Origin: Burkholderia sp. TSV86
GTDB lineage: Bacteria > Pseudomonadota > Gammaproteobacteria > Burkholderiales > Burkholderiaceae
Assembly: GCF_001522865.1 (NCBI RefSeq)
Contig: NZ_LOWB01000103.1
Location: 1-64,000, forward strand
Length of the DNA: 64,000 bases
Reading direction: 5' to 3'
In this document: one piece after another, positions 1 through 64,000 of the stretch
How positions within the stretch are numbered: position 1 is the stretch's first letter
How the letters are laid out: each line of letters opens with the position of its first letter
Notes under the pieces: model-generated
Seen by the model: only the letters and a program-made list of their open reading frames with translations
The model's database searches: none
What the model was told of the DNA's origin: nothing
Translations under genes and position numbers: made by a program

Positions 1-176
1 CGATCGTGGACTTGTACGCGGCGACTGCTGAAGCGCTGGCGGCATGGGAGCCGCGTTTTCGGCTCACACAAGTCAAGTTGGCGAGTGCCGATGTCGGCGT
101 CGTCGCGCTCGATTTGATCGGCCGATATCTTCCTGATGGTCGGACCGTGACGCTTGATGGCATTAAGGTGAACTGA
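1..176 (+). CDS. Phage baseplate protein, GPW/gp25 family (5' truncated)
   Basis: The frame is open from the left edge (first full codon at position 3) and ends in TGA at 174-176. The visible 57 residues contain RLTQVKLASADVGVVALDL followed by a hydrophobic strand and GRTVTLDGIKVN, which resembles the C-terminus of P2 gpW and T4 gp25 baseplate wedge proteins. The stop overlaps the start of the J gene as TGATG, the usual coupling in P2 tail operons. The assignment rests on position directly before J and on the short C-terminal pattern; the N-terminal part lies outside the window. Confidence 0.7.
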   Translation, partial: IVDLYAATAEALAAWEPRFRLTQVKLASADVGVVALDLIGRYLPDGRTVTLDGIKVN

Positions 177-1084
177 TGATCGGTGCGTTTACTACCGTGA
201 ATCTGTCGCAGTTACCGGCCCCCAATGCGGTCGAGCAACTGGACTTCGAAACGATTTTTCGAGCCATGCTGGCTGATCTTCAGGCGCGCACGCAAGGGGC
301 TGGGCAGCCGTTTACCGCTCTGGTGGAGAGTGACCCAGCCTATAAGATTCTGGAAGTTTGCGCGTATCGAGAACTGCTCGTTCGCCAACGCGCCAACGAG
401 GCCGTGCGCGCAGTCATGCTCGCGTTCGCCATCGGTACCGACCTGGATCAGATCGGCGCGAACTACAACGTGCCGCGTCTGTTGATCAAGCCGGCTGATG
501 ATGCCGCCATTCCACCGACGCCCGCAGTGTGGGAATCGGACGACGATTACCGCGCTCGCATTCCGGTTTCTCTGGAAGGTTACACCACCGCCGGAAGCGA
601 GGGGAGTTACGTGTTTCACGGTTTGAGCGCGACGGGCACGATCAAGGATATTTCTGCCGTCTCGCCGGCGCCGGGGAAAGTGGTGGTGTATGTGCTATCG
701 CGCAACGGCGACGGAGCGGCGGGGGAGGATGAAATCGCGGCTGTGACGGCTGCGTTGAATGCGGAAAAAATACGCCCAATGACGGACCAGGTTTCCGTGC
801 TGTCGGCGGGGATTTTGCCGTACACGATCGATGCCGAACTGGTGTTGTTTGATGGGCCGGATGCGGATGTGGTGACGCAGGCGGCGAAGCGTGCTGCCCA
901 GGCTTACGCGGATTCGGTCCATCGAAACGGTTACGACGTGAGTTTGTCCGGTGTCTATCAGGCGCTGCATCGTCCGGGCGTTGATCGGGTCAACTTGCGC
1001 ACGCCGAGTGCCAATATCCCAGCATCGGCGGGCCAGGCGCCGTACTGCACGGCCATTAACGTCACGGTGGCGTCCAATGGCTAG
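176..1084 (+). CDS. J: Phage baseplate assembly protein J
   Basis: A 302-residue protein, the size expected for P2 gpJ, which builds the edge of the contractile-tail baseplate. The N-terminus has the typical pattern PxxxLVESDPAYKILEVCAYRELLVRQRANEAVRAVMLAFA (split here by recognition of VESDPAYKILE and YRELLVRQRANEA), followed by the region where a defined residue set (GTDLDQIGANYNVPRL) is conserved in Baseplate_J proteins. It starts inside the stop of the preceding gene (TGATG) and its end overlaps gene I by 8 bases, so the three genes are translationally coupled. Function is from family knowledge; the family match is clear. Confidence 0.93.
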   Translation: MIGAFTTVNLSQLPAPNAVEQLDFETIFRAMLADLQARTQGAGQPFTALVESDPAYKILEVCAYRELLVRQRANEAVRAVMLAFAIGTDLDQIGANYNVPRLLIKPADDAAIPPTPAVWESDDDYRARIPVSLEGYTTAGSEGSYVFHGLSATGTIKDISAVSPAPGKVVVYVLSRNGDGAAGEDEIAAVTAALNAEKIRPMTDQVSVLSAGILPYTIDAELVLFDGPDADVVTQAAKRAAQAYADSVHRNGYDVSLSGVYQALHRPGVDRVNLRTPSANIPASAGQAPYCTAINVTVASNG

Positions 1085-1685
1085 CCTATTGCCGCCGAAT
1101 GCGGCGCCGTTTGAAGTTTCACTGGCCGAGAGCGTCGCGCGAATCAGCGATGTCCCGACGCCAGTGCGGGACATCTGGAATGCCGACCGGTGTCCATCGG
1201 ATTTGCTTCCGTGGCTCGCCTGGGCGTTCAGCGTCGATTTTTGGGATGCAAACTGGCTGGATGAGCAGAAGAGAAATTCCATTCAATCCGCCGTGGCGGT
1301 CCAGCGCTACAAAGGCACGATTGGCGCGGTGAAGCAGGCGCTCGATGCACTCGGGTACACGGTGACCATCCAGGAGTGGTTTCAGCAAATACCGCCTGCT
1401 GCCCCCTATACGTTTAGCGTTTGGGTGGACAGTAGCCAGAGTGGAATTGATCAGGATGGCTATGGGAAGATCATCTCCTATATCCGCGCAATGAAGAATC
1501 TCCGATCGCATTTTGGTTCATTTCAGCCGTCGGTCACGACGCGTGGCGGCCCAGTGCTGGCTGGCGTTTTGACGATTGGAAACAACATCACGATCTCGTA
1601 CGACGGCACGCAGCTAGTCGATAGATGGTTGGATGGAAGCTGGAATCTTGATGGGGCGATTTCACTTAGTGGAACTAAGGTTTAA
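1077..1685 (+). CDS. I: Phage tail protein I
   Basis: A 202-residue baseplate/tail protein of the P2 gpI family. The pattern RDIWNADRCPSDLLPWLAW near residues 29-50, then VDFWDANWLDEQKR and YKGTIGAVKQALDALG, is the hallmark of this family. The frame is open further upstream, but the start at 1077 is chosen because it overlaps the J stop as ATGGCTAG and because the extra upstream residues are arginine-rich out-of-frame J sequence. In P2-like tails gpI joins gpJ and gpW in the baseplate and links to the tail fibres encoded next. Confidence 0.92.
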   Translation: MASLLPPNAAPFEVSLAESVARISDVPTPVRDIWNADRCPSDLLPWLAWAFSVDFWDANWLDEQKRNSIQSAVAVQRYKGTIGAVKQALDALGYTVTIQEWFQQIPPAAPYTFSVWVDSSQSGIDQDGYGKIISYIRAMKNLRSHFGSFQPSVTTRGGPVLAGVLTIGNNITISYDGTQLVDRWLDGSWNLDGAISLSGTKV

Positions 1686-1693
1686 AAGCGAAT

Positions 1694-3349
1694 ATGGCGA
1701 ATTTGATTCCCGCCCCAGCTTGGGACGACGTACCGCAGTTGGAGAAAAGCACCAAAGCCATGGGGGGCGCGGGTGGTCCGATGAACGCGCAAGCGCAGGC
1801 GCTCGCGAATCGAACAGAAGCGATCAAGACGTTCTATACGGTCAGTGTCAGGCATTTCGGGGCGCAAGGCGATGGCAGAACGAACGATGACACGGCGCGC
1901 GCTAGCGCGGAGTCCAAGTCTTCATCCGTGTATTGGCCGGAAGGAACTTATTTGCTCGATCAGGCGCCGGACATCGAGAAATCATGGGGAGCTGGGGTCT
2001 GTCTGGTGGGGGATGCGCGCGTCTATCTGCGCCCGCACCCGGAGCGGGCAACGTCGATCAAGGCGGAGGCATTTGGGTTGCCGGCCGACCATGCGACGGA
2101 TGCATCGGGGCCGCTTCAGCGCGCGATCGATTTGGCGCAGTCATTGGGATTGCCGGTTGAATTGCCGGCGAATGCAAAGCTGCGGCTGGCGAAAGGATTG
2201 GTATTCAAGCATGGTCAAGCGGCGAGTGGCGATGCGCTCACGTATCTGCCGCGGCTGATCTCGAACGGAGCGACGCTTTACCCGATGCCCGGTGTGACGG
2301 CCATCAGCATCGTGCCGCGCTGTTTGCTGGCTGATGCGAGCAGCAATCGCGGTAATGCGCGGATTGAAATACTAGGCAAGCTGACGTTCGACGGGTCGTT
2401 GGGTGATGCAACCAGCGCTGCATTGGCTATCGGGAAGTCGGGCTATTTCTGTAGCTCGCTCGAATGGAATCGAATTGACGACATACTGGCCGCCCACTTC
2501 CCGAGTGGATCGACGGTGGTTACTTTTACCGAGACGCGGCATTACGAGATTAATCGGCTCGTCATTTTCTCTGGTGGCATGCGGCTCCAGGCTAGTGCGC
2601 CGGGATCGTTTTGTGGAGATATGGTTTTCAATACGTATGAGGGTCAAGGGTCGAAGACCTACCCGCCGCTTGCACTGGTGGCGAGCGGGGGCGCGGCAGG
2701 CAACCCGTCGATGGTGCGCGGTATTCGATTTGCTAATGGCACCGTTTATGGAGCTGGAACGGTCCTGCTCGCGACTGGGAATTCGCAACTCGGCGATATC
2801 TGGATGTCCGATATTCAATTCGATTCTGGAGCATCGGAGAAAGGGGAGTGCGCACTGGAAATGGTCGCGAGCGGGTCCGGCGCCACACTGATCAATGTCA
2901 AGGTATCGTCACCGTACTTTGCTGGATATCGTGCTCCGGCCGTATTTGCGCATGCGGACAATAACGCCACGTTCATGAACGTCGATGTCACGGATCTCTA
3001 TGCCAACACGATGTTCCTGGGCAATTACGGTGACAACAATCAGAATGCAGCGATCGTGATGCTGGGTATTGGCGGGATGAACGTCTCCGGTGGCAGCATG
3101 TCATCGATTCACGGTGATGGTGCCAGTTCGTGCATTGTCAATGTCATTGGAAGCAAGCGTATCAAGGTCGAGAGTCTGAATGTCATTGGCACGGATGGAG
3201 TTGTCGACGGCGTCACCATCGGGAAAGGCGACAGCGATAGCTACGTCATCACGAACAATCTGATGCAAGTCAGCGATGCCGTCGTCAACGAATACGGTAG
3301 CGGATCGCCCAACCGGATCATTGCCAATAATATGCTCGTGACGGCCTGA
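1694..3349 (+). CDS. Putative tailspike / tail fibre with beta-helix domain
   Basis: A 551-residue protein in the slot between gpI and the collar-type fibre. Residues 1-47 form a short helical head, presumably for attachment to the tail. After it comes VRHFGAQGDGRTNDD (about residues 52-66), the typical entry into a pectate-lyase-like right-handed beta-helix, followed by PEGTYLL and many short beta-rich turns with N, G and V repeats to the C-terminus. Such proteins often bind or cut surface polysaccharide of the host. No catalytic residues can be assigned by eye, so depolymerase activity is inference. Only 8 bases separate it from gene I and 2 from the next gene. Confidence 0.75.
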   Translation: MANLIPAPAWDDVPQLEKSTKAMGGAGGPMNAQAQALANRTEAIKTFYTVSVRHFGAQGDGRTNDDTARASAESKSSSVYWPEGTYLLDQAPDIEKSWGAGVCLVGDARVYLRPHPERATSIKAEAFGLPADHATDASGPLQRAIDLAQSLGLPVELPANAKLRLAKGLVFKHGQAASGDALTYLPRLISNGATLYPMPGVTAISIVPRCLLADASSNRGNARIEILGKLTFDGSLGDATSAALAIGKSGYFCSSLEWNRIDDILAAHFPSGSTVVTFTETRHYEINRLVIFSGGMRLQASAPGSFCGDMVFNTYEGQGSKTYPPLALVASGGAAGNPSMVRGIRFANGTVYGAGTVLLATGNSQLGDIWMSDIQFDSGASEKGECALEMVASGSGATLINVKVSSPYFAGYRAPAVFAHADNNATFMNVDVTDLYANTMFLGNYGDNNQNAAIVMLGIGGMNVSGGSMSSIHGDGASSCIVNVIGSKRIKVESLNVIGTDGVVDGVTIGKGDSDSYVITNNLMQVSDAVVNEYGSGSPNRIIANNMLVTA

Positions 3350-3351
3350 CT

Positions 3352-4785
3352 ATGCGCTATAAGACCATTCACACAAACTATGGCTTGCGGCGCATGACGC
3401 AGGCCGAAGCAACGGGTACATCGATTAATTTGGTGGCTGTATCGGTAGGCGATGGCGGCGGCAATCCGACGACGCCAGATCGAGGGCAGACGCAATTAAT
3501 TCGGGAGATGTTCCGGACCGCGCCGAATCGCGTCTATCAGGATCCCCAAAATCCTGTGTTATTCGTGGTTGAAATGGTGATCCCGGCCACGATGGGGGGT
3601 TTTACCATCCGCGAAATGGCCGCATGGGATGATCAAGGGGGAATGTTCGCCGTAGCGAATGTTCCGGACGTGTACAAGCCGCAAGGGGATGGCAGCGAAG
3701 GTTCATTCGGCGATACCGTGTTGCGCATGGAATTCCTGGCAACGAATGCCGACATGGTTACCATACAGATTGACCCGAATGTGGCTGTTGCTACGCAAGC
3801 GTGGGTCAATAACGCGATTACACTTCCCTACCTGCTGAAGGGCGGTCACACCGGCCAGATTTTAGCGAAGAAATCGAACGCGGATGGTGATGTGTCATGG
3901 CAGGATCCGACGACGGCAAATGTGACAGTCAGCACGGTAGATGAGGTGCAGACGCTGGCGGATGGGCAAACCGCCGTTACGTTGACGAAGTGCAGCACGA
4001 TCGGGCTGGCGATATATATTGAAGGCAGCCGCTTGCTGCCCACCGAATGGACGGCCGATTCGATTGACCGCGCGAGGCTGATGCTTGCCCGGTCGTATCC
4101 GGCCGGATCGCGTGCCTATTTCGTGCAGAACGATCCTGCTGCCTTTGTTCCTGCGCCGCTCATTCAATCGAAAAACCTTTCCGATGTTCCTGACGTGGGC
4201 GTTGCGCGCGCAAACCTGGGCGTGGACAGCAAGGTAAACACGGACACGCATGCACCTCCTGGCATGATTATGTATTTTGCCGCAGCCGTTCCCCCGCCTG
4301 GCTGGATGAAAGCGAATGGGGCGGCGGTCAGCCGGACGACGTATGCCGCCCTATTCTTCAACATCGGGACGACGCACGGTGCCGGTGACGGTTTCAATAC
4401 GTTCAACCTGCCGGATTTGCGCGGTGAGTTTATTCGCGGCTGGGATGATGGGCGGGGCGTCGATGGCGGGCGCCAGGCAGGCTCGCGGCAGGGGTCGCAG
4501 AATCTGGCGCATGCGCACTGGGCGTCGAGCGATGTGCAGGGTAGGCACACCCACGGAGTGAATGACCCCGGCCATTCTCACCAGATGAATTTGACGAACA
4601 ACACCAACCTGAGTTCTGGTAGCGGGGCGCCTGGACTGATCGGCACCATCCGCACTGAGGCAGCAGCCACCGGTATCACGATCCAGCTTGGCGGCGACCA
4701 TTATCACAATATTACGATCAATCCAGACGGCGGCAACGAATCGCGTCCACGTAACGTCGCGCTACTTGCCTGCATCAAATACTGA
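3352..4785 (+). CDS. Phage tail fibre protein (H-like) with C-terminal collar domain
   Basis: A 477-residue fibre. The N-terminal ~155 residues (YKTIHTNYGLRRMTQAEATG, then FTIREMAAWDDQGGMFAVAN) match the tail-collar fibre N-terminal domain of P2-type gpH proteins. The C-terminal half has PPGMIMYFAAAVPPPGWMKANG and FNLPDLRGEFIRGWDDGRG (about residues 300-375), the phage tail collar domain. The tail end is rich in His (HAHWAS, GRHTHGVNDPGHSH, GGDHYHN), as in metal-stabilised fibre tips. It follows the tailspike by 2 bases and precedes a small assembly gene. Host receptor binding is the expected role. Confidence 0.88.
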   Translation: MRYKTIHTNYGLRRMTQAEATGTSINLVAVSVGDGGGNPTTPDRGQTQLIREMFRTAPNRVYQDPQNPVLFVVEMVIPATMGGFTIREMAAWDDQGGMFAVANVPDVYKPQGDGSEGSFGDTVLRMEFLATNADMVTIQIDPNVAVATQAWVNNAITLPYLLKGGHTGQILAKKSNADGDVSWQDPTTANVTVSTVDEVQTLADGQTAVTLTKCSTIGLAIYIEGSRLLPTEWTADSIDRARLMLARSYPAGSRAYFVQNDPAAFVPAPLIQSKNLSDVPDVGVARANLGVDSKVNTDTHAPPGMIMYFAAAVPPPGWMKANGAAVSRTTYAALFFNIGTTHGAGDGFNTFNLPDLRGEFIRGWDDGRGVDGGRQAGSRQGSQNLAHAHWASSDVQGRHTHGVNDPGHSHQMNLTNNTNLSSGSGAPGLIGTIRTEAAATGITIQLGGDHYHNITINPDGGNESRPRNVALLACIKY

Positions 4786-4787
4786 CC

Positions 4788-5090
4788 ATGAACACGAGAA
4801 CAGTTTTCCAAACCGATCGCGCGGGTATGTATTGCGGGACTGCCTCGGCGGACGAAAGCCCGCTTGAGCCGGGTGTATTCTTGATGCCCGCTGGCGCGGT
4901 GGATGTCGCGCCCCCAGATAAATGGCCGGATGACAAGTGGCCGCGCTGGAGCGGTGCAGCATGGGAACTTGTCACGAGGCCGCGGCCCATCGAAAGCAAT
5001 CTCGATCCCATCGAGAAGCTTCGGGCGTTTTTAGCGGCGAATCCGGATGTCGCGATTGCGATTGAACAGCGTCCCGTATTGCCCGCATAA
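4788..5090 (+). CDS. Small tail fibre assembly-like protein
   Basis: A 100-residue protein immediately after the fibre gene, where P2-like phages carry the fibre assembly chaperone G. The visible pattern is an N-terminal extended segment, then PPDKWPDDKWPRWSGAAWELV, a tryptophan-rich motif found in tail fibre assembly proteins, and a short helical C-terminus. It is clearly shorter than P2 gpG, so it may be a reduced version or a different chaperone. Function is inferred from position and the Trp motif only. Confidence 0.6.
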   Translation: MNTRTVFQTDRAGMYCGTASADESPLEPGVFLMPAGAVDVAPPDKWPDDKWPRWSGAAWELVTRPRPIESNLDPIEKLRAFLAANPDVAIAIEQRPVLPA

Positions 5091-5178
5091 CGAAGAACCC
5101 ACAAGAGGAAAGTGTGGGCCGCGCGCCGGACAATGCCAGCCAATCTAGATTGAGCCGATTGGCACCAAGGACATACCT

Positions 5179-6615
5179 ATGGCGGGCGACACCTTTTTGC
5201 ATGGCGTTGAAGTCATCGACATTGACGATGGCCCTCGCCCCATTTCGACGGTGCGCACGTCCGTCATTGGGCTGGTGGGTACGGCCCCGGATGCCGATGC
5301 GAAGACGTTCCCGTTGAATACGCCGGTGTTGATTGCCGGCAGCCGAAGCGTCGCCGCAAAATTGGATGTGACGGGGCAGGGCAGAGGGACGCTGCCGGAC
5401 GCGATGGATTCGATTTTTGATCAGTCTGGCGCGGTTGTCATTGTCATTCGCGTGGACGAGGGCGCGGACACTCAGGCGACGCTGGTCAATGTGCTGGGTG
5501 GCGTCAATGCGAATACCGGTCAATACGAGGGCGTCCAAGCGCTACTGGCGGCGGAGTCCGTGGTCGGGTTTGCACCGCGCATCTTGATTGCGCCGGGGTT
5601 CACGCACCAGCGCACGCAAGGCGGCGTCACATCGCTGTTGATGACGCCGGGCGCGGGCTACACGGATGGCATCTATGACCTGGTGCCGTCTGGCGGTGCG
5701 GGCGGCGCAGGCGTTGCCGCGAGTGCGACCATCAAGGGCGGCGGCGTCGCCGCGACCACGATCAAGAATCCGGGTGCCGGATATACCGCCGCGCCCGTGT
5801 TCGCCCTTCCGCCGGCTGCGGGCACACCGACGACGGCCGCCACGTTCACGGCGAACATCGGCACGGTCGGTAACGCCGTGGTCGCCGAGTTGATCGGCAT
5901 CGCTGAACGCATGCGCGCGGTCATTATCCAGGACGGCCCCGACGTGAATGACGCGGACGCCATCGCCGCGGCCGGCGATTTCGGCAGCAAGCGCGTATAT
6001 CTGGTGGACCCGCAGGGTATTAAGACGGACAGCCAGGGTAATCTGGTGCCGTCGCGCTCCAGCGCCGCCGTCGCTGGCCTGATTGCGAAGGTGGATAACG
6101 ACTTAGGATTTTGGTGGTCACCCTCCAATCAGAATATCAATGGTATCCAGGGCACCACGCGGCCCATCGACTTCAAGCTGGGTGATGCCAACAGCCGCGC
6201 AAATTTGCTGAACGAAAAGAACGTGGCGACGATCGTTCGGCAGAATGGCTTCCGCTTGTGGGGCAACCGTACGCTGTCCAGTGATCCGAAGTGGCAATTT
6301 CTGTGCGTGGTGCGCACGGCGGATGTCATTAACGATAGCCTGATGGCGGCCCATCTGTGGGCGGTCGATCGAGGCATCACGAAGCAGTACGTGACAGAGG
6401 TTGTCGAGGGAGTGAATGCGTTCCTGCGTGGCTTGGTCGTGAAGGGCGCGATCCTCGGCGGTGTGTGCTGGGCCGATCCTGATCTGAACACGGCGGATGC
6501 CATCGCCAACGGCCGGATTTACTTCGACTTCGATTTTACTCCGGCGTATCCGGCGGAGCACATCACCTTCCGCTCGCACCTGGTGAATGACTACATCAGC
6601 ACGATTTTTAATTGA
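5179..6615 (+). CDS. FI: Phage tail sheath protein FI with an inserted glycine-rich domain
   Basis: The contractile sheath subunit. The N-terminus (LHGVEVIDIDDGPRPISTVRTSVIGLVGTAP) and the C-terminus (LRGLVVKGAILGGVCWADP, NGRIYFDFDFTPAYPAEHI) are typical of P2 FI sheath proteins. It has 478 residues against about 396 in P2. The excess sits at about residues 148-232, a Gly/Ala/Thr-rich block with two copies of PGAGYT (157-162 and 198-203) that interrupts the sheath fold between FAPRILIAPGF and ELIGIAERMRAVII. This looks like an added surface domain. The 88 bp before it hold a short CCCACA/TGTGGG hairpin. The start is preceded by AGGACA. Confidence 0.95.
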   Translation: MAGDTFLHGVEVIDIDDGPRPISTVRTSVIGLVGTAPDADAKTFPLNTPVLIAGSRSVAAKLDVTGQGRGTLPDAMDSIFDQSGAVVIVIRVDEGADTQATLVNVLGGVNANTGQYEGVQALLAAESVVGFAPRILIAPGFTHQRTQGGVTSLLMTPGAGYTDGIYDLVPSGGAGGAGVAASATIKGGGVAATTIKNPGAGYTAAPVFALPPAAGTPTTAATFTANIGTVGNAVVAELIGIAERMRAVIIQDGPDVNDADAIAAAGDFGSKRVYLVDPQGIKTDSQGNLVPSRSSAAVAGLIAKVDNDLGFWWSPSNQNINGIQGTTRPIDFKLGDANSRANLLNEKNVATIVRQNGFRLWGNRTLSSDPKWQFLCVVRTADVINDSLMAAHLWAVDRGITKQYVTEVVEGVNAFLRGLVVKGAILGGVCWADPDLNTADAIANGRIYFDFDFTPAYPAEHITFRSHLVNDYISTIFN

Positions 6616-6661
6616 ACGGCGCGGGCGCTGTGTATGCCCAGGAATCTAGGAGTGCAAGCAC

Positions 6662-7168
6662 ATGGCTGCAAGAGAGGTTCTTAAAAATTTAACGCTTTGG
6701 GCCGATGGCCGAGGCTATGCCGGCCAGGTGCGGGATGTGAATCCACCGAAGCTGACGCAGAAAACGGAGGACTTCCAGGGTGGCGGCATGGTGGCCCCGT
6801 TGAAGATCACGGTGGGCATGGAAGGGTTGACCACGGACTTTTCGTTGATCTCGTATGACCGCAACGTGCTGTCGTTGTTTGGCGTCACGGAAGGGGCGAA
6901 CGTGCCGCTGACCATCCGCGGCGCGCTCGAATCGGGCGATGGGACGGTGATCCCCGTCATGATGAACATGCGCGGCAAGGTCATCGAGCAAGACCCCGGC
7001 ACCTGGAAGCCTGGCGAAGTGCCGTTCCTGAAAATCCAGATGGCGCTGAATTATTACAAGCTACTGCATCACGACAAGGTGGTGACCGAAATCGATGTCG
7101 AAAACATGATTGCGACCATCAACGGCGCGGACACGCTGGCGGCATTCCGCAGTGCGCTGGGGCTGTAA
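6662..7168 (+). CDS. FII: Phage major tail tube protein FII
   Basis: A 168-residue tube subunit, close to the ~172 of P2 FII. The N-terminus VLKNLTLWADGRGYAGQV and the segment KLTQKTEDFQGGGMVAPLKI are family hallmarks, as is MRGKVIEQDPGTWKPGE in the middle. It forms the inner tube around which the FI sheath contracts and follows FI by 46 bp, with TAGGAG 9 bases before the ATG. The assignment is secure from both sequence and order. Confidence 0.94.
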   Translation: MAAREVLKNLTLWADGRGYAGQVRDVNPPKLTQKTEDFQGGGMVAPLKITVGMEGLTTDFSLISYDRNVLSLFGVTEGANVPLTIRGALESGDGTVIPVMMNMRGKVIEQDPGTWKPGEVPFLKIQMALNYYKLLHHDKVVTEIDVENMIATINGADTLAAFRSALGL

Positions 7169-7223
7169 TCCACATCCGGCGCGGACCGACCCGCATCAAT
7201 CATCTCATTTAAACAGGTCAGCA

Positions 7224-7508
7224 ATGAGCGCAAAAAAGGAAACGTGGTTGAAAGAAAACGGCGACGGTAGCGTGACCATCACGCTGTCGAAGCCGCTGGA
7301 AGTGAACGGGGTGCCGCTTCAGGAGGTCACGATGCGCGAACCCACCCTGGATGACCAGGTGGCGAGCAACGAAGCGCGTGGCAGTGACGTGTTGAAGGAA
7401 ATCACGCTGTTTGCCAATCTTTGTACCGTCGCGCCGGCCGACCTGCGCCGTTTGAAGTTGCGCGATTACTTGCGCCTGCAAGCCGCATTCGGAAATTTCC
7501 TCGATTGA
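7224..7508 (+). CDS. E: Phage tail assembly chaperone E
   Basis: A 94-residue protein in the slot between tube and tape measure. The sequence GSVTITLSKPLEVNGVPLQEVTMREPTLDD (recognisable as the VxLxxPxxVNGxxxxxxxxREP pattern) matches P2 gpE / Mu gp41-type tail assembly chaperones. The start at 7224 is chosen because it has AGGTC 5 bases upstream and the usual MSAKKE beginning. These chaperones coat the tape measure protein during tail assembly. The last codons hold a -1 slippery heptamer, so a fraction of ribosomes should make the longer E-E' fusion. Confidence 0.9.
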   Translation: MSAKKETWLKENGDGSVTITLSKPLEVNGVPLQEVTMREPTLDDQVASNEARGSDVLKEITLFANLCTVAPADLRRLKLRDYLRLQAAFGNFLD

Positions 7509-7543
7509 GTGCGGACCATGTGCGCGCCGGGGCGTTGGCACTC
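7493..7543 (+). promoter_or_regulatory. Programmed -1 frameshift signal for E-E'
   Basis: In the E frame the codons read GGA AAT TTC, so bases 7493-7499 form A AAT TTC, a perfect X XXY YYZ slippery heptamer. A stem GAGTGC (7507-7512) / GCACTC (7538-7543) starts 7 bases after it, within the usual spacer range. The E stop lies at 7506-7508. The -1 frame continues to 7633. Sequence and geometry are seen directly; frameshifting itself is inferred from the P2 E/E' precedent. Confidence 0.75.
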
Positions 7544-7633
7544 GCGTCCCATACCGGGTGGTCGCAAGGCGAAATCCTCGGGATGCGCACGTCACGTTTT
7601 CTCTGGTGGCTGGACGGGCTGCCGAAGGAATAA
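7499..7633 (+). CDS. E': Tail assembly E' extension, expressed by -1 frameshift (GpE family)
   Basis: The -1 frame after the slippery site encodes PRLSADHVRAGALALASHTGW and ends with RTSRFLWWLDGLPKE. The motif FLWWLDGL is typical of the small GpE proteins that P2-like phages make as the tail of an E-E' fusion. It has no good ribosome binding site or start codon of its own. Slippage at 7493-7499 would give a fusion of about 136 residues (92 from E plus 44), close to the ~142 of P2 E'. It ends 9 bases before the tape measure gene. Confidence 0.8.
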   Translation, partial: PRLSADHVRAGALALASHTGWSQGEILGMRTSRFLWWLDGLPKE

Positions 7634-7642
7634 ATCCCGCCC

Positions 7643-9727
7643 ATGGCAAGCAACAAGCGACTTTCCGCAACCATCACCATCGGCGGCGCGGTTTCCGGGA
7701 CGCTGAGAGGCGCTTTCGGAGAGATCAACAAGTCGCTGGGCAGGGTGGGTCAGAGCGTCACGGACCTGACGAAGCGCCAGAAGCTGCTGGGCCGCGCCAT
7801 TCAGCAATTCGGCCGGACCGGCAGGGATGTGGACAGTCTGCGCGGTTCGTATGCGAAGCTGACGGTCGAGCTGGACCGCGCGCGTCGCGCGCAGGAACGG
7901 CTGACGAAGGCGCAGGCGTTCAAGTCGAAGGCCGGCGAAATCGGCGGCAAGCTGACGGGGGTCGCGCATCGCGCTGCCGCTGGCGGCTTGGTTATGGGCG
8001 GCGTCCTGTACACCGGCATTCACGCCGCTATCGAGCGCGAGAACGCCGTCAACGTTATCCGCAACTCTGGCGTATCGAAGGAAGAGGCCGACTCGATGGT
8101 GAAGGCCGCGCAGGACTCGAAACAGTTCGGCGTATCGGTCACGAAGGCTACGGAAACCGTCAGCGAACTGCGCACGGCGCTGGGCGATGCACACCATGCT
8201 ATCGAGGCATTGCCAACAACGCTGAAGGCGATTTCCGGTCTGCAACTCTACAATCGCGGCCACAAAAACCAGATTGGCGAGGACGCCGCGTATAGTCTCG
8301 CGAAGATCGCCGAAGAGCGCGGCGGCGCTTCATCGCCTGAAGCGCTGCGCGAAAAGCAAAACTGGGCATTCAAGGCGCTGACAGGTTCTAACGGCGTCGT
8401 TAGCGCAGATGAACAACTGACCGCAATCCGGCGCGGCAAGAGCGCGGTTGCGGCGATGAGCGACCGTGCATTCTTCGGCGATACGTTTCTGATGCAGGCG
8501 ATGGGCGCGAATCAGTACGGCACTGCATCCAGTACGCTGGTGAATGCCTGGATCGGTGGCCATCAGACGCACGGCGCGTTTGACGAGATGGCGAAACTCG
8601 GCCTGCTCGACACGAAGAACGGCAACGTCCAATTCGACAAGACCGGAAAAATTAAAAAGGTTTCCTCGAACGCGCTGATTGACAACGAGCTGTTCCTGAA
8701 GGATCCACAGGCGTGGGTGGATAAGCACTTGATCCCGATCGCCAAAAGTCGCGGTGTGGATATCGACGATCCGGCCCAGATTGCAAAATTCGCGAACAGC
8801 ATCGCCTCGAATACGAACGCGGCGAACATTGTCACGCAGCGGATGCGGTTCTCACACAACATCGCGAAGGACCGGCACAATGTTGATATCGCGCACGGCA
8901 TCGACGAATCTGAGGCGGCCAATCGCGCGTCCACGCAAGGCAAGATCGACAACGCACGCGCTCGCCTGAACGACGCGCAGGTGCGGATGGGCAACGTCCT
9001 TCTGCCAACGTTCGCCACGGCGATGGAAAGGGCGGCATCTGCCTTGGAATCGGTAAATAAGTTCGCCGAAGAAAACCCGCGCCTGTTCAAGGCCGTCACC
9101 GTTGGGCTGGCTGGGACTGCTGCGGCGCTTGTCGTCGTCGCACCGGTCCTGTTGGCGGCAAACGGCATCTTGCAGACGATTGCGCTCGTGCGTCTGGCCA
9201 CCGCAACGGCACAAGTCAATTCGATGGTAAGCGCGATGAACGGCGTGCAGGGCGCGGCGGCGAGCGCTGGCGGCGGCCTCCTTGGGTTCATCGGAAAGCT
9301 TGGGCTAGCGGCAGGACTCGCGACCGCCGCACTGGCGGCGGCTAAGGCGGCCGGCTTGCCGGATGTTGACGGCGCAAAAGGCGCGGACGATGTGAAGAAT
9401 GGCCGCTGGTGGGCCGCGTCTACGCACCTCTCTGCTGGCGATTTTCTGCGGGCTGGTGCCGCTCGCATTTCTGGCAAATCGAATGAGGAAATCGCAGCAT
9501 CGCTTGCGGCAGGCCAAAACCCTGCGGCGAAGGCTGCGCCCGCCGTTCCGCCGATGGCGTCGCGCAGCGCAGCGCCAACGAACAGCACTGTGAACGTCGG
9601 TGGCATCACGATCAACCAGCAGCCCGGCCAGAACGGCAGCGCGCTGGCGCGTGAAATAATGCAGGAAATCCAGCGCCAGCAAGGCATCAAAAATCGTAGC
9701 CGTATGCACGATGGAGCATCGTCATGA
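7643..9727 (+). CDS. T: Phage tail tape measure protein
   Basis: A 694-residue tape measure protein, which sets tail length and is threaded through the tube. The N-terminus (ITIGGAVSGTLRGAFGEINKSL, then coiled-coil segments rich in K, R and E to about residue 100) and NVIRNSGVSKEEADSMVKAAQ fit the TP901/P2 gpT core. Hydrophobic stretches lie at about 480-510 and 545-570, as expected for the part that may enter the host membrane. It follows E' directly and overlaps gene U by 4 bases (ATGA). The start lacks a strong ribosome binding site, consistent with coupling to E'. Confidence 0.93.
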   Translation: MASNKRLSATITIGGAVSGTLRGAFGEINKSLGRVGQSVTDLTKRQKLLGRAIQQFGRTGRDVDSLRGSYAKLTVELDRARRAQERLTKAQAFKSKAGEIGGKLTGVAHRAAAGGLVMGGVLYTGIHAAIERENAVNVIRNSGVSKEEADSMVKAAQDSKQFGVSVTKATETVSELRTALGDAHHAIEALPTTLKAISGLQLYNRGHKNQIGEDAAYSLAKIAEERGGASSPEALREKQNWAFKALTGSNGVVSADEQLTAIRRGKSAVAAMSDRAFFGDTFLMQAMGANQYGTASSTLVNAWIGGHQTHGAFDEMAKLGLLDTKNGNVQFDKTGKIKKVSSNALIDNELFLKDPQAWVDKHLIPIAKSRGVDIDDPAQIAKFANSIASNTNAANIVTQRMRFSHNIAKDRHNVDIAHGIDESEAANRASTQGKIDNARARLNDAQVRMGNVLLPTFATAMERAASALESVNKFAEENPRLFKAVTVGLAGTAAALVVVAPVLLAANGILQTIALVRLATATAQVNSMVSAMNGVQGAAASAGGGLLGFIGKLGLAAGLATAALAAAKAAGLPDVDGAKGADDVKNGRWWAASTHLSAGDFLRAGAARISGKSNEEIAASLAAGQNPAAKAAPAVPPMASRSAAPTNSTVNVGGITINQQPGQNGSALAREIMQEIQRQQGIKNRSRMHDGASS

Positions 9728-10191
9728 GCTTGGGCGCATTTATCGCGGGCTTCGTACCGATGCTCAGGCTCGGCAACTTCAATTTTGCGCTGAATGTGGC
9801 GGTGTTCCAAGAGATGCACCATAGCGCCGAATATCGATGGCCTGCCCAGGAACGCTTCGGCCAGTTACCGGCGTTGCAGTACACCGGGGCCGGTGAGGAA
9901 AGCGTCACACTACCCGGCATCATCTATCCGGAGTGGCGAGGCAGTGCGAATGCGATGGCGATGCTGCGCGCGCTGGCGGAGCAGGGGCAGCCGCAACTGA
10001 TGCTGGATGCGCAAGGGCGCGTCTATGGGCGTTGGGTCATCACCAACGTAGAGGAAACGCGCGGGACGTTTGCGGCGTTCGCATTGCCGCGCAAGATTGA
10101 ATTTACCGTGACGTTGAAGCGGTTCGACGGCTCGGATATCGCACCGCTGGAAAATTCCCTCACCGACTCGATTTCGCAATGGTTGTCATGA
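9724..10191 (+). CDS. U: Phage tail completion protein U
   Basis: A 155-residue protein of the P2 gpU family (about 159 in P2). The motif YRWPAQERFGQLPALQYTGAG, then LPGIIYPEWRG and GRWVITNVEET, is diagnostic. It acts at the tail end with gpX and gpD in tail completion. The start overlaps the tape measure stop (ATGA) and the stop overlaps the next start in the same way. Confidence 0.93.
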   Translation: MSLGAFIAGFVPMLRLGNFNFALNVAVFQEMHHSAEYRWPAQERFGQLPALQYTGAGEESVTLPGIIYPEWRGSANAMAMLRALAEQGQPQLMLDAQGRVYGRWVITNVEETRGTFAAFALPRKIEFTVTLKRFDGSDIAPLENSLTDSISQWLS

Positions 10192-10400
10192 CGACCGAAT
10201 ATGTGACGAAGGACGGCGACCTGGCCGACGAAATCGCCTGGAACTATTACGGCACGCGCGCAAGCCGGGTGGTGGAGCAATTGTTAGACGCGAATCCTGG
10301 GTTGGCTGATCGCGGCCCCGTTCTGACCGCTGGCATCACGATCATCCTGCCCGATTTCACGCTGCCCGCGACGCAGCAGAGCATCAAGCTATGGGACTGA
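10188..10400 (+). CDS. X: Phage tail protein X (LysM-like)
   Basis: A 70-residue protein of the P2 gpX family. It shows the LysM-like pattern GDLADEIAWNYYG, then VVEQLLDANPGLADRGPVLTAGITIILP. The ATG at 10188 overlaps the U stop (ATGA). A slightly longer frame starting at 10179 is possible but would lack this coupling. The domain is thought to bind peptidoglycan or help baseplate assembly. Confidence 0.92.
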   Translation: MTTEYVTKDGDLADEIAWNYYGTRASRVVEQLLDANPGLADRGPVLTAGITIILPDFTLPATQQSIKLWD

Positions 10401-11437
10401 CACAGCCGGTTCGCCCAAATTTCAAACTGGTGGCGAACGATCGCAACATCACGGCGACGATCCTGGATCGTTTCATTAGTCTGAGCTTGACTGACGAGAC
10501 AGGTAACACGAGCGACATGCTGGAATTTAGCCTGTCCGACCATGATCCCGCCACGCCAATTCAGTTTCCGCCAACGGGCGCGCAACTGCAATTGTTCCTC
10601 GGATATGACGGCGCATCCCAGCCGATGGGGTCGTTCATTGTCGACGAAATCGAGTTGTCGGGGTGGCCGGGTGTGATGCACATCCGCGCGCGGGCGGCGG
10701 CGTACGACATGGGCAACGGCGGCGAATTTCATCTACAGACCCAGAAAATTCGGAGTTGGAAGGCGGGTGTCACCATTGGGGGGATAGTGCAGAAAATCGC
10801 CAGGGAACACGGCATGACTGGCGCCGTGTCCGCATCGCTCGCCGGCATTCAATTGCCCCACATCGACCAGCAAGACGAGTCCGACTTGAACTTGCTGTTG
10901 CGTGTCGTCGCGAAAAAATACGACGCGGTGGTGAAGCCGGCCGGCAGCAAGCTGGTGGTGGCCAAGCGCGGCGAGTTCAAGAGCGTGAGCGGTCAGGACT
11001 TGCCGACCATCACGCTTCAGGCGCGTGAATGCAGTCGCTGGACCATGACGCAGCAGCGCCGGGAAACGGCCGGCACGGTTGTGGCGTACTACCATGCCGT
11101 GAAACAAGCGAAGCGCCATATTGTGACGGTGGGGTCCGGCGAACCGGTGCGGCGCATCAAGCAATATTTCCCGACGCAGGATCAGGCGGTGGCTGCCGCG
11201 AAGGCCGAGTTGGCCAAACGCACGCGGGGCATGCTGAAAATGACGCTCACGTGTCCGGGGCGCGCCGACCTGGCGGCCGAATCGCAAGTGAATTTACGGG
11301 GGTGGCGCGATGGGGTGCCGACCACGTGGATTGCGACGCGCGTGGAGCACACTCTCGATACCGAGGGCTATGTCTGTCATGTGGAGCTTGAGCAGCCGAA
11401 TGCGGGGCGGCAAGGCGCGGTTGACGACGCGGTTTAG
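10391..11437 (+). CDS. D: Phage tail protein D (late control protein D)
   Basis: A 348-residue baseplate hub protein of the P2 gpD family, with the expected segments FKLVANDRNITATILDRFISLSLTD, ELSGWPGVMHIRARAA and LPHIDQQDESDLNLLLRVV. It overlaps X by 10 bases and is the last prophage gene in the window. In P2, D is followed by ogr and attP; no ogr-like zinc-finger gene is seen here, and only 172 bp lie between the D stop and the tRNA-His 3' end. This suggests D marks the prophage border. Confidence 0.92.
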   Translation: MGLTQPVRPNFKLVANDRNITATILDRFISLSLTDETGNTSDMLEFSLSDHDPATPIQFPPTGAQLQLFLGYDGASQPMGSFIVDEIELSGWPGVMHIRARAAAYDMGNGGEFHLQTQKIRSWKAGVTIGGIVQKIAREHGMTGAVSASLAGIQLPHIDQQDESDLNLLLRVVAKKYDAVVKPAGSKLVVAKRGEFKSVSGQDLPTITLQARECSRWTMTQQRRETAGTVVAYYHAVKQAKRHIVTVGSGEPVRRIKQYFPTQDQAVAAAKAELAKRTRGMLKMTLTCPGRADLAAESQVNLRGWRDGVPTTWIATRVEHTLDTEGYVCHVELEQPNAGRQGAVDDAV

Positions 11438-11497
11438 GCGCGGGTTTCATGAAGACCGCTGAGTCTGCCGCAAGGTATCCCAGTAGATCAAAAGTAC

Positions 11498-11525
11498 AAA
11501 AATAAAGCCCGCTCACGAGCGGGCT
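11498..11525 (-). terminator. Rho-independent terminator downstream of tRNA-His
   Basis: On the minus strand a perfect 9-bp stem AGCCCGCTC/GAGCGGGCT (11506-11525) is followed by TTTATTTTTG. It lies about 85 bp after the tRNA-His 3' end and fits as the end of the dusA/tRNA-His transcript. On the plus strand it could also stop reading from gene D, but the T-run there is weaker. Confidence 0.8.
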
Positions 11526-11563
11526 CATTCTGAAATTTCGATTTTCGTTCTGAATTTCATTAT

Positions 11564-11600
11564 ATAAAATCAAGTGACTCTCTTAGTTCCTTGATTTTAT
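11564..11600. repeat. Perfect 11-bp inverted repeat next to tRNA-His 3' end
   Basis: ATAAAATCAAG at 11564-11574 and CTTGATTTTAT at 11590-11600 are perfect inverted copies with a 15-base spacer. The repeat lies 9 bases beyond the CCA end of tRNA-His, between the prophage D gene and the tRNA. It could be an integrase arm or core site, or a processing hairpin in the tRNA transcript. Confidence 0.55.
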
Positions 11601-11609
11601 TGAGTCTTT

Positions 11610-11686
11610 TGGGGTGGCTGATGGGACTCGAACCCACGACAACAGGAATCACAATCCTGGACTCTACCAACTGAGCTACAGCCACC
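11610..11686 (-). tRNA. tRNA-His (anticodon GTG)
   Basis: Read on the minus strand, a 77-nt cloverleaf begins GGTGGCTGTAG and ends CAGCCACC plus an encoded CCA. The extra G at position -1, opposite C73, is the identity mark of bacterial tRNA-His. The anticodon arm reads CAGGATTGTGATTCCTG with GTG in the loop. The T-arm GTGGGTTCGAGTCCCA is canonical. It lies 74 bp after dusA on the same strand. Its 3' end faces the prophage, the usual side for integration into tRNA genes. Confidence 0.97.
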
Positions 11687-11760
11687 ACTGGCTTGCTACC
11701 TCTTCATCTGATTCGCCGGAAGAACTTATCAGCGAAGAAGCGAGATTATACAAACCCCGT

Positions 11761-12792
11761 TTAATTTTGCAAAGCCCTTTTTTCAAAAAATTCGGCTTTG
11801 CTCGCATTCGCCGCATTCAGGTGCACGCGTGCTTCATCGAAAATCGACAGATCGCCGCGCGCCAGCCGCTTATTGTCCGATAGCACGCGCCGCCAACCGC
11901 GCGCGCCGGCGGCGCCGCGATATAACCCCAGCGCGTGCCGGATGATCGCGCCGAGATAAGTGCCGCGCGCAAGTTCGGTCGCGCAGTATTCGATGAGCCG
12001 CGCCTGGACCTCGTCGCGCGTTGGCGCGGCAGAGCTGGCGCGATAGAAGCGTGCGTCGACGTTCGCGAGCACGTAGGGATTGTGATACGCCTCGCGTCCG
12101 AGCATCACGCCATCGACGTGCTGCAAGTGTTGTTCGACTTCGTCGAGTGTCGTGATGCCGCCATTGACGATGATCTCGAGTTGCGGAAAGTCGCGTTTCA
12201 AGCGATAGGCGTAGTCGTACTTGAGCGGCGGAATCTCGCGATTTTCCTTCGGCGACAAGCCTTTCAGGATCGCATTGCGCGCATGGACGATAAATACGTC
12301 GCAGCCGGCCGACGCGACCGTGCCGACAAAGTCGCGCACGAACCCATAATCTTCGACCGCGTCCACGCCGATCCGGTGCTTGACCGTCACCGGGATCGAC
12401 ACGGCATCGCGCATCGCCTTCACGCATTGCGCGACGAGTTGCGGCTCGTTCATCAAGCATGCGCCGAACGCGCCGCGCTGCACTCGCTCGGACGGGCAGC
12501 CGCAGTTCAAGTTGATTTCGTCGTACCCCCAGCGCTCGCCGAGTTTCGCCGAATGCGCGAGATCGGCCGGTTCGCTGCCGCCCAATTGCAACGCGACCGG
12601 CGCTTCCTCGGGGGTGAACGCCAGGTGACGCGCGACGTCGCCGTGAATCAATGCGCCTGTCGTCACCATTTCCGTATAAAGCCACGTATGGCGCGAGATC
12701 ATCCGATGAAACGAACGACAATGGCGGTCGGTCCAGTCCATCATCGGCGCAACCGATACGCGGCGAGGACTAAGCAAGGGTGAAGCTGACAT
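11761..12792 (-). CDS. dusA: tRNA-dihydrouridine synthase A
   Basis: A 343-residue FMN enzyme that reduces uridines in the D-loop of tRNA. The N-terminus VSVAPMMDWTDRHCRSFHR is the DusA-type FMN-binding start, and INLNCGCPSERVQRGAFGACLM carries the catalytic Cys (C99). KHRIGVD and IVNGGI complete the TIM-barrel flavin and phosphate sites. The length matches DusA rather than DusB or DusC. The gene sits directly upstream of tRNA-His on the same strand and may be co-transcribed with it. Confidence 0.95.
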   Translation of the reverse strand: MSASPLLSPRRVSVAPMMDWTDRHCRSFHRMISRHTWLYTEMVTTGALIHGDVARHLAFTPEEAPVALQLGGSEPADLAHSAKLGERWGYDEINLNCGCPSERVQRGAFGACLMNEPQLVAQCVKAMRDAVSIPVTVKHRIGVDAVEDYGFVRDFVGTVASAGCDVFIVHARNAILKGLSPKENREIPPLKYDYAYRLKRDFPQLEIIVNGGITTLDEVEQHLQHVDGVMLGREAYHNPYVLANVDARFYRASSAAPTRDEVQARLIEYCATELARGTYLGAIIRHALGLYRGAAGARGWRRVLSDNKRLARGDLSIFDEARVHLNAANASKAEFFEKRALQN

Positions 12793-13287
12793 AAGCGGGG
12801 ACCGAAAGGCGTGGCGACGTAGGGATAACTCGCGATTTTACCGCAATGAATCCGGCTGGGCTGCCGAGCGAATAGGCCTATTCCATCGACGCAAAACGCG
12901 TAACCCGCAGGCCGCATCGTCGCGGGCCGATCGGCCACGCGGCAAGCGTGGATCGCCGAGCCTGAAGGCGGGGCGACGAGAAATCGCTCGAGCGCCAAAC
13001 GTCATCCGCTATGGCGAATCCACGCAATGTGTTGTGTTCAACCCGCGCGGCAAATCGACGGCGCGCCGCGCCGGTAGATTTTTTACTCCAGCCGAATCAA
13101 TCGCTTTTGCTCGCGATTCGTAGCCGGGCTGAATCGCGCGGGCGGCCGGAAGAATGAGCTGTCATGGTGAAGCGAGCAGAACTGCATGCGCTCTTTGAAT
13201 GGTCGCGTCAAAAAACGGCCGCGCTTACAAGTGGAGGAAACCGCGCGCATCGTCCGATTTCCGCGCCTGAGTGCGGCCTGAGTGCGA
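12793..13287. other. Intergenic region without recognisable gene
   Basis: This 495-bp stretch lies between the start of dusA and the end of the HxlR gene. Open frames here are short, arginine-rich and without ribosome binding sites. A small AATCGC/GCGATT inverted repeat is seen at 13099-13118. The dusA promoter should lie at its left end. Confidence 0.6.
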
Positions 13288-13764
13288 TTACCCGACCTTG
13301 TTTTCCATTCTTTGTTGCCAATATGCGCCCAGCACCGGCTCGACGTCGTGCGGATCGAGCGGATCGCCGCATTGCGCACACACGGTCACGGGCTTGATCA
13401 GATGGCCGCATGCCCGGTGCCGCAGCAGGATGGGCGGCCCGTTGCCGTCGTCTTTCCAGCGATCGCCCCACGCGTTGAGCGCAAGCAGCACGGGGTAGAG
13501 GTCGAGCCCTTTCTGGGACAGTCGATATTCGAAGCGCGGCGGCCGTTCCTGGTATGCGCGCTTCGTGAAGATGCCTTCGTCGACGAGCCGGGCGAGCCGA
13601 TCCGCCAGCACGTGGCGGGTGAGGCCGAGTTGCGCCTGAAACGCGTCGAAGCGGCGCACGCCGAAAAACGCGTTGCGCAGAATGAGCATGGTCCAGCGGT
13701 CGCCGAGAACCGCGAGCGTGCGCGCGATCGAGCACGGCATCGAGCCGACGTCATCCCATTTCAT
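13288..13764 (-). CDS. HxlR-family transcriptional regulator
   Basis: A 158-residue winged-helix regulator from the start chosen. The pattern CSIARTLAVLGDRWTMLILRNAFFGVRRFDAFQ, then GLTRHVLADRLARLVDEGI and EYRLSQKGLDLYPVL, is the HxlR/MarR-like DNA-binding domain. The C-terminus has HRACGHLIKPVTVCAQCG, a four-residue Cys/His set that may bind zinc or sense redox state. The start at MKWDDVG (13764) is preferred because GGAA lies 7 bases upstream and family members begin here; a frame start at 13851 is possible. It is divergent from the thioesterase gene and probably controls both. Confidence 0.88.
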   Translation of the reverse strand: MKWDDVGSMPCSIARTLAVLGDRWTMLILRNAFFGVRRFDAFQAQLGLTRHVLADRLARLVDEGIFTKRAYQERPPRFEYRLSQKGLDLYPVLLALNAWGDRWKDDGNGPPILLRHRACGHLIKPVTVCAQCGDPLDPHDVEPVLGAYWQQRMENKVG

Positions 13765-13885
13765 GATTGATTTCCATCGTGGATCGGATCTGGCATTGCA
13801 TTCCATTATAGAACTTAGGTTCGGATCGGATGCATCCATGCGTGTTGACAAGCCTTTGATCGCTTATCAATAATGAGCGCCATTG

Positions 13886-13906
13886 TTAGTTCTCTTTTAG
13901 AACTTA
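13886..13906. promoter_or_regulatory. Candidate HxlR operator in divergent promoter region
   Basis: TTAGTTCT and AGAACTTA form an imperfect inverted repeat (one mismatch) in the gap between the HxlR gene and the thioesterase gene. The half site TAGAACTTA occurs again at 13809-13817, nearer the regulator start. Two copies in one divergent promoter fit autoregulation plus control of the neighbour; this is inference. Confidence 0.5.
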
Positions 13907-13955
13907 CTGGCGTGCAATGCGCGTCGTTCCTGTGTCGCGATAACGAGGAGTATTG

Positions 13956-14393
13956 ATGAATCCGCTTTCCATGTCCGGTCTCGAACTGTTGCGCGCCGCT
14001 GCGGCGGGCGATTTGCCGGCTGCGTCGATTGCCGAGACGGTACCGATGCGCATCGACGATGTCGAGCTCGGTTACATCAGGATGAGCGCCCGGGCCGACG
14101 GTCGCCATTTGAATCCGCTGGGCGGCGTGCACGGCGGTTTCGCCGCGACCGTGCTCGATTCCGTCACCGGCTGCGCGGTGCATACGATGCTCGATGCGGG
14201 AATCGGTTACGGGACGATCGATCTGCACGTGAAAATGCTGCGTCCGGTGCCGCGCGACGCCGATCTGATTGCCGAGGGGCGTGTGATCCATCTGTCGAAA
14301 AGCCTGGGCGTTGCGGAAGGGACGTTGAAGACGTCGGATGACAAACTGGTTGCCCACGCATCGGCCACCTGTTTCATTCAGCGGCAGCCCTGA
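13956..14393 (+). CDS. PaaI-family hotdog-fold thioesterase
   Basis: A 145-residue acyl-CoA thioesterase-like protein. HLNPLGGVHGGFAATVLDSVTGCAVHT carries the HGG...D motif of the PaaI/YdiI hotdog family, with the Asp in the helix as the likely catalytic residue, followed by GYGTIDLHVKMLRPVP. The ATG at 13956 has GAGGAG 5 bases upstream; a TTG one codon earlier is less likely. The substrate cannot be told from the sequence. It is divergent from the HxlR regulator. Confidence 0.88.
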   Translation: MNPLSMSGLELLRAAAAGDLPAASIAETVPMRIDDVELGYIRMSARADGRHLNPLGGVHGGFAATVLDSVTGCAVHTMLDAGIGYGTIDLHVKMLRPVPRDADLIAEGRVIHLSKSLGVAEGTLKTSDDKLVAHASATCFIQRQP

Positions 14394-14539
14394 GCGGCGG
14401 GACGGTGCATGTGCGCTGGGCTTGAGCCGCGCCGGCAGCGTAAGCGCTGCTTGAGCGGCGCGGGGCCGGGCGCGCCGTGAAGCAATCCCGCCGATGTGCT
14501 AGCGTCGGGATTTTCCACTCGACGCAACAGGAAACCAGC

Positions 14540-15592
14540 ATGAAATACCGCACACTCGGCGATTCGGGCGTTGAAGTCAGCGTGATCGGCCTCGGCACGA
14601 TGACCTGGGGCGAGCAGAATACGGAAAGCGACGCGCACGCGCAGCTCGATTACGCCATCGACCAGGGCGTGACGCTGATCGACACGGCCGAGATGTACCC
14701 CGTGCCGCCGAAGCCGGAAACGCAAGGGCGCACCGAATCCTACCTCGGCACTTGGCTTGCGAAGCACCGCGCGCTCAGAGACAAGCTGACGATCGCGACG
14801 AAGATCGCTGGCCCCGTGCGCCAGCCGCATCAGCCCACGCATATTCGCGGCACGGGCAACCAGTTCGACCGCAAGAATCTGACCGAGGCGCTCGACGGCA
14901 GCCTGAAGCGCTTGCAAACCGATTATGTCGATCTGTACCAACTCCATTGGCCTGACCGGAGCACGACCACGTTCGGCCGCTCGGCCTACCCATGGGTCGA
15001 CGAGCCCTATACGGTGCCGATCGAAGAAACGCTCGCCGTGCTCGGCGAGTTCGTCAAGGCGGGCAAGGTGCGGCGTGTCGGCGTGTCGAACGAAACGCCG
15101 TGGGGCGTCGCGCAGTTTCTGCACGCGGCGCGGCAAGCCGGCGTGCCGCGCATCGTTAGCATCCAGAATCCGTACAGCTTGCTGAACCGCACGTTCGAGA
15201 ACGGGCTGTCGGAGTTCAGCCATCGCGACGGCATCGGGCTGCTCGCCTATTCGCCGCTCGCGTTCGGCTGGCTGTCTGGCAAATATGAAGGCGGCGCGCG
15301 CCCCGCCGGCGCGCGCATCACGCTGTACGAGCGGTTCCAGCGTTACAGCAAGCCGAAGGCGCTGGAGGCGACCTCGCGCTATGTCGCGCTGGCCAAGCAC
15401 CATGGGCTGTCGCCGGTGCAGTTGGCACTCGCGTTCGTCAACAGCCGGCCGTTCGTGACGAGTAATCTGGTGGGCGCGACGTCGCTCGAGCAGTTGCGGG
15501 AGAACATCGCCAGTATCGACGTGACGCTGTCGCCGGAAATTCTCGCCGAAATCGACGCGCTGCACGAATTGCAACCCAACCCGGCGCCTTGA
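14540..15592 (+). CDS. NADP(H)-dependent aldo/keto reductase, Tas-like
   Basis: A 350-residue cytoplasmic TIM-barrel oxidoreductase, near the length of E. coli Tas. The catalytic tetrad can be read as D48 and Y53 (LIDTAEMYP), K88 (TIATKIAGP) and H136 (LYQLHWPD). GLGTMTWGEQNTE at the N-terminus and the long insertion after TKIAGP are typical of the Tas subgroup. The start at MKYRTLGDSG follows CAGGAAACC; upstream in-frame codons do not resemble the family. The natural substrate is unknown. Confidence 0.92.
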   Translation: MKYRTLGDSGVEVSVIGLGTMTWGEQNTESDAHAQLDYAIDQGVTLIDTAEMYPVPPKPETQGRTESYLGTWLAKHRALRDKLTIATKIAGPVRQPHQPTHIRGTGNQFDRKNLTEALDGSLKRLQTDYVDLYQLHWPDRSTTTFGRSAYPWVDEPYTVPIEETLAVLGEFVKAGKVRRVGVSNETPWGVAQFLHAARQAGVPRIVSIQNPYSLLNRTFENGLSEFSHRDGIGLLAYSPLAFGWLSGKYEGGARPAGARITLYERFQRYSKPKALEATSRYVALAKHHGLSPVQLALAFVNSRPFVTSNLVGATSLEQLRENIASIDVTLSPEILAEIDALHELQPNPAP

Positions 15593-15907
15593 GTGGCGCA
15601 TCCGGTGGCGATGATGCGGCTTTTACGCGGGTGCGGCAGCGCCCGCCGGTGCAAGCGGCCGATGGGCGTCATGCGTGCCGCGGCACGGGCGTTGATCGGA
15701 GAATCGCGCATCACGTGCGATAATTCAGGTTTCCCGTTACCGGCCCGGTTCGGTCGAACCGGGTAGTGATTTCCCGTATCCGAGGCCGAAGCGTCGATGA
15801 GTGGCCGCCATCGCTGCATGCGGCGCGGCCGCTCGCTCATTCATCCATTTCCGGCGTTTCGCTTCGATGCGCAATAGGCTCCGATATACGCATTCACGGC
15901 GACCAGC
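15593..15907. other. Intergenic region with a 9-bp hairpin
   Basis: This 315-bp gap between the aldo/keto reductase and the permease has no credible gene. A perfect inverted repeat CCCGGTTCG-GT-CGAACCGGG lies at 15744-15763. It has no T-run, so it is more likely an operator or RNA hairpin than a terminator. Confidence 0.5.
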
Positions 15908-16969
15908 ATGACCACTTCCCGCTCTCTTAATCCGCATCCCGCGCTTGGCTTGGCTGCGTTCGTGCTGCTCGTTGTCGCAGGGCTCTTCTACGTGAAGTGG
16001 TTTCCGTACTACCACAAGGCGTTCGTTGCCGCCGACCACCATTCGATCGGCCAATCGATTCTGATGGGAGCTGCGGCGCAGCCGCCCGAGCCGTCGCTGA
16101 AGGCGGCGCTCGACTATGCATGGGCGTATGGCAAGGCGATCTGGCAGGCGATGGTGTTGGGTTTGCTGCTCGGCTCGGCGGTGCAGGCGCTGCTGCCCGC
16201 GCAGTGGGTCACGCGCGCGCTCGGCGGCACGGGGTTCGGCAGTGTCGCGGCGGGCGGTCTGCTTGCGCTACCCGGCATGATGTGCACGTGCTGCGCGGCG
16301 CCTGTGGTCGCCGGTTTGCGCGAGCGTAACGCATCGCCGGGCGGGGCGGTCGCCTTCTGGCTCGGCAATACGGTGCTCAACCCCGCTGCGCTGGTGTTCA
16401 TGGGCTTCGTGCTCGGCTGGCAATGGAGCGCGTTGCGGCTCGTGCTCGGCATCGCCATGGTGTTCGGCATCGGTTATTTGCTGAACCGTCTTGCCGGGCC
16501 GCAAACGCGTGGGATCGACGATGCATTGCGCGCGCGGCTCATTGCCGGGCAGGCCGAGGCCGGCAACGCGTTTGTCCGTTGGGCGAAGCTTTTCGTGCGA
16601 ATGGCGGTGCGCCTCATTCCCGAGTATCTGGTGCTCGTGCTGCTGCTCGGTGCGGCGCGCGCATGGCTTTTTCCACACATCGGGCCGGATATCGGCAATG
16701 GGCTTGGCTGGATCGCCGCATTCGCGGTGGCGGGCATGCTGTTCGTGATCCCGACCGCGGGCGAGGTGCCGATCATCCAGGCGATGCTGTCGCTTGGCAT
16801 GGGCGTCGGGCCGGCCGGCGCATTGCTGATGACGCTGCCGCCCGTCAGCGTGCCGTCGCTTGCCATGCTTGCCCGCTCGTTCAAACCGGCGACGCTCGCG
16901 CTCGTCGCGGGGCTTGTCGTCGTATTCGGGATCGTCGGCGGCCTGGCTGCAGTCGGGCTTGGATTCTAA
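15908..16969 (+). CDS. Predicted permease, YraQ/DUF318 family
   Basis: A 353-residue integral membrane protein with about eight to ten hydrophobic segments. The strongest hallmark is LALPGMMCTCCAAPVVAGLRER, a Cys-rich CxCC motif in a membrane helix found in PF03773 permeases, repeated in outline by the second half (IPTAGEVPIIQAMLSLGMG). These permeases have been linked to metal or metalloid export and to thiol handling, but no substrate is shown here. The next gene follows by about 63 bp in the same direction. Confidence 0.85.
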   Translation: MTTSRSLNPHPALGLAAFVLLVVAGLFYVKWFPYYHKAFVAADHHSIGQSILMGAAAQPPEPSLKAALDYAWAYGKAIWQAMVLGLLLGSAVQALLPAQWVTRALGGTGFGSVAAGGLLALPGMMCTCCAAPVVAGLRERNASPGGAVAFWLGNTVLNPAALVFMGFVLGWQWSALRLVLGIAMVFGIGYLLNRLAGPQTRGIDDALRARLIAGQAEAGNAFVRWAKLFVRMAVRLIPEYLVLVLLLGAARAWLFPHIGPDIGNGLGWIAAFAVAGMLFVIPTAGEVPIIQAMLSLGMGVGPAGALLMTLPPVSVPSLAMLARSFKPATLALVAGLVVVFGIVGGLAAVGLGF

Positions 16970-17032
16970 TCGGGCCGGCCTCGGCGCAGAGGCCGGCCGC
17001 TATTTCAGCAGCAGAAACAATCAGGAAAACGC

Positions 17033-17455
17033 ATGACGCAACACAAGGTACATCCCCGGCTCGAACAGGCGCTGACGCGCGGCGATCTGGCCATCCGCCA
17101 GGCTAACTCCACACGCGCGACAGCCGTGCTGAACGCGCTCGGCAAGATGATCGTCGAGGCGTCGGCGACGATCGGCGTCGAGGCGAGCGTGGAGATTCCG
17201 CAAGGCGAGCGAGTTTACGATCCGATCAACGGGCTGTGGCCGCAGAAGATGCTGGTGTCGTTCGATGGGCCTGTCGCGGATGCCGATCCGGAAGAGTTGC
17301 GTACCGTGTATTTGCTCGCCGACGATCCGGGCACCATGTTCCGCGTCGAATGGCATCGCGCGGATGGCAAACTCGGCCGGCAGGAGGGCGGTCCGATCGC
17401 GACTGTTGCATTCTTGACCGATGTCGAGATGCCGTGGAGCGACGACGACGAGTGA
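17033..17455 (+). CDS. Conserved-looking hypothetical protein
   Basis: A 140-residue soluble protein with no domain that I recognise. It has a helical N-terminal third (HPRLEQALTRGDLAIRQAN, TAVLNALGKMIVEAS), then beta-rich segments and an acidic end (MPWSDDDE). A good ribosome binding site, AGGAAAACGC before the ATG, and normal codon use support it as real. It may be co-transcribed with the upstream permease. Confidence 0.7.
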   Translation: MTQHKVHPRLEQALTRGDLAIRQANSTRATAVLNALGKMIVEASATIGVEASVEIPQGERVYDPINGLWPQKMLVSFDGPVADADPEELRTVYLLADDPGTMFRVEWHRADGKLGRQEGGPIATVAFLTDVEMPWSDDDE

Positions 17456-17628
17456 GCGCGAATGAGCGGCGGGCCGGCGCAGCAATCGGCAGCCGCGGCG
17501 GGGAATGCGATTCGGACGGCCGGTGAACGCGGTTTATGAAGCGCGGCCGGTGAGGTGTGGCTGGTGAAGCGCCGCGCAGTGATGCCTCGCGTGCAGGCGT
17601 CATTTGTATGGCGATGCCGCTCTAGCAT

Positions 17629-18459
17629 TCAGCGCATCATCCGCCGCCTGAATAGCCGGGCGCAGACGAAAAAACCGCCAATCGCATACGCGGCAAGCAC
17701 TGCGATGTGCATCGCGGCGCCGGTGGCCGGACGATCGAGCATCGCGGGGCGGATCAAGTCGACGGCATTCGCGAGCGGCAACGCATAAGCAGCATGCCGT
17801 GCGAAATCGGGCAACTGCGTGAGCGGAAAGAACACGCCGGAGAGCAGCAGCATCGGCGTCAGTACAAGTGTCTGATAGAACATGAAGAAGTCATAGGATG
17901 GCGCGAGCGCGGTGACGATCATCGATAAGCTTGCGAATGCAAGGCCGGCGAGTGCGATCACCGGCAACGCAAGCAACATCGACGGGAATGCCGCGTAACC
18001 GAGGATGCCCGCGACGAGCATGATCGCGGCGCCCGACAGCATCGCCTTGCTCGCTGCCCAGACGATCTCGCCGAGCACAATATCGCCGAGCGCGAGCGGC
18101 GTATGCATGATCGCCTCCCAGGTGCGCTGCACGTGCATGCGCGAAAAGCCCGAATACATTGTTTCGAAGCTCGCCGACATCATCACGCTCGAGCCGACCG
18201 TGCCGGCCGCGAGAAATGCAATGTACGACACGCCGTCGACGTGCCCGACCATCAGCCCGAGTCCGAGCCCGAGTCCGAATAAATAGATCATCGGATCGGC
18301 GAGATTGCCGAACATCGACGCGAGCGCGAGCTTCTGCCAGACGAGATAGTTGCGGCGCCAGACGGCGATCCAGTTGGTCGCGTTCGCGGGCAGCGCCAGC
18401 AGGGATCCGCGCTCGCGAGGCGCGGTGGCGGATGGCGGCGTGTAACGGCGGGTGTCCAT
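17629..18459 (-). CDS. ABC-2 type exporter permease, NodJ-like
   Basis: A 276-residue membrane protein with six predicted helices. The segments [36 protein letters not shown] and [30 protein letters not shown] and [14 protein letters not shown] are typical of NodJ-family ABC-2 permeases. It starts 6 bp after the ATPase gene and forms a two-gene exporter with it. In non-nodulating bacteria these transporters export unknown lipids, glycans or drugs; the substrate is not evident. Confidence 0.9.
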
Positions 18460-18465
18460 CGTGCG

Positions 18466-19380
18466 TCAGTCCTGCATCTCGCGGCCCGTCAGCCGCAAAA
18501 ACACGTCTTCGAGATTAGCCGGCCGGTGCAGGCAGCGCAGGCCGTGACGGCCTTTGAGCCGCGTGTTGATCGGCTCAGGATCGTCGACGTAGCAAAAGAG
18601 CGTTTCGCCGCTGATTTCGGTGCGCTTGACCAGTGGCGCGAGCTCGTCGCGCAAGCTCACGGGATCGGGGCCGTAAATTTCGATCACATCGCAACCGATT
18701 TCCTTTTCGATCAGCGAGTGCGGTGCGCCTTCCGCGATCTTCCGGCCTTCCTCGATCACGCACAGCCGGTGGCACAGGCGCTCGGCTTCTTCCATGAAAT
18801 GTGTGGTCAAGAGGATCGTCTTGCCGCGCGCGAGCAGCGAGCGCAACCGTTCCCACATCAGGTGCCGCGCTTGCGGATCGAGTCCTGTCGTCGGCTCGTC
18901 GAGCACGAGCACGTCGGGATCGTTGACGAGCGCGCGTGCGAGAGTCAGCCGCCGCTTCATGCCGCCGGACAGCTCGCTTACCTTCGCATTCGCCTTGTTT
19001 TCGAGCTTTGCGAATTCGAGCAGCGGCGGCACGAGTGCGCGCGCATCATGCGCGGTGAGCCCGAAATAGCGCGCGAAGACGATCAGATTTTCCCGAACGG
19101 TGAAGTCGGGGTCGAGGTTGTCGAACTGCGGCACCACGCCGATGCGCCGGCGCGCATGACGTGCGCGCGCCGGCACCGGTTCGCCGCATAGGCGGATCGA
19201 GCCTGCATCGGGGTGGGTGACGCCGAGCAGCATCTTGAGCGTCGTGGTTTTGCCCGCGCCGTTCGGACCGAGCAAACCAAAACATTCGCCGGGATGCACG
19301 TGAAACGACAGCCCATTGACGACGAGCCGGTTGTCATAGCGTTTTTCGACTTCCTGAAAATCGATCGATGCGGCGGACAT
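18466..19380 (-). CDS. ABC exporter ATP-binding protein, NodI-like
   Basis: A 304-residue ATPase from the ATG chosen; a GTG start at 19413 would add 11 residues. It has Walker [11 protein letters not shown], signature [15 protein letters not shown], Walker [14 protein letters not shown] and the switch His in [35 protein letters not shown] and the C-terminal [14 protein letters not shown] region match NodI of the DrrA/NodI group. It pairs with the NodJ-like permease directly downstream. Confidence 0.9.
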
Positions 19381-19609
19381 GGGCGAGCAGAGGTAATAGG
19401 AATCGTGCGGCACGAACGGGCCATTCTAGTGCATCGATTGCATGATTTCAGCGGCGCGAGACGCGCGGATCACGCGCCGCTCCGCATCGTTACATCACAT
19501 CATTGTGCATTTGTGGCGCGCGGCGAATCAGCGTTTTCCAGCTCTTGCATCTGCGATTGCGTCGCACCATGATGAACTCACGCGCCTGTTGCGTAATAGG
19601 GAGATCATC

Positions 19610-20104
19610 ATGGCGAGCTATAAAAAAATTCTATTGTGCTACGACGGCACGCTCGAAGGCCGCAAGGCATTGCGGTGCGGTGCCGATTTGGCGCTCGATC
19701 TGAAGGCGGAAACGCATTTGCTGTCGGTTGTCGACATGCGATCGAGCATTGCACAAAGCGCCGGCTTGCTGACCGACGTTGCATGCAGCCGCTTTGAGGA
19801 GACGGCGCGCGAAATCTTGCAAGAAGGCGTCGATTGGCTGACCGCGCGCGGCGTGCAGGCGCAGGGACACTTTGCGTTCGGCTATCCGATCGACGAAATC
19901 GCCAATCTCGCAACGAAACTCGAGGTCGATCTCGTCGTGGTCGGCCATCGTTGCCGGAGCGGCTTGTCGCGATGGTGGATGGGTTCGGGCAACACGCAAT
20001 TGCTCGACCGTATATCGTGCAGCATTCTCGTTGCCTGCTCATCGTCTGCCGAACAGCGCGCGGAGAGCCAGAAAGAGGCGGCGCAGGCGACGACTGGACG
20101 ATAA
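19610..20104 (+). CDS. Universal stress protein family (UspA-like)
   Basis: A 164-residue cytoplasmic Usp-fold protein. It begins with YKKILLCYDGTLEGRKALRCGADLA and has the C-terminal nucleotide-binding region VVVGHRCRSGLSRWWMGS. The canonical ATP motif is GxxG-9x-G(S/T); here it reads GxxC-9x-GS, so the second Gly is a Cys and ATP binding may be altered. The start is set by GGGAGATCATC before the ATG at 19610. Upstream in-frame codons look non-coding. Confidence 0.9.
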   Translation: MASYKKILLCYDGTLEGRKALRCGADLALDLKAETHLLSVVDMRSSIAQSAGLLTDVACSRFEETAREILQEGVDWLTARGVQAQGHFAFGYPIDEIANLATKLEVDLVVVGHRCRSGLSRWWMGSGNTQLLDRISCSILVACSSSAEQRAESQKEAAQATTGR

Positions 20105-20204
20105 CGATCGCCGGGAACGATGGGCGACTGCAACGGTGCGGCGCAACGGAGCGTATTCGGTTGCGCCGACAATTGTTCGAACGGCTGGCGTGCTGGCTGC
20201 CAGT

Positions 20205-20906
20205 TCAACCGTCATGCTCGTGCAGGTCGATTGCCGACAATTTCCAGCCGAACAGCCCGCTGCGATGGAAAATTGCGGCGTAGTGTGCATTGCTGTTGCT
20301 GCGGCGGTAGATGACGACGAATTCGTCAACTCCTCGATATGATGCGCTGGCGTGCGGCGCCACGTCGGGCATCGACGGCGGCGCGGCTTGGGCCGTGGCG
20401 CCGGTGGCGGATTCAGATGTGGAGGACAAAGCGCCGCTGTTGGTTAACGGCGGCGTGGCGCCGGGAGCCGTCGCCGCTGCCGTGGACGGTTCGCTGCCGG
20501 CCGGGTTCAGTTCCGGCGGACGTTCACCAGGCTGAGCGCGTGGCGGTAAACCGCTCATCAACGCAGCGACGCCCTCCGGCGTTGCATACGCATCGACGAG
20601 CGGACCGACGAGTGCCGAACCAACGAGCGCACCGATGACCGCCAACGGATTGTCGCGCTGCCGGGCTTCGATACGCTGCATCAATTCATTGGTGAGCTGC
20701 TGCTTCAGGCTACTGCGCAGCGCCGGGAAATCGACGTATTGGCTGATCGCGTGAGCGTCGCGCGCGTCGATCGCCTGCTTGATTTGTCTGAGTGCGAGAT
20801 AAGGCGACGCATACCCATAGACAATCATCGCGACGATAATAACGAACACCGCGATGATAAAAAACGGTTTCGGAACCCGTCTTTGCGGATGCGTGATAAC
20901 ACTCAA
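20205..20906 (-). CDS. DUF2939-type membrane-anchored protein
   Basis: About 233 residues from a TTG start at 20906, preceded by GAGGGGG; no ATG exists at a sensible place. Residues 13-33 (FFIIAVFVIIVAMIVYGYA) form a membrane anchor. Then comes SPYLALRQIKQAIDARDAHAISQYVDFPALRSSLK (recognisable as the DUF2939 motif), a Pro/Ala/Thr-rich linker at about 125-180, and a C-terminal DEFVVIYRRSN...IFHRSGLFGWKLS domain. The function is unknown. It is the last gene of a lexA-led row on the minus strand. Confidence 0.75.
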   Translation of the reverse strand: MSVITHPQRRVPKPFFIIAVFVIIVAMIVYGYASPYLALRQIKQAIDARDAHAISQYVDFPALRSSLKQQLTNELMQRIEARQRDNPLAVIGALVGSALVGPLVDAYATPEGVAALMSGLPPRAQPGERPPELNPAGSEPSTAAATAPGATPPLTNSGALSSTSESATGATAQAAPPSMPDVAPHASASYRGVDEFVVIYRRSNSNAHYAAIFHRSGLFGWKLSAIDLHEHDG

Positions 20907-20941
20907 ACAGCCCCCTCGACGAACGAAATAGCACTCGAGGA

Positions 20942-21262
20942 TCAGAGACCTTGCTGTGTAAGCGAATGTTCCTCGGCGATGCAGCGATCGATCATGCGGC
21001 AGATCGCGTCGACCGTGCCGACCATGATAAACCGGGACGGCCCGTGGTAAACCCTTACCGGAGCGCGTCGCGCGGGCTCGGCGTGATGGAGCGCGCTGTT
21101 TAGCGACACGCGCGCGAACGCGGGCAGTGCAGACGGCAGCAGCGACGGCTGCGCGCCGGCGGCATGCGGATCCTCGACGAGCGGTGCGCAAGGCGTGCGT
21201 CCGCGCAGATGGCGCAGGCGGCCAAATTGTCGAAAAGGCAGCAGGCGGGCGAGGCGTTCCAT
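20942..21262 (-). CDS. Hypothetical protein downstream of lexA
   Basis: A 106-residue frame starting at ATG 21262 with a strong GGAGG 5 bases upstream. The protein is basic at the N-terminus (MERLARLLPFRQFGRLRHL) and has a more ordered C-terminus (VYHGPSRFIMVGTVDAICRMIDRCIAEEHS) with two cysteines. No family is recognised. It lies 58 bp after lexA and 35 bp before the DUF2939 gene, all on the minus strand, so it could be part of the SOS-controlled transcript. Confidence 0.6.
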   Translation of the reverse strand: MERLARLLPFRQFGRLRHLRGRTPCAPLVEDPHAAGAQPSLLPSALPAFARVSLNSALHHAEPARRAPVRVYHGPSRFIMVGTVDAICRMIDRCIAEEHSLTQQGL

Positions 21263-21320
21263 AAGGTCCTCCAGATCCAAGCGAATGGAAAGGCGAAGCT
21301 GTAGCGGGGCCAGCGGGCGA

Positions 21321-21968
21321 TCAGAATTCGCCCGAGCGAATCAGTCCGACGGCGATACCTTCGAGCGCGAATTCCGCGCTGCCCGCCTTGACGAAGATAT
21401 TTTCGTAATCCGGGTTTTCCGCGATCAGCTCGACGCCGCCGGCGTGACGCTTCAGGCGCTTGACCGTGACGTCATCGCCGAGCCGCGCGACGATGATCTG
21501 GCCATCTTTTGCCTCGCTGCGCTTTTGTACCGCGAGCAAGTCGCCGTCGAGGATGCCGGCGTCGCGCATCGACAGCCCGCGCACTTTCAGCAGGTAGTCG
21601 GGCTTGCTCGAGAAGAGCGCCGGATCGCACGCGTAATGTTGCGAGATGTGCTCCTGCGCGAGGATCGGGCTGCCTGCGGCGACACGGCCGACGAGCGGCA
21701 GCGACAGCTGCATCAGCGCCGCGTGCGGCAAGGGGAACTGATGCGGCGTGTCGTCGGTGCCGAGCAGACGGATGCCGCGCGATGCGCCGGCAGCCAGTTC
21801 GATCACGCCCTTGCGCGCAAGCGCCCGCAAGTGCTCCTCGGCGGCGTTCGGCGAGCTGAACCCCAGTTCGGCGGCGATTTCCGCGCGGGTGGGCGGGAAG
21901 CCGGAGCGCTCGATCGCGCGGCGGATCAAGTCGAACACTTGCTGCTGACGGGCGGTGAGTTTGATCAT
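21321..21968 (-). CDS. lexA: LexA repressor / SOS response regulator
   Basis: A 215-residue LexA. The N-terminal winged helix is [19 protein letters not shown] and [24 protein letters not shown]. The self-cleavage site is A98-G99 ([10 protein letters not shown]). The catalytic dyad is S133 ([13 protein letters not shown]) and K170 (VTVKRLKR), with the same 37-residue spacing as in E. coli S119/K156. The start is the ATG at 21968, the canonical MIKLT beginning. Two SOS boxes lie directly upstream, so it represses itself. Confidence 0.98.
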
Positions 21969-21975
21969 GAGATAA

Positions 21976-22010
21976 CTGTATGGATAGACAGTGTCTGTAT
22001 TTTTATACAG
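21976..22010 (-). promoter_or_regulatory. Two SOS (LexA) boxes upstream of lexA
   Basis: CTGTATTTTTATACAG at 21995-22010 is a perfect CTGT-N8-ACAG palindrome. CTGTATGGATAGACAG at 21976-21991 is a second box with an imperfect core, starting 7 bases before the lexA ATG. The boxes are 3 bp apart, a tandem arrangement as in other lexA promoters. Confidence 0.93.
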
Positions 22011-22139
22011 TATCCGCGGAAATTCAAGCGTTACTTGAAGTTCGACGCTATCGCGTCGTTTTCGCCGTGGCTTCGTGCCGTCCCAGCGGCGTTTCGGCAG
22101 CAATAACCGTCCATCGGCGCTTCATTACCACTTTTGAGT

Positions 22140-22169
22140 ATTAAAAAATAAGGAACGATTATTTTTAAT
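22140..22169. promoter_or_regulatory. AT-rich dyad upstream of sbp, candidate CysB site
   Basis: ATTAAAAAATAA (22140-22151) and TTATTTTTAAT (22159-22169) form a near-perfect inverted repeat with one extra A. It is strikingly AT-rich in a high-GC region and lies about 70 bp before the sbp start. CysB sites are long, degenerate and AT-rich, so activation of the sulfate operon by CysB (encoded at its end) is a reasonable inference. Confidence 0.5.
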
Positions 22170-22239
22170 GATGAAACCCGTTCGCTAGACTGGCCCCACC
22201 TTGTACTGACGGCCTGTACACACACTTGGAGAACAACGG

Positions 22240-23277
22240 ATGGTCAAGCGCAAAACGGGGTTGGGCAACGGCGCGCGGCGTCTCATCGCATCGGTCGCGC
22301 TCGGCGCGGCAGCCGTGCTCGGCGTGCTCACGCCCGCGCTGGCGGACACGACGTTTCTGAACGTCTCGTATGATCCGACGCGCGAACTGTATCAGGACGT
22401 CAACCAGGCGTTCAGCAAGGAGTGGAAAGCCAAGACGGGTGAGGCGGTCAATTTCAAGCAGTCGCACGGCGGCTCGGGCGCGCAGGCGCGCTCGGTGATC
22501 GACGGCTTGCAGGCCGACGTCGTGACGCTCGCGCTCGCCTATGACATCGACGCGCTCGCGAACAAGGGCCTCGTCGACAAGGATTGGCAAAAACGTCTGC
22601 CGGACAATGCGTCGCCTTATACGTCGACGATCGTGTTTCTCGTGCGCAAGGGCAACCCGAAAGGCATCAAGGACTGGGACGACCTCGTGAAGCCGGGCGT
22701 GTCGATCGTCACGCCGAACCCGAAGACCTCGGGCGGCGCGCGCTGGAACTATCTCGCCGCGTGGGCGTATGCGCAGCACAAGCCGGGCGGCAGCGCGGCA
22801 ACGGCAAAGGAATTCGTCACGAAGCTCTATAAGAACGCGGGCGTGCTCGATTCCGGCGCGCGCGGCGCGACCACGAGCTTCGTGCAGCGCGGCATCGGCG
22901 ACGTGTTGATCGCATGGGAAAACGAGGCGTTCCTGTCGGTCAAGGAATTCGGCGCCGATAAGTTCGAGATCGTCGTGCCGTCGGCCAGCATTCTTGCCGA
23001 GCCGCCGGTCGCGGTGGTCGACAAGGTGGTTGACAAGAAGGGCACGCGCAAGCTTGCACAGGCGTATCTGCAGTTCCTGTACAGCAAGGAGGGGCAGGAG
23101 ATCGCCGCGCGCAATTATTACCGGCCGCGTGCGAAGGATGTGCCGGCCGCGCTGACGAAGCAGTTTCCGAAGCTGAAGCTGTACACGGTCGACGACACGT
23201 TCGGCGGCTGGACGCAAGCGCAGAAGACGCATTTCGCCGACGGCGGCGTGTTCGATTCGATCTACAAGCCGCAATAA
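22240..23277 (+). CDS. sbp: Periplasmic sulfate-binding protein
   Basis: A 345-residue secreted solute-binding protein. A signal peptide ends at [10 protein letters not shown] (about residue 35). The mature protein starts [20 protein letters not shown] and has [33 protein letters not shown], the sulfate-binding core of the Sbp/CysP family. [19 protein letters not shown] and NYYRPR near the end are also conserved. It starts the operon sbp-cysT-cysW-cysA-cysB and delivers sulfate or thiosulfate to the CysTWA importer. Confidence 0.96.
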
Positions 23278-23309
23278 GTCAACGCAATAAGCGCCCGGTT
23301 GGGCGCCGT

Positions 23310-23336
23310 GCGCGGCCGCGCGTTCAGCGGCCGCGC
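23310..23336 (+). repeat. Intercistronic GC-rich hairpin between sbp and cysT
   Basis: GCGCGGCCGC (23310-23319) and GCGGCCGCGC (23327-23336) form a perfect 10-bp stem. It sits in the 162-bp gap after sbp. Without a T-run it is more likely to protect the sbp mRNA 3' end, or reduce downstream reading, than to be a full terminator. This would keep binding protein in excess over permease. Confidence 0.5.
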
Positions 23337-23439
23337 CGGCCCCGCCGGCGCAGATGGCGAACCGGACGGGCGCCCGCGCTGTAGTGGCGCGAGCGCCGTC
23401 CGGCGCCCCCATGTGCATCATCCAGGAAGAGCATTCCGC

Positions 23440-24330
23440 ATGACGACGTTTACCTTGCGCAAACCGAGCGCGTTGCCGGGATTTGGCGTGACGCTCGGCA
23501 TCACGCTGGCATATTTGAGCCTCGTGGTGCTGATTCCGCTCGCCGCGACTTTTCTGAAAACGGCAACGCTTACCTGGGATCAGTTCGTCGCCGCGACGAC
23601 ATCGCCGCGCGTGCTTGCGTCGTACCGGTTGACGTTTCTCGCTGCGCTCGGCGGCGCGCTCGTCAACGCGGTGTTCGGTTTTCTCGTCGCGTGGGTGCTG
23701 GTGCGCTATACCTTCCCGTTCAAGCGGCTCGTCGATGCGATCGTCGATCTGCCGTTCGCGCTGCCGACTTCGGTTGCGGGCATCTCGCTCGCGGCCGTCT
23801 ATGCGACGAACGGCTGGGTCGGCAGCCTGCTCGCGCCGCTCGATATCAAGATCGCTTTCACGCCGCTTGGCGTGCTCGTCGCGCTGACGTTCATCGGCCT
23901 GCCGTTTGTCGTGCGCACCGTGCAGCCGGTGCTGGAAGATTTCGAGCGCGAGCAGGAGGAGGCGGCCGCGTGCCTCGGCGCAACGCGCTGGCTCACGTTC
24001 CGGCGCGTCGTGCTGCCCGCCGTGCTGCCCGCGCTGTTGACGGGCTTCGCGCTCGCATTCGCGCGTGCGCTCGGCGAATACGGTTCGGTGATCTTCATCG
24101 CGGGCAACGTGCCGATGAAATCGGAGATCACGTCGCTGCTCATCATCACGAAGCTCGAGCAGTACGACTATGCGGGCGCGACGGCGCTTGCCGTGGTGAT
24201 GCTCGTCGTGTCGTTCGCAATGCTGCTCGTCGTCAACATGCTGCAGTGGTATTTGCAGCGCCGCACGAGCCGCGGCGCGAGCGGTCCCGCGCCGGCGGCC
24301 GGCGCCGCGGCACTGGGAGGCGCGCAATGA
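23440..24330 (+). CDS. cysT: Sulfate ABC transporter permease CysT (CysU)
   Basis: A 296-residue inner-membrane permease with six helices. It begins [28 protein letters not shown] and has the EAA-loop [27 protein letters not shown] that contacts the ATPase. [27 protein letters not shown] is characteristic of CysT. The start at 23440 removes a non-conserved GC-rich upstream extension. Its stop overlaps the cysW start (ATGA). Confidence 0.96.
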
Positions 24331-25343
24331 GCGATGATCTTGTGCAGAACCAGAACCACGTAGCGCCGGTATCGGCCGCGCCGCGCAGCGGCGGCGCCCG
24401 TGCGGGCGCCGGTACGCAAGCCCGCGCGGGCGCGTTCGCGGGCCTTGACCCGGTCAGCGAGCCGCGCGCGGTGCGTTGGCTGCTCACGGGCATAGCGCTC
24501 GCGTTTCTCGCGCTCTTTCTCGTCGTACCGCTCGCCGCGGTGTTCGTCGAGGCGCTGCGCAAGGGCATCGGCTTTTATCTGGCGTCGCTCACCGATCCGG
24601 ATGCGTGGTCGGCGATCACGCTGACGCTGAGCGTCGCGGCGATCGCGGTGCCGCTCAATCTCGCGTTCGGCGTGTGCGCATCGTGGGCGATCGCGAAGTT
24701 CGAATTCAAGGGCAAGGCGCTGCTCACCACGCTGATCGACTTGCCGTTCTCGGTGTCGCCGGTGATCTCGGGTTTGATCTACGTGCTGCTGTTCGGCGCG
24801 CAAGGGTGGCTCGGGCCGTGGCTGCAGGCGCACGACGTGCAGATCATCTTCGCGGTGCCGGGCATCGTGCTCGCGACGATCTTCGTCACGTTCCCGTTCG
24901 TTGCGCGCGAATTGATTCCGCTGATGCAGGCACAAGGCGCGGATGAAGAAGAGGCGGCGCGGGTGCTCGGCGCCTCCGGTTGGCAGATTTTCCGGCGCGT
25001 GACGCTGCCGAACGTCAAATGGGGGCTGCTGTACGGCGTGATTCTCTGCAATGCGCGTGCGATGGGCGAGTTCGGCGCGGTATCGGTCGTGTCCGGCCAC
25101 ATCCGCGGGCAGACCGATACGATGCCGCTGCACGTCGAGATTCTGTACAACGAATACAACTTCGCGGCCGCGTTCGCGGTGGCGTCGCTGCTCGCGTTGC
25201 TCGCGCTCGTCACGCTCGCGCTCAAGTTCGTCGCCGAGCGGCATCTGTCGGCCGAACGCGGCCTGCTCGACGAGCCGGCCGATACGCGCGCGGCCGCCGG
25301 CACGCCAGCGGCGCGGGCCGCCGTCACTTCGTCGATTTCATAA
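24327..25343 (+). CDS. cysW: Sulfate ABC transporter permease CysW
   Basis: A 338-residue permease. The first ~45 residues are a polar Gln/Ala/Gly-rich tail, longer than usual. Then come [29 protein letters not shown], the EAA-loop [25 protein letters not shown], and [27 protein letters not shown], the CysW signature. It overlaps cysT by 4 bases and is followed by cysA after 12 bp. It forms the membrane pore with CysT. Confidence 0.96.
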
Positions 25344-25355
25344 AGAGGCACCGAG

Positions 25356-26411
25356 ATGGGTATCACCGTTCGCAACCTGCACAAGCGCTTCGGCGACTTC
25401 ACCGCGCTCGACGACGTATCGCTCGACTTTCCGCCAGGCGAACTCGTCGCGCTCCTCGGGCCGTCCGGTTGCGGCAAGACGACGTTGCTGCGCGTGATCG
25501 CGGGCCTCGAGTACGCGGACGCCGGCCAGGTTCTGCTGCAAGGGCTCGATGTTGCGTCGGTCGGCGCGCGCGAGCGGCAGGTCGGTTTCGTATTCCAGCA
25601 TTACGCGCTGTTCCGGCACATGACGGTGTTCGAGAACGTCGCGTTCGGGCTGCGCGTGAAGCCGCGCCGCGAGCGTCCTTCGGAGGCGGCGATCCGTGAC
25701 AAGGTGCACGAATTGCTCAAGCTCGTGCAGCTCGACTGGCTCGCGCAGCGCTATCCGTCCGAGCTGTCGGGCGGTCAGCGGCAGCGCATTGCGCTGGCGC
25801 GCGCGCTGGCCGTCGAGCCGAAGGTGCTGCTGCTCGACGAGCCGTTCGGCGCGCTCGATGCGAAGGTGCGCAAGGAGTTGCGCAGCTGGCTGCGGCGGCT
25901 GCACGACGATCTGCACATCTCGACGATCTTCGTCACGCATGATCAGGAAGAGGCGCTCGAAGTCGCGGACCGGATCGTCGTGCTCAATCATGGGCACGTC
26001 GAGCAGGTCGGCAGCCCGCAGGATGTCTACGACCATCCGGCGAGCGCGTTCGTCTACGAATTTCTCGGCGCGGCGAACCGGCTCGCCGGCACGGTCAGCG
26101 GCGAGGGCTTCGTGGCCGACGGCGCGAGCGATGCGATCGCGGTCGACGCCGATTTCGCGGGCCGGGCGTTTGCCTACGTGCGCCCGCACGACCTCACGCT
26201 GGTTCGCGCCGACGCGCGCGCGAGCGGCATTGCCGCCGACGTGCGCCGGGTCGTGCCGCTCGGCGGCTCGGTGCGCATCGAGCTTGCCGCGCGCGCGGGC
26301 GGCGTGCTGGAGGCCGAACTCGACCGCAACGTGTGGCAGGCGCTCGCGCTCGACGTCGGCGACGGCCTCACGGCCGTGCCGCGCGCGGTGCGCGTGTTTC
26401 CCGCGTGTTGA
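25356..26411 (+). CDS. cysA: Sulfate/thiosulfate import ATP-binding protein CysA
   Basis: A 351-residue ATPase. Motifs: Walker [12 protein letters not shown], signature [15 protein letters not shown], Walker [21 protein letters not shown], switch His [14 protein letters not shown]. The C-terminal TOBE-like domain ([15 protein letters not shown]) is present. AGAGG precedes the start. It energises the CysTW permease with Sbp. Confidence 0.97.
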
Positions 26412-26478
26412 CGCGCTTTCGCGCCGCTTCGAACCGTTACATCAAATCAACAAAGACATTGCCCGACAGAGGCTACCC

Positions 26479-27405
26479 ATGAATTTTCAGCAATTGCGCT
26501 TCGTGCGCGAAGCCGTAAGGCAGAACATGAACCTGACGGAAGTCGCGAACGTGCTTTACACGTCGCAGTCGGGCGTATCGAAACAGATCAAGGATCTCGA
26601 GGACGAACTCGGCGTCGATATCTTCATTCGCCGCGGCAAGCGGTTGACGGGGCTTACCGAGCCGGGCAAGGCGGTTCACCAGCTGATCGAGCGGATGCTG
26701 CTCGACGCGGAGAACCTGCGCCGCGTCGCGCGCCAGTATGCGGATCAGGACAGCGGCCACCTGGTGGTCGCGACCACGCACACGCAGGCGCGTTACGCGC
26801 TGCCGAAGGTGATCCGCCAGTTCACCGACGTCTATCCGAAGGTGCATCTCGCGCTGCGCCAGGGCAGCCCTCAGCAGATCGCGCAGATGATCCTGAACGG
26901 CGAGGCGGATCTCGGCATCTCGACCGAGGCGCTCGACCGCTACCCGGACATCGTCACGTTCCCGTGCTATTCGTGGCATCACGTCGTCGTCGTGCCGAAG
27001 GAGCATCCGCTCGTCGGCCGCGAGAAGGTGACGCTCGACGACATCGCCGAATATCCGATCATCACGTATGACCAGGATTTCACCGGCCGCTCGCATATCG
27101 ACCAGGCGTTCGCGCAGGCGGGCGCGGTGCCCGATGTGGTGCTGACCGCGATCGACGCGGACGTGATCAAAACCTATGTCGAGCTGGGGATGGGTATCGG
27201 CGTGGTCGCCGCGATGGCGTATGACGCGCAGCGCGACACGGGCCTTGTCGCGCTCGACACGCAGCATCTGTTCGAGGCGAGCACGACGCGGGTGGGGTTG
27301 CGCAAGGGCGCGTTCCTGCGTGCCTACGCATACCGGCTGATCGAGATGTTCGCGCCTCATCTGTCCGAAAGCGAGATCGCTGGGCAATTGCGCGAGGCGG
27401 CCTGA
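26479..27405 (+). CDS. cysB: LysR-type sulfur regulator CysB
   Basis: A 308-residue LysR-type activator. The helix-turn-helix is MNFQQLRFVREAVRQNMNLTEVANVLYTSQSGVSKQIKDLEDELG at residues 1-45, recognisable by NLTEVANVLYTSQSGVSKQI. The effector domain has TTHTQARYALPKVI and YDQDFTGRSHIDQAF, typical of CysB/Cbl, which bind N-acetylserine, sulfate or adenylylsulfate. Its place at the end of the sulfate operon suggests it controls that operon. Confidence 0.95.
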   Translation: MNFQQLRFVREAVRQNMNLTEVANVLYTSQSGVSKQIKDLEDELGVDIFIRRGKRLTGLTEPGKAVHQLIERMLLDAENLRRVARQYADQDSGHLVVATTHTQARYALPKVIRQFTDVYPKVHLALRQGSPQQIAQMILNGEADLGISTEALDRYPDIVTFPCYSWHHVVVVPKEHPLVGREKVTLDDIAEYPIITYDQDFTGRSHIDQAFAQAGAVPDVVLTAIDADVIKTYVELGMGIGVVAAMAYDAQRDTGLVALDTQHLFEASTTRVGLRKGAFLRAYAYRLIEMFAPHLSESEIAGQLREAA

Positions 27406-27705
27406 CGTTGAGATGGGCCGAGCCGGCTGCGGGCTCGGCCGGCGCGGGTTACGCGGATACCGCGGGCCGGCTTGCTGAGCCGGCCGGTTCCGCCGAGTCG
27501 GCAAGCCGATTGCGCGCATGGGGCAAGCGGCGGATTTTCTCCGCGTAAACCCCTAAACGCGTGCAATCGGCATTGCATAATCCAGAGAAAAAGTCGACGA
27601 TAGGCGCTCCTGACAGGAAACAATCGGACGTAGTCGCGCAAACGTTTGCTCAACAAAAAAACGACATACTGTCCACCCCTAATAATCATCTCCAGGAGAC
27701 AACAC
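27406..27705. other. Intergenic region: cysB end hairpin and rbs promoter
   Basis: These 300 bp hold a 9-bp hairpin GGCCGAGCC/GGCTCGGCC at 27416-27440, just after the cysB stop, which may end the cys transcript although it lacks a T-run. Toward the right they hold the rbs promoter and operator. No gene is seen. Confidence 0.6.
27638..27649. promoter_or_regulatory. LacI/RbsR-type operator upstream of rbsB
   Basis: GCAAACGTTTGC is a perfect 12-bp palindrome with the central CG step typical of LacI-family operators and close to the known RbsR site pattern. It ends 56 bp before the rbsB start. The rbsR gene in the same operon is the natural ligand; binding is inference. Confidence 0.8.
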
Positions 27706-28668
27706 ATGAATATCAGCCTCCGTCGCCGCGCACTGATTGCCGCGGCCGCTTGCGTCACCGTCGCCGCCGCTGCATTGCCGTCGCGCTCATGGGCCGAGCC
27801 GGCGCATAAGCCGAAAGTCGCGCTCGTGATGAAGTCGCTCGCCAACGAGTTTTTCCTCACGATGGAAAACGGCGCGAAGGAATACCAGAAACACAACACG
27901 GGCCAGTTCGATCTCGTCACCAATGGCATCAAGGACGAGACGGACACCGCAAGCCAGATCCGGATCGTCGAGCAGATGATCGTATCGAAGGTCGACGCGA
28001 TCGTGCTCGCGCCCGCCGATTCGAAGGCGCTCGTGCCGGTGGTCAAGAAGGCCGTCGATGCCGGGATTCTCGTCGTCAACATCGACAACCGGCTCGATCC
28101 GGACGTGCTGAAGTCGAAGAATCTGAATGTGCCGTTCGTCGGCCCGGACAACCGCAAGGGCGCCCGGCTCGTCGGCGACTATCTCGCGAAGCGGCTGAAG
28201 GCGGGCGACGAGGTCGGCATCGTCGAGGGCGTGTCGACGACGACCAACGCGCAGCAGCGCACCGCGGGCTTCACCGACGCGATGAAGGCGGCGGGCGCGA
28301 AGATCGTGTCGGTGCAGTCGGGCGAATGGGAGATCGACAAGGGCAATGCGGTTGCGTCGGCGATGCTCAACGAATATCCGAATCTGAAGGCGCTTCTGTG
28401 CGGTAACGACAACATGGCGATCGGCGCCGTGTCGGCGGTGCGCGCGGCGGGCCGCCAGGGCAAGGTGCTGGTGATCGGCTACGACAACATCAACGCGATC
28501 AAGCCGATGCTCAAGGACGGCCGGGTGCTCGCGACCGCCGATCAATACGCGGCCAAGCAGGCGGTGTTCGGCATCGACACCGCGTTGAAGGCGTTTGCCG
28601 AGCACCGCAGGCAGGCCGACATGACGAGCGTGGTGGCCACTCCCGTCGATCTCGTGACGAAGCCTTAA
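27706..28668 (+). CDS. rbsB: Ribose-type ABC transporter periplasmic binding protein
   Basis: A 320-residue secreted sugar-binding protein. A signal peptide runs to about residue 30 (RSWA-EPA). The mature part KPKVALVMKSLANEFFLTMENGAKEYQK and VDAIVLAPADSKALVPVVKKA belongs to the RbsB group of pentose/hexose binders. GNDNMAIGAVSAVRAAGRQGKVLVIGYDN is the conserved C-lobe motif. The start follows CCAGGAGAC. Ribose is inferred from the operon (rbsR, rbsK). Confidence 0.93.
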   Translation: MNISLRRRALIAAAACVTVAAAALPSRSWAEPAHKPKVALVMKSLANEFFLTMENGAKEYQKHNTGQFDLVTNGIKDETDTASQIRIVEQMIVSKVDAIVLAPADSKALVPVVKKAVDAGILVVNIDNRLDPDVLKSKNLNVPFVGPDNRKGARLVGDYLAKRLKAGDEVGIVEGVSTTTNAQQRTAGFTDAMKAAGAKIVSVQSGEWEIDKGNAVASAMLNEYPNLKALLCGNDNMAIGAVSAVRAAGRQGKVLVIGYDNINAIKPMLKDGRVLATADQYAAKQAVFGIDTALKAFAEHRRQADMTSVVATPVDLVTKP

Positions 28669-28797
28669 CGCGCACGGCGGCGCGCATGCGCGCCGCCGAG
28701 TTCGGGAGCCGCGCGGGATGACCGTCGAGACGGCCTTGCCGCGCCGTTGGCCGCGCATCGCGCGGCTTGCGTCAATCGTTTTTCATTCAGGATCGAG

Positions 28798-30384
28798 ATG
28801 GATTCGACCACTCCGGATTCGCCGCATGCCGCGCCGACGCTCGTCGTCGACGGCGTCGGCAAGACCTACGCGGAGCCCGTGCTCGCCGGCGTGTCGCTGT
28901 CGCTGATCGCGGGCGAGGCGCTTGCGCTGACGGGCGAGAACGGCGCGGGCAAGAGCACGCTGTCGAAAATCGTCGCCGGGCTCGTCACGCCGAGCGCGGG
29001 CGCGATGCGGCTCGCGGGCGCGCCGTATGCGCCGGCGAGCCGCGCGCACGCGGAAGCGCTCGGCGTGCGGATGGTGATGCAGGAGCTGAACCTGGTGCCC
29101 ACGCTCACCGTTGCCGAAAATCTGTTTCTCGACCGGCTGCCGCACCGGTTCGGCGTGATCGACCGCCGCAGGCTGCGCGACGACGCGCGCGCGGCGATGG
29201 CGCGCGTCGGACTCGATGCGCTCGACCCGGATACGCCCGTCGGCGCGCTCGGCATCGGCCATCAGCAGATGGTGGAGATCGCGCGCAGTCTCGCCGGCGA
29301 TTGCCGGGTGCTGATTCTCGACGAGCCGACCGCGATGCTGACCGCGCGCGAGGTCGAACTGCTGTTCGAGCAGATCGACCGGCTGAAGGCGCGCGGCGTC
29401 GCGCTTGTCTATATCTCGCATCGGCTGGAGGAACTGGCGCGGGTGGCCGAGCGCGTCGCGGTGCTGCGCGACGGCCGGCTCGTGCACGTCGGTGCGATCG
29501 ATGCGCAGCCGATCGAGCGGCTCGTCGCGCTGATGGCCGGGCGCGAACTCGACGAGCAGGCGGCGCCGCAGGCGCGCCCGCGCGGCGCGCCGCTTCTGAA
29601 GGTCGACGGCCTCGCGCGCGGCGACGCGGTGCGCGATGTGTCGTTCGACGTGCGCGCGGGCGAGATCTTCGGCATCTCCGGGCTGATCGGCGCGGGACGC
29701 ACCGAGCTGATGCGGCTCATCTACGGCGCGGACGCGGCCGAGCGCGGCGCGGTGTCGATCGGCGATCCGCCGCGATCCGTCACGATCCGCTCGCCCGCCG
29801 ACGCGGTGCGCCACGGCATCGCGTTCGTCAGCGAGGACCGCAAGGGCGAAGGGCTGCTGCTGAGCCAGCCGATCTCGGCCAACGTGTCGCTCGGCCAGCT
29901 TGCGCGTGTCGCGCGCGGCGGCGTGATCGACGCGCGGCGCGAGGCGGCGCTCGCCGCGCAGCAGATCGACGCGCTGCGCATTCGCACGCGCGGGCCCGAG
30001 CAGCACGTGGCGGAGCTTTCGGGCGGCAATCAGCAGAAAGTCGCGATCGGCCGCTGGCTCGGCCGCGATATGCGGGTGCTGCTGTTCGACGAGCCGACCC
30101 GCGGCATCGACGTCGGCGCGAAATTCGACATCTACGCGCTGCTCGATGCGCTCGCGCGCGAAGGGCGCGCGCTCGTCGTCGTGTCGAGCGATCTGCGCGA
30201 GCTGATGCTGATCTGCGACCGGATCGGCGTGATGTCGGCGGGCAGGATGAGCGCCGTGTTCGAGCGCGGCGCATGGACGCAGGATGCATTGCTCGCCGCC
30301 GCGTTCGCCGGCTACGCGCGCCGCGACGCCGTGGCGGCGCCGCTCGACGACCCTTCCCGGCCCGCCGAGCGGGCGGGGGCGTGA
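28798..30384 (+). CDS. rbsA: Ribose ABC transporter ATP-binding protein RbsA
   Basis: A 528-residue double-ATPase sugar importer subunit. The N-terminal half has Walker A GENGAGKSTL, the signature degenerated around ALGIGHQQMVEIARSL, and Walker B VLILDEPTAML. The C-terminal half has the usual degenerate Walker A GLIGAGRTELMRL, then ELSGGNQQKVAIGRWL and FDEPTRGIDVG. This tandem layout is specific for RbsA/MglA/AraG. AGGATCGAG precedes the ATG. Confidence 0.95.
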   Translation: MDSTTPDSPHAAPTLVVDGVGKTYAEPVLAGVSLSLIAGEALALTGENGAGKSTLSKIVAGLVTPSAGAMRLAGAPYAPASRAHAEALGVRMVMQELNLVPTLTVAENLFLDRLPHRFGVIDRRRLRDDARAAMARVGLDALDPDTPVGALGIGHQQMVEIARSLAGDCRVLILDEPTAMLTAREVELLFEQIDRLKARGVALVYISHRLEELARVAERVAVLRDGRLVHVGAIDAQPIERLVALMAGRELDEQAAPQARPRGAPLLKVDGLARGDAVRDVSFDVRAGEIFGISGLIGAGRTELMRLIYGADAAERGAVSIGDPPRSVTIRSPADAVRHGIAFVSEDRKGEGLLLSQPISANVSLGQLARVARGGVIDARREAALAAQQIDALRIRTRGPEQHVAELSGGNQQKVAIGRWLGRDMRVLLFDEPTRGIDVGAKFDIYALLDALAREGRALVVVSSDLRELMLICDRIGVMSAGRMSAVFERGAWTQDALLAAAFAGYARRDAVAAPLDDPSRPAERAGA

Positions 30385-30410
30385 CCAGACAGGATTGACG
30401 ACAGGATTGA

Positions 30411-31448
30411 ATGATGATGAACGACCGATCGATCGAGCGCGCCGGCGGCGCGCCATCCCGGCAGGCGGGCGCCGCCGCTGCTTCCTCTTCCGTGGCCGCG
30501 AAGCCGCGCGGCGTGCGGCTCGGCTTGTCCAACTACGTCGGGCTCGCGCTCGCGCTGATCGCGCTGATCGCGCTCTTCTCGGTGCTGAGCTCGCATTTCC
30601 TCACCTACGATACGTTCAGCACGATCGCGAACCAGATTCCTGATCTCGTCGTGCTGTCGGTCGGCATGACCTTCGTGCTCATCATCGCGGGGATCGATCT
30701 GTCGGTCGGCTCCGTGCTCGCGCTCGCGGCATCGGTGGTCAGCGTCGCCGCGCTGCGCTGGCACTGGGCGCCGCTGCCGGCCGCGGCCGCGGGCGTGCTC
30801 GCGGCGGCCGTGACCGGCATGCTCACGGGTGCGGTGACGGTGGGCTGGCGGATTCCGTCGTTCATCGTCTCGCTCGGCGTGCTCGAGGCGGCGCGCGGCG
30901 TCGCATATCAATTGACGAACTCGCGCACCGCCTATATCGGCGATGCGCTCGACTTCCTGTCGAACCCGATCGCGCTCGGCATCTCGCCCGCGTTCCTGAT
31001 CGCCGTGGCGGTGATGATCGTCGCGCAGTTCGTGCTGGCGCGCACGGTGTTCGGCCGCTACCTGATCGGCATCGGCACCAACGAGGAGGCTGTGCGTCTC
31101 GCCGGAGTGAACCCGCGCCCGTATAAAATCATCGTTTTCGCGCTGATGGGCGCGCTCGCCGGGCTGGCCGCGCTGTTTCAGATCTCGCGGCTCGAAGCTG
31201 CCGACCCGAACGCGGGCGCGGGGCTCGAGCTGCAAGTCATCGCGGCGGTCGTGATCGGCGGCACGAGCCTGATGGGCGGCCGCGACTCGGTCGTCAGCAC
31301 GTTTTTCGGCGTGTTGATCATCTCGGTGCTCGCGGCCGGGCTTGCCCAGATCGGCGCGAACGAACCGACCAAGCGCATCATTACCGGCGCCGTGATCGTC
31401 GTGGCCGTGGTGCTCGACACGTATCGCAGCCGGCGCGCGCGGGGATAG
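30411..31448 (+). CDS. rbsC: Ribose ABC transporter permease RbsC
   Basis: A 345-residue permease with about nine to ten helices. Typical segments are PDLVVLSVGMTFVLIIAGIDLSVGSVLALAA, VGWRIPSFIVSLGVLEAARG and NEEAVRLAGVNPRPYKIIVF, then AVVIGGTSLMGGRDSVVSTFFG. The first ~40 residues are a polar extension. Three ATG codons follow one another at the start (30411, 30414, then AAC), so the exact start may vary by a codon. Confidence 0.95.
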   Translation: MMMNDRSIERAGGAPSRQAGAAAASSSVAAKPRGVRLGLSNYVGLALALIALIALFSVLSSHFLTYDTFSTIANQIPDLVVLSVGMTFVLIIAGIDLSVGSVLALAASVVSVAALRWHWAPLPAAAAGVLAAAVTGMLTGAVTVGWRIPSFIVSLGVLEAARGVAYQLTNSRTAYIGDALDFLSNPIALGISPAFLIAVAVMIVAQFVLARTVFGRYLIGIGTNEEAVRLAGVNPRPYKIIVFALMGALAGLAALFQISRLEAADPNAGAGLELQVIAAVVIGGTSLMGGRDSVVSTFFGVLIISVLAAGLAQIGANEPTKRIITGAVIVVAVVLDTYRSRRARG

Positions 31449-31474
31449 CGAGAACTCATAAAGAGAGAAACGGA

Positions 31475-32500
31475 ATGGCGACGATCAAGGATGTGGCGGC
31501 CATCGCCGGCGTGTCGTTTACGACGGTATCGCACGTAGTCAATAATTCGCGGCCGGTATCGGCCGATGTGCGGGCGAAAGTCGAGCAGGCGATCCGCGAG
31601 CTGAACTATGTGCCTTCGGCCGTCGCGCGCTCGCTGAAGGCGCGCTCGACGGCCACCATCGGCCTGGTGGTGCCGAACAGCACGAATCCGTACTTCGCCG
31701 AGCTTGCGCGCGGCATCGAGGACCAGTGCGCGATGTCCGGCTACTGCGTGTTCCTGTGCAATTCGGACGACGATCCGCAAAAGCAGCGCAACTATCTGCG
31801 CGTGCTGCAGGAAAAGCGCATCGACGGGCTGATCATCGCGTCCGCGGGCGACGACGCGGTGCTCGCGCAGACGCTTGCCGACACGCGCGAGCCACTCGTG
31901 GTTGTCGACCGGAACATCGAGGGGCTGTCGGCCGATCTGGTGCAGATCGACCACGAGCGGGGCGCGTACCTCGCGACGCGTCACTTGCTCGAACTCGGCC
32001 ACGCGAAGATCGGCTGCATCACGGGCGCGGTATCGACCGCGGTCAGCGCGATGCGCGTGCACGGCTTCATCCGGGCGATGGCCGAGCATGGCATCGAAAT
32101 CATGCCGGGCGCGATCGCGGAAAGCGATTTCTCGTGTATCGGCGGCTATCACGCGGCCGCGCGGCTGTTCGACACCGTGCATCCGAGCGCGATCTTCGCC
32201 GGCAACGATCTGATGGCGCTCGGCGCGCTGCGCGCGGCGGCCGAGCGCGGGATCGCCGTGCCCGCCGGTTGCTCGATCATCGGGTTCGACGATATCGAGT
32301 TGTCGCGCTACACGTATCCGGCGCTGTCCACGGTCGGCCAATCGGTGCGCGCGCTCGGCGAAATGGCCGCGCAGACGTTGATCGAGCGCATCGGCGGCGC
32401 GGGGGCGGCCAAGCGGCGGCGTGTCGTGTCGCCGCGGCTCGTGCCGCGCGAATCGACAGCGGTTTACAGGGAGCCGGCGCAGTCCGGGTATCGGGGATGA
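31475..32500 (+). CDS. rbsR: LacI-family ribose operon repressor
   Basis: A 341-residue repressor. The N-terminal helix-turn-helix and hinge read MATIKDVAAIAGVSFTTVSH and VNNSRPVSADVRAKVEQAI, RELNYVPSAVARSLK. The periplasmic-binding-like sugar domain has IGLVVPNSTNPYFAELARGIED and GIAVPAGCSIIGFDDIELSRYTYP. It lies within the operon it probably controls through the palindrome at 27638-27649. Its stop overlaps the rbsK start (ATGA). Confidence 0.94.
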   Translation: MATIKDVAAIAGVSFTTVSHVVNNSRPVSADVRAKVEQAIRELNYVPSAVARSLKARSTATIGLVVPNSTNPYFAELARGIEDQCAMSGYCVFLCNSDDDPQKQRNYLRVLQEKRIDGLIIASAGDDAVLAQTLADTREPLVVVDRNIEGLSADLVQIDHERGAYLATRHLLELGHAKIGCITGAVSTAVSAMRVHGFIRAMAEHGIEIMPGAIAESDFSCIGGYHAAARLFDTVHPSAIFAGNDLMALGALRAAAERGIAVPAGCSIIGFDDIELSRYTYPALSTVGQSVRALGEMAAQTLIERIGGAGAAKRRRVVSPRLVPRESTAVYREPAQSGYRG

Positions 32501-33459
32501 CGGCAGGAATCGACAAGGCCGCGCCGGCGGCGGCCGGCAACGTGATGATCGTCGGCAGTCTGAACATGGATCTCGTCGTGCGTGCGCCCAGGTTGCCGCT
32601 GCCGGGAGAGACGCTCGCCGGCCGCTCGTTCGCGCAGGCGGCGGGCGGCAAGGGCGGCAATCAGGCGGTGGCGGCCGCGCGGCTCGGCGCGCGTGTAACG
32701 ATGCTCGGCTGCGTCGGCGCGGACGGGCACGGCGCCGCGCTGCGCGCGGGGCTCGTTGCCGAGGGCATCGATTGCACGGCACTCGCGGTCAGCGAAAAGG
32801 CGGCCACGGGCGTCGCGCTGATTGTCGTCGACGATACGAGCCAGAATGCGATCGTGATCGTCGCGGGTAGCAACGGCGAGGTGACGCCCGCGGCGATCGC
32901 CGCGCACGAAGCGGCGCTCGCCGCGGCCGACGTGCTGATTTGCCAGCTCGAAACGCCCGAGGATACGGTGCGCGCGGCGCTCGCCGCGGGCCGGCGGCTC
33001 GGCAAGGCGGTGGTGCTGAATCCGGCGCCTGCCGTCGGGGCGCTGCCCGGCGACTGGCTGCCGCTCGTCGATTATCTGATTCCGAACGAAGTCGAGGCCG
33101 CGATGCTCACCGGGCTGCCGGTGCGCGATCCGGCGGGCGCCGAAGCGGCGGCGCGTGCGCTGCAGGCGGCGGGCGCGCGCAACGTGATCGTCACGCTTGG
33201 CGGCCAGGGCGTGCTCGCGCTGACGGCGCACGGCGCGGCGAGCCATTATCCGGCGCCGCGCGTCGTGCCCGTCGACACGACCGCGGCGGGCGACACGTTC
33301 ATCGGCGGTTTCGCCGCGCGGATCGCGGCGGGCGATGCGCTGCCGGAGGCGATCCGCTTCGCGCAACGGGCGGCGGCGTTGTCGGTGACGCGCGCGGGCG
33401 CCCAGCCGTCGATTCCAACGCTTGCCGAACTCGACGCGTTCGTGCCGGCCGTGGCGTGA
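32497..33459 (+). CDS. rbsK: Ribokinase
   Basis: A 320-residue PfkB-family sugar kinase that phosphorylates ribose after uptake. The sugar-binding signature is AGGKGGNQAVAAARLGA, and the second PfkB signature with the catalytic base is DTTAAGDTFIGGFAARIA. NPAPAVGALP and YLIPNEVEAAMLTG fit ribokinase. It overlaps rbsR by 4 bases and ends the rbs operon. No rbsD (mutarotase) gene is present. Confidence 0.95.
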   Translation: MTAGIDKAAPAAAGNVMIVGSLNMDLVVRAPRLPLPGETLAGRSFAQAAGGKGGNQAVAAARLGARVTMLGCVGADGHGAALRAGLVAEGIDCTALAVSEKAATGVALIVVDDTSQNAIVIVAGSNGEVTPAAIAAHEAALAAADVLICQLETPEDTVRAALAAGRRLGKAVVLNPAPAVGALPGDWLPLVDYLIPNEVEAAMLTGLPVRDPAGAEAAARALQAAGARNVIVTLGGQGVLALTAHGAASHYPAPRVVPVDTTAAGDTFIGGFAARIAAGDALPEAIRFAQRAAALSVTRAGAQPSIPTLAELDAFVPAVA

Positions 33460-33669
33460 CATACGCGCTGCCCGCCGCGCTGCCGCGCGTAAAAGAAAAA
33501 AATATCGCGGCGGCACGGCGGGCAAGCCGAACTTTTCCTCAGAACCCCATCGTTCGGATCAAGACTTCCTGAATAGCGTCGTAAACGGAATAAGCAAAGC
33601 GGTTGTTTCGATTTGGCGTGCGGCCGCTGCGCGATTCCGTCGTCGTGACGACGCATCACAGGAAGAATC

Positions 33670-35499
33670 ATGTTGCTCAACAATCATCTCGCGATCAGAA
33701 CGCGTGTGGCGATGGCCATGGCGCTCCTTACCGGTCTGTTGTGCGTCGTCGGCGCGCTGGGTTGGTTTGGAATGCAGAAGGCCAACGACGCCAACGAAAA
33801 GATCTTCACCAACCAGATGCCGAGTGCGGTGGATGTTGCATCCGCCGAGCTGTTCGCGGCGCGCGAGCGGCTCGCGCTCGATCGCGCGGCGTTCGCCGCC
33901 GGCACGCCCGAGACGGCGGCGATGATCGAGCGCGCGCGTGAGATGCGCGCGATTTCCGATTCATGGTGGCGCAAGTACCTCGATCTGCCGCGCGACGCCG
34001 GCGAGGACCGCCTCGCGCAGGACGTCGCGGCGAAGCGGCAGATCCTGCAGCGCGAACTCGACGCATTCGCCTCGCTCGTCGATGGCGCGGATCATGACAA
34101 GATTCTCGCCGGGGCGAAGCGGCTGCAGGCGGTATTCAACGATTTCGCGCTTGCCGGCGAAGCGTTGCGCACTTTTCAGTTCAAGCAGGCGAGCGTGCAT
34201 TTCGACGCGACGCAACGGGCCTACGAAACGAGCCGGATCGCGAATGCCGGCATGCTCGCGCTCGGCCTCGCGATCGCGCTGTACTGCTATCTGAGCTTGC
34301 GTGCGGCGATTTCGCGGCCGCTTGCCGATACGCTCGGCTATTTCGACGCCATCGCCGCAGGCGAGCTGCGCCGGCGGATTGTCGTCGAGCGGCGCGACGA
34401 GATGGGGATGCTGCTCGAAGGGCTCGCGAGGATGCAGGCAAGCTTGGGCAGCACCGTGCGTATCGTGCGAGCCGGCAGCGAATCGATTGCCGCCGCGGCG
34501 GGGCAGATCGCGGCGGGCAACGTCGATCTGTCGTCGCGAACCGAGGAGCAGGCGGCGGCGCTGGAGGAAACCGCGTCGAGCATGGAGGAGCTTGCGGGTG
34601 CCGTGCGCCGCAATGCCGACAACGCGCGGCAGGCAAGCGCGCTGGCGGCGAGCGCGTCGGACATCGCGAACCGCGGCAACACGGTAGTCGGTCAAGTGGT
34701 CGCGACGATGGGCGATATCAATGAGAGTTCCGCGAAAATCGCCGACATCATCTCGATCATCGAGGGGATCGCGTTTCAGACCAACATCCTCGCGCTCAAC
34801 GCGGCGGTCGAGGCGGCGCGCGCGGGCGACGAAGGGCGCGGCTTCGCGGTCGTCGCGGGCGAGGTGCGCAATCTGGCGCAGCGCTCGTCGGGCGCGGCCA
34901 AGGAGATCAAGGCGCTGATCGATACATCGGTCGAGCGCGTGCGCGCCGGCTCGATGCTCGTCGATGACGCGGGGCGCACGATGAGCGATGTGATCGGCGC
35001 GGTGCGGCGCGTGACCGACATCATGGGCGAGATCGCGTCGGCGTCCGAGGAGCAGAGCAGCGGGATCGATCAAGTGTCGCGCGCGCTCGCGCAGATGGAC
35101 GAGGTTACGCAGCAGAACGCGGCGCTCGTCGAGCAGGCCGCGGCAGCCGCACAGGCGCTCGACGAGCAGGCGTCGCGGTTGCGGCAGACTGTCTCGATGT
35201 TTCAGCTCGACGCAAGCGGCGGCGACCAAACGCGTGTGGGCGATGCCCATGCAACTCGCGCGGCTGCCGGCGTCAAACCGGTGGCCGGCGCGCGTGGCGC
35301 CGCGCCGGATACGCCATTGCCGCCCCAAGCGGCGTACATCGCGCGCCGGGCGGCGGCCAAGCATGCATCGGGCGCCTCTGCTTCATTCGCGACATCGGCG
35401 CCCGCCGTTCTATCCGAACCTCTTGCCGGACAACTGCAACCACGAACCGCATCGGCCGCCGCGTCCGGCGTGGCCGCAGACGATTGGGAGACTTTCTGA
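33670..35499 (+). CDS. Methyl-accepting chemotaxis protein
   Basis: A 609-residue transmembrane chemoreceptor. TM1 is at about residues 10-30 and TM2 at about 191-213, enclosing a ~160-residue periplasmic helical sensor of Tar/Tsr size. A HAMP segment follows (RPLADTLGYFDAIAAGELRRRI). The signalling hairpin tip is IAFQTNILALNAAVEAARAG with GRGFAVVAGEVRNLAQRS. The protein ends in a Pro/Ala-rich tail and DWETF, like the CheR-binding NWETF pentapeptide of Tar and Tsr. The ligand is unknown. A strong terminator follows. Confidence 0.95.
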   Translation: MLLNNHLAIRTRVAMAMALLTGLLCVVGALGWFGMQKANDANEKIFTNQMPSAVDVASAELFAARERLALDRAAFAAGTPETAAMIERAREMRAISDSWWRKYLDLPRDAGEDRLAQDVAAKRQILQRELDAFASLVDGADHDKILAGAKRLQAVFNDFALAGEALRTFQFKQASVHFDATQRAYETSRIANAGMLALGLAIALYCYLSLRAAISRPLADTLGYFDAIAAGELRRRIVVERRDEMGMLLEGLARMQASLGSTVRIVRAGSESIAAAAGQIAAGNVDLSSRTEEQAAALEETASSMEELAGAVRRNADNARQASALAASASDIANRGNTVVGQVVATMGDINESSAKIADIISIIEGIAFQTNILALNAAVEAARAGDEGRGFAVVAGEVRNLAQRSSGAAKEIKALIDTSVERVRAGSMLVDDAGRTMSDVIGAVRRVTDIMGEIASASEEQSSGIDQVSRALAQMDEVTQQNAALVEQAAAAAQALDEQASRLRQTVSMFQLDASGGDQTRVGDAHATRAAAGVKPVAGARGAAPDTPLPPQAAYIARRAAAKHASGASASFATSAPAVLSEPLAGQLQPRTASAAASGVAADDWETF

Positions 35500-35551
35500 T
35501 TTTTTTGGCGTTGATCGCACGACGATCCACCCCTAATTTGCGTATCTGCCG

Positions 35552-35573
35552 GCGCCCGCGAAAGCGGGCGTTT
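35552..35573 (+). terminator. Rho-independent terminator after the chemoreceptor gene
   Basis: A perfect 7-bp GC stem CGCCCGC-GAAA-GCGGGCG with a stable GNRA-type loop is followed by TTTT. It lies 52 bp after the chemoreceptor stop. Confidence 0.88.
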
Positions 35574-36045
35574 TCGCATCGAATGCAAGCCGCCGGGCGC
35601 AGGTTTTGACCGCATTCGCCGTGCGGGTTTTCACCGGCTCGGCTCATCGAGATTGCCGAGGCCGGGGCCGGTGCGCTGGGTGTTGCGTGCGCCACAAAAA
35701 AAATTTGTAACGGCGGGGCGGCTTTGTCGTCGCAAACGCTATGTCGCGCGTATATGGAAATAAGCAGGAGGGGTTTTCGGACGCCTTGAAAGCACCAATG
35801 GATGCAGACGATTCTCCGCGCGAATGGAGCACGCCGATGCGCGTGCGGCGCGAAGCGGGAGCACCATTGTAGGGCAGCATAAAGCCCTTTCCAAGAAGCG
35901 TTTTCAGCAATGTTAAGAATTGATCGTGTGGCCGAAGAGTGCGTGAAAAATTAAGGAAATGGGTTTAGGATGAACTCGAACGATCCTGCTTCGACGCGAT
36001 CTACATGAAGGCAAGATCGTCTTCAGACTCAGGCGAGGAGGTAGC
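35574..36045. other. Intergenic region upstream of prkA
   Basis: About 470 bp between the terminator and prkA without a credible gene. A short minus-strand frame at 35644-35910 lacks coding features. The right end is AT-richer and should carry the prkA promoter. GAGGAGGT, 3 bases before the prkA ATG, is an unusually strong ribosome binding site. Confidence 0.6.
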
Positions 36046-37968
36046 ATGGATATTTACGGCAGCTTCGCGAACCGCTTCGAAAAAACGCGAGAAGAAGAAC
36101 TCTCGCTTGAGGAGTATCTCGCGCTCTGCAAGAACGATGCATCGGCTTATGCGACTGCCGGCGAACGGATGTTGGCGGCCATCGGGGAACCGGAGCAGAT
36201 CGACACGCGCAATGACCCGCGCCTGTCGCGTATCTTTGCGAACAAGGTCATCAAGGTGTATCCGGCGTTTCGCGAGTTCTACGGGATGGAGGAGGTGATC
36301 GAACAGGTCGTCGCTTACTTCCGGCATGCCGCGCAAGGGCTCGAGGAGCGCAAGCAGATTCTCTATTTGCTCGGTCCGGTGGGGGGCGGCAAGTCGTCGA
36401 TCGCCGAGCGTTTGAAGCAGTTGATGGAGCGTGTGCCGTTCTATGCGCTCAAGGGTTCGCCCGTCAACGAATCGCCGCTCGGCCTGTTCGATTACAACGA
36501 GGACGGTCCGATCCTCGAAGAACAATACGGGATTCCACGCCGCTACCTGAAAAGCATTCTGAGCCCGTGGGCGGTCAAGCGCCTGCACGAATACAACGGC
36601 GACATCCGGCGCTTTAGCGTCGTGCGCCGCTACCCGTCGGTGCTGCGGCAGATCGGCATCGCGAAGACGGAACCCGGCGACGAAAACAATCAGGACATTT
36701 CTTCGCTTGTCGGCAAGGTCGATATCCGCAAGCTGGAGCAATACGCGCAGGACGACGCCGATGCATACAGCTACTCGGGCGGCTTGTGCCTCGCGAACCA
36801 GGGCCTGCTGGAATTCGTCGAAATGTTCAAGGCGCCGATCAAGGTGCTGCATCCGCTGCTGACCGCAACGCAGGAAGGCAACTTCAAGGGCACCGAAGGA
36901 TTCGGCGCGATTCCGTTCGACGGTATCATTCTCGCGCACTCGAACGAATCCGAATGGAAGGCGTTCCGCAACAACAAGAACAACGAAGCGCTGCTCGACC
37001 GGATTTTCGTCGTCAAGGTGCCTTACTGCCTGCGTGTGTCCGAGGAGATCAAGATCTACGAGAAGCTGATCCGGAATTCGTCGCTTGCCGAAGCCGTGTG
37101 CGCGCCCGGCACGTTGAAAATGATGGCGCAGTTTTCAGTGTTGACGCGGCTGCAGGAGCCGGAGAACTCGAACCTTTTCTCGAAGATGCAGGTGTACGAC
37201 GGTGAGAACCTGAAGGATACCGATCCGAAGGCGAAGTCGTATCAAGAGTATCGCGACTATGCGGGTGTCGACGAGGGGATGACGGGCGTGTCGACACGCT
37301 TCGCGTTCAAGATCCTGTCGCGCGTGTTCAACTTCGATTCGGCCGAAGTCGCGGCGAACCCGGTGCATCTGATGTACGTGCTGGAGCAGCAGATCGAGCG
37401 CGAGCAGTTCCCGCCGGAGACCGAGCAGAAGTATCTGTCGTTCGTGAAGGATCTGCTCGCGTCGCGCTATGCGGAGTTCATCGGCAAGGAGATCCAGACC
37501 GCGTACCTCGAATCGTATTCGGAGTACGGGCAGAATATCTTCGACCGCTATGTGACGTATGCGGATTTCTGGATTCAGGATCAGGAATTTCGCGATCACG
37601 ACACGGGCGAGAGCTTCGATCGCGCGGCGCTCAACGCCGAGCTGGAGAAGATCGAGAAACCGGCGGGCATCAGCAATCCGAAGGATTTCCGCAACGAGAT
37701 CGTGAACTTCGTGTTGCGTGCGCGCGCGGCGAATGGCGGCAAGAACCCGGCCTGGGTCAGCTACGAGAAGCTGCGCGTCGTGATCGAGAAGAAGATGTTC
37801 TCGAACACCGAGGAGCTGTTGCCGGTCATTTCGTTCAACGCGAAGGGCTCGGCGGAGGAGCAACGCAAGCATGAAGACTTTGTGAACCGGATGGTCGCGA
37901 AGGGCTATACGCCGAAACAGGTACGGCTCCTGTGCGACTGGTATCTGCGCGTGCGCAAGTCGTCATGA
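36046..37968 (+). CDS. prkA: PrkA-family serine protein kinase (YeaG-like)
   Basis: A 640-residue cytoplasmic kinase with an AAA-type core. Walker A is at residues 110-118 (GPVGGGKSS) after MEEVIEQVVAYFRHAAQGLEERKQILYLL (recognisable PrkA pattern). YALKGSPVNESPLGLF, IPRRYLKSILSPWAVKRL and GLCLANQGLLEFVEMFKAPI are hallmark segments, and the C-terminal PrkA domain follows. It is the first gene of the prkA-yeaH-spoVR row known from many proteobacteria and linked to nitrogen starvation and stationary phase. The start is fixed by GAGGAGGT. Confidence 0.96.
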   Translation: MDIYGSFANRFEKTREEELSLEEYLALCKNDASAYATAGERMLAAIGEPEQIDTRNDPRLSRIFANKVIKVYPAFREFYGMEEVIEQVVAYFRHAAQGLEERKQILYLLGPVGGGKSSIAERLKQLMERVPFYALKGSPVNESPLGLFDYNEDGPILEEQYGIPRRYLKSILSPWAVKRLHEYNGDIRRFSVVRRYPSVLRQIGIAKTEPGDENNQDISSLVGKVDIRKLEQYAQDDADAYSYSGGLCLANQGLLEFVEMFKAPIKVLHPLLTATQEGNFKGTEGFGAIPFDGIILAHSNESEWKAFRNNKNNEALLDRIFVVKVPYCLRVSEEIKIYEKLIRNSSLAEAVCAPGTLKMMAQFSVLTRLQEPENSNLFSKMQVYDGENLKDTDPKAKSYQEYRDYAGVDEGMTGVSTRFAFKILSRVFNFDSAEVAANPVHLMYVLEQQIEREQFPPETEQKYLSFVKDLLASRYAEFIGKEIQTAYLESYSEYGQNIFDRYVTYADFWIQDQEFRDHDTGESFDRAALNAELEKIEKPAGISNPKDFRNEIVNFVLRARAANGGKNPAWVSYEKLRVVIEKKMFSNTEELLPVISFNAKGSAEEQRKHEDFVNRMVAKGYTPKQVRLLCDWYLRVRKSS

Positions 37969-38090
37969 CGCGTGCCGTGCGACGCCCGCGCGGCCGCGCG
38001 CGGGCCCCCTGAGAGGCGCCGCCGCACATGCATGCGGGTCGCATGCGCGGCGGTGCCCCGGCATATCGACATTCGAGCGGGAGACCGGGT

Positions 38091-39356
38091 GTGCTTCATC
38101 AAATCATCGACCGCAGGCTGGCCGGCAAGAACAAGAGCATTGCAAACCGCGAGCGCTTCCTGCGCCGCGTGAAGAATTACATTCGACGCGCGGTATCCGA
38201 CGCCGTGCGTGATCGCAGCATCAAGGACATTCAAAGCACGCAGAGCATCACGATTCCGCGCAAGGACATCGCCGAGCCGACGTTCCGGCACGGCCCCGGC
38301 GGGCGCCGCGAGATCGTGCATCCGGGCAACGCCGATTATGTGCGCGGCGACAAGATTCCGCGTCCGCCAGGCGGCGGTGGAGGCGGCGGCAGCCAGGCGA
38401 GCAACGAGGGGGAAGGTCAGGATGACTTCGTGTTCGAGTTGTCCCGCGAAGAGTTCATGCAATATTTCTTCGACGATCTCGAACTGCCGCGCCTGGTCAA
38501 AACCCATCTGCTGACGGTTCCGAGCTGGAAGAGCGTGCGGGCGGGCTGGGCGGCCGAAGGCACGCCGAACAACATCGACATTGTGCGCTCGCTCAGGAGC
38601 GCGCTGGGCCGGCGTATCGCGCTTGGCTCGCCGCTCGTCAACGAATTGCGCGAACTCGAAGCGAAGCTCGAGGCGCTGAGCGACGAACCCGGCGATCACC
38701 GTGTCGAGATGGCGCAGTTGGAAGAGGCGATCCATCATCTGAAGGGCCGCATCTGGCGGATTCCGTTCATCGATCCGTTCGACCTTCGCTACGTGAACCG
38801 GGTGAAACAGCCGCAGCCGTCGAGCCAGGCGGTGATGTTCTGCCTGATGGACGTATCGGGCTCGATGGACGAGCAGCGCAAGGATCTTGCCAAGCGCTTT
38901 TTCATCCTGCTGTACCTGTTCCTGAAACGCAATTACGAGCGCATCGAGGTTGTGTTCATCCGTCACCATACGCGTGCAGAGGAGGTCGACGAGGACACGT
39001 TCTTCCATTCGACCGAAAGCGGCGGCACGGTCGTGTCGAGCGCGCTCGAACTCATGCGCAAGGTGATGGATGAACGCTATTCGCCGACCGAATGGAACAT
39101 CTATGGCGCGCAGGCATCGGACGGCGACAACTGGACCGATGATTCGCCGAAATGCCGCAAGATCCTCGACGACGATATCCTGACCAAGGTGCGCTACTTC
39201 GCCTACATCCAGGTGACGCCGGAAGAGCAAAATCTGTGGCTCGAATACGCGCAACTGGCGCTGTCGCAACCGCATCTCGCGATGAAGAAAGTGGAATCGG
39301 CCGCCGATATCTATCCGGTGTTCCGGGAACTCTTCGAAAAGCACGTGGAAACCTGA
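38091..39356 (+). CDS. yeaH: YeaH/DUF444 family protein with VWA-like domain
   Basis: A 421-residue protein, near the 427 of E. coli YeaH. The GTG start at 38091 (HQIIDRRLAGKNKSIANRERFLRR) is chosen because family members begin here; GGGAG lies upstream. Residues about 90-110 are a Gly-rich stretch (PPGGGGGGGSQ). The C-terminal half has FCLMDVSGSMDEQRKDLAKRFF, a DxSxS metal-site motif of von Willebrand A domains. It works with PrkA and SpoVR in an unclear stress function. The stop overlaps a possible spoVR start as TGATG. Confidence 0.94.
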   Translation: MLHQIIDRRLAGKNKSIANRERFLRRVKNYIRRAVSDAVRDRSIKDIQSTQSITIPRKDIAEPTFRHGPGGRREIVHPGNADYVRGDKIPRPPGGGGGGGSQASNEGEGQDDFVFELSREEFMQYFFDDLELPRLVKTHLLTVPSWKSVRAGWAAEGTPNNIDIVRSLRSALGRRIALGSPLVNELRELEAKLEALSDEPGDHRVEMAQLEEAIHHLKGRIWRIPFIDPFDLRYVNRVKQPQPSSQAVMFCLMDVSGSMDEQRKDLAKRFFILLYLFLKRNYERIEVVFIRHHTRAEEVDEDTFFHSTESGGTVVSSALELMRKVMDERYSPTEWNIYGAQASDGDNWTDDSPKCRKILDDDILTKVRYFAYIQVTPEEQNLWLEYAQLALSQPHLAMKKVESAADIYPVFRELFEKHVET

Positions 39357-39508
39357 TGACGACACGCCATTTGGATAACGAAGCACGCGGATATGAACCG
39401 CACCGCAACAGCGACGACGCATCGGAGCCCGGCGCGCAACACGGCGCGACGGCCGACACGGCGGCGCATTGCCTGCAAGCACCGGCGAGCGGGCCGAAGG
39501 AAGCGCGT

Positions 39509-41032
39509 ATGAACGTTGCCGATCGCAAACCGTTGCCGTGCCCGTCCGATTGGACTTTCGAGCTGATCGAAGAGTACGACACCCACATCTCGCAGGTCGC
39601 CGAGCAATACGAACTCGACATCTATCCGATCCAACTCGAACTCATCAGCGCCGAGCAGATGATGGATGCTTACGCGTCGGTGGGCATGCCGGTCAACTAT
39701 CGCCACTGGTCGTTCGGCAAGCATTTCCTCGCCACCGAGAAAAGCTACCGGCGCGGGCAGATGGGGCTCGCTTACGAGATCGTCATCAATTCGAATCCTT
39801 GCATCGCGTATCTGATGGAAGAGAATACGATGACGATGCAGGCGCTCGTGATCGCGCACGCGGCTTACGGGCATAACTCGTTTTTCAAGGGCAACTATCT
39901 GTTCCGGTTGTGGACGGACGCGCATGCGATCATCGATTACTTGGTCTACGCGAAGAACTACGTCGCCGAATGTGAGGAGCGCTACGGGCTCGATCGCGTC
40001 GAGGAACTGCTCGACTCGTGCCACGCGCTGATGAATTACGGCGTCGACCGCTATAAGCGGCCGCAAAAGCCGTCGCTTGCGAAAGAGTCGGAATTGCGGC
40101 GCGAGCGCGAAGCTTACCTGCAGTCGCAGATCAATGAGCTATGGCGCACGCTGCCCGGCAAGAAGCAGGAACAGGCGGAAGAGCAGGAGGAGCGCTATCC
40201 GCCCGAGCCGCAGGAGAACCTGCTGTATTTTGCCGAGAAGAATTCGCCGTTTCTCGAGCCGTGGGAGCGGGAGGTGATCCGCATCGTGCGCAAGATCGGC
40301 CAGTATTTCTATCCACAGCGGCAAACGCAGGTGATGAACGAGGGCTGGGCGACGTTCTGGCATTACACGCTGCTCAACACGATGTACAACCAGGGCAAGC
40401 TCGCGGACGGCTTCATGATGGAGTTCCTCCATTCGCACAGCAACGTGATCTATCAGCCGCCCGTGACGAAACCGTATTACAGCGGGATCAACCCTTACGC
40501 GCTCGGCTTTTCGATGATGAGCGACATTCGCCGGATCTGCGAGGCGCCGACCGACGAGGACTACAAATGGTTTCCGGAGCTTGCCGGCAGTCCGTGGCTG
40601 CCGGCACTCCATTACGCGATGCGCAACTTCAAGGACGAGAGCTTCATCGCGCAATATCTGTCGCCGCATTTGATTCGCGAGATGCGGCTTTTCTCGGTGC
40701 TCGACGACGATATGCGCGATGCGCTCGAAGTGTCGGCGATTCATGACGACAGCGGCTATCAGTATGTGAGGCAGGCATTGTCCCGTCAGTACGACATCCA
40801 CCATCGCGAGCCGAACATTCAGGTGTGGTCGGTCAACACGCGCGGCGATCGCAGTTTGACGTTGCGTCACTTCATGACCGACAACCGGCATCTGTCGAAC
40901 GACAGCGAAGAGGTGCTCAAGCATGTGGCGCGGCTCTGGCAGTTCGACGTGTTTCTCGAAAGCGTCGACGAATCGGGGACGGTCCGCAAGCGCTACGAGT
41001 GCCGCTACACCGCGCCGGAAATCCGCCTTTGA
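39509..41032 (+). CDS. spoVR: SpoVR family protein (YcgB-like)
   Basis: A 507-residue protein, near the 510 of E. coli YcgB. Typical segments are PSDWTFELIEEYDTHISQVAEQY, NYRHWSFGKHFLATEKSYRRG, NPCIAYLMEENTM and NEGWATFWHYTLLNTMY. The start at MNVADRKPL has GAAGG upstream. An alternative ATG at 39356, overlapping the yeaH stop as TGATG, would add 51 low-complexity residues that do not look conserved. Function is unknown; it forms a module with PrkA and YeaH. Confidence 0.94.
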   Translation: MNVADRKPLPCPSDWTFELIEEYDTHISQVAEQYELDIYPIQLELISAEQMMDAYASVGMPVNYRHWSFGKHFLATEKSYRRGQMGLAYEIVINSNPCIAYLMEENTMTMQALVIAHAAYGHNSFFKGNYLFRLWTDAHAIIDYLVYAKNYVAECEERYGLDRVEELLDSCHALMNYGVDRYKRPQKPSLAKESELRREREAYLQSQINELWRTLPGKKQEQAEEQEERYPPEPQENLLYFAEKNSPFLEPWEREVIRIVRKIGQYFYPQRQTQVMNEGWATFWHYTLLNTMYNQGKLADGFMMEFLHSHSNVIYQPPVTKPYYSGINPYALGFSMMSDIRRICEAPTDEDYKWFPELAGSPWLPALHYAMRNFKDESFIAQYLSPHLIREMRLFSVLDDDMRDALEVSAIHDDSGYQYVRQALSRQYDIHHREPNIQVWSVNTRGDRSLTLRHFMTDNRHLSNDSEEVLKHVARLWQFDVFLESVDESGTVRKRYECRYTAPEIRL

Positions 41033-41302
41033 TCTTCCGATGATCCGCGCGCGCCCGTCGCGGCGCGCAATCTTGCGCGAAACGCGAGCCGCCTGGCTCG
41101 CGTTTTCGCTTGATGCGCGCATGGTGGCCAAAATAACCGCCGGCCGCAGCGCGATATCCGGACCATCCCGTACATTCAGCCAACTTACATTTCGTTAAAA
41201 TCGCTGCGCGCGACGCTGGAACCGGTATCACCGGCGCGTCCGGCCGGGCCGATGCGTCGATCGCCGGCAATTCGAGAAAATTTCAACCCGCAGAGACCAC
41301 CC

Positions 41303-42607
41303 ATGAATGATCGACTCGACCATGCCGCCGTCGCGCGGTCCGACGTGCGGCGACGCGTTCTCGCGATCGTTGGCGCATCGTCGGGCAATCTCGTCGAATG
41401 GTTTGATTTTTACGTTTACTCGTTTTGCGCGCTGTACTTCGCGCCCGCGTTCTTCCCGAGCGGCAATGCGACGACGCAGCTTTTGAACACGGCGGGCGTG
41501 TTCGCGGCAGGATTTCTGATGCGGCCGATCGGTGGCTGGCTGTTCGGCCGGATTGCCGACAAGCACGGCCGCCGCACCGCGATGATGATTTCGGTGCTGA
41601 TGATGTGCGGCGGCTCGCTCGTGATCGCGGCGTTGCCGACTTACGCGCAGATCGGCGCGCTCGCGCCGGTCCTGCTGCTCGTCGCCCGGTTGTTCCAGGG
41701 GCTGTCCGTGGGCGGCGAGTACGGCACGAGCGCGACTTACATGAGCGAGGTCGCGCTCAAGGGGCGGCGCGGCTTCTTCGCGTCGTTTCAGTACGTGACG
41801 CTGATCGGCGGCCAGCTCTGCGCGCTTCTTGTGCTCGTGATTCTGCAGCAGGTGCTGTCCAGCGCCGAACTCAAGGCGTGGGGCTGGCGCATTCCGTTCG
41901 TCGCCGGCGCGGCGGCCGCGCTGATTTCGCTGTATCTGCGCAAGTCGCTCGACGAGACGTCGACTCAAGCGTCGCGCAAGGCGAAGGACGCGGGCACGAT
42001 CCGCGGCGTCTGGCAGCACAAGGGCGCGTTCCTGACCGTGGTGGGCTTTACCGCCGGCGGTTCGCTGCTTTTCTATACGTTCACGACGTATATGCAGAAG
42101 TACCTCGTCAACACGGCGGGCATGCACGCGAAAACGGCGAGCAACGTGATGACCGCGGCGCTGTTCGTCTACATGCTGATGCAGCCTGTGTTTGGCGCGC
42201 TGTCGGACAGGATCGGACGCCGCACGTCGATGATCCTGTTCGGCTCGGGCTCGATGATCTGCACCGTCCCGCTGATGCATGCGCTCGGCGGCGTGACGAA
42301 CCCGTATGCGGCATTCGGGCTCGTGATCGTCGCGCTCGCGATCGTCAGTTTCTATACGTCGATCAGCGGCCTCATCAAGGCCGAGATGTTCCCGCCCGAG
42401 GTGCGTGCGATGGGCGTGGGCCTGTCGTATGCGGTCGCGAACGCGGCCTTCGGCGGCACGGCCGAGTATGTCGCGCTGTGGTTCAAGTCGATCGGCAGCG
42501 AATCGATGTTCTACTGGTATGTCACGGCGCTGGCGGCGATTTCGCTCGTGGTGTCGTACCGGATGCGCGATCCGGGCAAGGAAGGTTATTTGCGCAACGA
42601 ACCGTGA
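41303..42607 (+). CDS. kgtP: MHS-family MFS transporter, alpha-ketoglutarate permease-like
   Basis: A 434-residue 12-helix transporter, close to the 432 of E. coli Kgt[26 protein letters not shown] is the MHS-family start, [14 protein letters not shown] the loop 2-3 motif, and [23 protein letters not shown] a KgtP-like segment. It is a proton-driven importer of dicarboxylates such as 2-oxoglutarate. The substrate is inferred from similarity. A terminator hairpin follows at 42747-42782. Confidence 0.88.
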
Positions 42608-42746
42608 GGTCCGGCGCGGCCGCCGCCGGCGTCGGCAACGGCATGGGCGCGGTATGGGGCCGTCGAGGCACGGGCTGCCGCATTCGAGCCGGATGCCGCG
42701 CCGCGCGGAGGCGCGACGTTTCACGTCATTCACGTTTTCACGTCAC

Positions 42747-42782
42747 ACGGCGTTTCGTCTTCAGTGCGAAACGCCGTTTTTT
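42747..42782 (+). terminator. Rho-independent terminator after kgtP
   Basis: An 11-bp stem ACGGCGTTTCG/CGAAACGCCGT with a 9-base loop is followed by six T. It lies in the 306-bp gap between kgtP and the next gene; the rest of that gap shows no gene and should hold the promoter of the following transporter. Confidence 0.92.
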
Positions 42783-42913
42783 CATATGCGTTGCCTCGAG
42801 CGCTGCGCCGCCGTTATCGCCGCAGCCGATAAGCGTAGCGAATTTGCTTCGTTGACCCGCACGCCGCGCCGCCACTAGATTCGCTGTCTCGACGGCATGG
42901 CTTGGGGGATTTC

Positions 42914-43945
42914 ATGGCACGGATTGTTTTTTCCGCGCGGCGCGCGTTCGCGGCCGCGCTCGTTGCCACGCTTGCGGCGGGATCATGGCTGGCCGCGCCG
43001 GCGGCCCGCGCCGAAGGTCGCATCCGGATCGCCGAGCAGTTCGGCATCGTCTATTTGTTGCTGAACGTCGCGCGCGATCAGCATTTGATCGAGCAAGCCG
43101 GGCGTGCCGAGGGGATTTCGATCGACGTCGACTGGGTTCGGCTGTCGGGCGGCGCGGCGATCAACGATGCGCTGCTGTCGGGCTCGATCGACATCGCGGG
43201 CGCGGGCGTCGGGCCGCTTTTGACGATCTGGGACCGCACGCGCGGTAAGCAGAATGTGAAGGGCGTCGCGTCGCTCGGCAATCTGCCGTACTACCTCATC
43301 AGTAACCAGCCGCGCGTGAAGACGATCGCGGATTTCACCGAGCGCGACCGCATCGCGGTGCCGGCGGTCACGGTATCGGTGCAATCGCGCGTGCTGCAAT
43401 TCGCGGCGGCGCAGCGCTGGGGCGATCGAGAATACAACCGGCTCGACAAGCTGACGCAAGCGGTTCCGCATCCCGATGCGACGGCCGCGATCATCGCGGG
43501 CGGCACCGAGATCAGCGCGCATTTCGGCAATCCGCCGTTTCAGGACCAGGAACTCGCGGGCAATCCGAACGCGCATGTCGTGCTGAATTCCTACGACGTG
43601 CTGGGCGGCCCAAGTTCCGCGACGGTGCTGTATGCGACCGAACGCTTTCGGCGCGACAATCCGAAGACTTATCGCGCGTTCGTCGCCGCGCTCGAGCAGG
43701 CCGCGCGCTACGTGCAGGCCAATCCGGACGGCGCGGTGGACGCGTACCGGCGTGTGAACCAAACGAACGCGGACCGCGCGCTGCTGCTGAAGATCGTGAA
43801 GAATCCGCAGGTGCAGTTCAAGGTCACGCCGCAGAACACGTTCGCGCTCGCGGCGTTCATGCACCGGGTCGGGGCGATCCGCAATGAGCCCAAGACCTGG
43901 CGCGATTATTTTTTCGACGATCCCGCGACGGCGCAGGGCAGTTGA
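42914..43945 (+). CDS. ABC transporter substrate-binding protein (TauA/SsuA-like)
   Basis: A 343-residue secreted binding protein. The signal peptide ends at about AARA-EGR (residue 34). The mature part RIRIAEQFGIVYLLLNVARDQHLIE, VDWVRLSGGAAINDALLSGSIDIAGAG and GVASLGNLPYYLISN is typical of nitrate/sulfonate/taurine-type binding proteins. The ligand cannot be assigned. It is followed by an ATPase and a permease of the same class, with a terminator hairpin in between. Confidence 0.88.
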   Translation: MARIVFSARRAFAAALVATLAAGSWLAAPAARAEGRIRIAEQFGIVYLLLNVARDQHLIEQAGRAEGISIDVDWVRLSGGAAINDALLSGSIDIAGAGVGPLLTIWDRTRGKQNVKGVASLGNLPYYLISNQPRVKTIADFTERDRIAVPAVTVSVQSRVLQFAAAQRWGDREYNRLDKLTQAVPHPDATAAIIAGGTEISAHFGNPPFQDQELAGNPNAHVVLNSYDVLGGPSSATVLYATERFRRDNPKTYRAFVAALEQAARYVQANPDGAVDAYRRVNQTNADRALLLKIVKNPQVQFKVTPQNTFALAAFMHRVGAIRNEPKTWRDYFFDDPATAQGS

Positions 43946-44077
43946 GTGGCAGGCATCCGCTATGCGCTCAATGCGGCGCGAACGATATCGATATCGAAAA
44001 TGCTTCGTTGTGCGCAATGGCGGCGGGTTTTATTCTGAACCCGTAGTTCGTGTGACACCTCCTTGACTGGGATTCTC

Positions 44078-44104
44078 GCCCGCTCGCGCAGCGGGCATTT
44101 TTTT
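44078..44104 (+). terminator. Rho-independent terminator inside the transporter operon
   Basis: A stem GCCCGCT-CGCGC-AGCGGGC followed by A and seven T lies between the binding-protein gene and the ATPase gene. It starts about 130 bp after the former and ends 50 bp before the latter. It could limit ATPase/permease expression relative to the binding protein, or mark separate transcripts. Confidence 0.88.
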
Positions 44105-44154
44105 GCGTGACGCGCGGGCGATCGATTCCGGCGGACTTCGATGGAGTACAGTGC

Positions 44155-44993
<839 letters not shown>

Positions 44994-44997
<4 letters not shown>

Positions 44998-45923
44998 GCG
45001 CCCGGCCGCTGCCTCCCGTGCGGCGCGAATATGAGATCGCGCTCGATGAAACCGCATCGGCGCCGGCCGGCGCTGTTCGCGATGCCGCGCCGCACGCCGG
45101 CGGCCAGCACGCGCGGCCGCTGGCGCGCGGCGCCCGCCGTGCGTTGCTTGGCCGCCTGCGCGACGCCGGCTGGCTGCGCAAGACGGCGATCGCCATCGTA
45201 TTGATCGCGTTGTGGGAAATCGCCGCGCGCGTGCTCGACAACGATCTGCTGCTGCCGACGTTCGGCGCGACGGCGCTCGCATTCGCGCAAGGCATTGCGA
45301 GCGGCGAGCTGCCGGCGAAGATCGCGGTGTCGCTATCGGTGCTGTTGCGCGGCTATGCGCTCGGCGTGGGCTGCGCATTCGCGTTGACCGCGCTGGCGGT
45401 ATCGACGCGTATCGGTCGCGATCTGCTGACGATGCTGACCGCGATGTTCAATCCGCTACCGTCGATCGCGCTGCTGCCGCTCGCGCTGCTGTGGTTCGGC
45501 CTCGGCAGCGGCAGTCTGCTATTCGTGCTCGTCCATGCGGTGCTCTGGCCGCTCGCGCTCAATACGTTCGCGGGTTTCCAGGCTGTGCCCGCGACGCTGC
45601 GCATGGTCGGCCGCAACTACGGGCTGACGGGGCTGCGCCACGTCGTCGCGATCCTGATTCCGGCCGCGCTGCCGTCGATTCTCGCGGGTCTGCGCGTCGG
45701 CTGGGCGTTTGCGTGGCGCACGCTGATCGCGGCCGAGCTGGTGTTCGGCGCGAGCGCGGGCGGCGGCCTCGGCTGGTACATATTCCAGAACCGCAATGAG
45801 CTTTATACCGATCGCGTGTTCGCCGGGCTCGCCGCGGTGATCGTGATCGGTCTGCTGGTCGAGCACGGCGTGTTCGACGTGCTCGAGCGTGTGACGGTCC
45901 GGCGCTGGGGCGCGCAGCATTGA
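44994..45923 (+). CDS. ABC transporter permease (TauC/SsuC-like)
   Basis: A 309-residue permease. An unusual ~60-residue polar N-terminal tail precedes six helices. TAMFNPLPSIALLPLALLWFGLG and RMVGRNYGLTGLRHVVAILIPAALPSIL (the EAA loop) are family hallmarks, as is GLRVGWAFAWRTLIAAELVFG. It forms an importer with the ATPase and the binding protein upstream. The ATGA overlap with the ATPase gene shows coupling. Confidence 0.92.
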
Positions 45924-46115
45924 GCGTGGCGCGTGGGTGCGTCATAGCAGAAATATTGCTGAGTACAGCAGCATTTATTGGTTCGAAAAGGGTGCATGCA
46001 CTGTTACGGTGACGGGCTCGCAGCGGCGACGCCGCTGCGCCGACTCCCGAGCCGATGCACGTCGCGCGCCGGCCCGCCGGATAAACCACAAGGCTCCATC
46101 AGAGAGATTGCACCA

Positions 46116-46931
46116 ATGAAACTCAAGACACTCGCTACCTGGCTCGTCGGCTGCTCGCTGATCGCGGCTCATGCCGCCGCGCACGCGGACCGTCTGGACG
46201 ACATCAAGAAAGCCGGCGTGCTGCGCGTCGCGACGTTCGACAGCAACCCGCCGTTCGGTTTCGTCGATCCGAAGACGAACCAGATCGTCGGCCTGGACGT
46301 GGACTACGCGCAAGCGCTGGCTGACAAGCTCGGCGTCAAGCTGAAGCTGCAGCCGACCAATCCCGCGAATCGCATTCCGTTCCTCACGTCGGGCAAGGTC
46401 GATCTCGTGCTCGCGAACTTCACGATCACCGACGAGCGTGCGAAGCAGATCGACTTCAGCATTCCGTACTTCGCGTCCGGCACGCAGTTCATTTCGAAGA
46501 AGGGCGTGCTGAAATCGCCGGATCAACTGAACGCGCTGCGTATCGGCGCGGACAAGGGCACGACGAACGAGATCGTCGTGCGCGAGAAGTATCCGAAGGC
46601 AACGATCGTCGCCTACGACGACACGCCGTTCGCATTCGCCGCGCTGCGCGCGGGCAACGTGCAGGCGATCACGCAGGACGGCCCGAAGCTGATCGGCTTG
46701 CTGGCGAACGTGCCGGATCGGCAGAACTATGAAGTGTCGTCGTTCGCTATTTCGAGCGATTACATGGGCGTGGGCATTCCGAAGGGCGAGACGCGGCTCG
46801 TCGCGTTCGTCAACGAGACGCTCAAGGGACTCGAATCGAGCGGGCGAGCGGCGCGGATTTACGATGCGTGGTTCGGCCCGGCCACCAAGACGCCGCTCGC
46901 GCGCATCTTCAAAATCGGCGACAAGAGCTGA
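46116..46931 (+). CDS. Amino-acid ABC transporter substrate-binding protein
   Basis: A 271-residue family 3 solute-binding protein. The signal peptide ends near AAHA-DRL (residue 24). DDIKKAGVLRVATFDSNPPFGFVDPKT, VGLDVDYAQALADKLGV and VDLVLANFTITDERAKQIDFS are the polar amino-acid binding hallmarks. ATG at 46116 is the canonical MKLKTLATWLVG signal start. It is followed by two permease genes, so an amino acid such as glutamate, glutamine or cystine is likely; no ATPase gene is present beside them. Confidence 0.92.
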   Translation: MKLKTLATWLVGCSLIAAHAAAHADRLDDIKKAGVLRVATFDSNPPFGFVDPKTNQIVGLDVDYAQALADKLGVKLKLQPTNPANRIPFLTSGKVDLVLANFTITDERAKQIDFSIPYFASGTQFISKKGVLKSPDQLNALRIGADKGTTNEIVVREKYPKATIVAYDDTPFAFAALRAGNVQAITQDGPKLIGLLANVPDRQNYEVSSFAISSDYMGVGIPKGETRLVAFVNETLKGLESSGRAARIYDAWFGPATKTPLARIFKIGDKS

Positions 46932-47110
46932 TCCGGATCTGACGTTCGGCCGGGGCGTTCGATCCGGACGTTCAATCTTCGCATCCGCCCCGGCGTTGGA
47001 TCGACGATGCGTGCTCATGCACGCCATGCCGCGGCGCGCGCCGTATCGATGCGCACCGCGGCGCTTGCGAAGGAACCAACGGCCGCGTTCCGGCGGCCCA
47101 TGCAAACGAA

Positions 47111-47839
47111 ATGGATGGCTGGCTCGCTCCGAAGTATCTGATGTGGCTGTGGCAGGGTTTTCTGCTGACGCTGGGTTTGTCGCTCGCGGCGGCCGTGGCC
47201 GCGACGCTCGCGGGTTTTGCGCTCGCGCTCACGCGCGATGCGAGGGCCGCGCTGCCAGCGCGCGCCGTGGCCGCGTACATTGTCGCGTTCCGCAACACGC
47301 CGCTCGTCGTGCAACTGCTGTTTTGGTATTTCGGCGTGGCGTCGCTGCTGCCGGAGCACGCGATGGCGTGGCTCAATGCGCGGCATGCATGGACGTGGGG
47401 CGGCGTCACGCTCGTGCAGTGGCCGTCGTTCGAATTCGTCGCCGGCTGGATCGGACTGAGCCTCTATACCAGCGCGTTCGTTGCCGAGGAATTTCAAGCG
47501 GGCATTCGCGGCGTGCCGCAGGGGCAGCGTGACGCGGCGAGCGCGCTTGGGCTCACGCCGCAGCAGACGTTTCGCTTCGTCGTGCTGCCGCAGGCGGTGC
47601 GCATCGCGTTGCCGCCGCTGTTCGGTCAATACATGAATCTGATCAAGAATTCGTCGTTGACGATGGCCATCGGTGTCGCTGAGCTGTCGTATGCGTCGCG
47701 GCAGGTTGAAACCGAGACGTTTAAGACCTTCGCGGCGTTCGGCGTGGCGAGCGTGCTGTACATCGCGGCGGTCGCGGCCGTCGAGGCGCTCGCGCAATGG
47801 AGCGTCATGCGGCGCGAGCGCGCATTCACCGGGCGCTGA
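47111..47839 (+). CDS. Amino-acid ABC transporter permease
   Basis: A 242-residue HisM/GltJ-type permease. FLLTLGLSLAAAVAATLAGFALAL, AYIVAFRNTPLVVQLLFWYFG and the EAA loop GVPQGQRDAASALGLTPQQTFRFVVLPQAVRIALP define the family. LIKNSSLTMAIGVAELSYASRQVE is GltJ-like. It is followed directly (2 bp) by a second permease. About 180 bp separate it from the binding-protein gene. Confidence 0.93.
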   Translation: MDGWLAPKYLMWLWQGFLLTLGLSLAAAVAATLAGFALALTRDARAALPARAVAAYIVAFRNTPLVVQLLFWYFGVASLLPEHAMAWLNARHAWTWGGVTLVQWPSFEFVAGWIGLSLYTSAFVAEEFQAGIRGVPQGQRDAASALGLTPQQTFRFVVLPQAVRIALPPLFGQYMNLIKNSSLTMAIGVAELSYASRQVETETFKTFAAFGVASVLYIAAVAAVEALAQWSVMRRERAFTGR

Positions 47840-47841
47840 CG

Positions 47842-48603
47842 ATGGACTGGCCGATACTCTTCGACAATCTTCCGTATCTGCTGATCGGCGCGTTTCCCGA
47901 CGGCCCGCTCGGCGGCGCCGCGCTGTCGCTCGTGCTGGCGATTGCCTCGGCGCTCGCGTCGGCCGTGCTCGGCGTCGCACTTGGCGTGGCGCTCGCGCTG
48001 TCGAGCGGCGCGGTGCGCGGCGCGCTCGTTGTCGTGATCGGCTTTTTCCGGGCGATTCCGGTGCTGATGCTGATCTTCTGGACGTACTTTCTGCTGCCGG
48101 TGCTGCTGCATGCGGATGTGCCGGGGCTCGCGGCCGTGGTGAGCGCGCTGTCGCTGATCGGCGGCGCCTATCTTGCGCATTCGGTGCATGCCGGCATTCG
48201 CGCGGCGGGGGCCGGGCAGTGGCAGGCGGGCCTGTCGCTCGGGCTCACGCGCTGGCAGACGGTCCGTTACGTGCTGTTGCCGCAGGCGGTGCGGATCATG
48301 ACGCCGTCGTTCGTCAATCAGTGGGTATCGCTCGTGAAGGACACTTCGCTCGCGTATATCGTCGGCGTGCCGGAGCTGTCGTTCGTCGCGACGCAGATCA
48401 ACAACCGGCTGATGGTGTATCCCGCGCAGATTTTCTTCTTCGTTGGCGTCATTTATCTGGTGCTCTGCACGACACTGGATTTCGCGGCGACACGGCTGCT
48501 CGCGCGCCGCCGCACGCGGCCGCCCGCACCGGAGCAACCGGCCGCGGCGTGCGCTGCCGCATCCGATGCGCGCGCTTCATGGCAACGTCACGACGCGGCA
48601 TAG
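47842..48603 (+). CDS. Amino-acid ABC transporter permease (second subunit)
   Basis: A 253-residue GltK-type permease. AALSLVLAIASALASAVLGVALGVALAL, GFFRAIPVLMLIFWTYFLLP and the EAA loop AGQWQAGLSLGLTRWQTVRYVLLPQAVRIMTP are typical. The last ~35 residues are a polar Pro/Ala-rich tail. Its 3' end overlaps the convergent M23 peptidase gene by 16 bases. No ATP-binding gene follows, so the ATPase must come from elsewhere. Confidence 0.93.
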   Translation: MDWPILFDNLPYLLIGAFPDGPLGGAALSLVLAIASALASAVLGVALGVALALSSGAVRGALVVVIGFFRAIPVLMLIFWTYFLLPVLLHADVPGLAAVVSALSLIGGAYLAHSVHAGIRAAGAGQWQAGLSLGLTRWQTVRYVLLPQAVRIMTPSFVNQWVSLVKDTSLAYIVGVPELSFVATQINNRLMVYPAQIFFFVGVIYLVLCTTLDFAATRLLARRRTRPPAPEQPAAACAAASDARASWQRHDAA

Positions 48604-50054
48604 TGCGCGGCGAAGATCGCACGCAGTGTCGATGCGCCGGTTGTGCCGGTCGCGAAAGCGGACCACAGCGGCGCGTCGACACGCGCAAGCCCGGGCCGCC
48701 GCGTATCGTTTGCCGCGAGCCGCAGGCGCGTCTCGCTTGCCACGCGCCGGAACGCGTCGAGCTGCATCGCCGACAGCGTGTGCTGCGCGTTCGCGAGCGC
48801 GACGAGCGGATCGACCGGCTGATCGTCGATGCGGACCTCGAAATGCAAGTGCGGCCCGGTGGCCGCGCCCGTCGAGCCCACCGCGCCGACCCGTTGCCCC
48901 TGGGCGACGGGCATGCCGACCTCGAGCCCCGGCGCGAACGCCGACAGGTGCGCGTAATAGGTCGACGTCCGATCCGGATGGTCGATCACGACGTATTTGC
49001 CGTAGCCTTCGGGATCGGTGCCGATGAACGACACGACGCCGGCCGCCGCCGCATCGACGGGCGCGCCGGCCGGCGCGACGAGATCGACGCCGGTGTGCAT
49101 CTGCAATTCCTGGGTGATCGGATGAATGCGCTCGCCGAAGTACGAACTGATGCGTGTGCTGACGACGGGCTCGACGAGCGACGGCGCATCGAGCGGCTGG
49201 CCGTCGAATGCGTAATACGCGCCGGCTGTCGCGCCCGGCGGCTTGAACCAGAGCATGCCGAATGTGCGGCCCGCGACGCGCAGATCGAGCGCGACCACGT
49301 GCGGCCGGCGCGGCGTGGCCGCATCGGGTGTATCGGCCGCGTCGGGAGCGGCCGATGTGCCCGAGTTCGGCGCGGAATCGAATGCGATCCGGTAATAGTC
49401 GCCCGGCTGCGCGCTCGCGTGCGCTTTCACGCGATTCATGATCAGATCGCCGATCTGAATGCGCACTTCAGGCGGCAGATCGATCTGGTTCAGCGTATCG
49501 GCGAGCGACTGCTCGATCGCGCCGGTGCGCACGCCGCTCGTGGCCGGCGTAAAGGCCGGGACGGCGAGCGAGAACGCGCCGACGTCGTAGCCGAGGAGTT
49601 CGCTGTGGTGTTCAGCGAGCGGCGCGAAAAGGCCCGGCCGCGCCACGCCGGACGGCGCGGGGCGGCTGGCCGGCGCGAAACCGGCGCCGGCCGGCAGCGC
49701 GTCGCCCAGCAGGTCGGGCCACGCGGCGCCCGCCTGAGCGCCGGCTGACGCCGCGCGTTGATCGATGATCTGCTCCAGCTCGGCTGTCACATAGCGCTGC
49801 GCGCTGGGGAACGGCGCGTCGGCGAGCACGCGCTGCGGCGCGCGCGCGGCATCGCGCGTTGACGTCGCGGGCGGCTTCGACACCGCTGGCAGCGCGGCGA
49901 TGCCGAATGCGATCAGCGCGCCGATCGCGCTGGCAGTGGACAACTTGCGCTTGAATGCGGGCGGGCGCGGCAACGAGGCCGACGATCCTGCGGCGTGCGC
50001 GGTTTCATCGGCGGAAACGGTATGCAAGGATGGCTTGGCCAAAAGAATCCACAT
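48588..50054 (-). CDS. M23-family metallopeptidase (LytM type), membrane-anchored
   Basis: A 488-residue envelope protein. One transmembrane anchor lies at about residues 39-58 (LSTASAIGALIAFGIAALP). The catalytic LytM domain is near residues 320-425: the first zinc ligands are in MHTGVDLVAPAGAP (HxxxD), the later ones in GPHLHFEVRI (HxH). GKYVVIDHPDRTSTYYAHLS is also typical. It probably cuts peptidoglycan cross-links or acts in envelope remodelling. The gene converges on the permease and overlaps it by 16 bases. Confidence 0.92.
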   Translation of the reverse strand: MWILLAKPSLHTVSADETAHAAGSSASLPRPPAFKRKLSTASAIGALIAFGIAALPAVSKPPATSTRDAARAPQRVLADAPFPSAQRYVTAELEQIIDQRAASAGAQAGAAWPDLLGDALPAGAGFAPASRPAPSGVARPGLFAPLAEHHSELLGYDVGAFSLAVPAFTPATSGVRTGAIEQSLADTLNQIDLPPEVRIQIGDLIMNRVKAHASAQPGDYYRIAFDSAPNSGTSAAPDAADTPDAATPRRPHVVALDLRVAGRTFGMLWFKPPGATAGAYYAFDGQPLDAPSLVEPVVSTRISSYFGERIHPITQELQMHTGVDLVAPAGAPVDAAAAGVVSFIGTDPEGYGKYVVIDHPDRTSTYYAHLSAFAPGLEVGMPVAQGQRVGAVGSTGAATGPHLHFEVRIDDQPVDPLVALANAQHTLSAMQLDAFRRVASETRLRLAANDTRRPGLARVDAPLWSAFATGTTGASTLRAIFAAHYAAS

Positions 50055-50148
50055 CCTTTAAAAATGCGTGGTTCGATCGAATAGGGGGTGGGTATGCGGC
50101 TGCGGACAGACTCGCGTCAAGCGAGCCGGCAGTGCAAGGCGTTCAACG

Positions 50149-50183
50149 TAACGGGGCACGATCTTCGTGATCGTGCCCCATTA
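50149..50183. repeat. Long hairpin-forming inverted repeat
   Basis: GTAA-C-GGGGCACGATC at 50149-50163 and GATCGTGCCCC-A-TTAC at 50169-50183 pair with one mismatch around a TTCGT loop. No T-run follows on either strand. It could act as a stem-loop terminator without T tract, an mRNA stabiliser or a protein site. Confidence 0.7.
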
Positions 50184-50187
50184 CGCC

Positions 50188-50228
50188 CCGTTCGGCCCAG
50201 CGACGCGGACCTGGTCCGCTCCGAACGG
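50188..50228. repeat. Nested inverted repeats
   Basis: An outer pair CCGTTCGG (50188-50195) / CCGAACGG (50221-50228) encloses a second, perfect pair GCGGACC-T-GGTCCGC at 50205-50219. Together with the repeat just to the left they make an 80-bp structured block. Confidence 0.6.
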
Positions 50229-50446
50229 CGACCCGGTTCCGGACGGTTGAAACCCGCCGGGTGAATCGACGCCGTACTGAGTGACAGTGCGATGCGCGCA
50301 ATTGTTCCTGACGGCGGGCGATTTTGTCCGGGTGTGGAACCTGGCGCGCATTTGATGCGCCAGGCCGTCCGAAAGGACCGCGCCGGTTGGGGCCGTCGGC
50401 CGCCGCCCGGCCGCCTGCCGCTTGCGGGTGAGCCGGATGAACCGGC

Positions 50447-51361
50447 TCACTGGCTCACCGCCGCCGCTCGCGGAGACCCAGGTTCGCCGCCGCGCGGTGG
50501 CGATGCGTCGGCGTCGAGCCTCAGCCGCGCGGCGAAGACCGCGTAGCGCGGATCGGATCGCGCGCGCCATTGAACCGTCTGGATAAATCGCGCGGAGACT
50601 GGATCAGGGGGCCGCGCTATACGCCTGAGCCGCCGGATCAAGTTCGTCTCCCGCGGCACGCGCGCCAGGTCCGCTGCCTCGGCAGCTTCAAAGCCGTGTT
50701 GCTGGAAGAACAGCGCCTGCTGAAATCCGTCTGCGCGAGGCGGGGGCGGGACGTCGATGCCCGCGATCGCTGCTGCATGGCGCGCGCTCACGCCAAGCCG
50801 ATGAAGACGCTCGAAATAGGGCCAGCCGGGCTCGTCCGGCAACGCCGACAAGCCCGCCGCGTTGGCGGCAGGCTTCGGCCGGATGCCGGCGCTCAAGAGC
50901 CGGTTCAGATAAGTCCCGTCCGATTCTCCCGGCAAACGCCCAAGCTTAGCGGCCGCGCCGCGCAAACGGGCCGGCAGCGCGTCGAGATCGCCCGTTTCGT
51001 AATTGCCGATCAACGTGAGTTTCTTGGGGCGGCTGAAATGCCCGCTCGACAACAGTTGCCGCAACTCGGTGCGGTCCGTGATCAGCAGCGCCGCGTTGTT
51101 CTCGGCGGCCTGTTTCAACCGGGAGTGAGCGACGCGCATGTTTTTGCGCCCGTCCGGGCCGGCGTGGCCGGCGATTTTCGTCAAGATTTCGGCCGGAAGA
51201 TCCGTTATCCGTCTGGCGCTCGGGCGGGAAAGCTCCGCGAGGCTCGGCGACGCCGTTGGCTGCGCCGGGCAAGGCGCGGGCGCGCCGCGCGTGATCCCGG
51301 CGGCGGGCGGGAGAGCAGACGCTGGCGCAAGTGCAGGCGGGCAGGGTGTGGATGGTTTCAT
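50447..51361 (-). CDS. F-box-like domain protein, possible secreted effector
   Basis: A 304-residue soluble protein. Residues 1-50 are Pro/Ala/Ser-rich and probably disordered. Residues 51-93 read RITDLPAEILTKIAGHAG then GRKNMRVAHSRLKQAAENNA, which fits the F-box pattern LPxEIL-xxI...V-xxR-L. After it comes LTLIGNYETGDLDALPARLRG, vaguely leucine-rich-repeat-like, and an Arg/Ala-rich helical rest. F-box proteins dock to Skp1 in eukaryotic ubiquitin ligases; bacteria with such domains usually deliver them into host cells. GAGG precedes the ATG. No secretion signal can be proven, and the domain call rests on one motif. Confidence 0.6.
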   Translation of the reverse strand: MKPSTPCPPALAPASALPPAAGITRGAPAPCPAQPTASPSLAELSRPSARRITDLPAEILTKIAGHAGPDGRKNMRVAHSRLKQAAENNAALLITDRTELRQLLSSGHFSRPKKLTLIGNYETGDLDALPARLRGAAAKLGRLPGESDGTYLNRLLSAGIRPKPAANAAGLSALPDEPGWPYFERLHRLGVSARHAAAIAGIDVPPPPRADGFQQALFFQQHGFEAAEAADLARVPRETNLIRRLRRIARPPDPVSARFIQTVQWRARSDPRYAVFAARLRLDADASPPRGGEPGSPRAAAVSQ

Positions 51362-51558
51362 GAGGGCCTCGAATTCGGACGACGCACGATACGCGCGCCG
51401 ATGCCCGCGGCGGGCCGCCCGTGCGAAAAAGGGCGGGGCCGGTGCGAAATGACGCGGCTCGCTTGGCGGTGCATCGGCTTGGGTCTGTGCTTGGGCTCGG
51501 GCCTGAGCCTAAACCTGAGCCCCGGCCCGCGCGCCATCGCGCCGTCGCGCCATCGCCG

Positions 51559-52224
51559 TCAGTCCGCGCGTGCGTGCCGAGGCGGCGCATCGGCGTCGCG
51601 CAGCCGCAGCGCGGCGGACGTGCGCAACGTATCGATGCCCGCGTCCAGCATCGCGTCGGCGTCGCGCCAGCGATCGCCGCGCAGACGGGTGGTCCAGATC
51701 ATCGAGCCGAAGATGCCTTCGAGCAGCGACAGGAAATACACGCCGGCCAGATGGATATCGAGCGCGGCATTGAGTTCGCCCGACGTCACCGCGCGCCGCA
51801 ACAGGGCCTTGGCGATCCTGAGCGTCTGCAGTTCGTACAGCGCGCGCCGGCGCAGCACCGGCGCGTTTTCGTCGCTTTGCTCGCACTTCAGGTAGAGGAT
51901 TTCGAGCACGCGCTGCATCGAGCCGGGCTCGCCGCACTGATGCAGATAGTGCGATGCGGCCAGGCGCAGCGTGTGCAGCGCGGGCCGCTCGTCGGACAAT
52001 TCGAAGCCCGCGACCGCGCGCGAGAACGCCCGGTCGCACATCGCGACGCACACCTCGATCTTGTTCTTGAAATGCCCATATATCGCACCGCGCGACATGC
52101 CGGCCGCTTCCGCGAAATCGGCCATCGCGGTTTGCCCGATCCCTTTTTCAAGCAGCACGAGTTCGGCGGCGTCGAGAATCCGATGCTTCGTGTTCAGTGA
52201 TTCTTCACGCGTTTTGCGGGCCAT
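51559..52224 (-). CDS. amrR: TetR-family repressor of the AmrAB-OprA pump
   Basis: A 221-residue TetR regulator. The DNA-binding part is TKHRILDAAELVLLEKGIGQTAMADFAEAAGMSRGAIYGHFKNK (HTH at about 28-52; FAEAAGMSRGAIYGHFKNK is the recognition region). The C-terminal domain has helices around LHTLRLAASHYLHQ and YLKCEQSDENAPVLRRR, like AcrR/AmrR. It is divergent from amrA with a 137-bp gap that holds a 20-bp palindrome. Mutation of such repressors typically raises pump expression in relatives; here this is family knowledge. Confidence 0.92.
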   Translation of the reverse strand: MARKTREESLNTKHRILDAAELVLLEKGIGQTAMADFAEAAGMSRGAIYGHFKNKIEVCVAMCDRAFSRAVAGFELSDERPALHTLRLAASHYLHQCGEPGSMQRVLEILYLKCEQSDENAPVLRRRALYELQTLRIAKALLRRAVTSGELNAALDIHLAGVYFLSLLEGIFGSMIWTTRLRGDRWRDADAMLDAGIDTLRTSAALRLRDADAPPRHARAD

Positions 52225-52293
52225 GTGGGTCGATTCTCCCTTGCTTTCGAATGGTTGTCGCTTTCTTGCGACATGCTGTCAATCAGGAGTATT

Positions 52294-52313
52294 TAATCAA
52301 TCGTGACTGATTA
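52294..52313. promoter_or_regulatory. Candidate AmrR operator
   Basis: TAATCAATCGTGACTGATTA is a 20-bp inverted repeat (9-bp arms, one mismatch, GT centre) between the divergent amrR and amrA genes, about 50 bp before the amrA start. A palindrome of this size at this place fits a TetR-family operator controlling both genes. Confidence 0.65.
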
Positions 52314-52361
52314 TAATCGATCGCCCTGACCGGCTCCCATTCGCGCGGGGTCGAATGAATC

Positions 52362-53537
52362 ATGAGGAAAACAATGACAGACCGACGGGCGCGCACGCGC
52401 CGAATCTGGCTGGCGTTCGCCGTCGCGGCGCTGGCCGCCGGCTGCGGCAAACACGATGACGGCGACGCGGCCGCGCCGCGCGATGCGGCCGTGGTGACGG
52501 TTGCCAAGACGCCGGTGCCGCTGACGGTCGAACTACCGGGCCGGCTCGACGCGTACCGGCAGGCCGAAGTGCGGGCGCGGGTCGCGGGCATCGTCACGGC
52601 GCGAACCTATGAAGAGGGGCAGGAGGTCAAGCGCGGCGCCGTGCTGTTCAGGATCGATCCCGCGCCGTTCAAGGCGGCGCGCGATGCGGCGGCCGGCGCG
52701 CTCGAGAAGGCGCAGGCCGCATATCTCGCCGCGCAGGACAAGCGCCGCCGCTACGACGATCTGGTGCGCGACCGGGCGGTCAGCGAGCGCGACCATACCG
52801 AGGCGCTAGCCGACGAGCGTCAGGCGCGCGCCGCCGTCGCGTCCGCGCGTGCCGAGCTGGCGCGCGCGCAGTTGCAGCTCGGCTACGCGAGCGTCACCGC
52901 GCCGATCGACGGCCGCGCGCGCCGCGCGCTCGTCACGGAGGGCGCGCTCGTCGGCCAGGATCAGGCCACGCCGCTCACGACCGTCGAGCAGCTCGATCCG
53001 ATTTACGTGAACTTCTCGCAGCCGGCCGCCGAGGTCGAGGCGCTGCGGCGCGCGGTGAAAAGCGGCCGCGCGGCGGGCATCGCGCAGCAGGACGTCGAGG
53101 TGACGCTGATACGCCCGGATGGCAGCGTGTACGAGCGCAAGGGCAAATTGCTGTTCGCGGATCTCGCGGTCGATCCGTCCACCGACACGGTCGCGATGCG
53201 CGCGCTTTTTCCGAACCCCGAGCGTGAATTGCTGCCGGGCGCGTATGTGCGCATCGCGCTCGATCGCGCGATCGAGCGCGATGCGGTGCTCGTGCCGCGC
53301 GACGCGCTGCTGCGCACGGCCGACGGCGCGAGCGTCAAGGTCGTCGACGCGAACGGCAAGGTGCGCGACGTGGCGGTCGACGCGTCGCGAATGAAGGGCG
53401 GTGACTGGATCGTCACGCGCGGGCTGGCCGGCGGCGAGCGCGTCGTCGTGAGCGACGCCGCGCAATTCGACGCGGGCGCGAGCGTGAAGGCGCTCGAGCG
53501 CGCCGCCGCCGCGCGGCCGGCTTCGGCGCCGCGCTAA
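52362..53537 (+). CDS. amrA: RND efflux periplasmic adaptor AmrA
   Basis: A 391-residue membrane-fusion lipoprotein. The lipobox is LAAGC with Cys28. The family start TVELPGRLDAYRQAEVRARVAGIV and the lipoyl/hairpin segments GQEVKRGAVLFRIDPAPFKAA and LQLGYASVTAPIDGRARRAL are typical of AcrA/MexA. It bridges the AmrB pump and OprA. A second ATG 12 bases downstream is possible. It is divergent from amrR and followed by amrB after 24 bp. Confidence 0.95.
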   Translation: MRKTMTDRRARTRRIWLAFAVAALAAGCGKHDDGDAAAPRDAAVVTVAKTPVPLTVELPGRLDAYRQAEVRARVAGIVTARTYEEGQEVKRGAVLFRIDPAPFKAARDAAAGALEKAQAAYLAAQDKRRRYDDLVRDRAVSERDHTEALADERQARAAVASARAELARAQLQLGYASVTAPIDGRARRALVTEGALVGQDQATPLTTVEQLDPIYVNFSQPAAEVEALRRAVKSGRAAGIAQQDVEVTLIRPDGSVYERKGKLLFADLAVDPSTDTVAMRALFPNPERELLPGAYVRIALDRAIERDAVLVPRDALLRTADGASVKVVDANGKVRDVAVDASRMKGGDWIVTRGLAGGERVVVSDAAQFDAGASVKALERAAAARPASAPR

Positions 53538-53561
53538 ATCTGACAAGCATCGTTTTCGATC

Positions 53562-56500
53562 ATGGCTCGATTCTTTATCGATCGCCCGATATTCGCGTGG
53601 GTGATCTCGCTATTCATCATGATGGGCGGCATCTTCGCGATCCGCGCGCTGCCCGTGGCCCAGTATCCGGACATCGCGCCGCCCGTGGTCAGCATTTATG
53701 CGACCTATCCGGGCGCGTCCGCGCAGGTCGTCGAGGAATCGGTCACGGCGGTGATCGAGCGCGAGATGAACGGCGTGCCCGGCCTGCTGTACACGTCGGC
53801 GACGAGCAGCGTCGGCCAGGCGGCGCTGTATCTGACGTTTCGCCAGGGCGTGAGCGCCGATCTGGCGGCCGTCGATGTCGAGAACCGTCTGAAGACCGTC
53901 GAATCGCGGCTGCCCGAGCCGGTGCGGCGCGACGGCATTTCGATCGAGAAGGCCGCCGACAACACGCAGATCGTCGTGTCGCTGACCTCGGAGGACGGGC
54001 GGCTGTCGGCCGTGCAGCTCGGCGAGTACGCATCGGCGAACGTGGTGCAGGCGTTGCGCCGTGTCGACGGCGTCGGCAAGGTGCAGTTCTGGGGCGCCGA
54101 ATATGCGATGCGGATCTGGCCCGATCCGCTCAAGATGGCCGCGCTCAATCTGACGGCTTCCGACATCGCGTCGGCGGTGCGCGCGCACAATGCGCGCGTG
54201 ACGATCGGCGACATTGGCCGCAGCGCGGTGCCGGATAGCGCGCCGATCGCGGCGACCGTGCTCGCCGACGCGCCGCTGGCCACTCCCGAGGCGTTCGGCG
54301 CGATCGCGCTGCGCGCCCGCGCCGACGGCTCGGCGCTGTATCTGCGCGATGTCGCGAAAGTCGAATTCGGCGGCAGCGACTACAACTATCCGTCGTTCGT
54401 CAACGGCAAGACGGCGGTCGGCATGGGCATCAAGCTGGCGCCGGGCTCGAACGCGGTGGCCACCGAAAAGCGCGTGCGCGCGACGATGGACGAACTGTCG
54501 AAGTACTTCCCGGCGGGCGTCAAGTACCAGATTCCGTACGAGACGTCGTCGTTCGTGCGCGTGTCGATGAGCAAGGTCGTGACGACGCTGATCGAGGCGG
54601 GCGTGCTGGTGTTCGCCGTGATGTTCCTGTTCATGCAGAACCTGCGCGCGACGCTGATTCCGACGCTCGTCGTGCCCGTCGCGCTGCTCGGCACGTTCGG
54701 CGTGATGCTCGCCGCGGGTTTTTCGATCAACGTGCTGACGATGTTCGGGATGGTGCTCGCGATCGGCATCCTGGTCGACGACGCGATCGTCGTCGTCGAG
54801 AACGTCGAGCGGCTGATGGTCGAGGAGAAGCTGCCGCCCTACCAGGCGACCGTGAAGGCGATGAAGCAGATCAGCGGCGCGATCATCGGCATTACCGTGG
54901 TGCTGACGTCGGTGTTCGTGCCGATGGCGTTCTTCGGCGGCGCGGTCGGCAACATCTATCGGCAGTTCGCGCTGGCGCTCGCGGTGTCGATCGGTTTCTC
55001 GGCGTTTCTCGCGTTGTCGCTGACGCCCGCGTTGTGCGCGACGCTGCTCGCGCCGGTTGCCGCCGACCATCACGACAAGCGCGGCTTCTTCGGCTGGTTC
55101 AACCGCTTCGTCGCGCGCGCGACGAACCGTTATACGCAGCGCGTGGGCGCCGTGCTGAAGCGGCCGCTGCGCTGGCTTGCCGTGTACGGCGCGCTGACGG
55201 CGGCCGCGGCGCTGTTGCTCACGCACCTGCCGAGCGCGTTCCTGCCGGACGAGGACCAGGGCAACTTCATGGTGATGGTGGTTCATCCGCAAGGCACGCC
55301 GCTGGCGGAAACGATGAAGAGCGTGCAGCGCGTCGAGCAATACGTGCGCCGCGAGGAGCCGAGCGCGTACACGTTCGCGCTCGGCGGCTTCAATCTGTAC
55401 GGCGAAGGGCCGAACGGCGGGATGATCTTCGTCACGCTGAAGGACTGGAAGCTGCGCAAGCGCGCGCACGACCAAGTGCAGGCGATCGTCGAGCGGATCA
55501 ACGCGCGCTTTGCGGGCACGCCGAATACGACCGTCTTCGCGATGAATTCGCCCGCGCTGCCCGACCTGGGCTCGACGAGCGGCTTCGACTTGCGTTTGCA
55601 GGATCGCGGCGGACTCGGCCACGAAGCGCTCGTCGCCGCGCGCGAGAAACTGCTCGCCGAGGGGCGCAAGGACGCCGCGTTGACCGACCTGATGTTCGCC
55701 GGCACGCAGGATGCGCCGCAACTGAAGCTCGATATCGATCGCGCGAAGGCGTCGGCGCTCGGCGTGTCGATGGACGAAATCAACACGACGCTGGCGGTGA
55801 TGTTCGGCTCCGACTACATCGGCGATTTCATGCACGGCGCGCAGGTGCGGCGCGTGGTGGTGCAGGCGAACGGGCAGCACCGGCTCGATCCCGACGACGT
55901 GACGAAGCTGCGCGTGCGCAACGCGAAGGGCGAGATGGTGCCGCTTTCCGCGTTCGCCAAGCTGCGCTGGACGCTGGGGCCGCCGCAGTTGACCCGCTAC
56001 AACGGTTTCCCGTCGTTTACGATCAACGGCTCGGCCGCCGAGGGGCGCAGCAGCGGCGACGCGATGGCGGCGATCGAGCGGATCGCGGCGAAGCTGCCTG
56101 CCGGCATCGGCCACGCGTGGTCCGGGCAGTCTTACGAGGAGCGGCTGTCGGGCGCGCAGGCGCCGATGCTGTTCGCGTTGTCGGTGCTCGTCGTGTTCCT
56201 CGCGCTCGCGGCGCTCTATGAGAGCTGGTCGATTCCGTTCGCAGTGATGCTCGTCGTGCCGCTCGGCGTGATCGGCGCCGTGACGGGCGTCGTGCTGCGC
56301 GGGATGCCCAACGATATTTATTTCAAGGTGGGACTGATCGCGACGATCGGGTTGTCGGCGAAGAACGCGATCCTGATCGTCGAGGTCGCGAAGGATCTGG
56401 TCGCGCAGGGCTCGCCGCTCGTCGAAGCGGCGCTCGAAGCGGCGCGGCTGCGGCTGCGGCCGATCGTGATGACGTCGCTCGCGTTCGGCGTGGGCGTGCT

Positions 56501-56693
56501 GCCGCTCGCATTCGCGTCCGGCGCGGCGTCGGGCGCGCAGGTGGCGATCGGCACCGGCGTGCTTGGCGGCGTGATCAGCGCGACGCTGCTGGCGATCTTT
56601 CTTGTCCCGCTCTTTTTCGTCTGCGTCGGCCGTGCGTTCGACGTCCGCCCGCGCCGCCGAGGCGATGCGCAGGCTTGGGAGACTCAGTCATGA
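53562..56693 (+). CDS. amrB: RND efflux inner-membrane transporter AmrB
   Basis: A 1043-residue HAE1-family pump with 12 helices and two large periplasmic loops. MARFFIDRPIFAWVISLFIM is the family start. The proton relay is seen as the Asp pair in GILVDDAIVVVENVER (TM4) and the Lys in GLSAKNAILIVEVAKDL (TM10). Pumps of this type (AmrAB-OprA) export aminoglycosides and macrolides in the B. pseudomallei group. The gene overlaps oprA by 4 bases. Confidence 0.97.
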   Translation: MARFFIDRPIFAWVISLFIMMGGIFAIRALPVAQYPDIAPPVVSIYATYPGASAQVVEESVTAVIEREMNGVPGLLYTSATSSVGQAALYLTFRQGVSADLAAVDVENRLKTVESRLPEPVRRDGISIEKAADNTQIVVSLTSEDGRLSAVQLGEYASANVVQALRRVDGVGKVQFWGAEYAMRIWPDPLKMAALNLTASDIASAVRAHNARVTIGDIGRSAVPDSAPIAATVLADAPLATPEAFGAIALRARADGSALYLRDVAKVEFGGSDYNYPSFVNGKTAVGMGIKLAPGSNAVATEKRVRATMDELSKYFPAGVKYQIPYETSSFVRVSMSKVVTTLIEAGVLVFAVMFLFMQNLRATLIPTLVVPVALLGTFGVMLAAGFSINVLTMFGMVLAIGILVDDAIVVVENVERLMVEEKLPPYQATVKAMKQISGAIIGITVVLTSVFVPMAFFGGAVGNIYRQFALALAVSIGFSAFLALSLTPALCATLLAPVAADHHDKRGFFGWFNRFVARATNRYTQRVGAVLKRPLRWLAVYGALTAAAALLLTHLPSAFLPDEDQGNFMVMVVHPQGTPLAETMKSVQRVEQYVRREEPSAYTFALGGFNLYGEGPNGGMIFVTLKDWKLRKRAHDQVQAIVERINARFAGTPNTTVFAMNSPALPDLGSTSGFDLRLQDRGGLGHEALVAAREKLLAEGRKDAALTDLMFAGTQDAPQLKLDIDRAKASALGVSMDEINTTLAVMFGSDYIGDFMHGAQVRRVVVQANGQHRLDPDDVTKLRVRNAKGEMVPLSAFAKLRWTLGPPQLTRYNGFPSFTINGSAAEGRSSGDAMAAIERIAAKLPAGIGHAWSGQSYEERLSGAQAPMLFALSVLVVFLALAALYESWSIPFAVMLVVPLGVIGAVTGVVLRGMPNDIYFKVGLIATIGLSAKNAILIVEVAKDLVAQGSPLVEAALEAARLRLRPIVMTSLAFGVGVLPLAFASGAASGAQVAIGTGVLGGVISATLLAIFLVPLFFVCVGRAFDVRPRRRGDAQAWETQS

Positions 56694-58405
56694 TCAAACG
56701 CGCATCGGGCCGCGAGCGCGGCCTGACGATGCCGCCGGCGCGCGGCGCATGGCCGGCCGCGCTCGCGGCCGCGCTGCTGGCGGGCTGCTCGCTCGCGCCG
56801 CGCTACGAGCGGCCGGCGGCGCCGGTGCCGGCGAGTTATCCGGCGTATCCGGCGTATCCGGCGCAACAGGCGCAACAGGCGCAACAGGCGCAACAGGCGC
56901 ACGCGCCGGATGCGGCCAGCGGCGCGGGCGCCGCGCGGCCGCCGGCCGCGCACGGCGGCCAAGCGCCGGATGCCTCGCCGGTATCCGCCGGAGCGCACCC
57001 GTCTGACGCGCGGCCCGCATCCGAGGGGCCGCACGCATTCGCCGCGCGACAAACGCGCGATGCCGCGCAACCGCCGCACGAGCGCCAGGCGGCCGCGGTT
57101 CGGCTTGCGATGGCTGCCGGGCATGCACCGGATGCGCGGCTTGACGACTGGCGCGCGTATTTCACCGATCCGTCGCTGCGCGCGCGGATCGACGCCGCGC
57201 TCAAGAACAATCGCGACCTGCGGATCGCGACGCTGCGTATCCAGGAGGCGCGCGGCATGTACGGCGTCGTGCGTGCGGACCGGCTGCCGTCGATCGACGG
57301 CAATCTTGGCTATGAGCGTGCCCGCCAGTACGACCCGGTGCTGCGCGAAAGCGCGACGAGCGGGCTGTATCGCGCGGGCGTGGGAGTGAGCGCGTTCGAG
57401 ATCGATCTGTTCGGCCGCGTGAAAAACCTGTCCGACGCGGCGCTTGCCGAGTATTTCGCGACTACCGAGGCGCGGCGTGCCGTGCTCATCAGCCTGATCG
57501 CGGAGGTGGCGTCCGCTTATGTGACGGAGCGCGCGCTCGTCGAGCAACTCGCGCTTGCCGAGCGCACGTTCGCCGCGCGCGAATTGGCTCGCGCGCTGAC
57601 GCAGCGGCGCTATGACAGCGGCACGAGCACGGCCATCGAGCTGCGCACGGCGCAAATGCTCGTGGCGTCGGCCAGTGCGTCGCGCGCGGCGCTCGCGCGC
57701 GAGCATGCGCAGGCGGTGCACGCGTTGCAACTGCTGGCGGGCGATTTCGAGACGCCAAGCTCAGCCGATGCGCGCCCGCTCGACGAGTGGATGGTCGCGC
57801 CGATCGCGCCGGGGCTGTCGTCGGATCTGATCGAGCAGCGGCCCGACATCCGGCAGGCCGAGCAGCGGCTGATCGCGGCGAACGCGAATATCGGCGCGGC
57901 GCGCGCGGCATTTTTTCCGCGTATCGCGCTGACGACCGAAATCGGTTCGATCAGCGATACGTTCGCGGGCTTGTTCTCGGCCGGCGCGGGCGTTTGGACG
58001 TTCGCGCCGAAGCTGACGCTGCCGATCTTCGCGGGCGGGCGCAACCGCGCGAACCTCGACGTGGCCGACGCGCGCGCGCATATCGCAGTGGCGGAATACG
58101 AAAAGGCGATCCAGATCGCGTTTCGCGAAGTCGCCGATACGCTTGCGGCGCGCGATCAGATAGACGCGCAGCTCGATGCGCAGCGAGCCGTCTACGATGC
58201 GGACGCCGAGCGGCTGAGGCTTGCGCAGCGGCGCTATCAGCACGGCGTCGCGAATTATCTGGAGTTGCTCGACGCGCAGCGCAGCACGTTCGAGTCGGGC
58301 CAGGAACTGATTCGTCTGAAGCAATTGCGCTTGACCAATGCGATCGCACTGTATCGCGCGCTCGGCGGCGGCTGGTCGCGCTCGGCGAGGGACGGCGCGG
58401 CATAG
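56690..58405 (+). CDS. oprA: RND efflux outer-membrane channel OprA, with repeat-rich insert
   Basis: A 571-residue outer-membrane factor lipoprotein. The lipobox is ALLAGC with Cys33, followed by APRYERPAAPVPASY. A low-complexity insert at about residues 50-150 contains (YPA)3 and (QQA)4 and more Ala/Pro/His-rich sequence before the barrel/tunnel part resumes at DDWRAYFTDPSLRARIDAAL. The conserved EIDLFGRVKNLSDAALAEY and RRYQHGVANYLELLDAQRS are present. This insert makes it longer than typical OprM/OprA proteins. Start set by ATGA overlap with amrB. Confidence 0.93.
   Translation: MIKRASGRERGLTMPPARGAWPAALAAALLAGCSLAPRYERPAAPVPASYPAYPAYPAQQAQQAQQAQQAHAPDAASGAGAARPPAAHGGQAPDASPVSAGAHPSDARPASEGPHAFAARQTRDAAQPPHERQAAAVRLAMAAGHAPDARLDDWRAYFTDPSLRARIDAALKNNRDLRIATLRIQEARGMYGVVRADRLPSIDGNLGYERARQYDPVLRESATSGLYRAGVGVSAFEIDLFGRVKNLSDAALAEYFATTEARRAVLISLIAEVASAYVTERALVEQLALAERTFAARELARALTQRRYDSGTSTAIELRTAQMLVASASASRAALAREHAQAVHALQLLAGDFETPSSADARPLDEWMVAPIAPGLSSDLIEQRPDIRQAEQRLIAANANIGAARAAFFPRIALTTEIGSISDTFAGLFSAGAGVWTFAPKLTLPIFAGGRNRANLDVADARAHIAVAEYEKAIQIAFREVADTLAARDQIDAQLDAQRAVYDADAERLRLAQRRYQHGVANYLELLDAQRSTFESGQELIRLKQLRLTNAIALYRALGGGWSRSARDGAA
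56837..56899 (+). repeat. In-frame 9-bp tandem repeats in oprA
   Basis: Three perfect copies of TATCCGGCG (56837-56863) are followed by four perfect copies of CAACAGGCG (56864-56899). Both units are nine bases, so copy-number change keeps the reading frame and only alters the count of YPA and QQA triplets. Confidence 0.95.
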
Positions 58406-58522
58406 GCGCGGGCCGCGCGCGCCACGGCGACGACGCGAAATTGCCAAATCCGGTAAGGTATCGGGTTGCGCCGTTGAGATGGCATGGCGCAACGCACATC
58501 AACAGACGGAAAGGGCAATGCA

Positions 58523-59746
58523 GTGAGGATTCGAATCGGACGATGGGCGGCGGCCATCGCGCTGGGCGCGCCGCTTGGCTTGGCGCTCGCGCAGTCTACG
58601 CAGCCGGTTGACGCGGCGCGGGCGGCTGAGTTGGCTGCGGCATCCGCCGCGGCGCAGATGCCGCGGCCCGCTCAGGCGTTTGGCTCAGCGCAGGCACCGG
58701 GGAGCATTCCGGCATCCGCGGCGGCTCAATTGCCCGAGCCCGCTCAGGCGCCGCAGCCGGCCCAACCGCCGGAGGAGCCTGCCCACGCGAGCGCCACACG
58801 CGGCACGCTCGCCGCGTCGTGGATGCTGCGCAGCACTGCGCCTGCCCAGCCGACGCCGCCCGCCGACGCGTCGGCGGGCATTCCGGTCGGCCCGTCGATG
58901 CAGACGGTCGATCTCGGCGGCACGTCGCTGCCGGTATTCACGTATCGGCCCGCGCGATGCGCGCCGTCGGTACTGTTGTTGGTCTTTCACGGGATGAGCC
59001 GCAACGGCGCCGAGTATCGCGATGCCGCGACGCCGCTGGCCGAGCGTATCTGCGCGATTACCGTCGCGCCGCAATTCGACGAGTCGCGCTTTCCGGACGC
59101 GCTCTATCAGCATGGCGGCGTGACGCCCGCGCCCGCCTTCGGTTCGCTGCCCGCCGCGCCGCTGCCTGGCGGCGCGCGTCCGATCGATCTGGTGCCGCGG
59201 CTCGCCGGCTGGGCGCAGCGCGCCGCCGGCGCGCCGGCGTTGCAGGTGGTGCTGCTCGGCCATTCGGCGGGCGCGCAATTTCTCGACCGCGTCGCCGCGT
59301 ACTCGCAGCCGGGCGCGGCGCGGATCGTGCTCGCCAATCCGGGTACGTGGGTGATGCCGAATTCGACTGCCACCGCGCCTTACGGTTTCGGCGGCCTCGG
59401 CTCGGCGCGCCGTCAAGAGGCGGCGCTGCGTGCGTATTTGGCGCAGCCCGTCACGGTGCTGCTCGGCATGGACGACGTGAAAGGCAACCGGCTCGCGCAC
59501 GGCGCCGAAGCCGACGCACAGGGCCCGACCCGCCTTGCGCGCGGGCTGCACGCGTTCCAGACGGCGCAGGCGGCGGCGCGCAGCCGTGGCTGGACGTTCG
59601 GCTGGCGGCTGCTCGAAGTGCGCGGCGTCGGCCACGACGTCGCGCGGATGTTCGCGTCCGACGAAGCGGTGCGCGCGGTCCAGAGCGCGCATCATCCGCT
59701 CGTGTGCGGCGATGGCCGGGCGGTGCCGGCCGGTTCGGCCTGCTGA
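58523..59746 (+). CDS. Secreted alpha/beta hydrolase family protein
   Basis: A 407-residue protein from a GTG start at 58523, which gives a clean signal peptide (RIRIGRWAAAIALGAPLGLALA); an ATG at 58484 is an alternative. Residues about 25-115 are a Pro/Ala/Gln-rich linker. The catalytic domain follows: LLLVFHGMSRNGAEYRD (oxyanion region), GHSAGAQFL with the nucleophile Ser, and GVGHDVARMF with the likely catalytic His. It resembles poly-hydroxyalkanoate-depolymerase/esterase-like hydrolases. Substrate unknown. It lies between oprA and the cap genes and converges on capD. Confidence 0.8.
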   Translation: MRIRIGRWAAAIALGAPLGLALAQSTQPVDAARAAELAAASAAAQMPRPAQAFGSAQAPGSIPASAAAQLPEPAQAPQPAQPPEEPAHASATRGTLAASWMLRSTAPAQPTPPADASAGIPVGPSMQTVDLGGTSLPVFTYRPARCAPSVLLLVFHGMSRNGAEYRDAATPLAERICAITVAPQFDESRFPDALYQHGGVTPAPAFGSLPAAPLPGGARPIDLVPRLAGWAQRAAGAPALQVVLLGHSAGAQFLDRVAAYSQPGAARIVLANPGTWVMPNSTATAPYGFGGLGSARRQEAALRAYLAQPVTVLLGMDDVKGNRLAHGAEADAQGPTRLARGLHAFQTAQAAARSRGWTFGWRLLEVRGVGHDVARMFASDEAVRAVQSAHHPLVCGDGRAVPAGSAC

Positions 59747-59952
59747 CGGCGCGCGCGGCGCAAGCCGCCGCCGCGCGCTTGGGCGCGAACGGCCCGCGAT
59801 CCCGTTCAATCAAGCGGTTCGCGCTCACACAGATGCCGGGCGGCGTGCCGTATTGAAACGCCAGGCTCGGCGCGCCGGATATCGAGTCGTTCAGCGTAAC
59901 GGCGGCGATTCGGTCGTTCATCCACTGAACGTGGCGCGCGCACGTTCGCGCG

Positions 59953-61797
59953 TCACGCCTTTGCGTCGGCGTGCTCGGGCTGGCGGCGCCAGAACGCCCG
60001 ATATTCGTCGCACGTGTCGGCAAGGCGCCGGTGCGGGCCCGCCGCGACGAGCCGCCCGCCGGCCAGGAACAGCACCTGGTCGGCCGCCTCGACGTTCGCG
60101 ATCCGGTGGGTGATCAGCACGAGCGTGGTCCGCTTGCCGAGGCGCTCGCGCAGCATCGCGATGCCGAGCGTGTCGCTGTGCGGGTCGAGCCCCGATGTCG
60201 TTTCGTCGAGGACGATGGCGGGAACATCGACGCCCATCAGCCTGACGAGTTCGACCTTCTGCACCTGGCCGCCGGACAGGCGCGCGCCGCCTTCGCCGAC
60301 GTCGCCGTCGAGATCGATGCGCTGGCCGTCGTCGTGGAACGTGAGGCGTTCGAGCAGCCGGATCGCGTCGTCGTCGGCGAGCGTCGACGGATGGTAGCGG
60401 ACGTTTTCCCGCAACGAGCGGTTCAGCAGCGCGACGTTCTGCGGTACGTACAGCGCGAAGCGGTGGCGCGCACCGTCGTCGATGCCGTACAGGTCGACGC
60501 CGCTGTACGCGACCACGCCCGCGTCGGGCGGCAGCAGCCCCGCGACGATCTTCGCGAGCGTGGACTTGCCCGAGCCGTTGTGCCCGACGATCGCCGTGTA
60601 GCTGCCCGCCGGCAAATCGAACGACATCGGCTCGATCGCGAAGCGCCCGGCCCGGGCAAGCGCGAGCCGGCGCACCGCGATGTGCGCGGCCGAGCTGCCC
60701 GGGCGCGGCGCCGCGACCGCGCCGCTGTCGCCGCGGTTCTCGCGCGGCGCGATCGCGAGCGCCTCGCGCACGTTCGCGAGCGCCGCGCCCGCCTGGCGCA
60801 GCACGAAACCGTACGCGCCGAGCGGCAGCGCGAATTGCAGCACATACGTTTGCAGCAGCATGAAATCGCCGAGCGTGATCCGGTGAGCGGCGATGTCGCG
60901 CACGCACAGCACGAACATCGCGGCCATGCCGAGTGCGATGATGCCGTACTGATAGGCGGCCGCGCGCGTGAGCAGCCACGATCGGCGCCAGTCGACGTCG
61001 AGCCGGGCGATGGCGCGCGCCGCGACGTAGTCGATCTCCTGTGGCACCGCGCCGTTGTAGACGACGCGCGGCGCGTTCGCGAGCACGTCGCCGAGCGCCG
61101 CCGACAGCGCGCCCGCGGCCTCGTTCGTCGCGGCCGCGCTGGTTTCGTACCGCTCGGCCGACAGGTGAGAAAACACAAAGTAGGCGGCCAGCACCGCAAA
61201 CAGGATCGCCGCGTATCGAAGCGGCACGAGCAGCGCGATCAGCACGAGCGCGACGACGATCTGGAGCGCCACCGGCGTGATTTTCCACAGCACGCCTTCG
61301 ATGATCACCTGCAGGCTGTACGGCAGACGCTCGAGCAGGCCCTGCACGTAGCCGCTGTCGCTCGACGCGCGGCCGGCAAGCGCCGGCAGCTGCGCATGCA
61401 GCGCGCGGCGCAGCAGCATATTCGATGTGGCATGCACGATTCTGCCCGTGTACGCGAGCAGCGCGATCGACGAGATCGCGGACGCGGACCAGAGCACGGC
61501 GAACAGCACGATGTAGACGGAAGCCTTCGTCGCGTCGAACTGCGCGCGCGACATCTCGTCGACGGCGAGCTTCAACGTAACCGGGCCGAGCAGCATGAAG
61601 GCCGACGTCAGCGCCTCAATCAGCACACCGGCGACGATTAGCTTTCGCGCGCGCGTTTCGTAGTCGACCATCAGGCGGACGACGTCCGCCAACGAGCGTA
61701 GTGCGGCAAGCTTCATGACGATTCGCGGTCGGGCCGGCAAGCCGGCGGTTCGAATGACGGCGGCGCTGGATGCGGCCGCGTGCGCGCCGCCGGGCAT
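59953..61797 (-). CDS. capD: Lasso peptide ABC exporter (CapD/McjD-like)
   Basis: A 614-residue fused ABC exporter: six helices (residues ~50-330), then ATPase with Walker A GHNGSGKSTLAKI, signature LSGGQVQKVELVRL, Walker B AIVLDETTSGLDP and switch His ITHRIANVE. Its place right after capC (16 bp) and the McjD-like start MKLAALRSLADVVRLMVDYE fit the exporter and immunity protein of a lasso peptide cluster. The first 27 residues before that Met are low-complexity, so the true start may be 61716. Together with capB and capC the assignment is strong. Confidence 0.85.
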   Translation of the reverse strand: MPGGAHAAASSAAVIRTAGLPARPRIVMKLAALRSLADVVRLMVDYETRARKLIVAGVLIEALTSAFMLLGPVTLKLAVDEMSRAQFDATKASVYIVLFAVLWSASAISSIALLAYTGRIVHATSNMLLRRALHAQLPALAGRASSDSGYVQGLLERLPYSLQVIIEGVLWKITPVALQIVVALVLIALLVPLRYAAILFAVLAAYFVFSHLSAERYETSAAATNEAAGALSAALGDVLANAPRVVYNGAVPQEIDYVAARAIARLDVDWRRSWLLTRAAAYQYGIIALGMAAMFVLCVRDIAAHRITLGDFMLLQTYVLQFALPLGAYGFVLRQAGAALANVREALAIAPRENRGDSGAVAAPRPGSSAAHIAVRRLALARAGRFAIEPMSFDLPAGSYTAIVGHNGSGKSTLAKIVAGLLPPDAGVVAYSGVDLYGIDDGARHRFALYVPQNVALLNRSLRENVRYHPSTLADDDAIRLLERLTFHDDGQRIDLDGDVGEGGARLSGGQVQKVELVRLMGVDVPAIVLDETTSGLDPHSDTLGIAMLRERLGKRTTLVLITHRIANVEAADQVLFLAGGRLVAAGPHRRLADTCDEYRAFWRRQPEHADAKA

Positions 61798-61813
61798 GCG
61801 GCGAAACGGTGCG

Positions 61814-63547
61814 TCAGCATATCGCAGCGCGCCGGTTCGCGATGAAATTCTGCCAGGACGCGCAGAATACCTCCACGCATCCGACGAGCGCGACGCTGAT
61901 CGCGGCCGCGTTCTGTCCGACGCGCGCGGCCTTGAACGCGCGCTCGAGTTCCGCTTCGTCGAGCCTGCCGCTGCGCATCAGCACGCCGTCGCGAATCAGC
62001 TCGCGCAATGCGCCGTCATGCGACACGATGCCCTTCACGAAGCTGATGCCGAACGATCCCTTGGTTCTGCGCCACAGCACGTCGACGGGAGTGTGGGCCG
62101 AGGCGATCTCGCGCAGCACGATCCGGTCGTTGCGGTGATCGAAGCTGTCGTAGCTGCGCAGCCCGAACGCGGCCTCGACGACCGGTTGCGCGAGATACGG
62201 ATTGAGCCGTCTCGTGTACGCGGCGTCGGTGACGGGCGTCATGATCGACACGAACCGATCGAGCATCGAGATCGACTCGTCGAGCGTCTGCCGCGGCGCG
62301 CGCGCACGTGACCGTCCGGCCGGCGCGCGCGGCGCGAACAGCGTGGACATCGATTGCCGCGGCGCCGGCGCGTGCTGCGCGAACAACTGCCGCCTCAGCG
62401 CGATCTTCGCGGCCATCAGCAGGACGCGCGGAATCGAATCGTTGTGCAGCATCGCGAGCTTTTCTGCCGTGCGCAGCGCGCACGCCCATCCGTTGCCGTG
62501 CAGCGCGTCGAGCACCACGCTCGCGTCGGGCACCGCCCGGAACAGCAGATCGCCGCCCTGGCCTTCGAGCAGCACCGCCGACGGACCGATCGCCTTCGAC
62601 ACCGCGCGGTCGATGCCCAAGAACAGCATGTCCTGGCTCAGCGCGGCGGGTGGAGTTTTCACGAGGCGCTCGGAGAACGGCAAATGGCGGTCGATGTCGA
62701 TGCACACCAGCTCCGCGCCGATCGAATCGGCGACGCGCGCGGCCATGTCCCGCTCGTAGCAGTCCGGCGATGACGTGGAGAACAGGTGGACGGCGGCGAG
62801 CGGTGCGCCCGCGCCGAGCGCCTTGCGCAGAAGGATCGCGCCCGCGGACGAATCGACGCCGCCCGACAGTGCGGCGCACACGCTCGGATGGCTGCGCGCG
62901 AGGCTCGAATAGACGTCGTCGAGCGCCGTCGCGCACGACGCGCGAATGTCGTCCGTGGCTGGCGCGCGTGGCAGCCACGCGCGCTCGATCGTGCATCGTC
63001 CGTCGGCGTCGACGGCGAGCGCGCATCCGGGCGGCACCACGCGGACCGACGCGAATGGCGTTTCGTCGAGCGCACCGAACTGCGTGCACGCGAATTCGAT
63101 CAGGTAATCGAGGTTCCAGTCGATCGGCGCGCCGTCGAGCAGATTCGCCGCTTGCGGATCGACGTCGACGCGCCCGGGTCCTTGCGTGCGGTAATAGAGC
63201 CGGACCGAATGCAGTGGATCGGGCAGGAACACGCGCCGGCCGGTTGCCGCTTCGTCGAGCACAAGCAGGTACGCGCCCCACACGGAGCGCGTGACGGCGT
63301 CGCGCGCTTCAGACAGCGTGCGCGCGTGCGCGAGCGCCTGCTCGAGGCTCGAGCGCGCGCCGCGCAGGTAGGCGTGGGCGCGGCCGCCGGCTTCGAGCAG
63401 TGTCACGCCGATCGGCCGATCGGGACCGGCCGAGGAGGACAGCACGCAGCGGTAACCGTGCGCGTTCGTCCATGTACGGCCGTCAAGCCGCCAGCCCGAC
63501 CGGGGCGGCGCGTTCGTCGTGTCGAGGCGTTCGATAGATTTCGCCAT
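61814..63547 (-). CDS. capC: Lasso peptide macrolactam synthetase (CapC, asparagine synthetase-like)
   Basis: A 577-residue asparagine-synthetase-B homologue. The PP-loop for ATP is CAALSGGVDSSAGAILLRK at about residue 225-243, and VLLEGQGGDLLFRAVPD follows. The N-terminal glutaminase-like part lacks the Cys at position 2 that true asparagine synthetases use, as expected for lasso cyclases, which adenylate an Asp or Glu side chain of the precursor and close the ring with the N-terminal amine. It overlaps capB by 65 bases and is followed by capD. Confidence 0.88.
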   Translation of the reverse strand: MAKSIERLDTTNAPPRSGWRLDGRTWTNAHGYRCVLSSSAGPDRPIGVTLLEAGGRAHAYLRGARSSLEQALAHARTLSEARDAVTRSVWGAYLLVLDEAATGRRVFLPDPLHSVRLYYRTQGPGRVDVDPQAANLLDGAPIDWNLDYLIEFACTQFGALDETPFASVRVVPPGCALAVDADGRCTIERAWLPRAPATDDIRASCATALDDVYSSLARSHPSVCAALSGGVDSSAGAILLRKALGAGAPLAAVHLFSTSSPDCYERDMAARVADSIGAELVCIDIDRHLPFSERLVKTPPAALSQDMLFLGIDRAVSKAIGPSAVLLEGQGGDLLFRAVPDASVVLDALHGNGWACALRTAEKLAMLHNDSIPRVLLMAAKIALRRQLFAQHAPAPRQSMSTLFAPRAPAGRSRARAPRQTLDESISMLDRFVSIMTPVTDAAYTRRLNPYLAQPVVEAAFGLRSYDSFDHRNDRIVLREIASAHTPVDVLWRRTKGSFGISFVKGIVSHDGALRELIRDGVLMRSGRLDEAELERAFKAARVGQNAAAISVALVGCVEVFCASWQNFIANRRAAIC

Positions 63548-64000
63548 AGCTTTTTTTCAGATCCGGTTCGTCACCGTATACGCGCCCGTCGACCTCGACC
63601 CATGCATGGGCGACAAACGGCATCGGCCTCACGCCGATCACCAGTTGAGCGGGCACGCGCTCGCGCCTCAGGTGTGTGGCGAGCGCGAACGACATTTGCA
63701 GGCACGTGATGCGAAAGGGCGACCAAATCGACGCGCGAAGATAGCGCTCGACCGTGCGCGACGGGCCGTCGCCGGCGTGCGCGCGTTGCCCGGCGCCCGC
63801 GGCGGACCTGTCCAGCCGATCGAGTGCCGAGAGCGCGCGAAAGCCGCGAATTTTCAGCGACGCCGCGCTGCGCACGATGCGCCAGAATGGCAGCCACTCG
63901 AAGCCGCCCGTGCGCCGCTCGCCGAGCGTGCGGCTTGCCCAGACGCCCGAATCGAACGCGTCGAATCCCCATCCGCGGTAGTCGGCGACGCGGCCCGGCA
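63483..64000 (-). CDS. capB: Lasso peptide leader protease (CapB, transglutaminase-like), 5' truncated
   Basis: The frame is open to the right edge and gives about 172 C-terminal residues. The catalytic Cys is in PFRITCLQMSFALATHLRR, the His in PMPFVAHAWVEVDGRVYGD with an Asp after it, the triad of the McjB/CapB transglutaminase-like protease that removes the leader peptide. The upstream part (AFDSGVWASRTLGERR) belongs to the same frame. B and C parts appear fused in one gene, as in capistruin and microcin J25 clusters. The start and the precursor gene capA lie beyond 64000. Confidence 0.85.
   Translation of the reverse strand, partial: PGRVADYRGWGFDAFDSGVWASRTLGERRTGGFEWLPFWRIVRSAASLKIRGFRALSALDRLDRSAAGAGQRAHAGDGPSRTVERYLRASIWSPFRITCLQMSFALATHLRRERVPAQLVIGVRPMPFVAHAWVEVDGRVYGDEPDLKKSYGEIYRTPRHDERAAPVGLAA

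What the first reader, a model, noticed from the sequence alone, without database searches (positions are those of the whole stretch)
59953..64000. Capistruin-type lasso peptide biosynthesis genes at the window edge
Three minus-strand genes encode a Cys-His-Asp leader protease, an asparagine-synthetase-like cyclase without the glutaminase Cys, and a McjD-like exporter, with a 65-bp overlap and then a 16-bp gap. This is the B-C-D part of a class II lasso peptide cluster (capistruin in B. thailandensis; family knowledge). The peptide itself is set by capA, which is just outside the window, so it cannot be said whether the product is capistruin or a new variant.
Basis: partly seen in the sequence, partly recalled or inferred. 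Interest (0 to 1): 0.8.

Follow-up and report, generated by a model that had tools for sequence, protein, structure and literature searches.

The report
Capistruin lasso peptide gene cluster
These genes make capistruin, a small knotted antibiotic peptide already known from Burkholderia, and the peptide gene just past the window edge encodes exactly the published sequence, so the finding is right but ordinary.

Summary
The contig runs on past base 64000. There, 61 bases before capB's first ATG, lies a 47-codon minus-strand gene, capA (contig 64282-64425). Its last 19 residues, GTPGFQTPDARVISRFGFN, are letter for letter the published capistruin sequence (PMC6963729). The locus is a complete capABCD cluster, contig 59953-64425. 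The expected product is capistruin itself, not a new variant.

Of 65 genomes of the genus, four including this one carry close CapC proteins; the other three are 83-84% identical. Two of those three encode the same core, the third an Ala10-to-Asn variant. All four keep the 65-base capB/capC overlap. A genome 94.9% identical in one flank lacks the cluster; a sugar-uptake-like operon sits there, beside a short stretch resembling the end of capD.

Small additions: capB probably starts 12 bases later than its first ATG; a hairpin lies between capA and capB; a more distant capistruin-like precursor exists in Trinickia. None of these changes the verdict: already known, low interest.

The parts
63483..64000 (-). 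capB, leader-peptide protease (transglutaminase-like B2 domain in its C-terminal part). It runs on past the window end to contig 64220 (first ATG) or, more likely, starts at 64208. Further upstream, also past the window end: hairpin at contig 64221-64241 and capA, the 47-aa capistruin precursor, at contig 64282-64425, both on the minus strand.
   Evidence: capB; capA (L009:6283-6426), core identical to published capistruin; hairpin
61814..63547 (-). capC, asparagine-synthetase-like macrolactam cyclase, SGGVDSS at residue 228
59953..61797 (-). capD, ABC exporter with fused membrane and ATPase domains
   Evidence: Walker A 405, LSGGQ 507, Walker B 528

Best explanation
A complete, apparently intact capistruin cluster capABCD on the minus strand at contig 59953-64425. 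Ribosomes make the 47-residue CapA. CapB, a cysteine protease, removes the 28-residue leader after Thr-His. CapC activates the side chain of core Asp9 with ATP and joins it to the amino group of Gly1, closing a 9-residue ring around the tail. CapD exports the product and so probably protects the producer. Outside, the peptide enters related Gram-negative bacteria and blocks their RNA polymerase. Shown here: the genes, their family assignments, active-site residues, the core identity, and conservation. Taken from papers on B. thailandensis capistruin (passages): ring size, CapD's proposed role, target. Recalled: the chemistry of CapB and CapC. Inferred: that this strain expresses it.
For: CapA core is identical to capistruin as printed in PMC6963729, which also states a 47-aa precursor, a 9-residue ring and a capABCD cluster of 4.5 kb; here the four genes span 4473 bases. 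CapB passes the NCBIfam lasso_biosyn_B2 cut-off. CapB of this genome has the Arg-Gly-Trp that PMC6784204 gives as the capistruin form of a B-protein motif; G021 has Arg-Ala-Trp there. Across the four cap-bearing genomes, 8 of 19 core codons vary silently only and 1 of 19 varies in amino acid, against 4 and 6 of 28 in the leader: the core looks held by selection. Overlap of 65 bases kept in 4 of 4.
Against: CapC is far below the curated cut-offs of the two lasso-type cyclase models it hits (89.6 bits against 300, 44.9 against 525), so membership rests on context and the core, not on those models. The 25 NCBIfam models shown of 181 for CapD are general ABC transporters, all below cut-off; McjD was not among the 60 solved chains shown of 222. 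No expression or product data.
Confidence: 0.97

Rival explanations
1. The cluster is silent, or decayed in a way not visible in the sequence, and makes nothing in this strain.
For: A closely related genome (G039) lacks it and keeps only a stretch resembling the end of capD, so loss may occur in this lineage.
Against: All four frames are open with the expected active-site residues, and the core shows silent changes only against 2 of 3 relatives.
Confidence: 0.1
2. The product is a lasso peptide that differs from capistruin by tailoring or a different cleavage site.
For: None found; the leader differs from relatives at 2 to 4 of 28 residues.
Against: Core and the last eleven residues of the leader are identical in 4 of 4 genomes apart from core residue 10 of G036; the four frames leave no room between them for a further enzyme gene.
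Confidence: 0.03

Closest known systems
Capistruin, capABCD of Burkholderia thailandensis E264
   Same: Core sequence, precursor length, gene set A-B-C-D (PMC6963729, passages).
   Different: No call gave the E264 proteins, so they were not compared.
CapBCD of B. pseudomallei (BPSL1795-1797)
   Same: Named a capistruin-like cluster in PMC10100664 (passages); PMC6963729 says the 4.5 kb cluster is conserved there (passage).
   Different: Sequence not compared here.
Microcin J25, mcjABCD of Escherichia coli
   Same: Same kind of four-gene cluster and RNA polymerase as target (PMC6963729, passages).
   Different: Different peptide; Mcj proteins were not aligned here.
Capistruin-like locus of Trinickia diaoshuihuensis (L018)
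   Same: CapB 54% identical; precursor core GRPGFQTPDGRVVSRTGLK is recognisably similar.
   Different: 6 of 19 core residues differ (counted); no paper of the library prints this core as one string.

Membership tests
Capistruin (class II lasso peptide) | 19-residue core GTPGFQTPDARVISRFGFN in a 47-aa precursor | tested here: met
   against PMC6963729
Capistruin (class II lasso peptide) | Gly1 and an Asp/Glu at core 7-9, Thr at leader position -2, no Cys in core | tested here: met
   Gly1, Asp9, leader end ...SSTH, no Cys; the Thr -2 rule is recalled
Lasso peptide cluster | B2-type leader protease with Cys-His-Asp | tested here: met
   NF033537 83.4 bits over cut-off 33; Cys173, His205, Asp211
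Lasso peptide cluster | Asparagine-synthetase-like cyclase with ATP-PPi loop, lacking the glutaminase Cys2 | tested here: met
   PF00733 above cut-off, NAD_synthase below, no glutaminase family; SGGVDSS at 228, first Cys at 34; but far below the cut-offs of the lasso-type cyclase models
Lasso peptide cluster | Dedicated ABC exporter, McjD-like | tested here: inconclusive
   ABC exporter with Walker A, signature and Walker B; no direct comparison with McjD
Capistruin (class II lasso peptide) | Threaded lactam product that inhibits RNA polymerase | not testable with these tools
   needs product

The most novel reading that the evidence does not exclude
The hairpin between capA and capB, kept in all four cap-bearing genomes, may act as a partial terminator or RNA-processing barrier that makes much more precursor than enzyme; and the cap locus may be an exchange site where a whole antibiotic cluster was swapped for a sugar-uptake operon in a sister lineage, leaving an end of capD as a scar.
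Probability: 0.4. Interest if true: 0.25.

Novelty: already known. Interest (0 to 1): 0.1.

Why it matters
It extends an already described antibiotic cluster to one more genome. It also shows the mature peptide kept unchanged in three of four genomes while CapC (83-84% identity) and CapB (78-85%) drift. The closely related genome without the cluster is a natural comparison for asking what capistruin does for its producer. It opens no new kind of biology.

Tried and rejected
Rejected: a new lasso variant (core identical to the published one). Not relied on: the promoter scan upstream of capA found 3 matches (0.8 expected, sd 0.8), two of them overlapping on capA's strand, but these end only about 14-16 bases before its ATG, which leaves little room for a start site and a ribosome site. 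Its one terminator-like site (2.0 expected) is on the other strand, away from the cluster. Led nowhere: CapB against solved structures gave 0 matches and CapC one weak QatC match; CapD gave 222 chains, 60 shown, nearly all named as ABC exporters; CapC against plasmids gave 9 records, the best 32.1% identical (Rhizobium). The hairpin's support is modest: z -1.77, 10 of 200 shuffles fold as well; one compensatory pair, and 118 of 500 shuffles reach that. Paper searches on a hairpin in lasso clusters gave 0 papers with all five terms and 10 papers for two terms, seen as a listing only, so I cannot say whether such a hairpin is in print. I could not name the species: the genus name Burkholderia is inferred from the core and papers, not from a call.

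Papers seen: PMC10100664, PMC6784204 and PMC6963729, passages only. Every other paper, PMC12427821 included, was seen as a listing. PMC6347699 is not held. The string searches find a sequence only if printed unbroken.

Full report
Observation. The window is bases 1-64000 of a 157,783-base contig (C103) in a 5.82-Mb genome of 135 contigs. The overlap of capB and capC is 65 bases and the gap to capD 16 bases.

Families. CapB hits Pfam Transglut_core3 and NCBIfam lasso_biosyn_B2, both above their cut-offs. CapC hits Pfam Asn_synthase above cut-off, NAD_synthase below cut-off, and no glutaminase domain. Among NCBIfam its best hit is the albusnodin/ikarugamycin macrolactam cyclase model at 89.6 bits, far under its cut-off of 300; the general lasso cyclase model gives 44.9, under 525. 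CapD hits ABC_tran above cut-off and ABC_membrane at 27.8 against 28; of its 181 NCBIfam matches the 25 shown are all under their cut-offs. CapB has Cys173, His205 and Asp211; CapC has SGGVDSS at 228 and its first Cys at 34; CapD has Walker A, LSGGQ and Walker B.

The missing part. Reading on past 64000 (L009) gives the rest of capB and, 61 bases before its first ATG, a 47-codon gene at contig 64282-64425: MVRFLAKLLRSTIQGSNGVSLDAVSSTH followed by GTPGFQTPDARVISRFGFN. PMC6963729 (passages) prints capistruin as GTPGFQTPDARVISRFGFN, cut from a 47-aa precursor, with a 9-residue ring, made by capABCD. The match is complete, so the product at sequence level is capistruin. The search of the library for the core string found 2 papers: PMC12427821 (listing only) and PMC6963729. 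CapA itself has no Pfam or NCBIfam match up to E = 1.

Start of capB. In the alignment of five CapB sequences the second ATG of this genome (contig 64208) aligns with a Met in all five, while the first ATG (64220) does not. I take 64208 as the likelier start (241 aa).

Relatives. CapC was sought in 65 genomes of the genus: 8 match at E 1e-20 or better, of which 4 are close (own; G017, G021, G036 at 83-84%) and 4 are remote (24-27%). CapB was sought in 398 genomes drawn from the family: 5 match at 1e-30, the same four and one of another genus. That one, G176, has a match at the same coordinates as Trinickia diaoshuihuensis NZ_QUBS01000089.1, so it is very likely the same locus. The named-genome scan returned 13 loci, none titled Burkholderia; the tool says near records may be left out. 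CapC in plasmids: 9 records, best 32.1%. Precursors: the core is identical in own, G017 and G021, has Asn for Ala10 in G036, and reads GRPGFQTPDGRVVSRTGLK in Trinickia, 6 of 19 residues different. Each of the four remote loci (4 of 4) has a different, lasso-like precursor by pattern near its cyclase; the same script listed 4 further pattern matches in 3 of these loci (one in L035, one in L036, two in L037) that I set aside because they lie on the other strand. The five cores other than capistruin's are in no paper of the library as unbroken strings.

Selection. Over the four close genomes, 8 of 19 core codons change silently only and 1 of 19 changes the residue; in the leader 4 of 28 change silently only and 6 of 28 change the residue. 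The 65-base overlap is kept in 4 of 4.

Place in the chromosome. On the capD side, the window's flank 53.3-58.4 kb, with the outer-membrane efflux gene, matches beside the cap genes of G017, and 209 bases of it match at the very edge of the stretch fetched from G021. In G036 no such match was seen in the about 5.5 kb fetched beyond the cap genes. On the capA side, sequence that begins 3.6 kb from capA here lies 9.6-10.0 kb from capA in G017, G021 and G036. So the site is shared on both sides for G017 and G021 and on one side for G036.

A relative without the cluster. G039 matches the window at 94.9% over 50001-59207 and has no close cap genes: its CapC match is 26% identical and elsewhere, CapB has none at 1e-30, CapA only E = 1.68. 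The flank is split there over two contigs, C131 and C11, whose ends meet inside the hydrolase gene. On C11, between the hydrolase end and the other flank, lie about 9 kb with frames that read, by eye and not by a family search, as an AraC-type regulator, a sugar-binding protein, sugar ABC ATPase and permease, a dehydrogenase, a sugar kinase and a short-chain dehydrogenase. A stretch of about 85 bases there aligns with the 3' end of capD in the expected place (score 24; the best of 100 simple shuffles 14). The simplest reading is loss of the cluster by replacement in G039; other histories are not excluded.

Hairpin. Directly before capB's first ATG, contig 64221-64241, is a 9-pair stem with a 3-base loop. 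Over four genomes 94.4% of 36 cells pair; one pair is changed on both sides in one genome, and the innermost pair fails in two. Shifted stems pair in 36-61% of cells, but 118 of 500 shuffles reach the covariation score, and 10 of 200 shuffled sequences fold as well. Its support beyond general conservation is modest, and a role in keeping precursor above enzymes is inference.

Verdict. A true and correctly interpreted finding whose open end is now closed: capistruin, already known.

Noticed in passing
contig 65382-67757 (L009:7383-9758, +), past the window end: 791-aa frame next to capA, divergent from it; residues 613-755 resemble an OspG/NleH-type kinase domain (Pfam OspG_kinase 41.7 bits over cut-off 27, Kdo kinase 23.6 over 21.3; NCBIfam NleH 49.7, under 450). 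Possibly an injected effector; described only.
   Followed up: partly
window 58484-59746 (+): 420-aa frame convergent with capD, no Pfam or NCBIfam match at 0.001, by eye an alpha/beta hydrolase; 9 of 65 genus genomes, this one included, match at 1e-20. G017 has about 110 bases at this place instead.
   Followed up: partly
window 56675-58405 (+): NodT-type outer-membrane efflux protein (TIGR01845 364.3 bits over cut-off 210.05), with a further flank conserved in G017 up to 53.3 kb.
   Followed up: no
L033:7781-7924: Capistruin variant with Asn in place of Ala at core position 10 in genome G036.
   Followed up: partly
L018:7795-7926 and after: Capistruin-like precursor in Trinickia diaoshuihuensis; its CapC frame is interrupted in the record, the longest open piece found being 323 codons. 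Not mended.
   Followed up: partly
L034:9694-9825, L035:8574-8705, L036:8584-8715, L037:9064-9195 (-): Four loci of the genus with remote CapC relatives carry another kind of lasso-like precursor, with cores such as GTRGGSILEIGAWVYKF; those of L036 and L037 are identical. None is in a library paper as an unbroken string.
   Followed up: no
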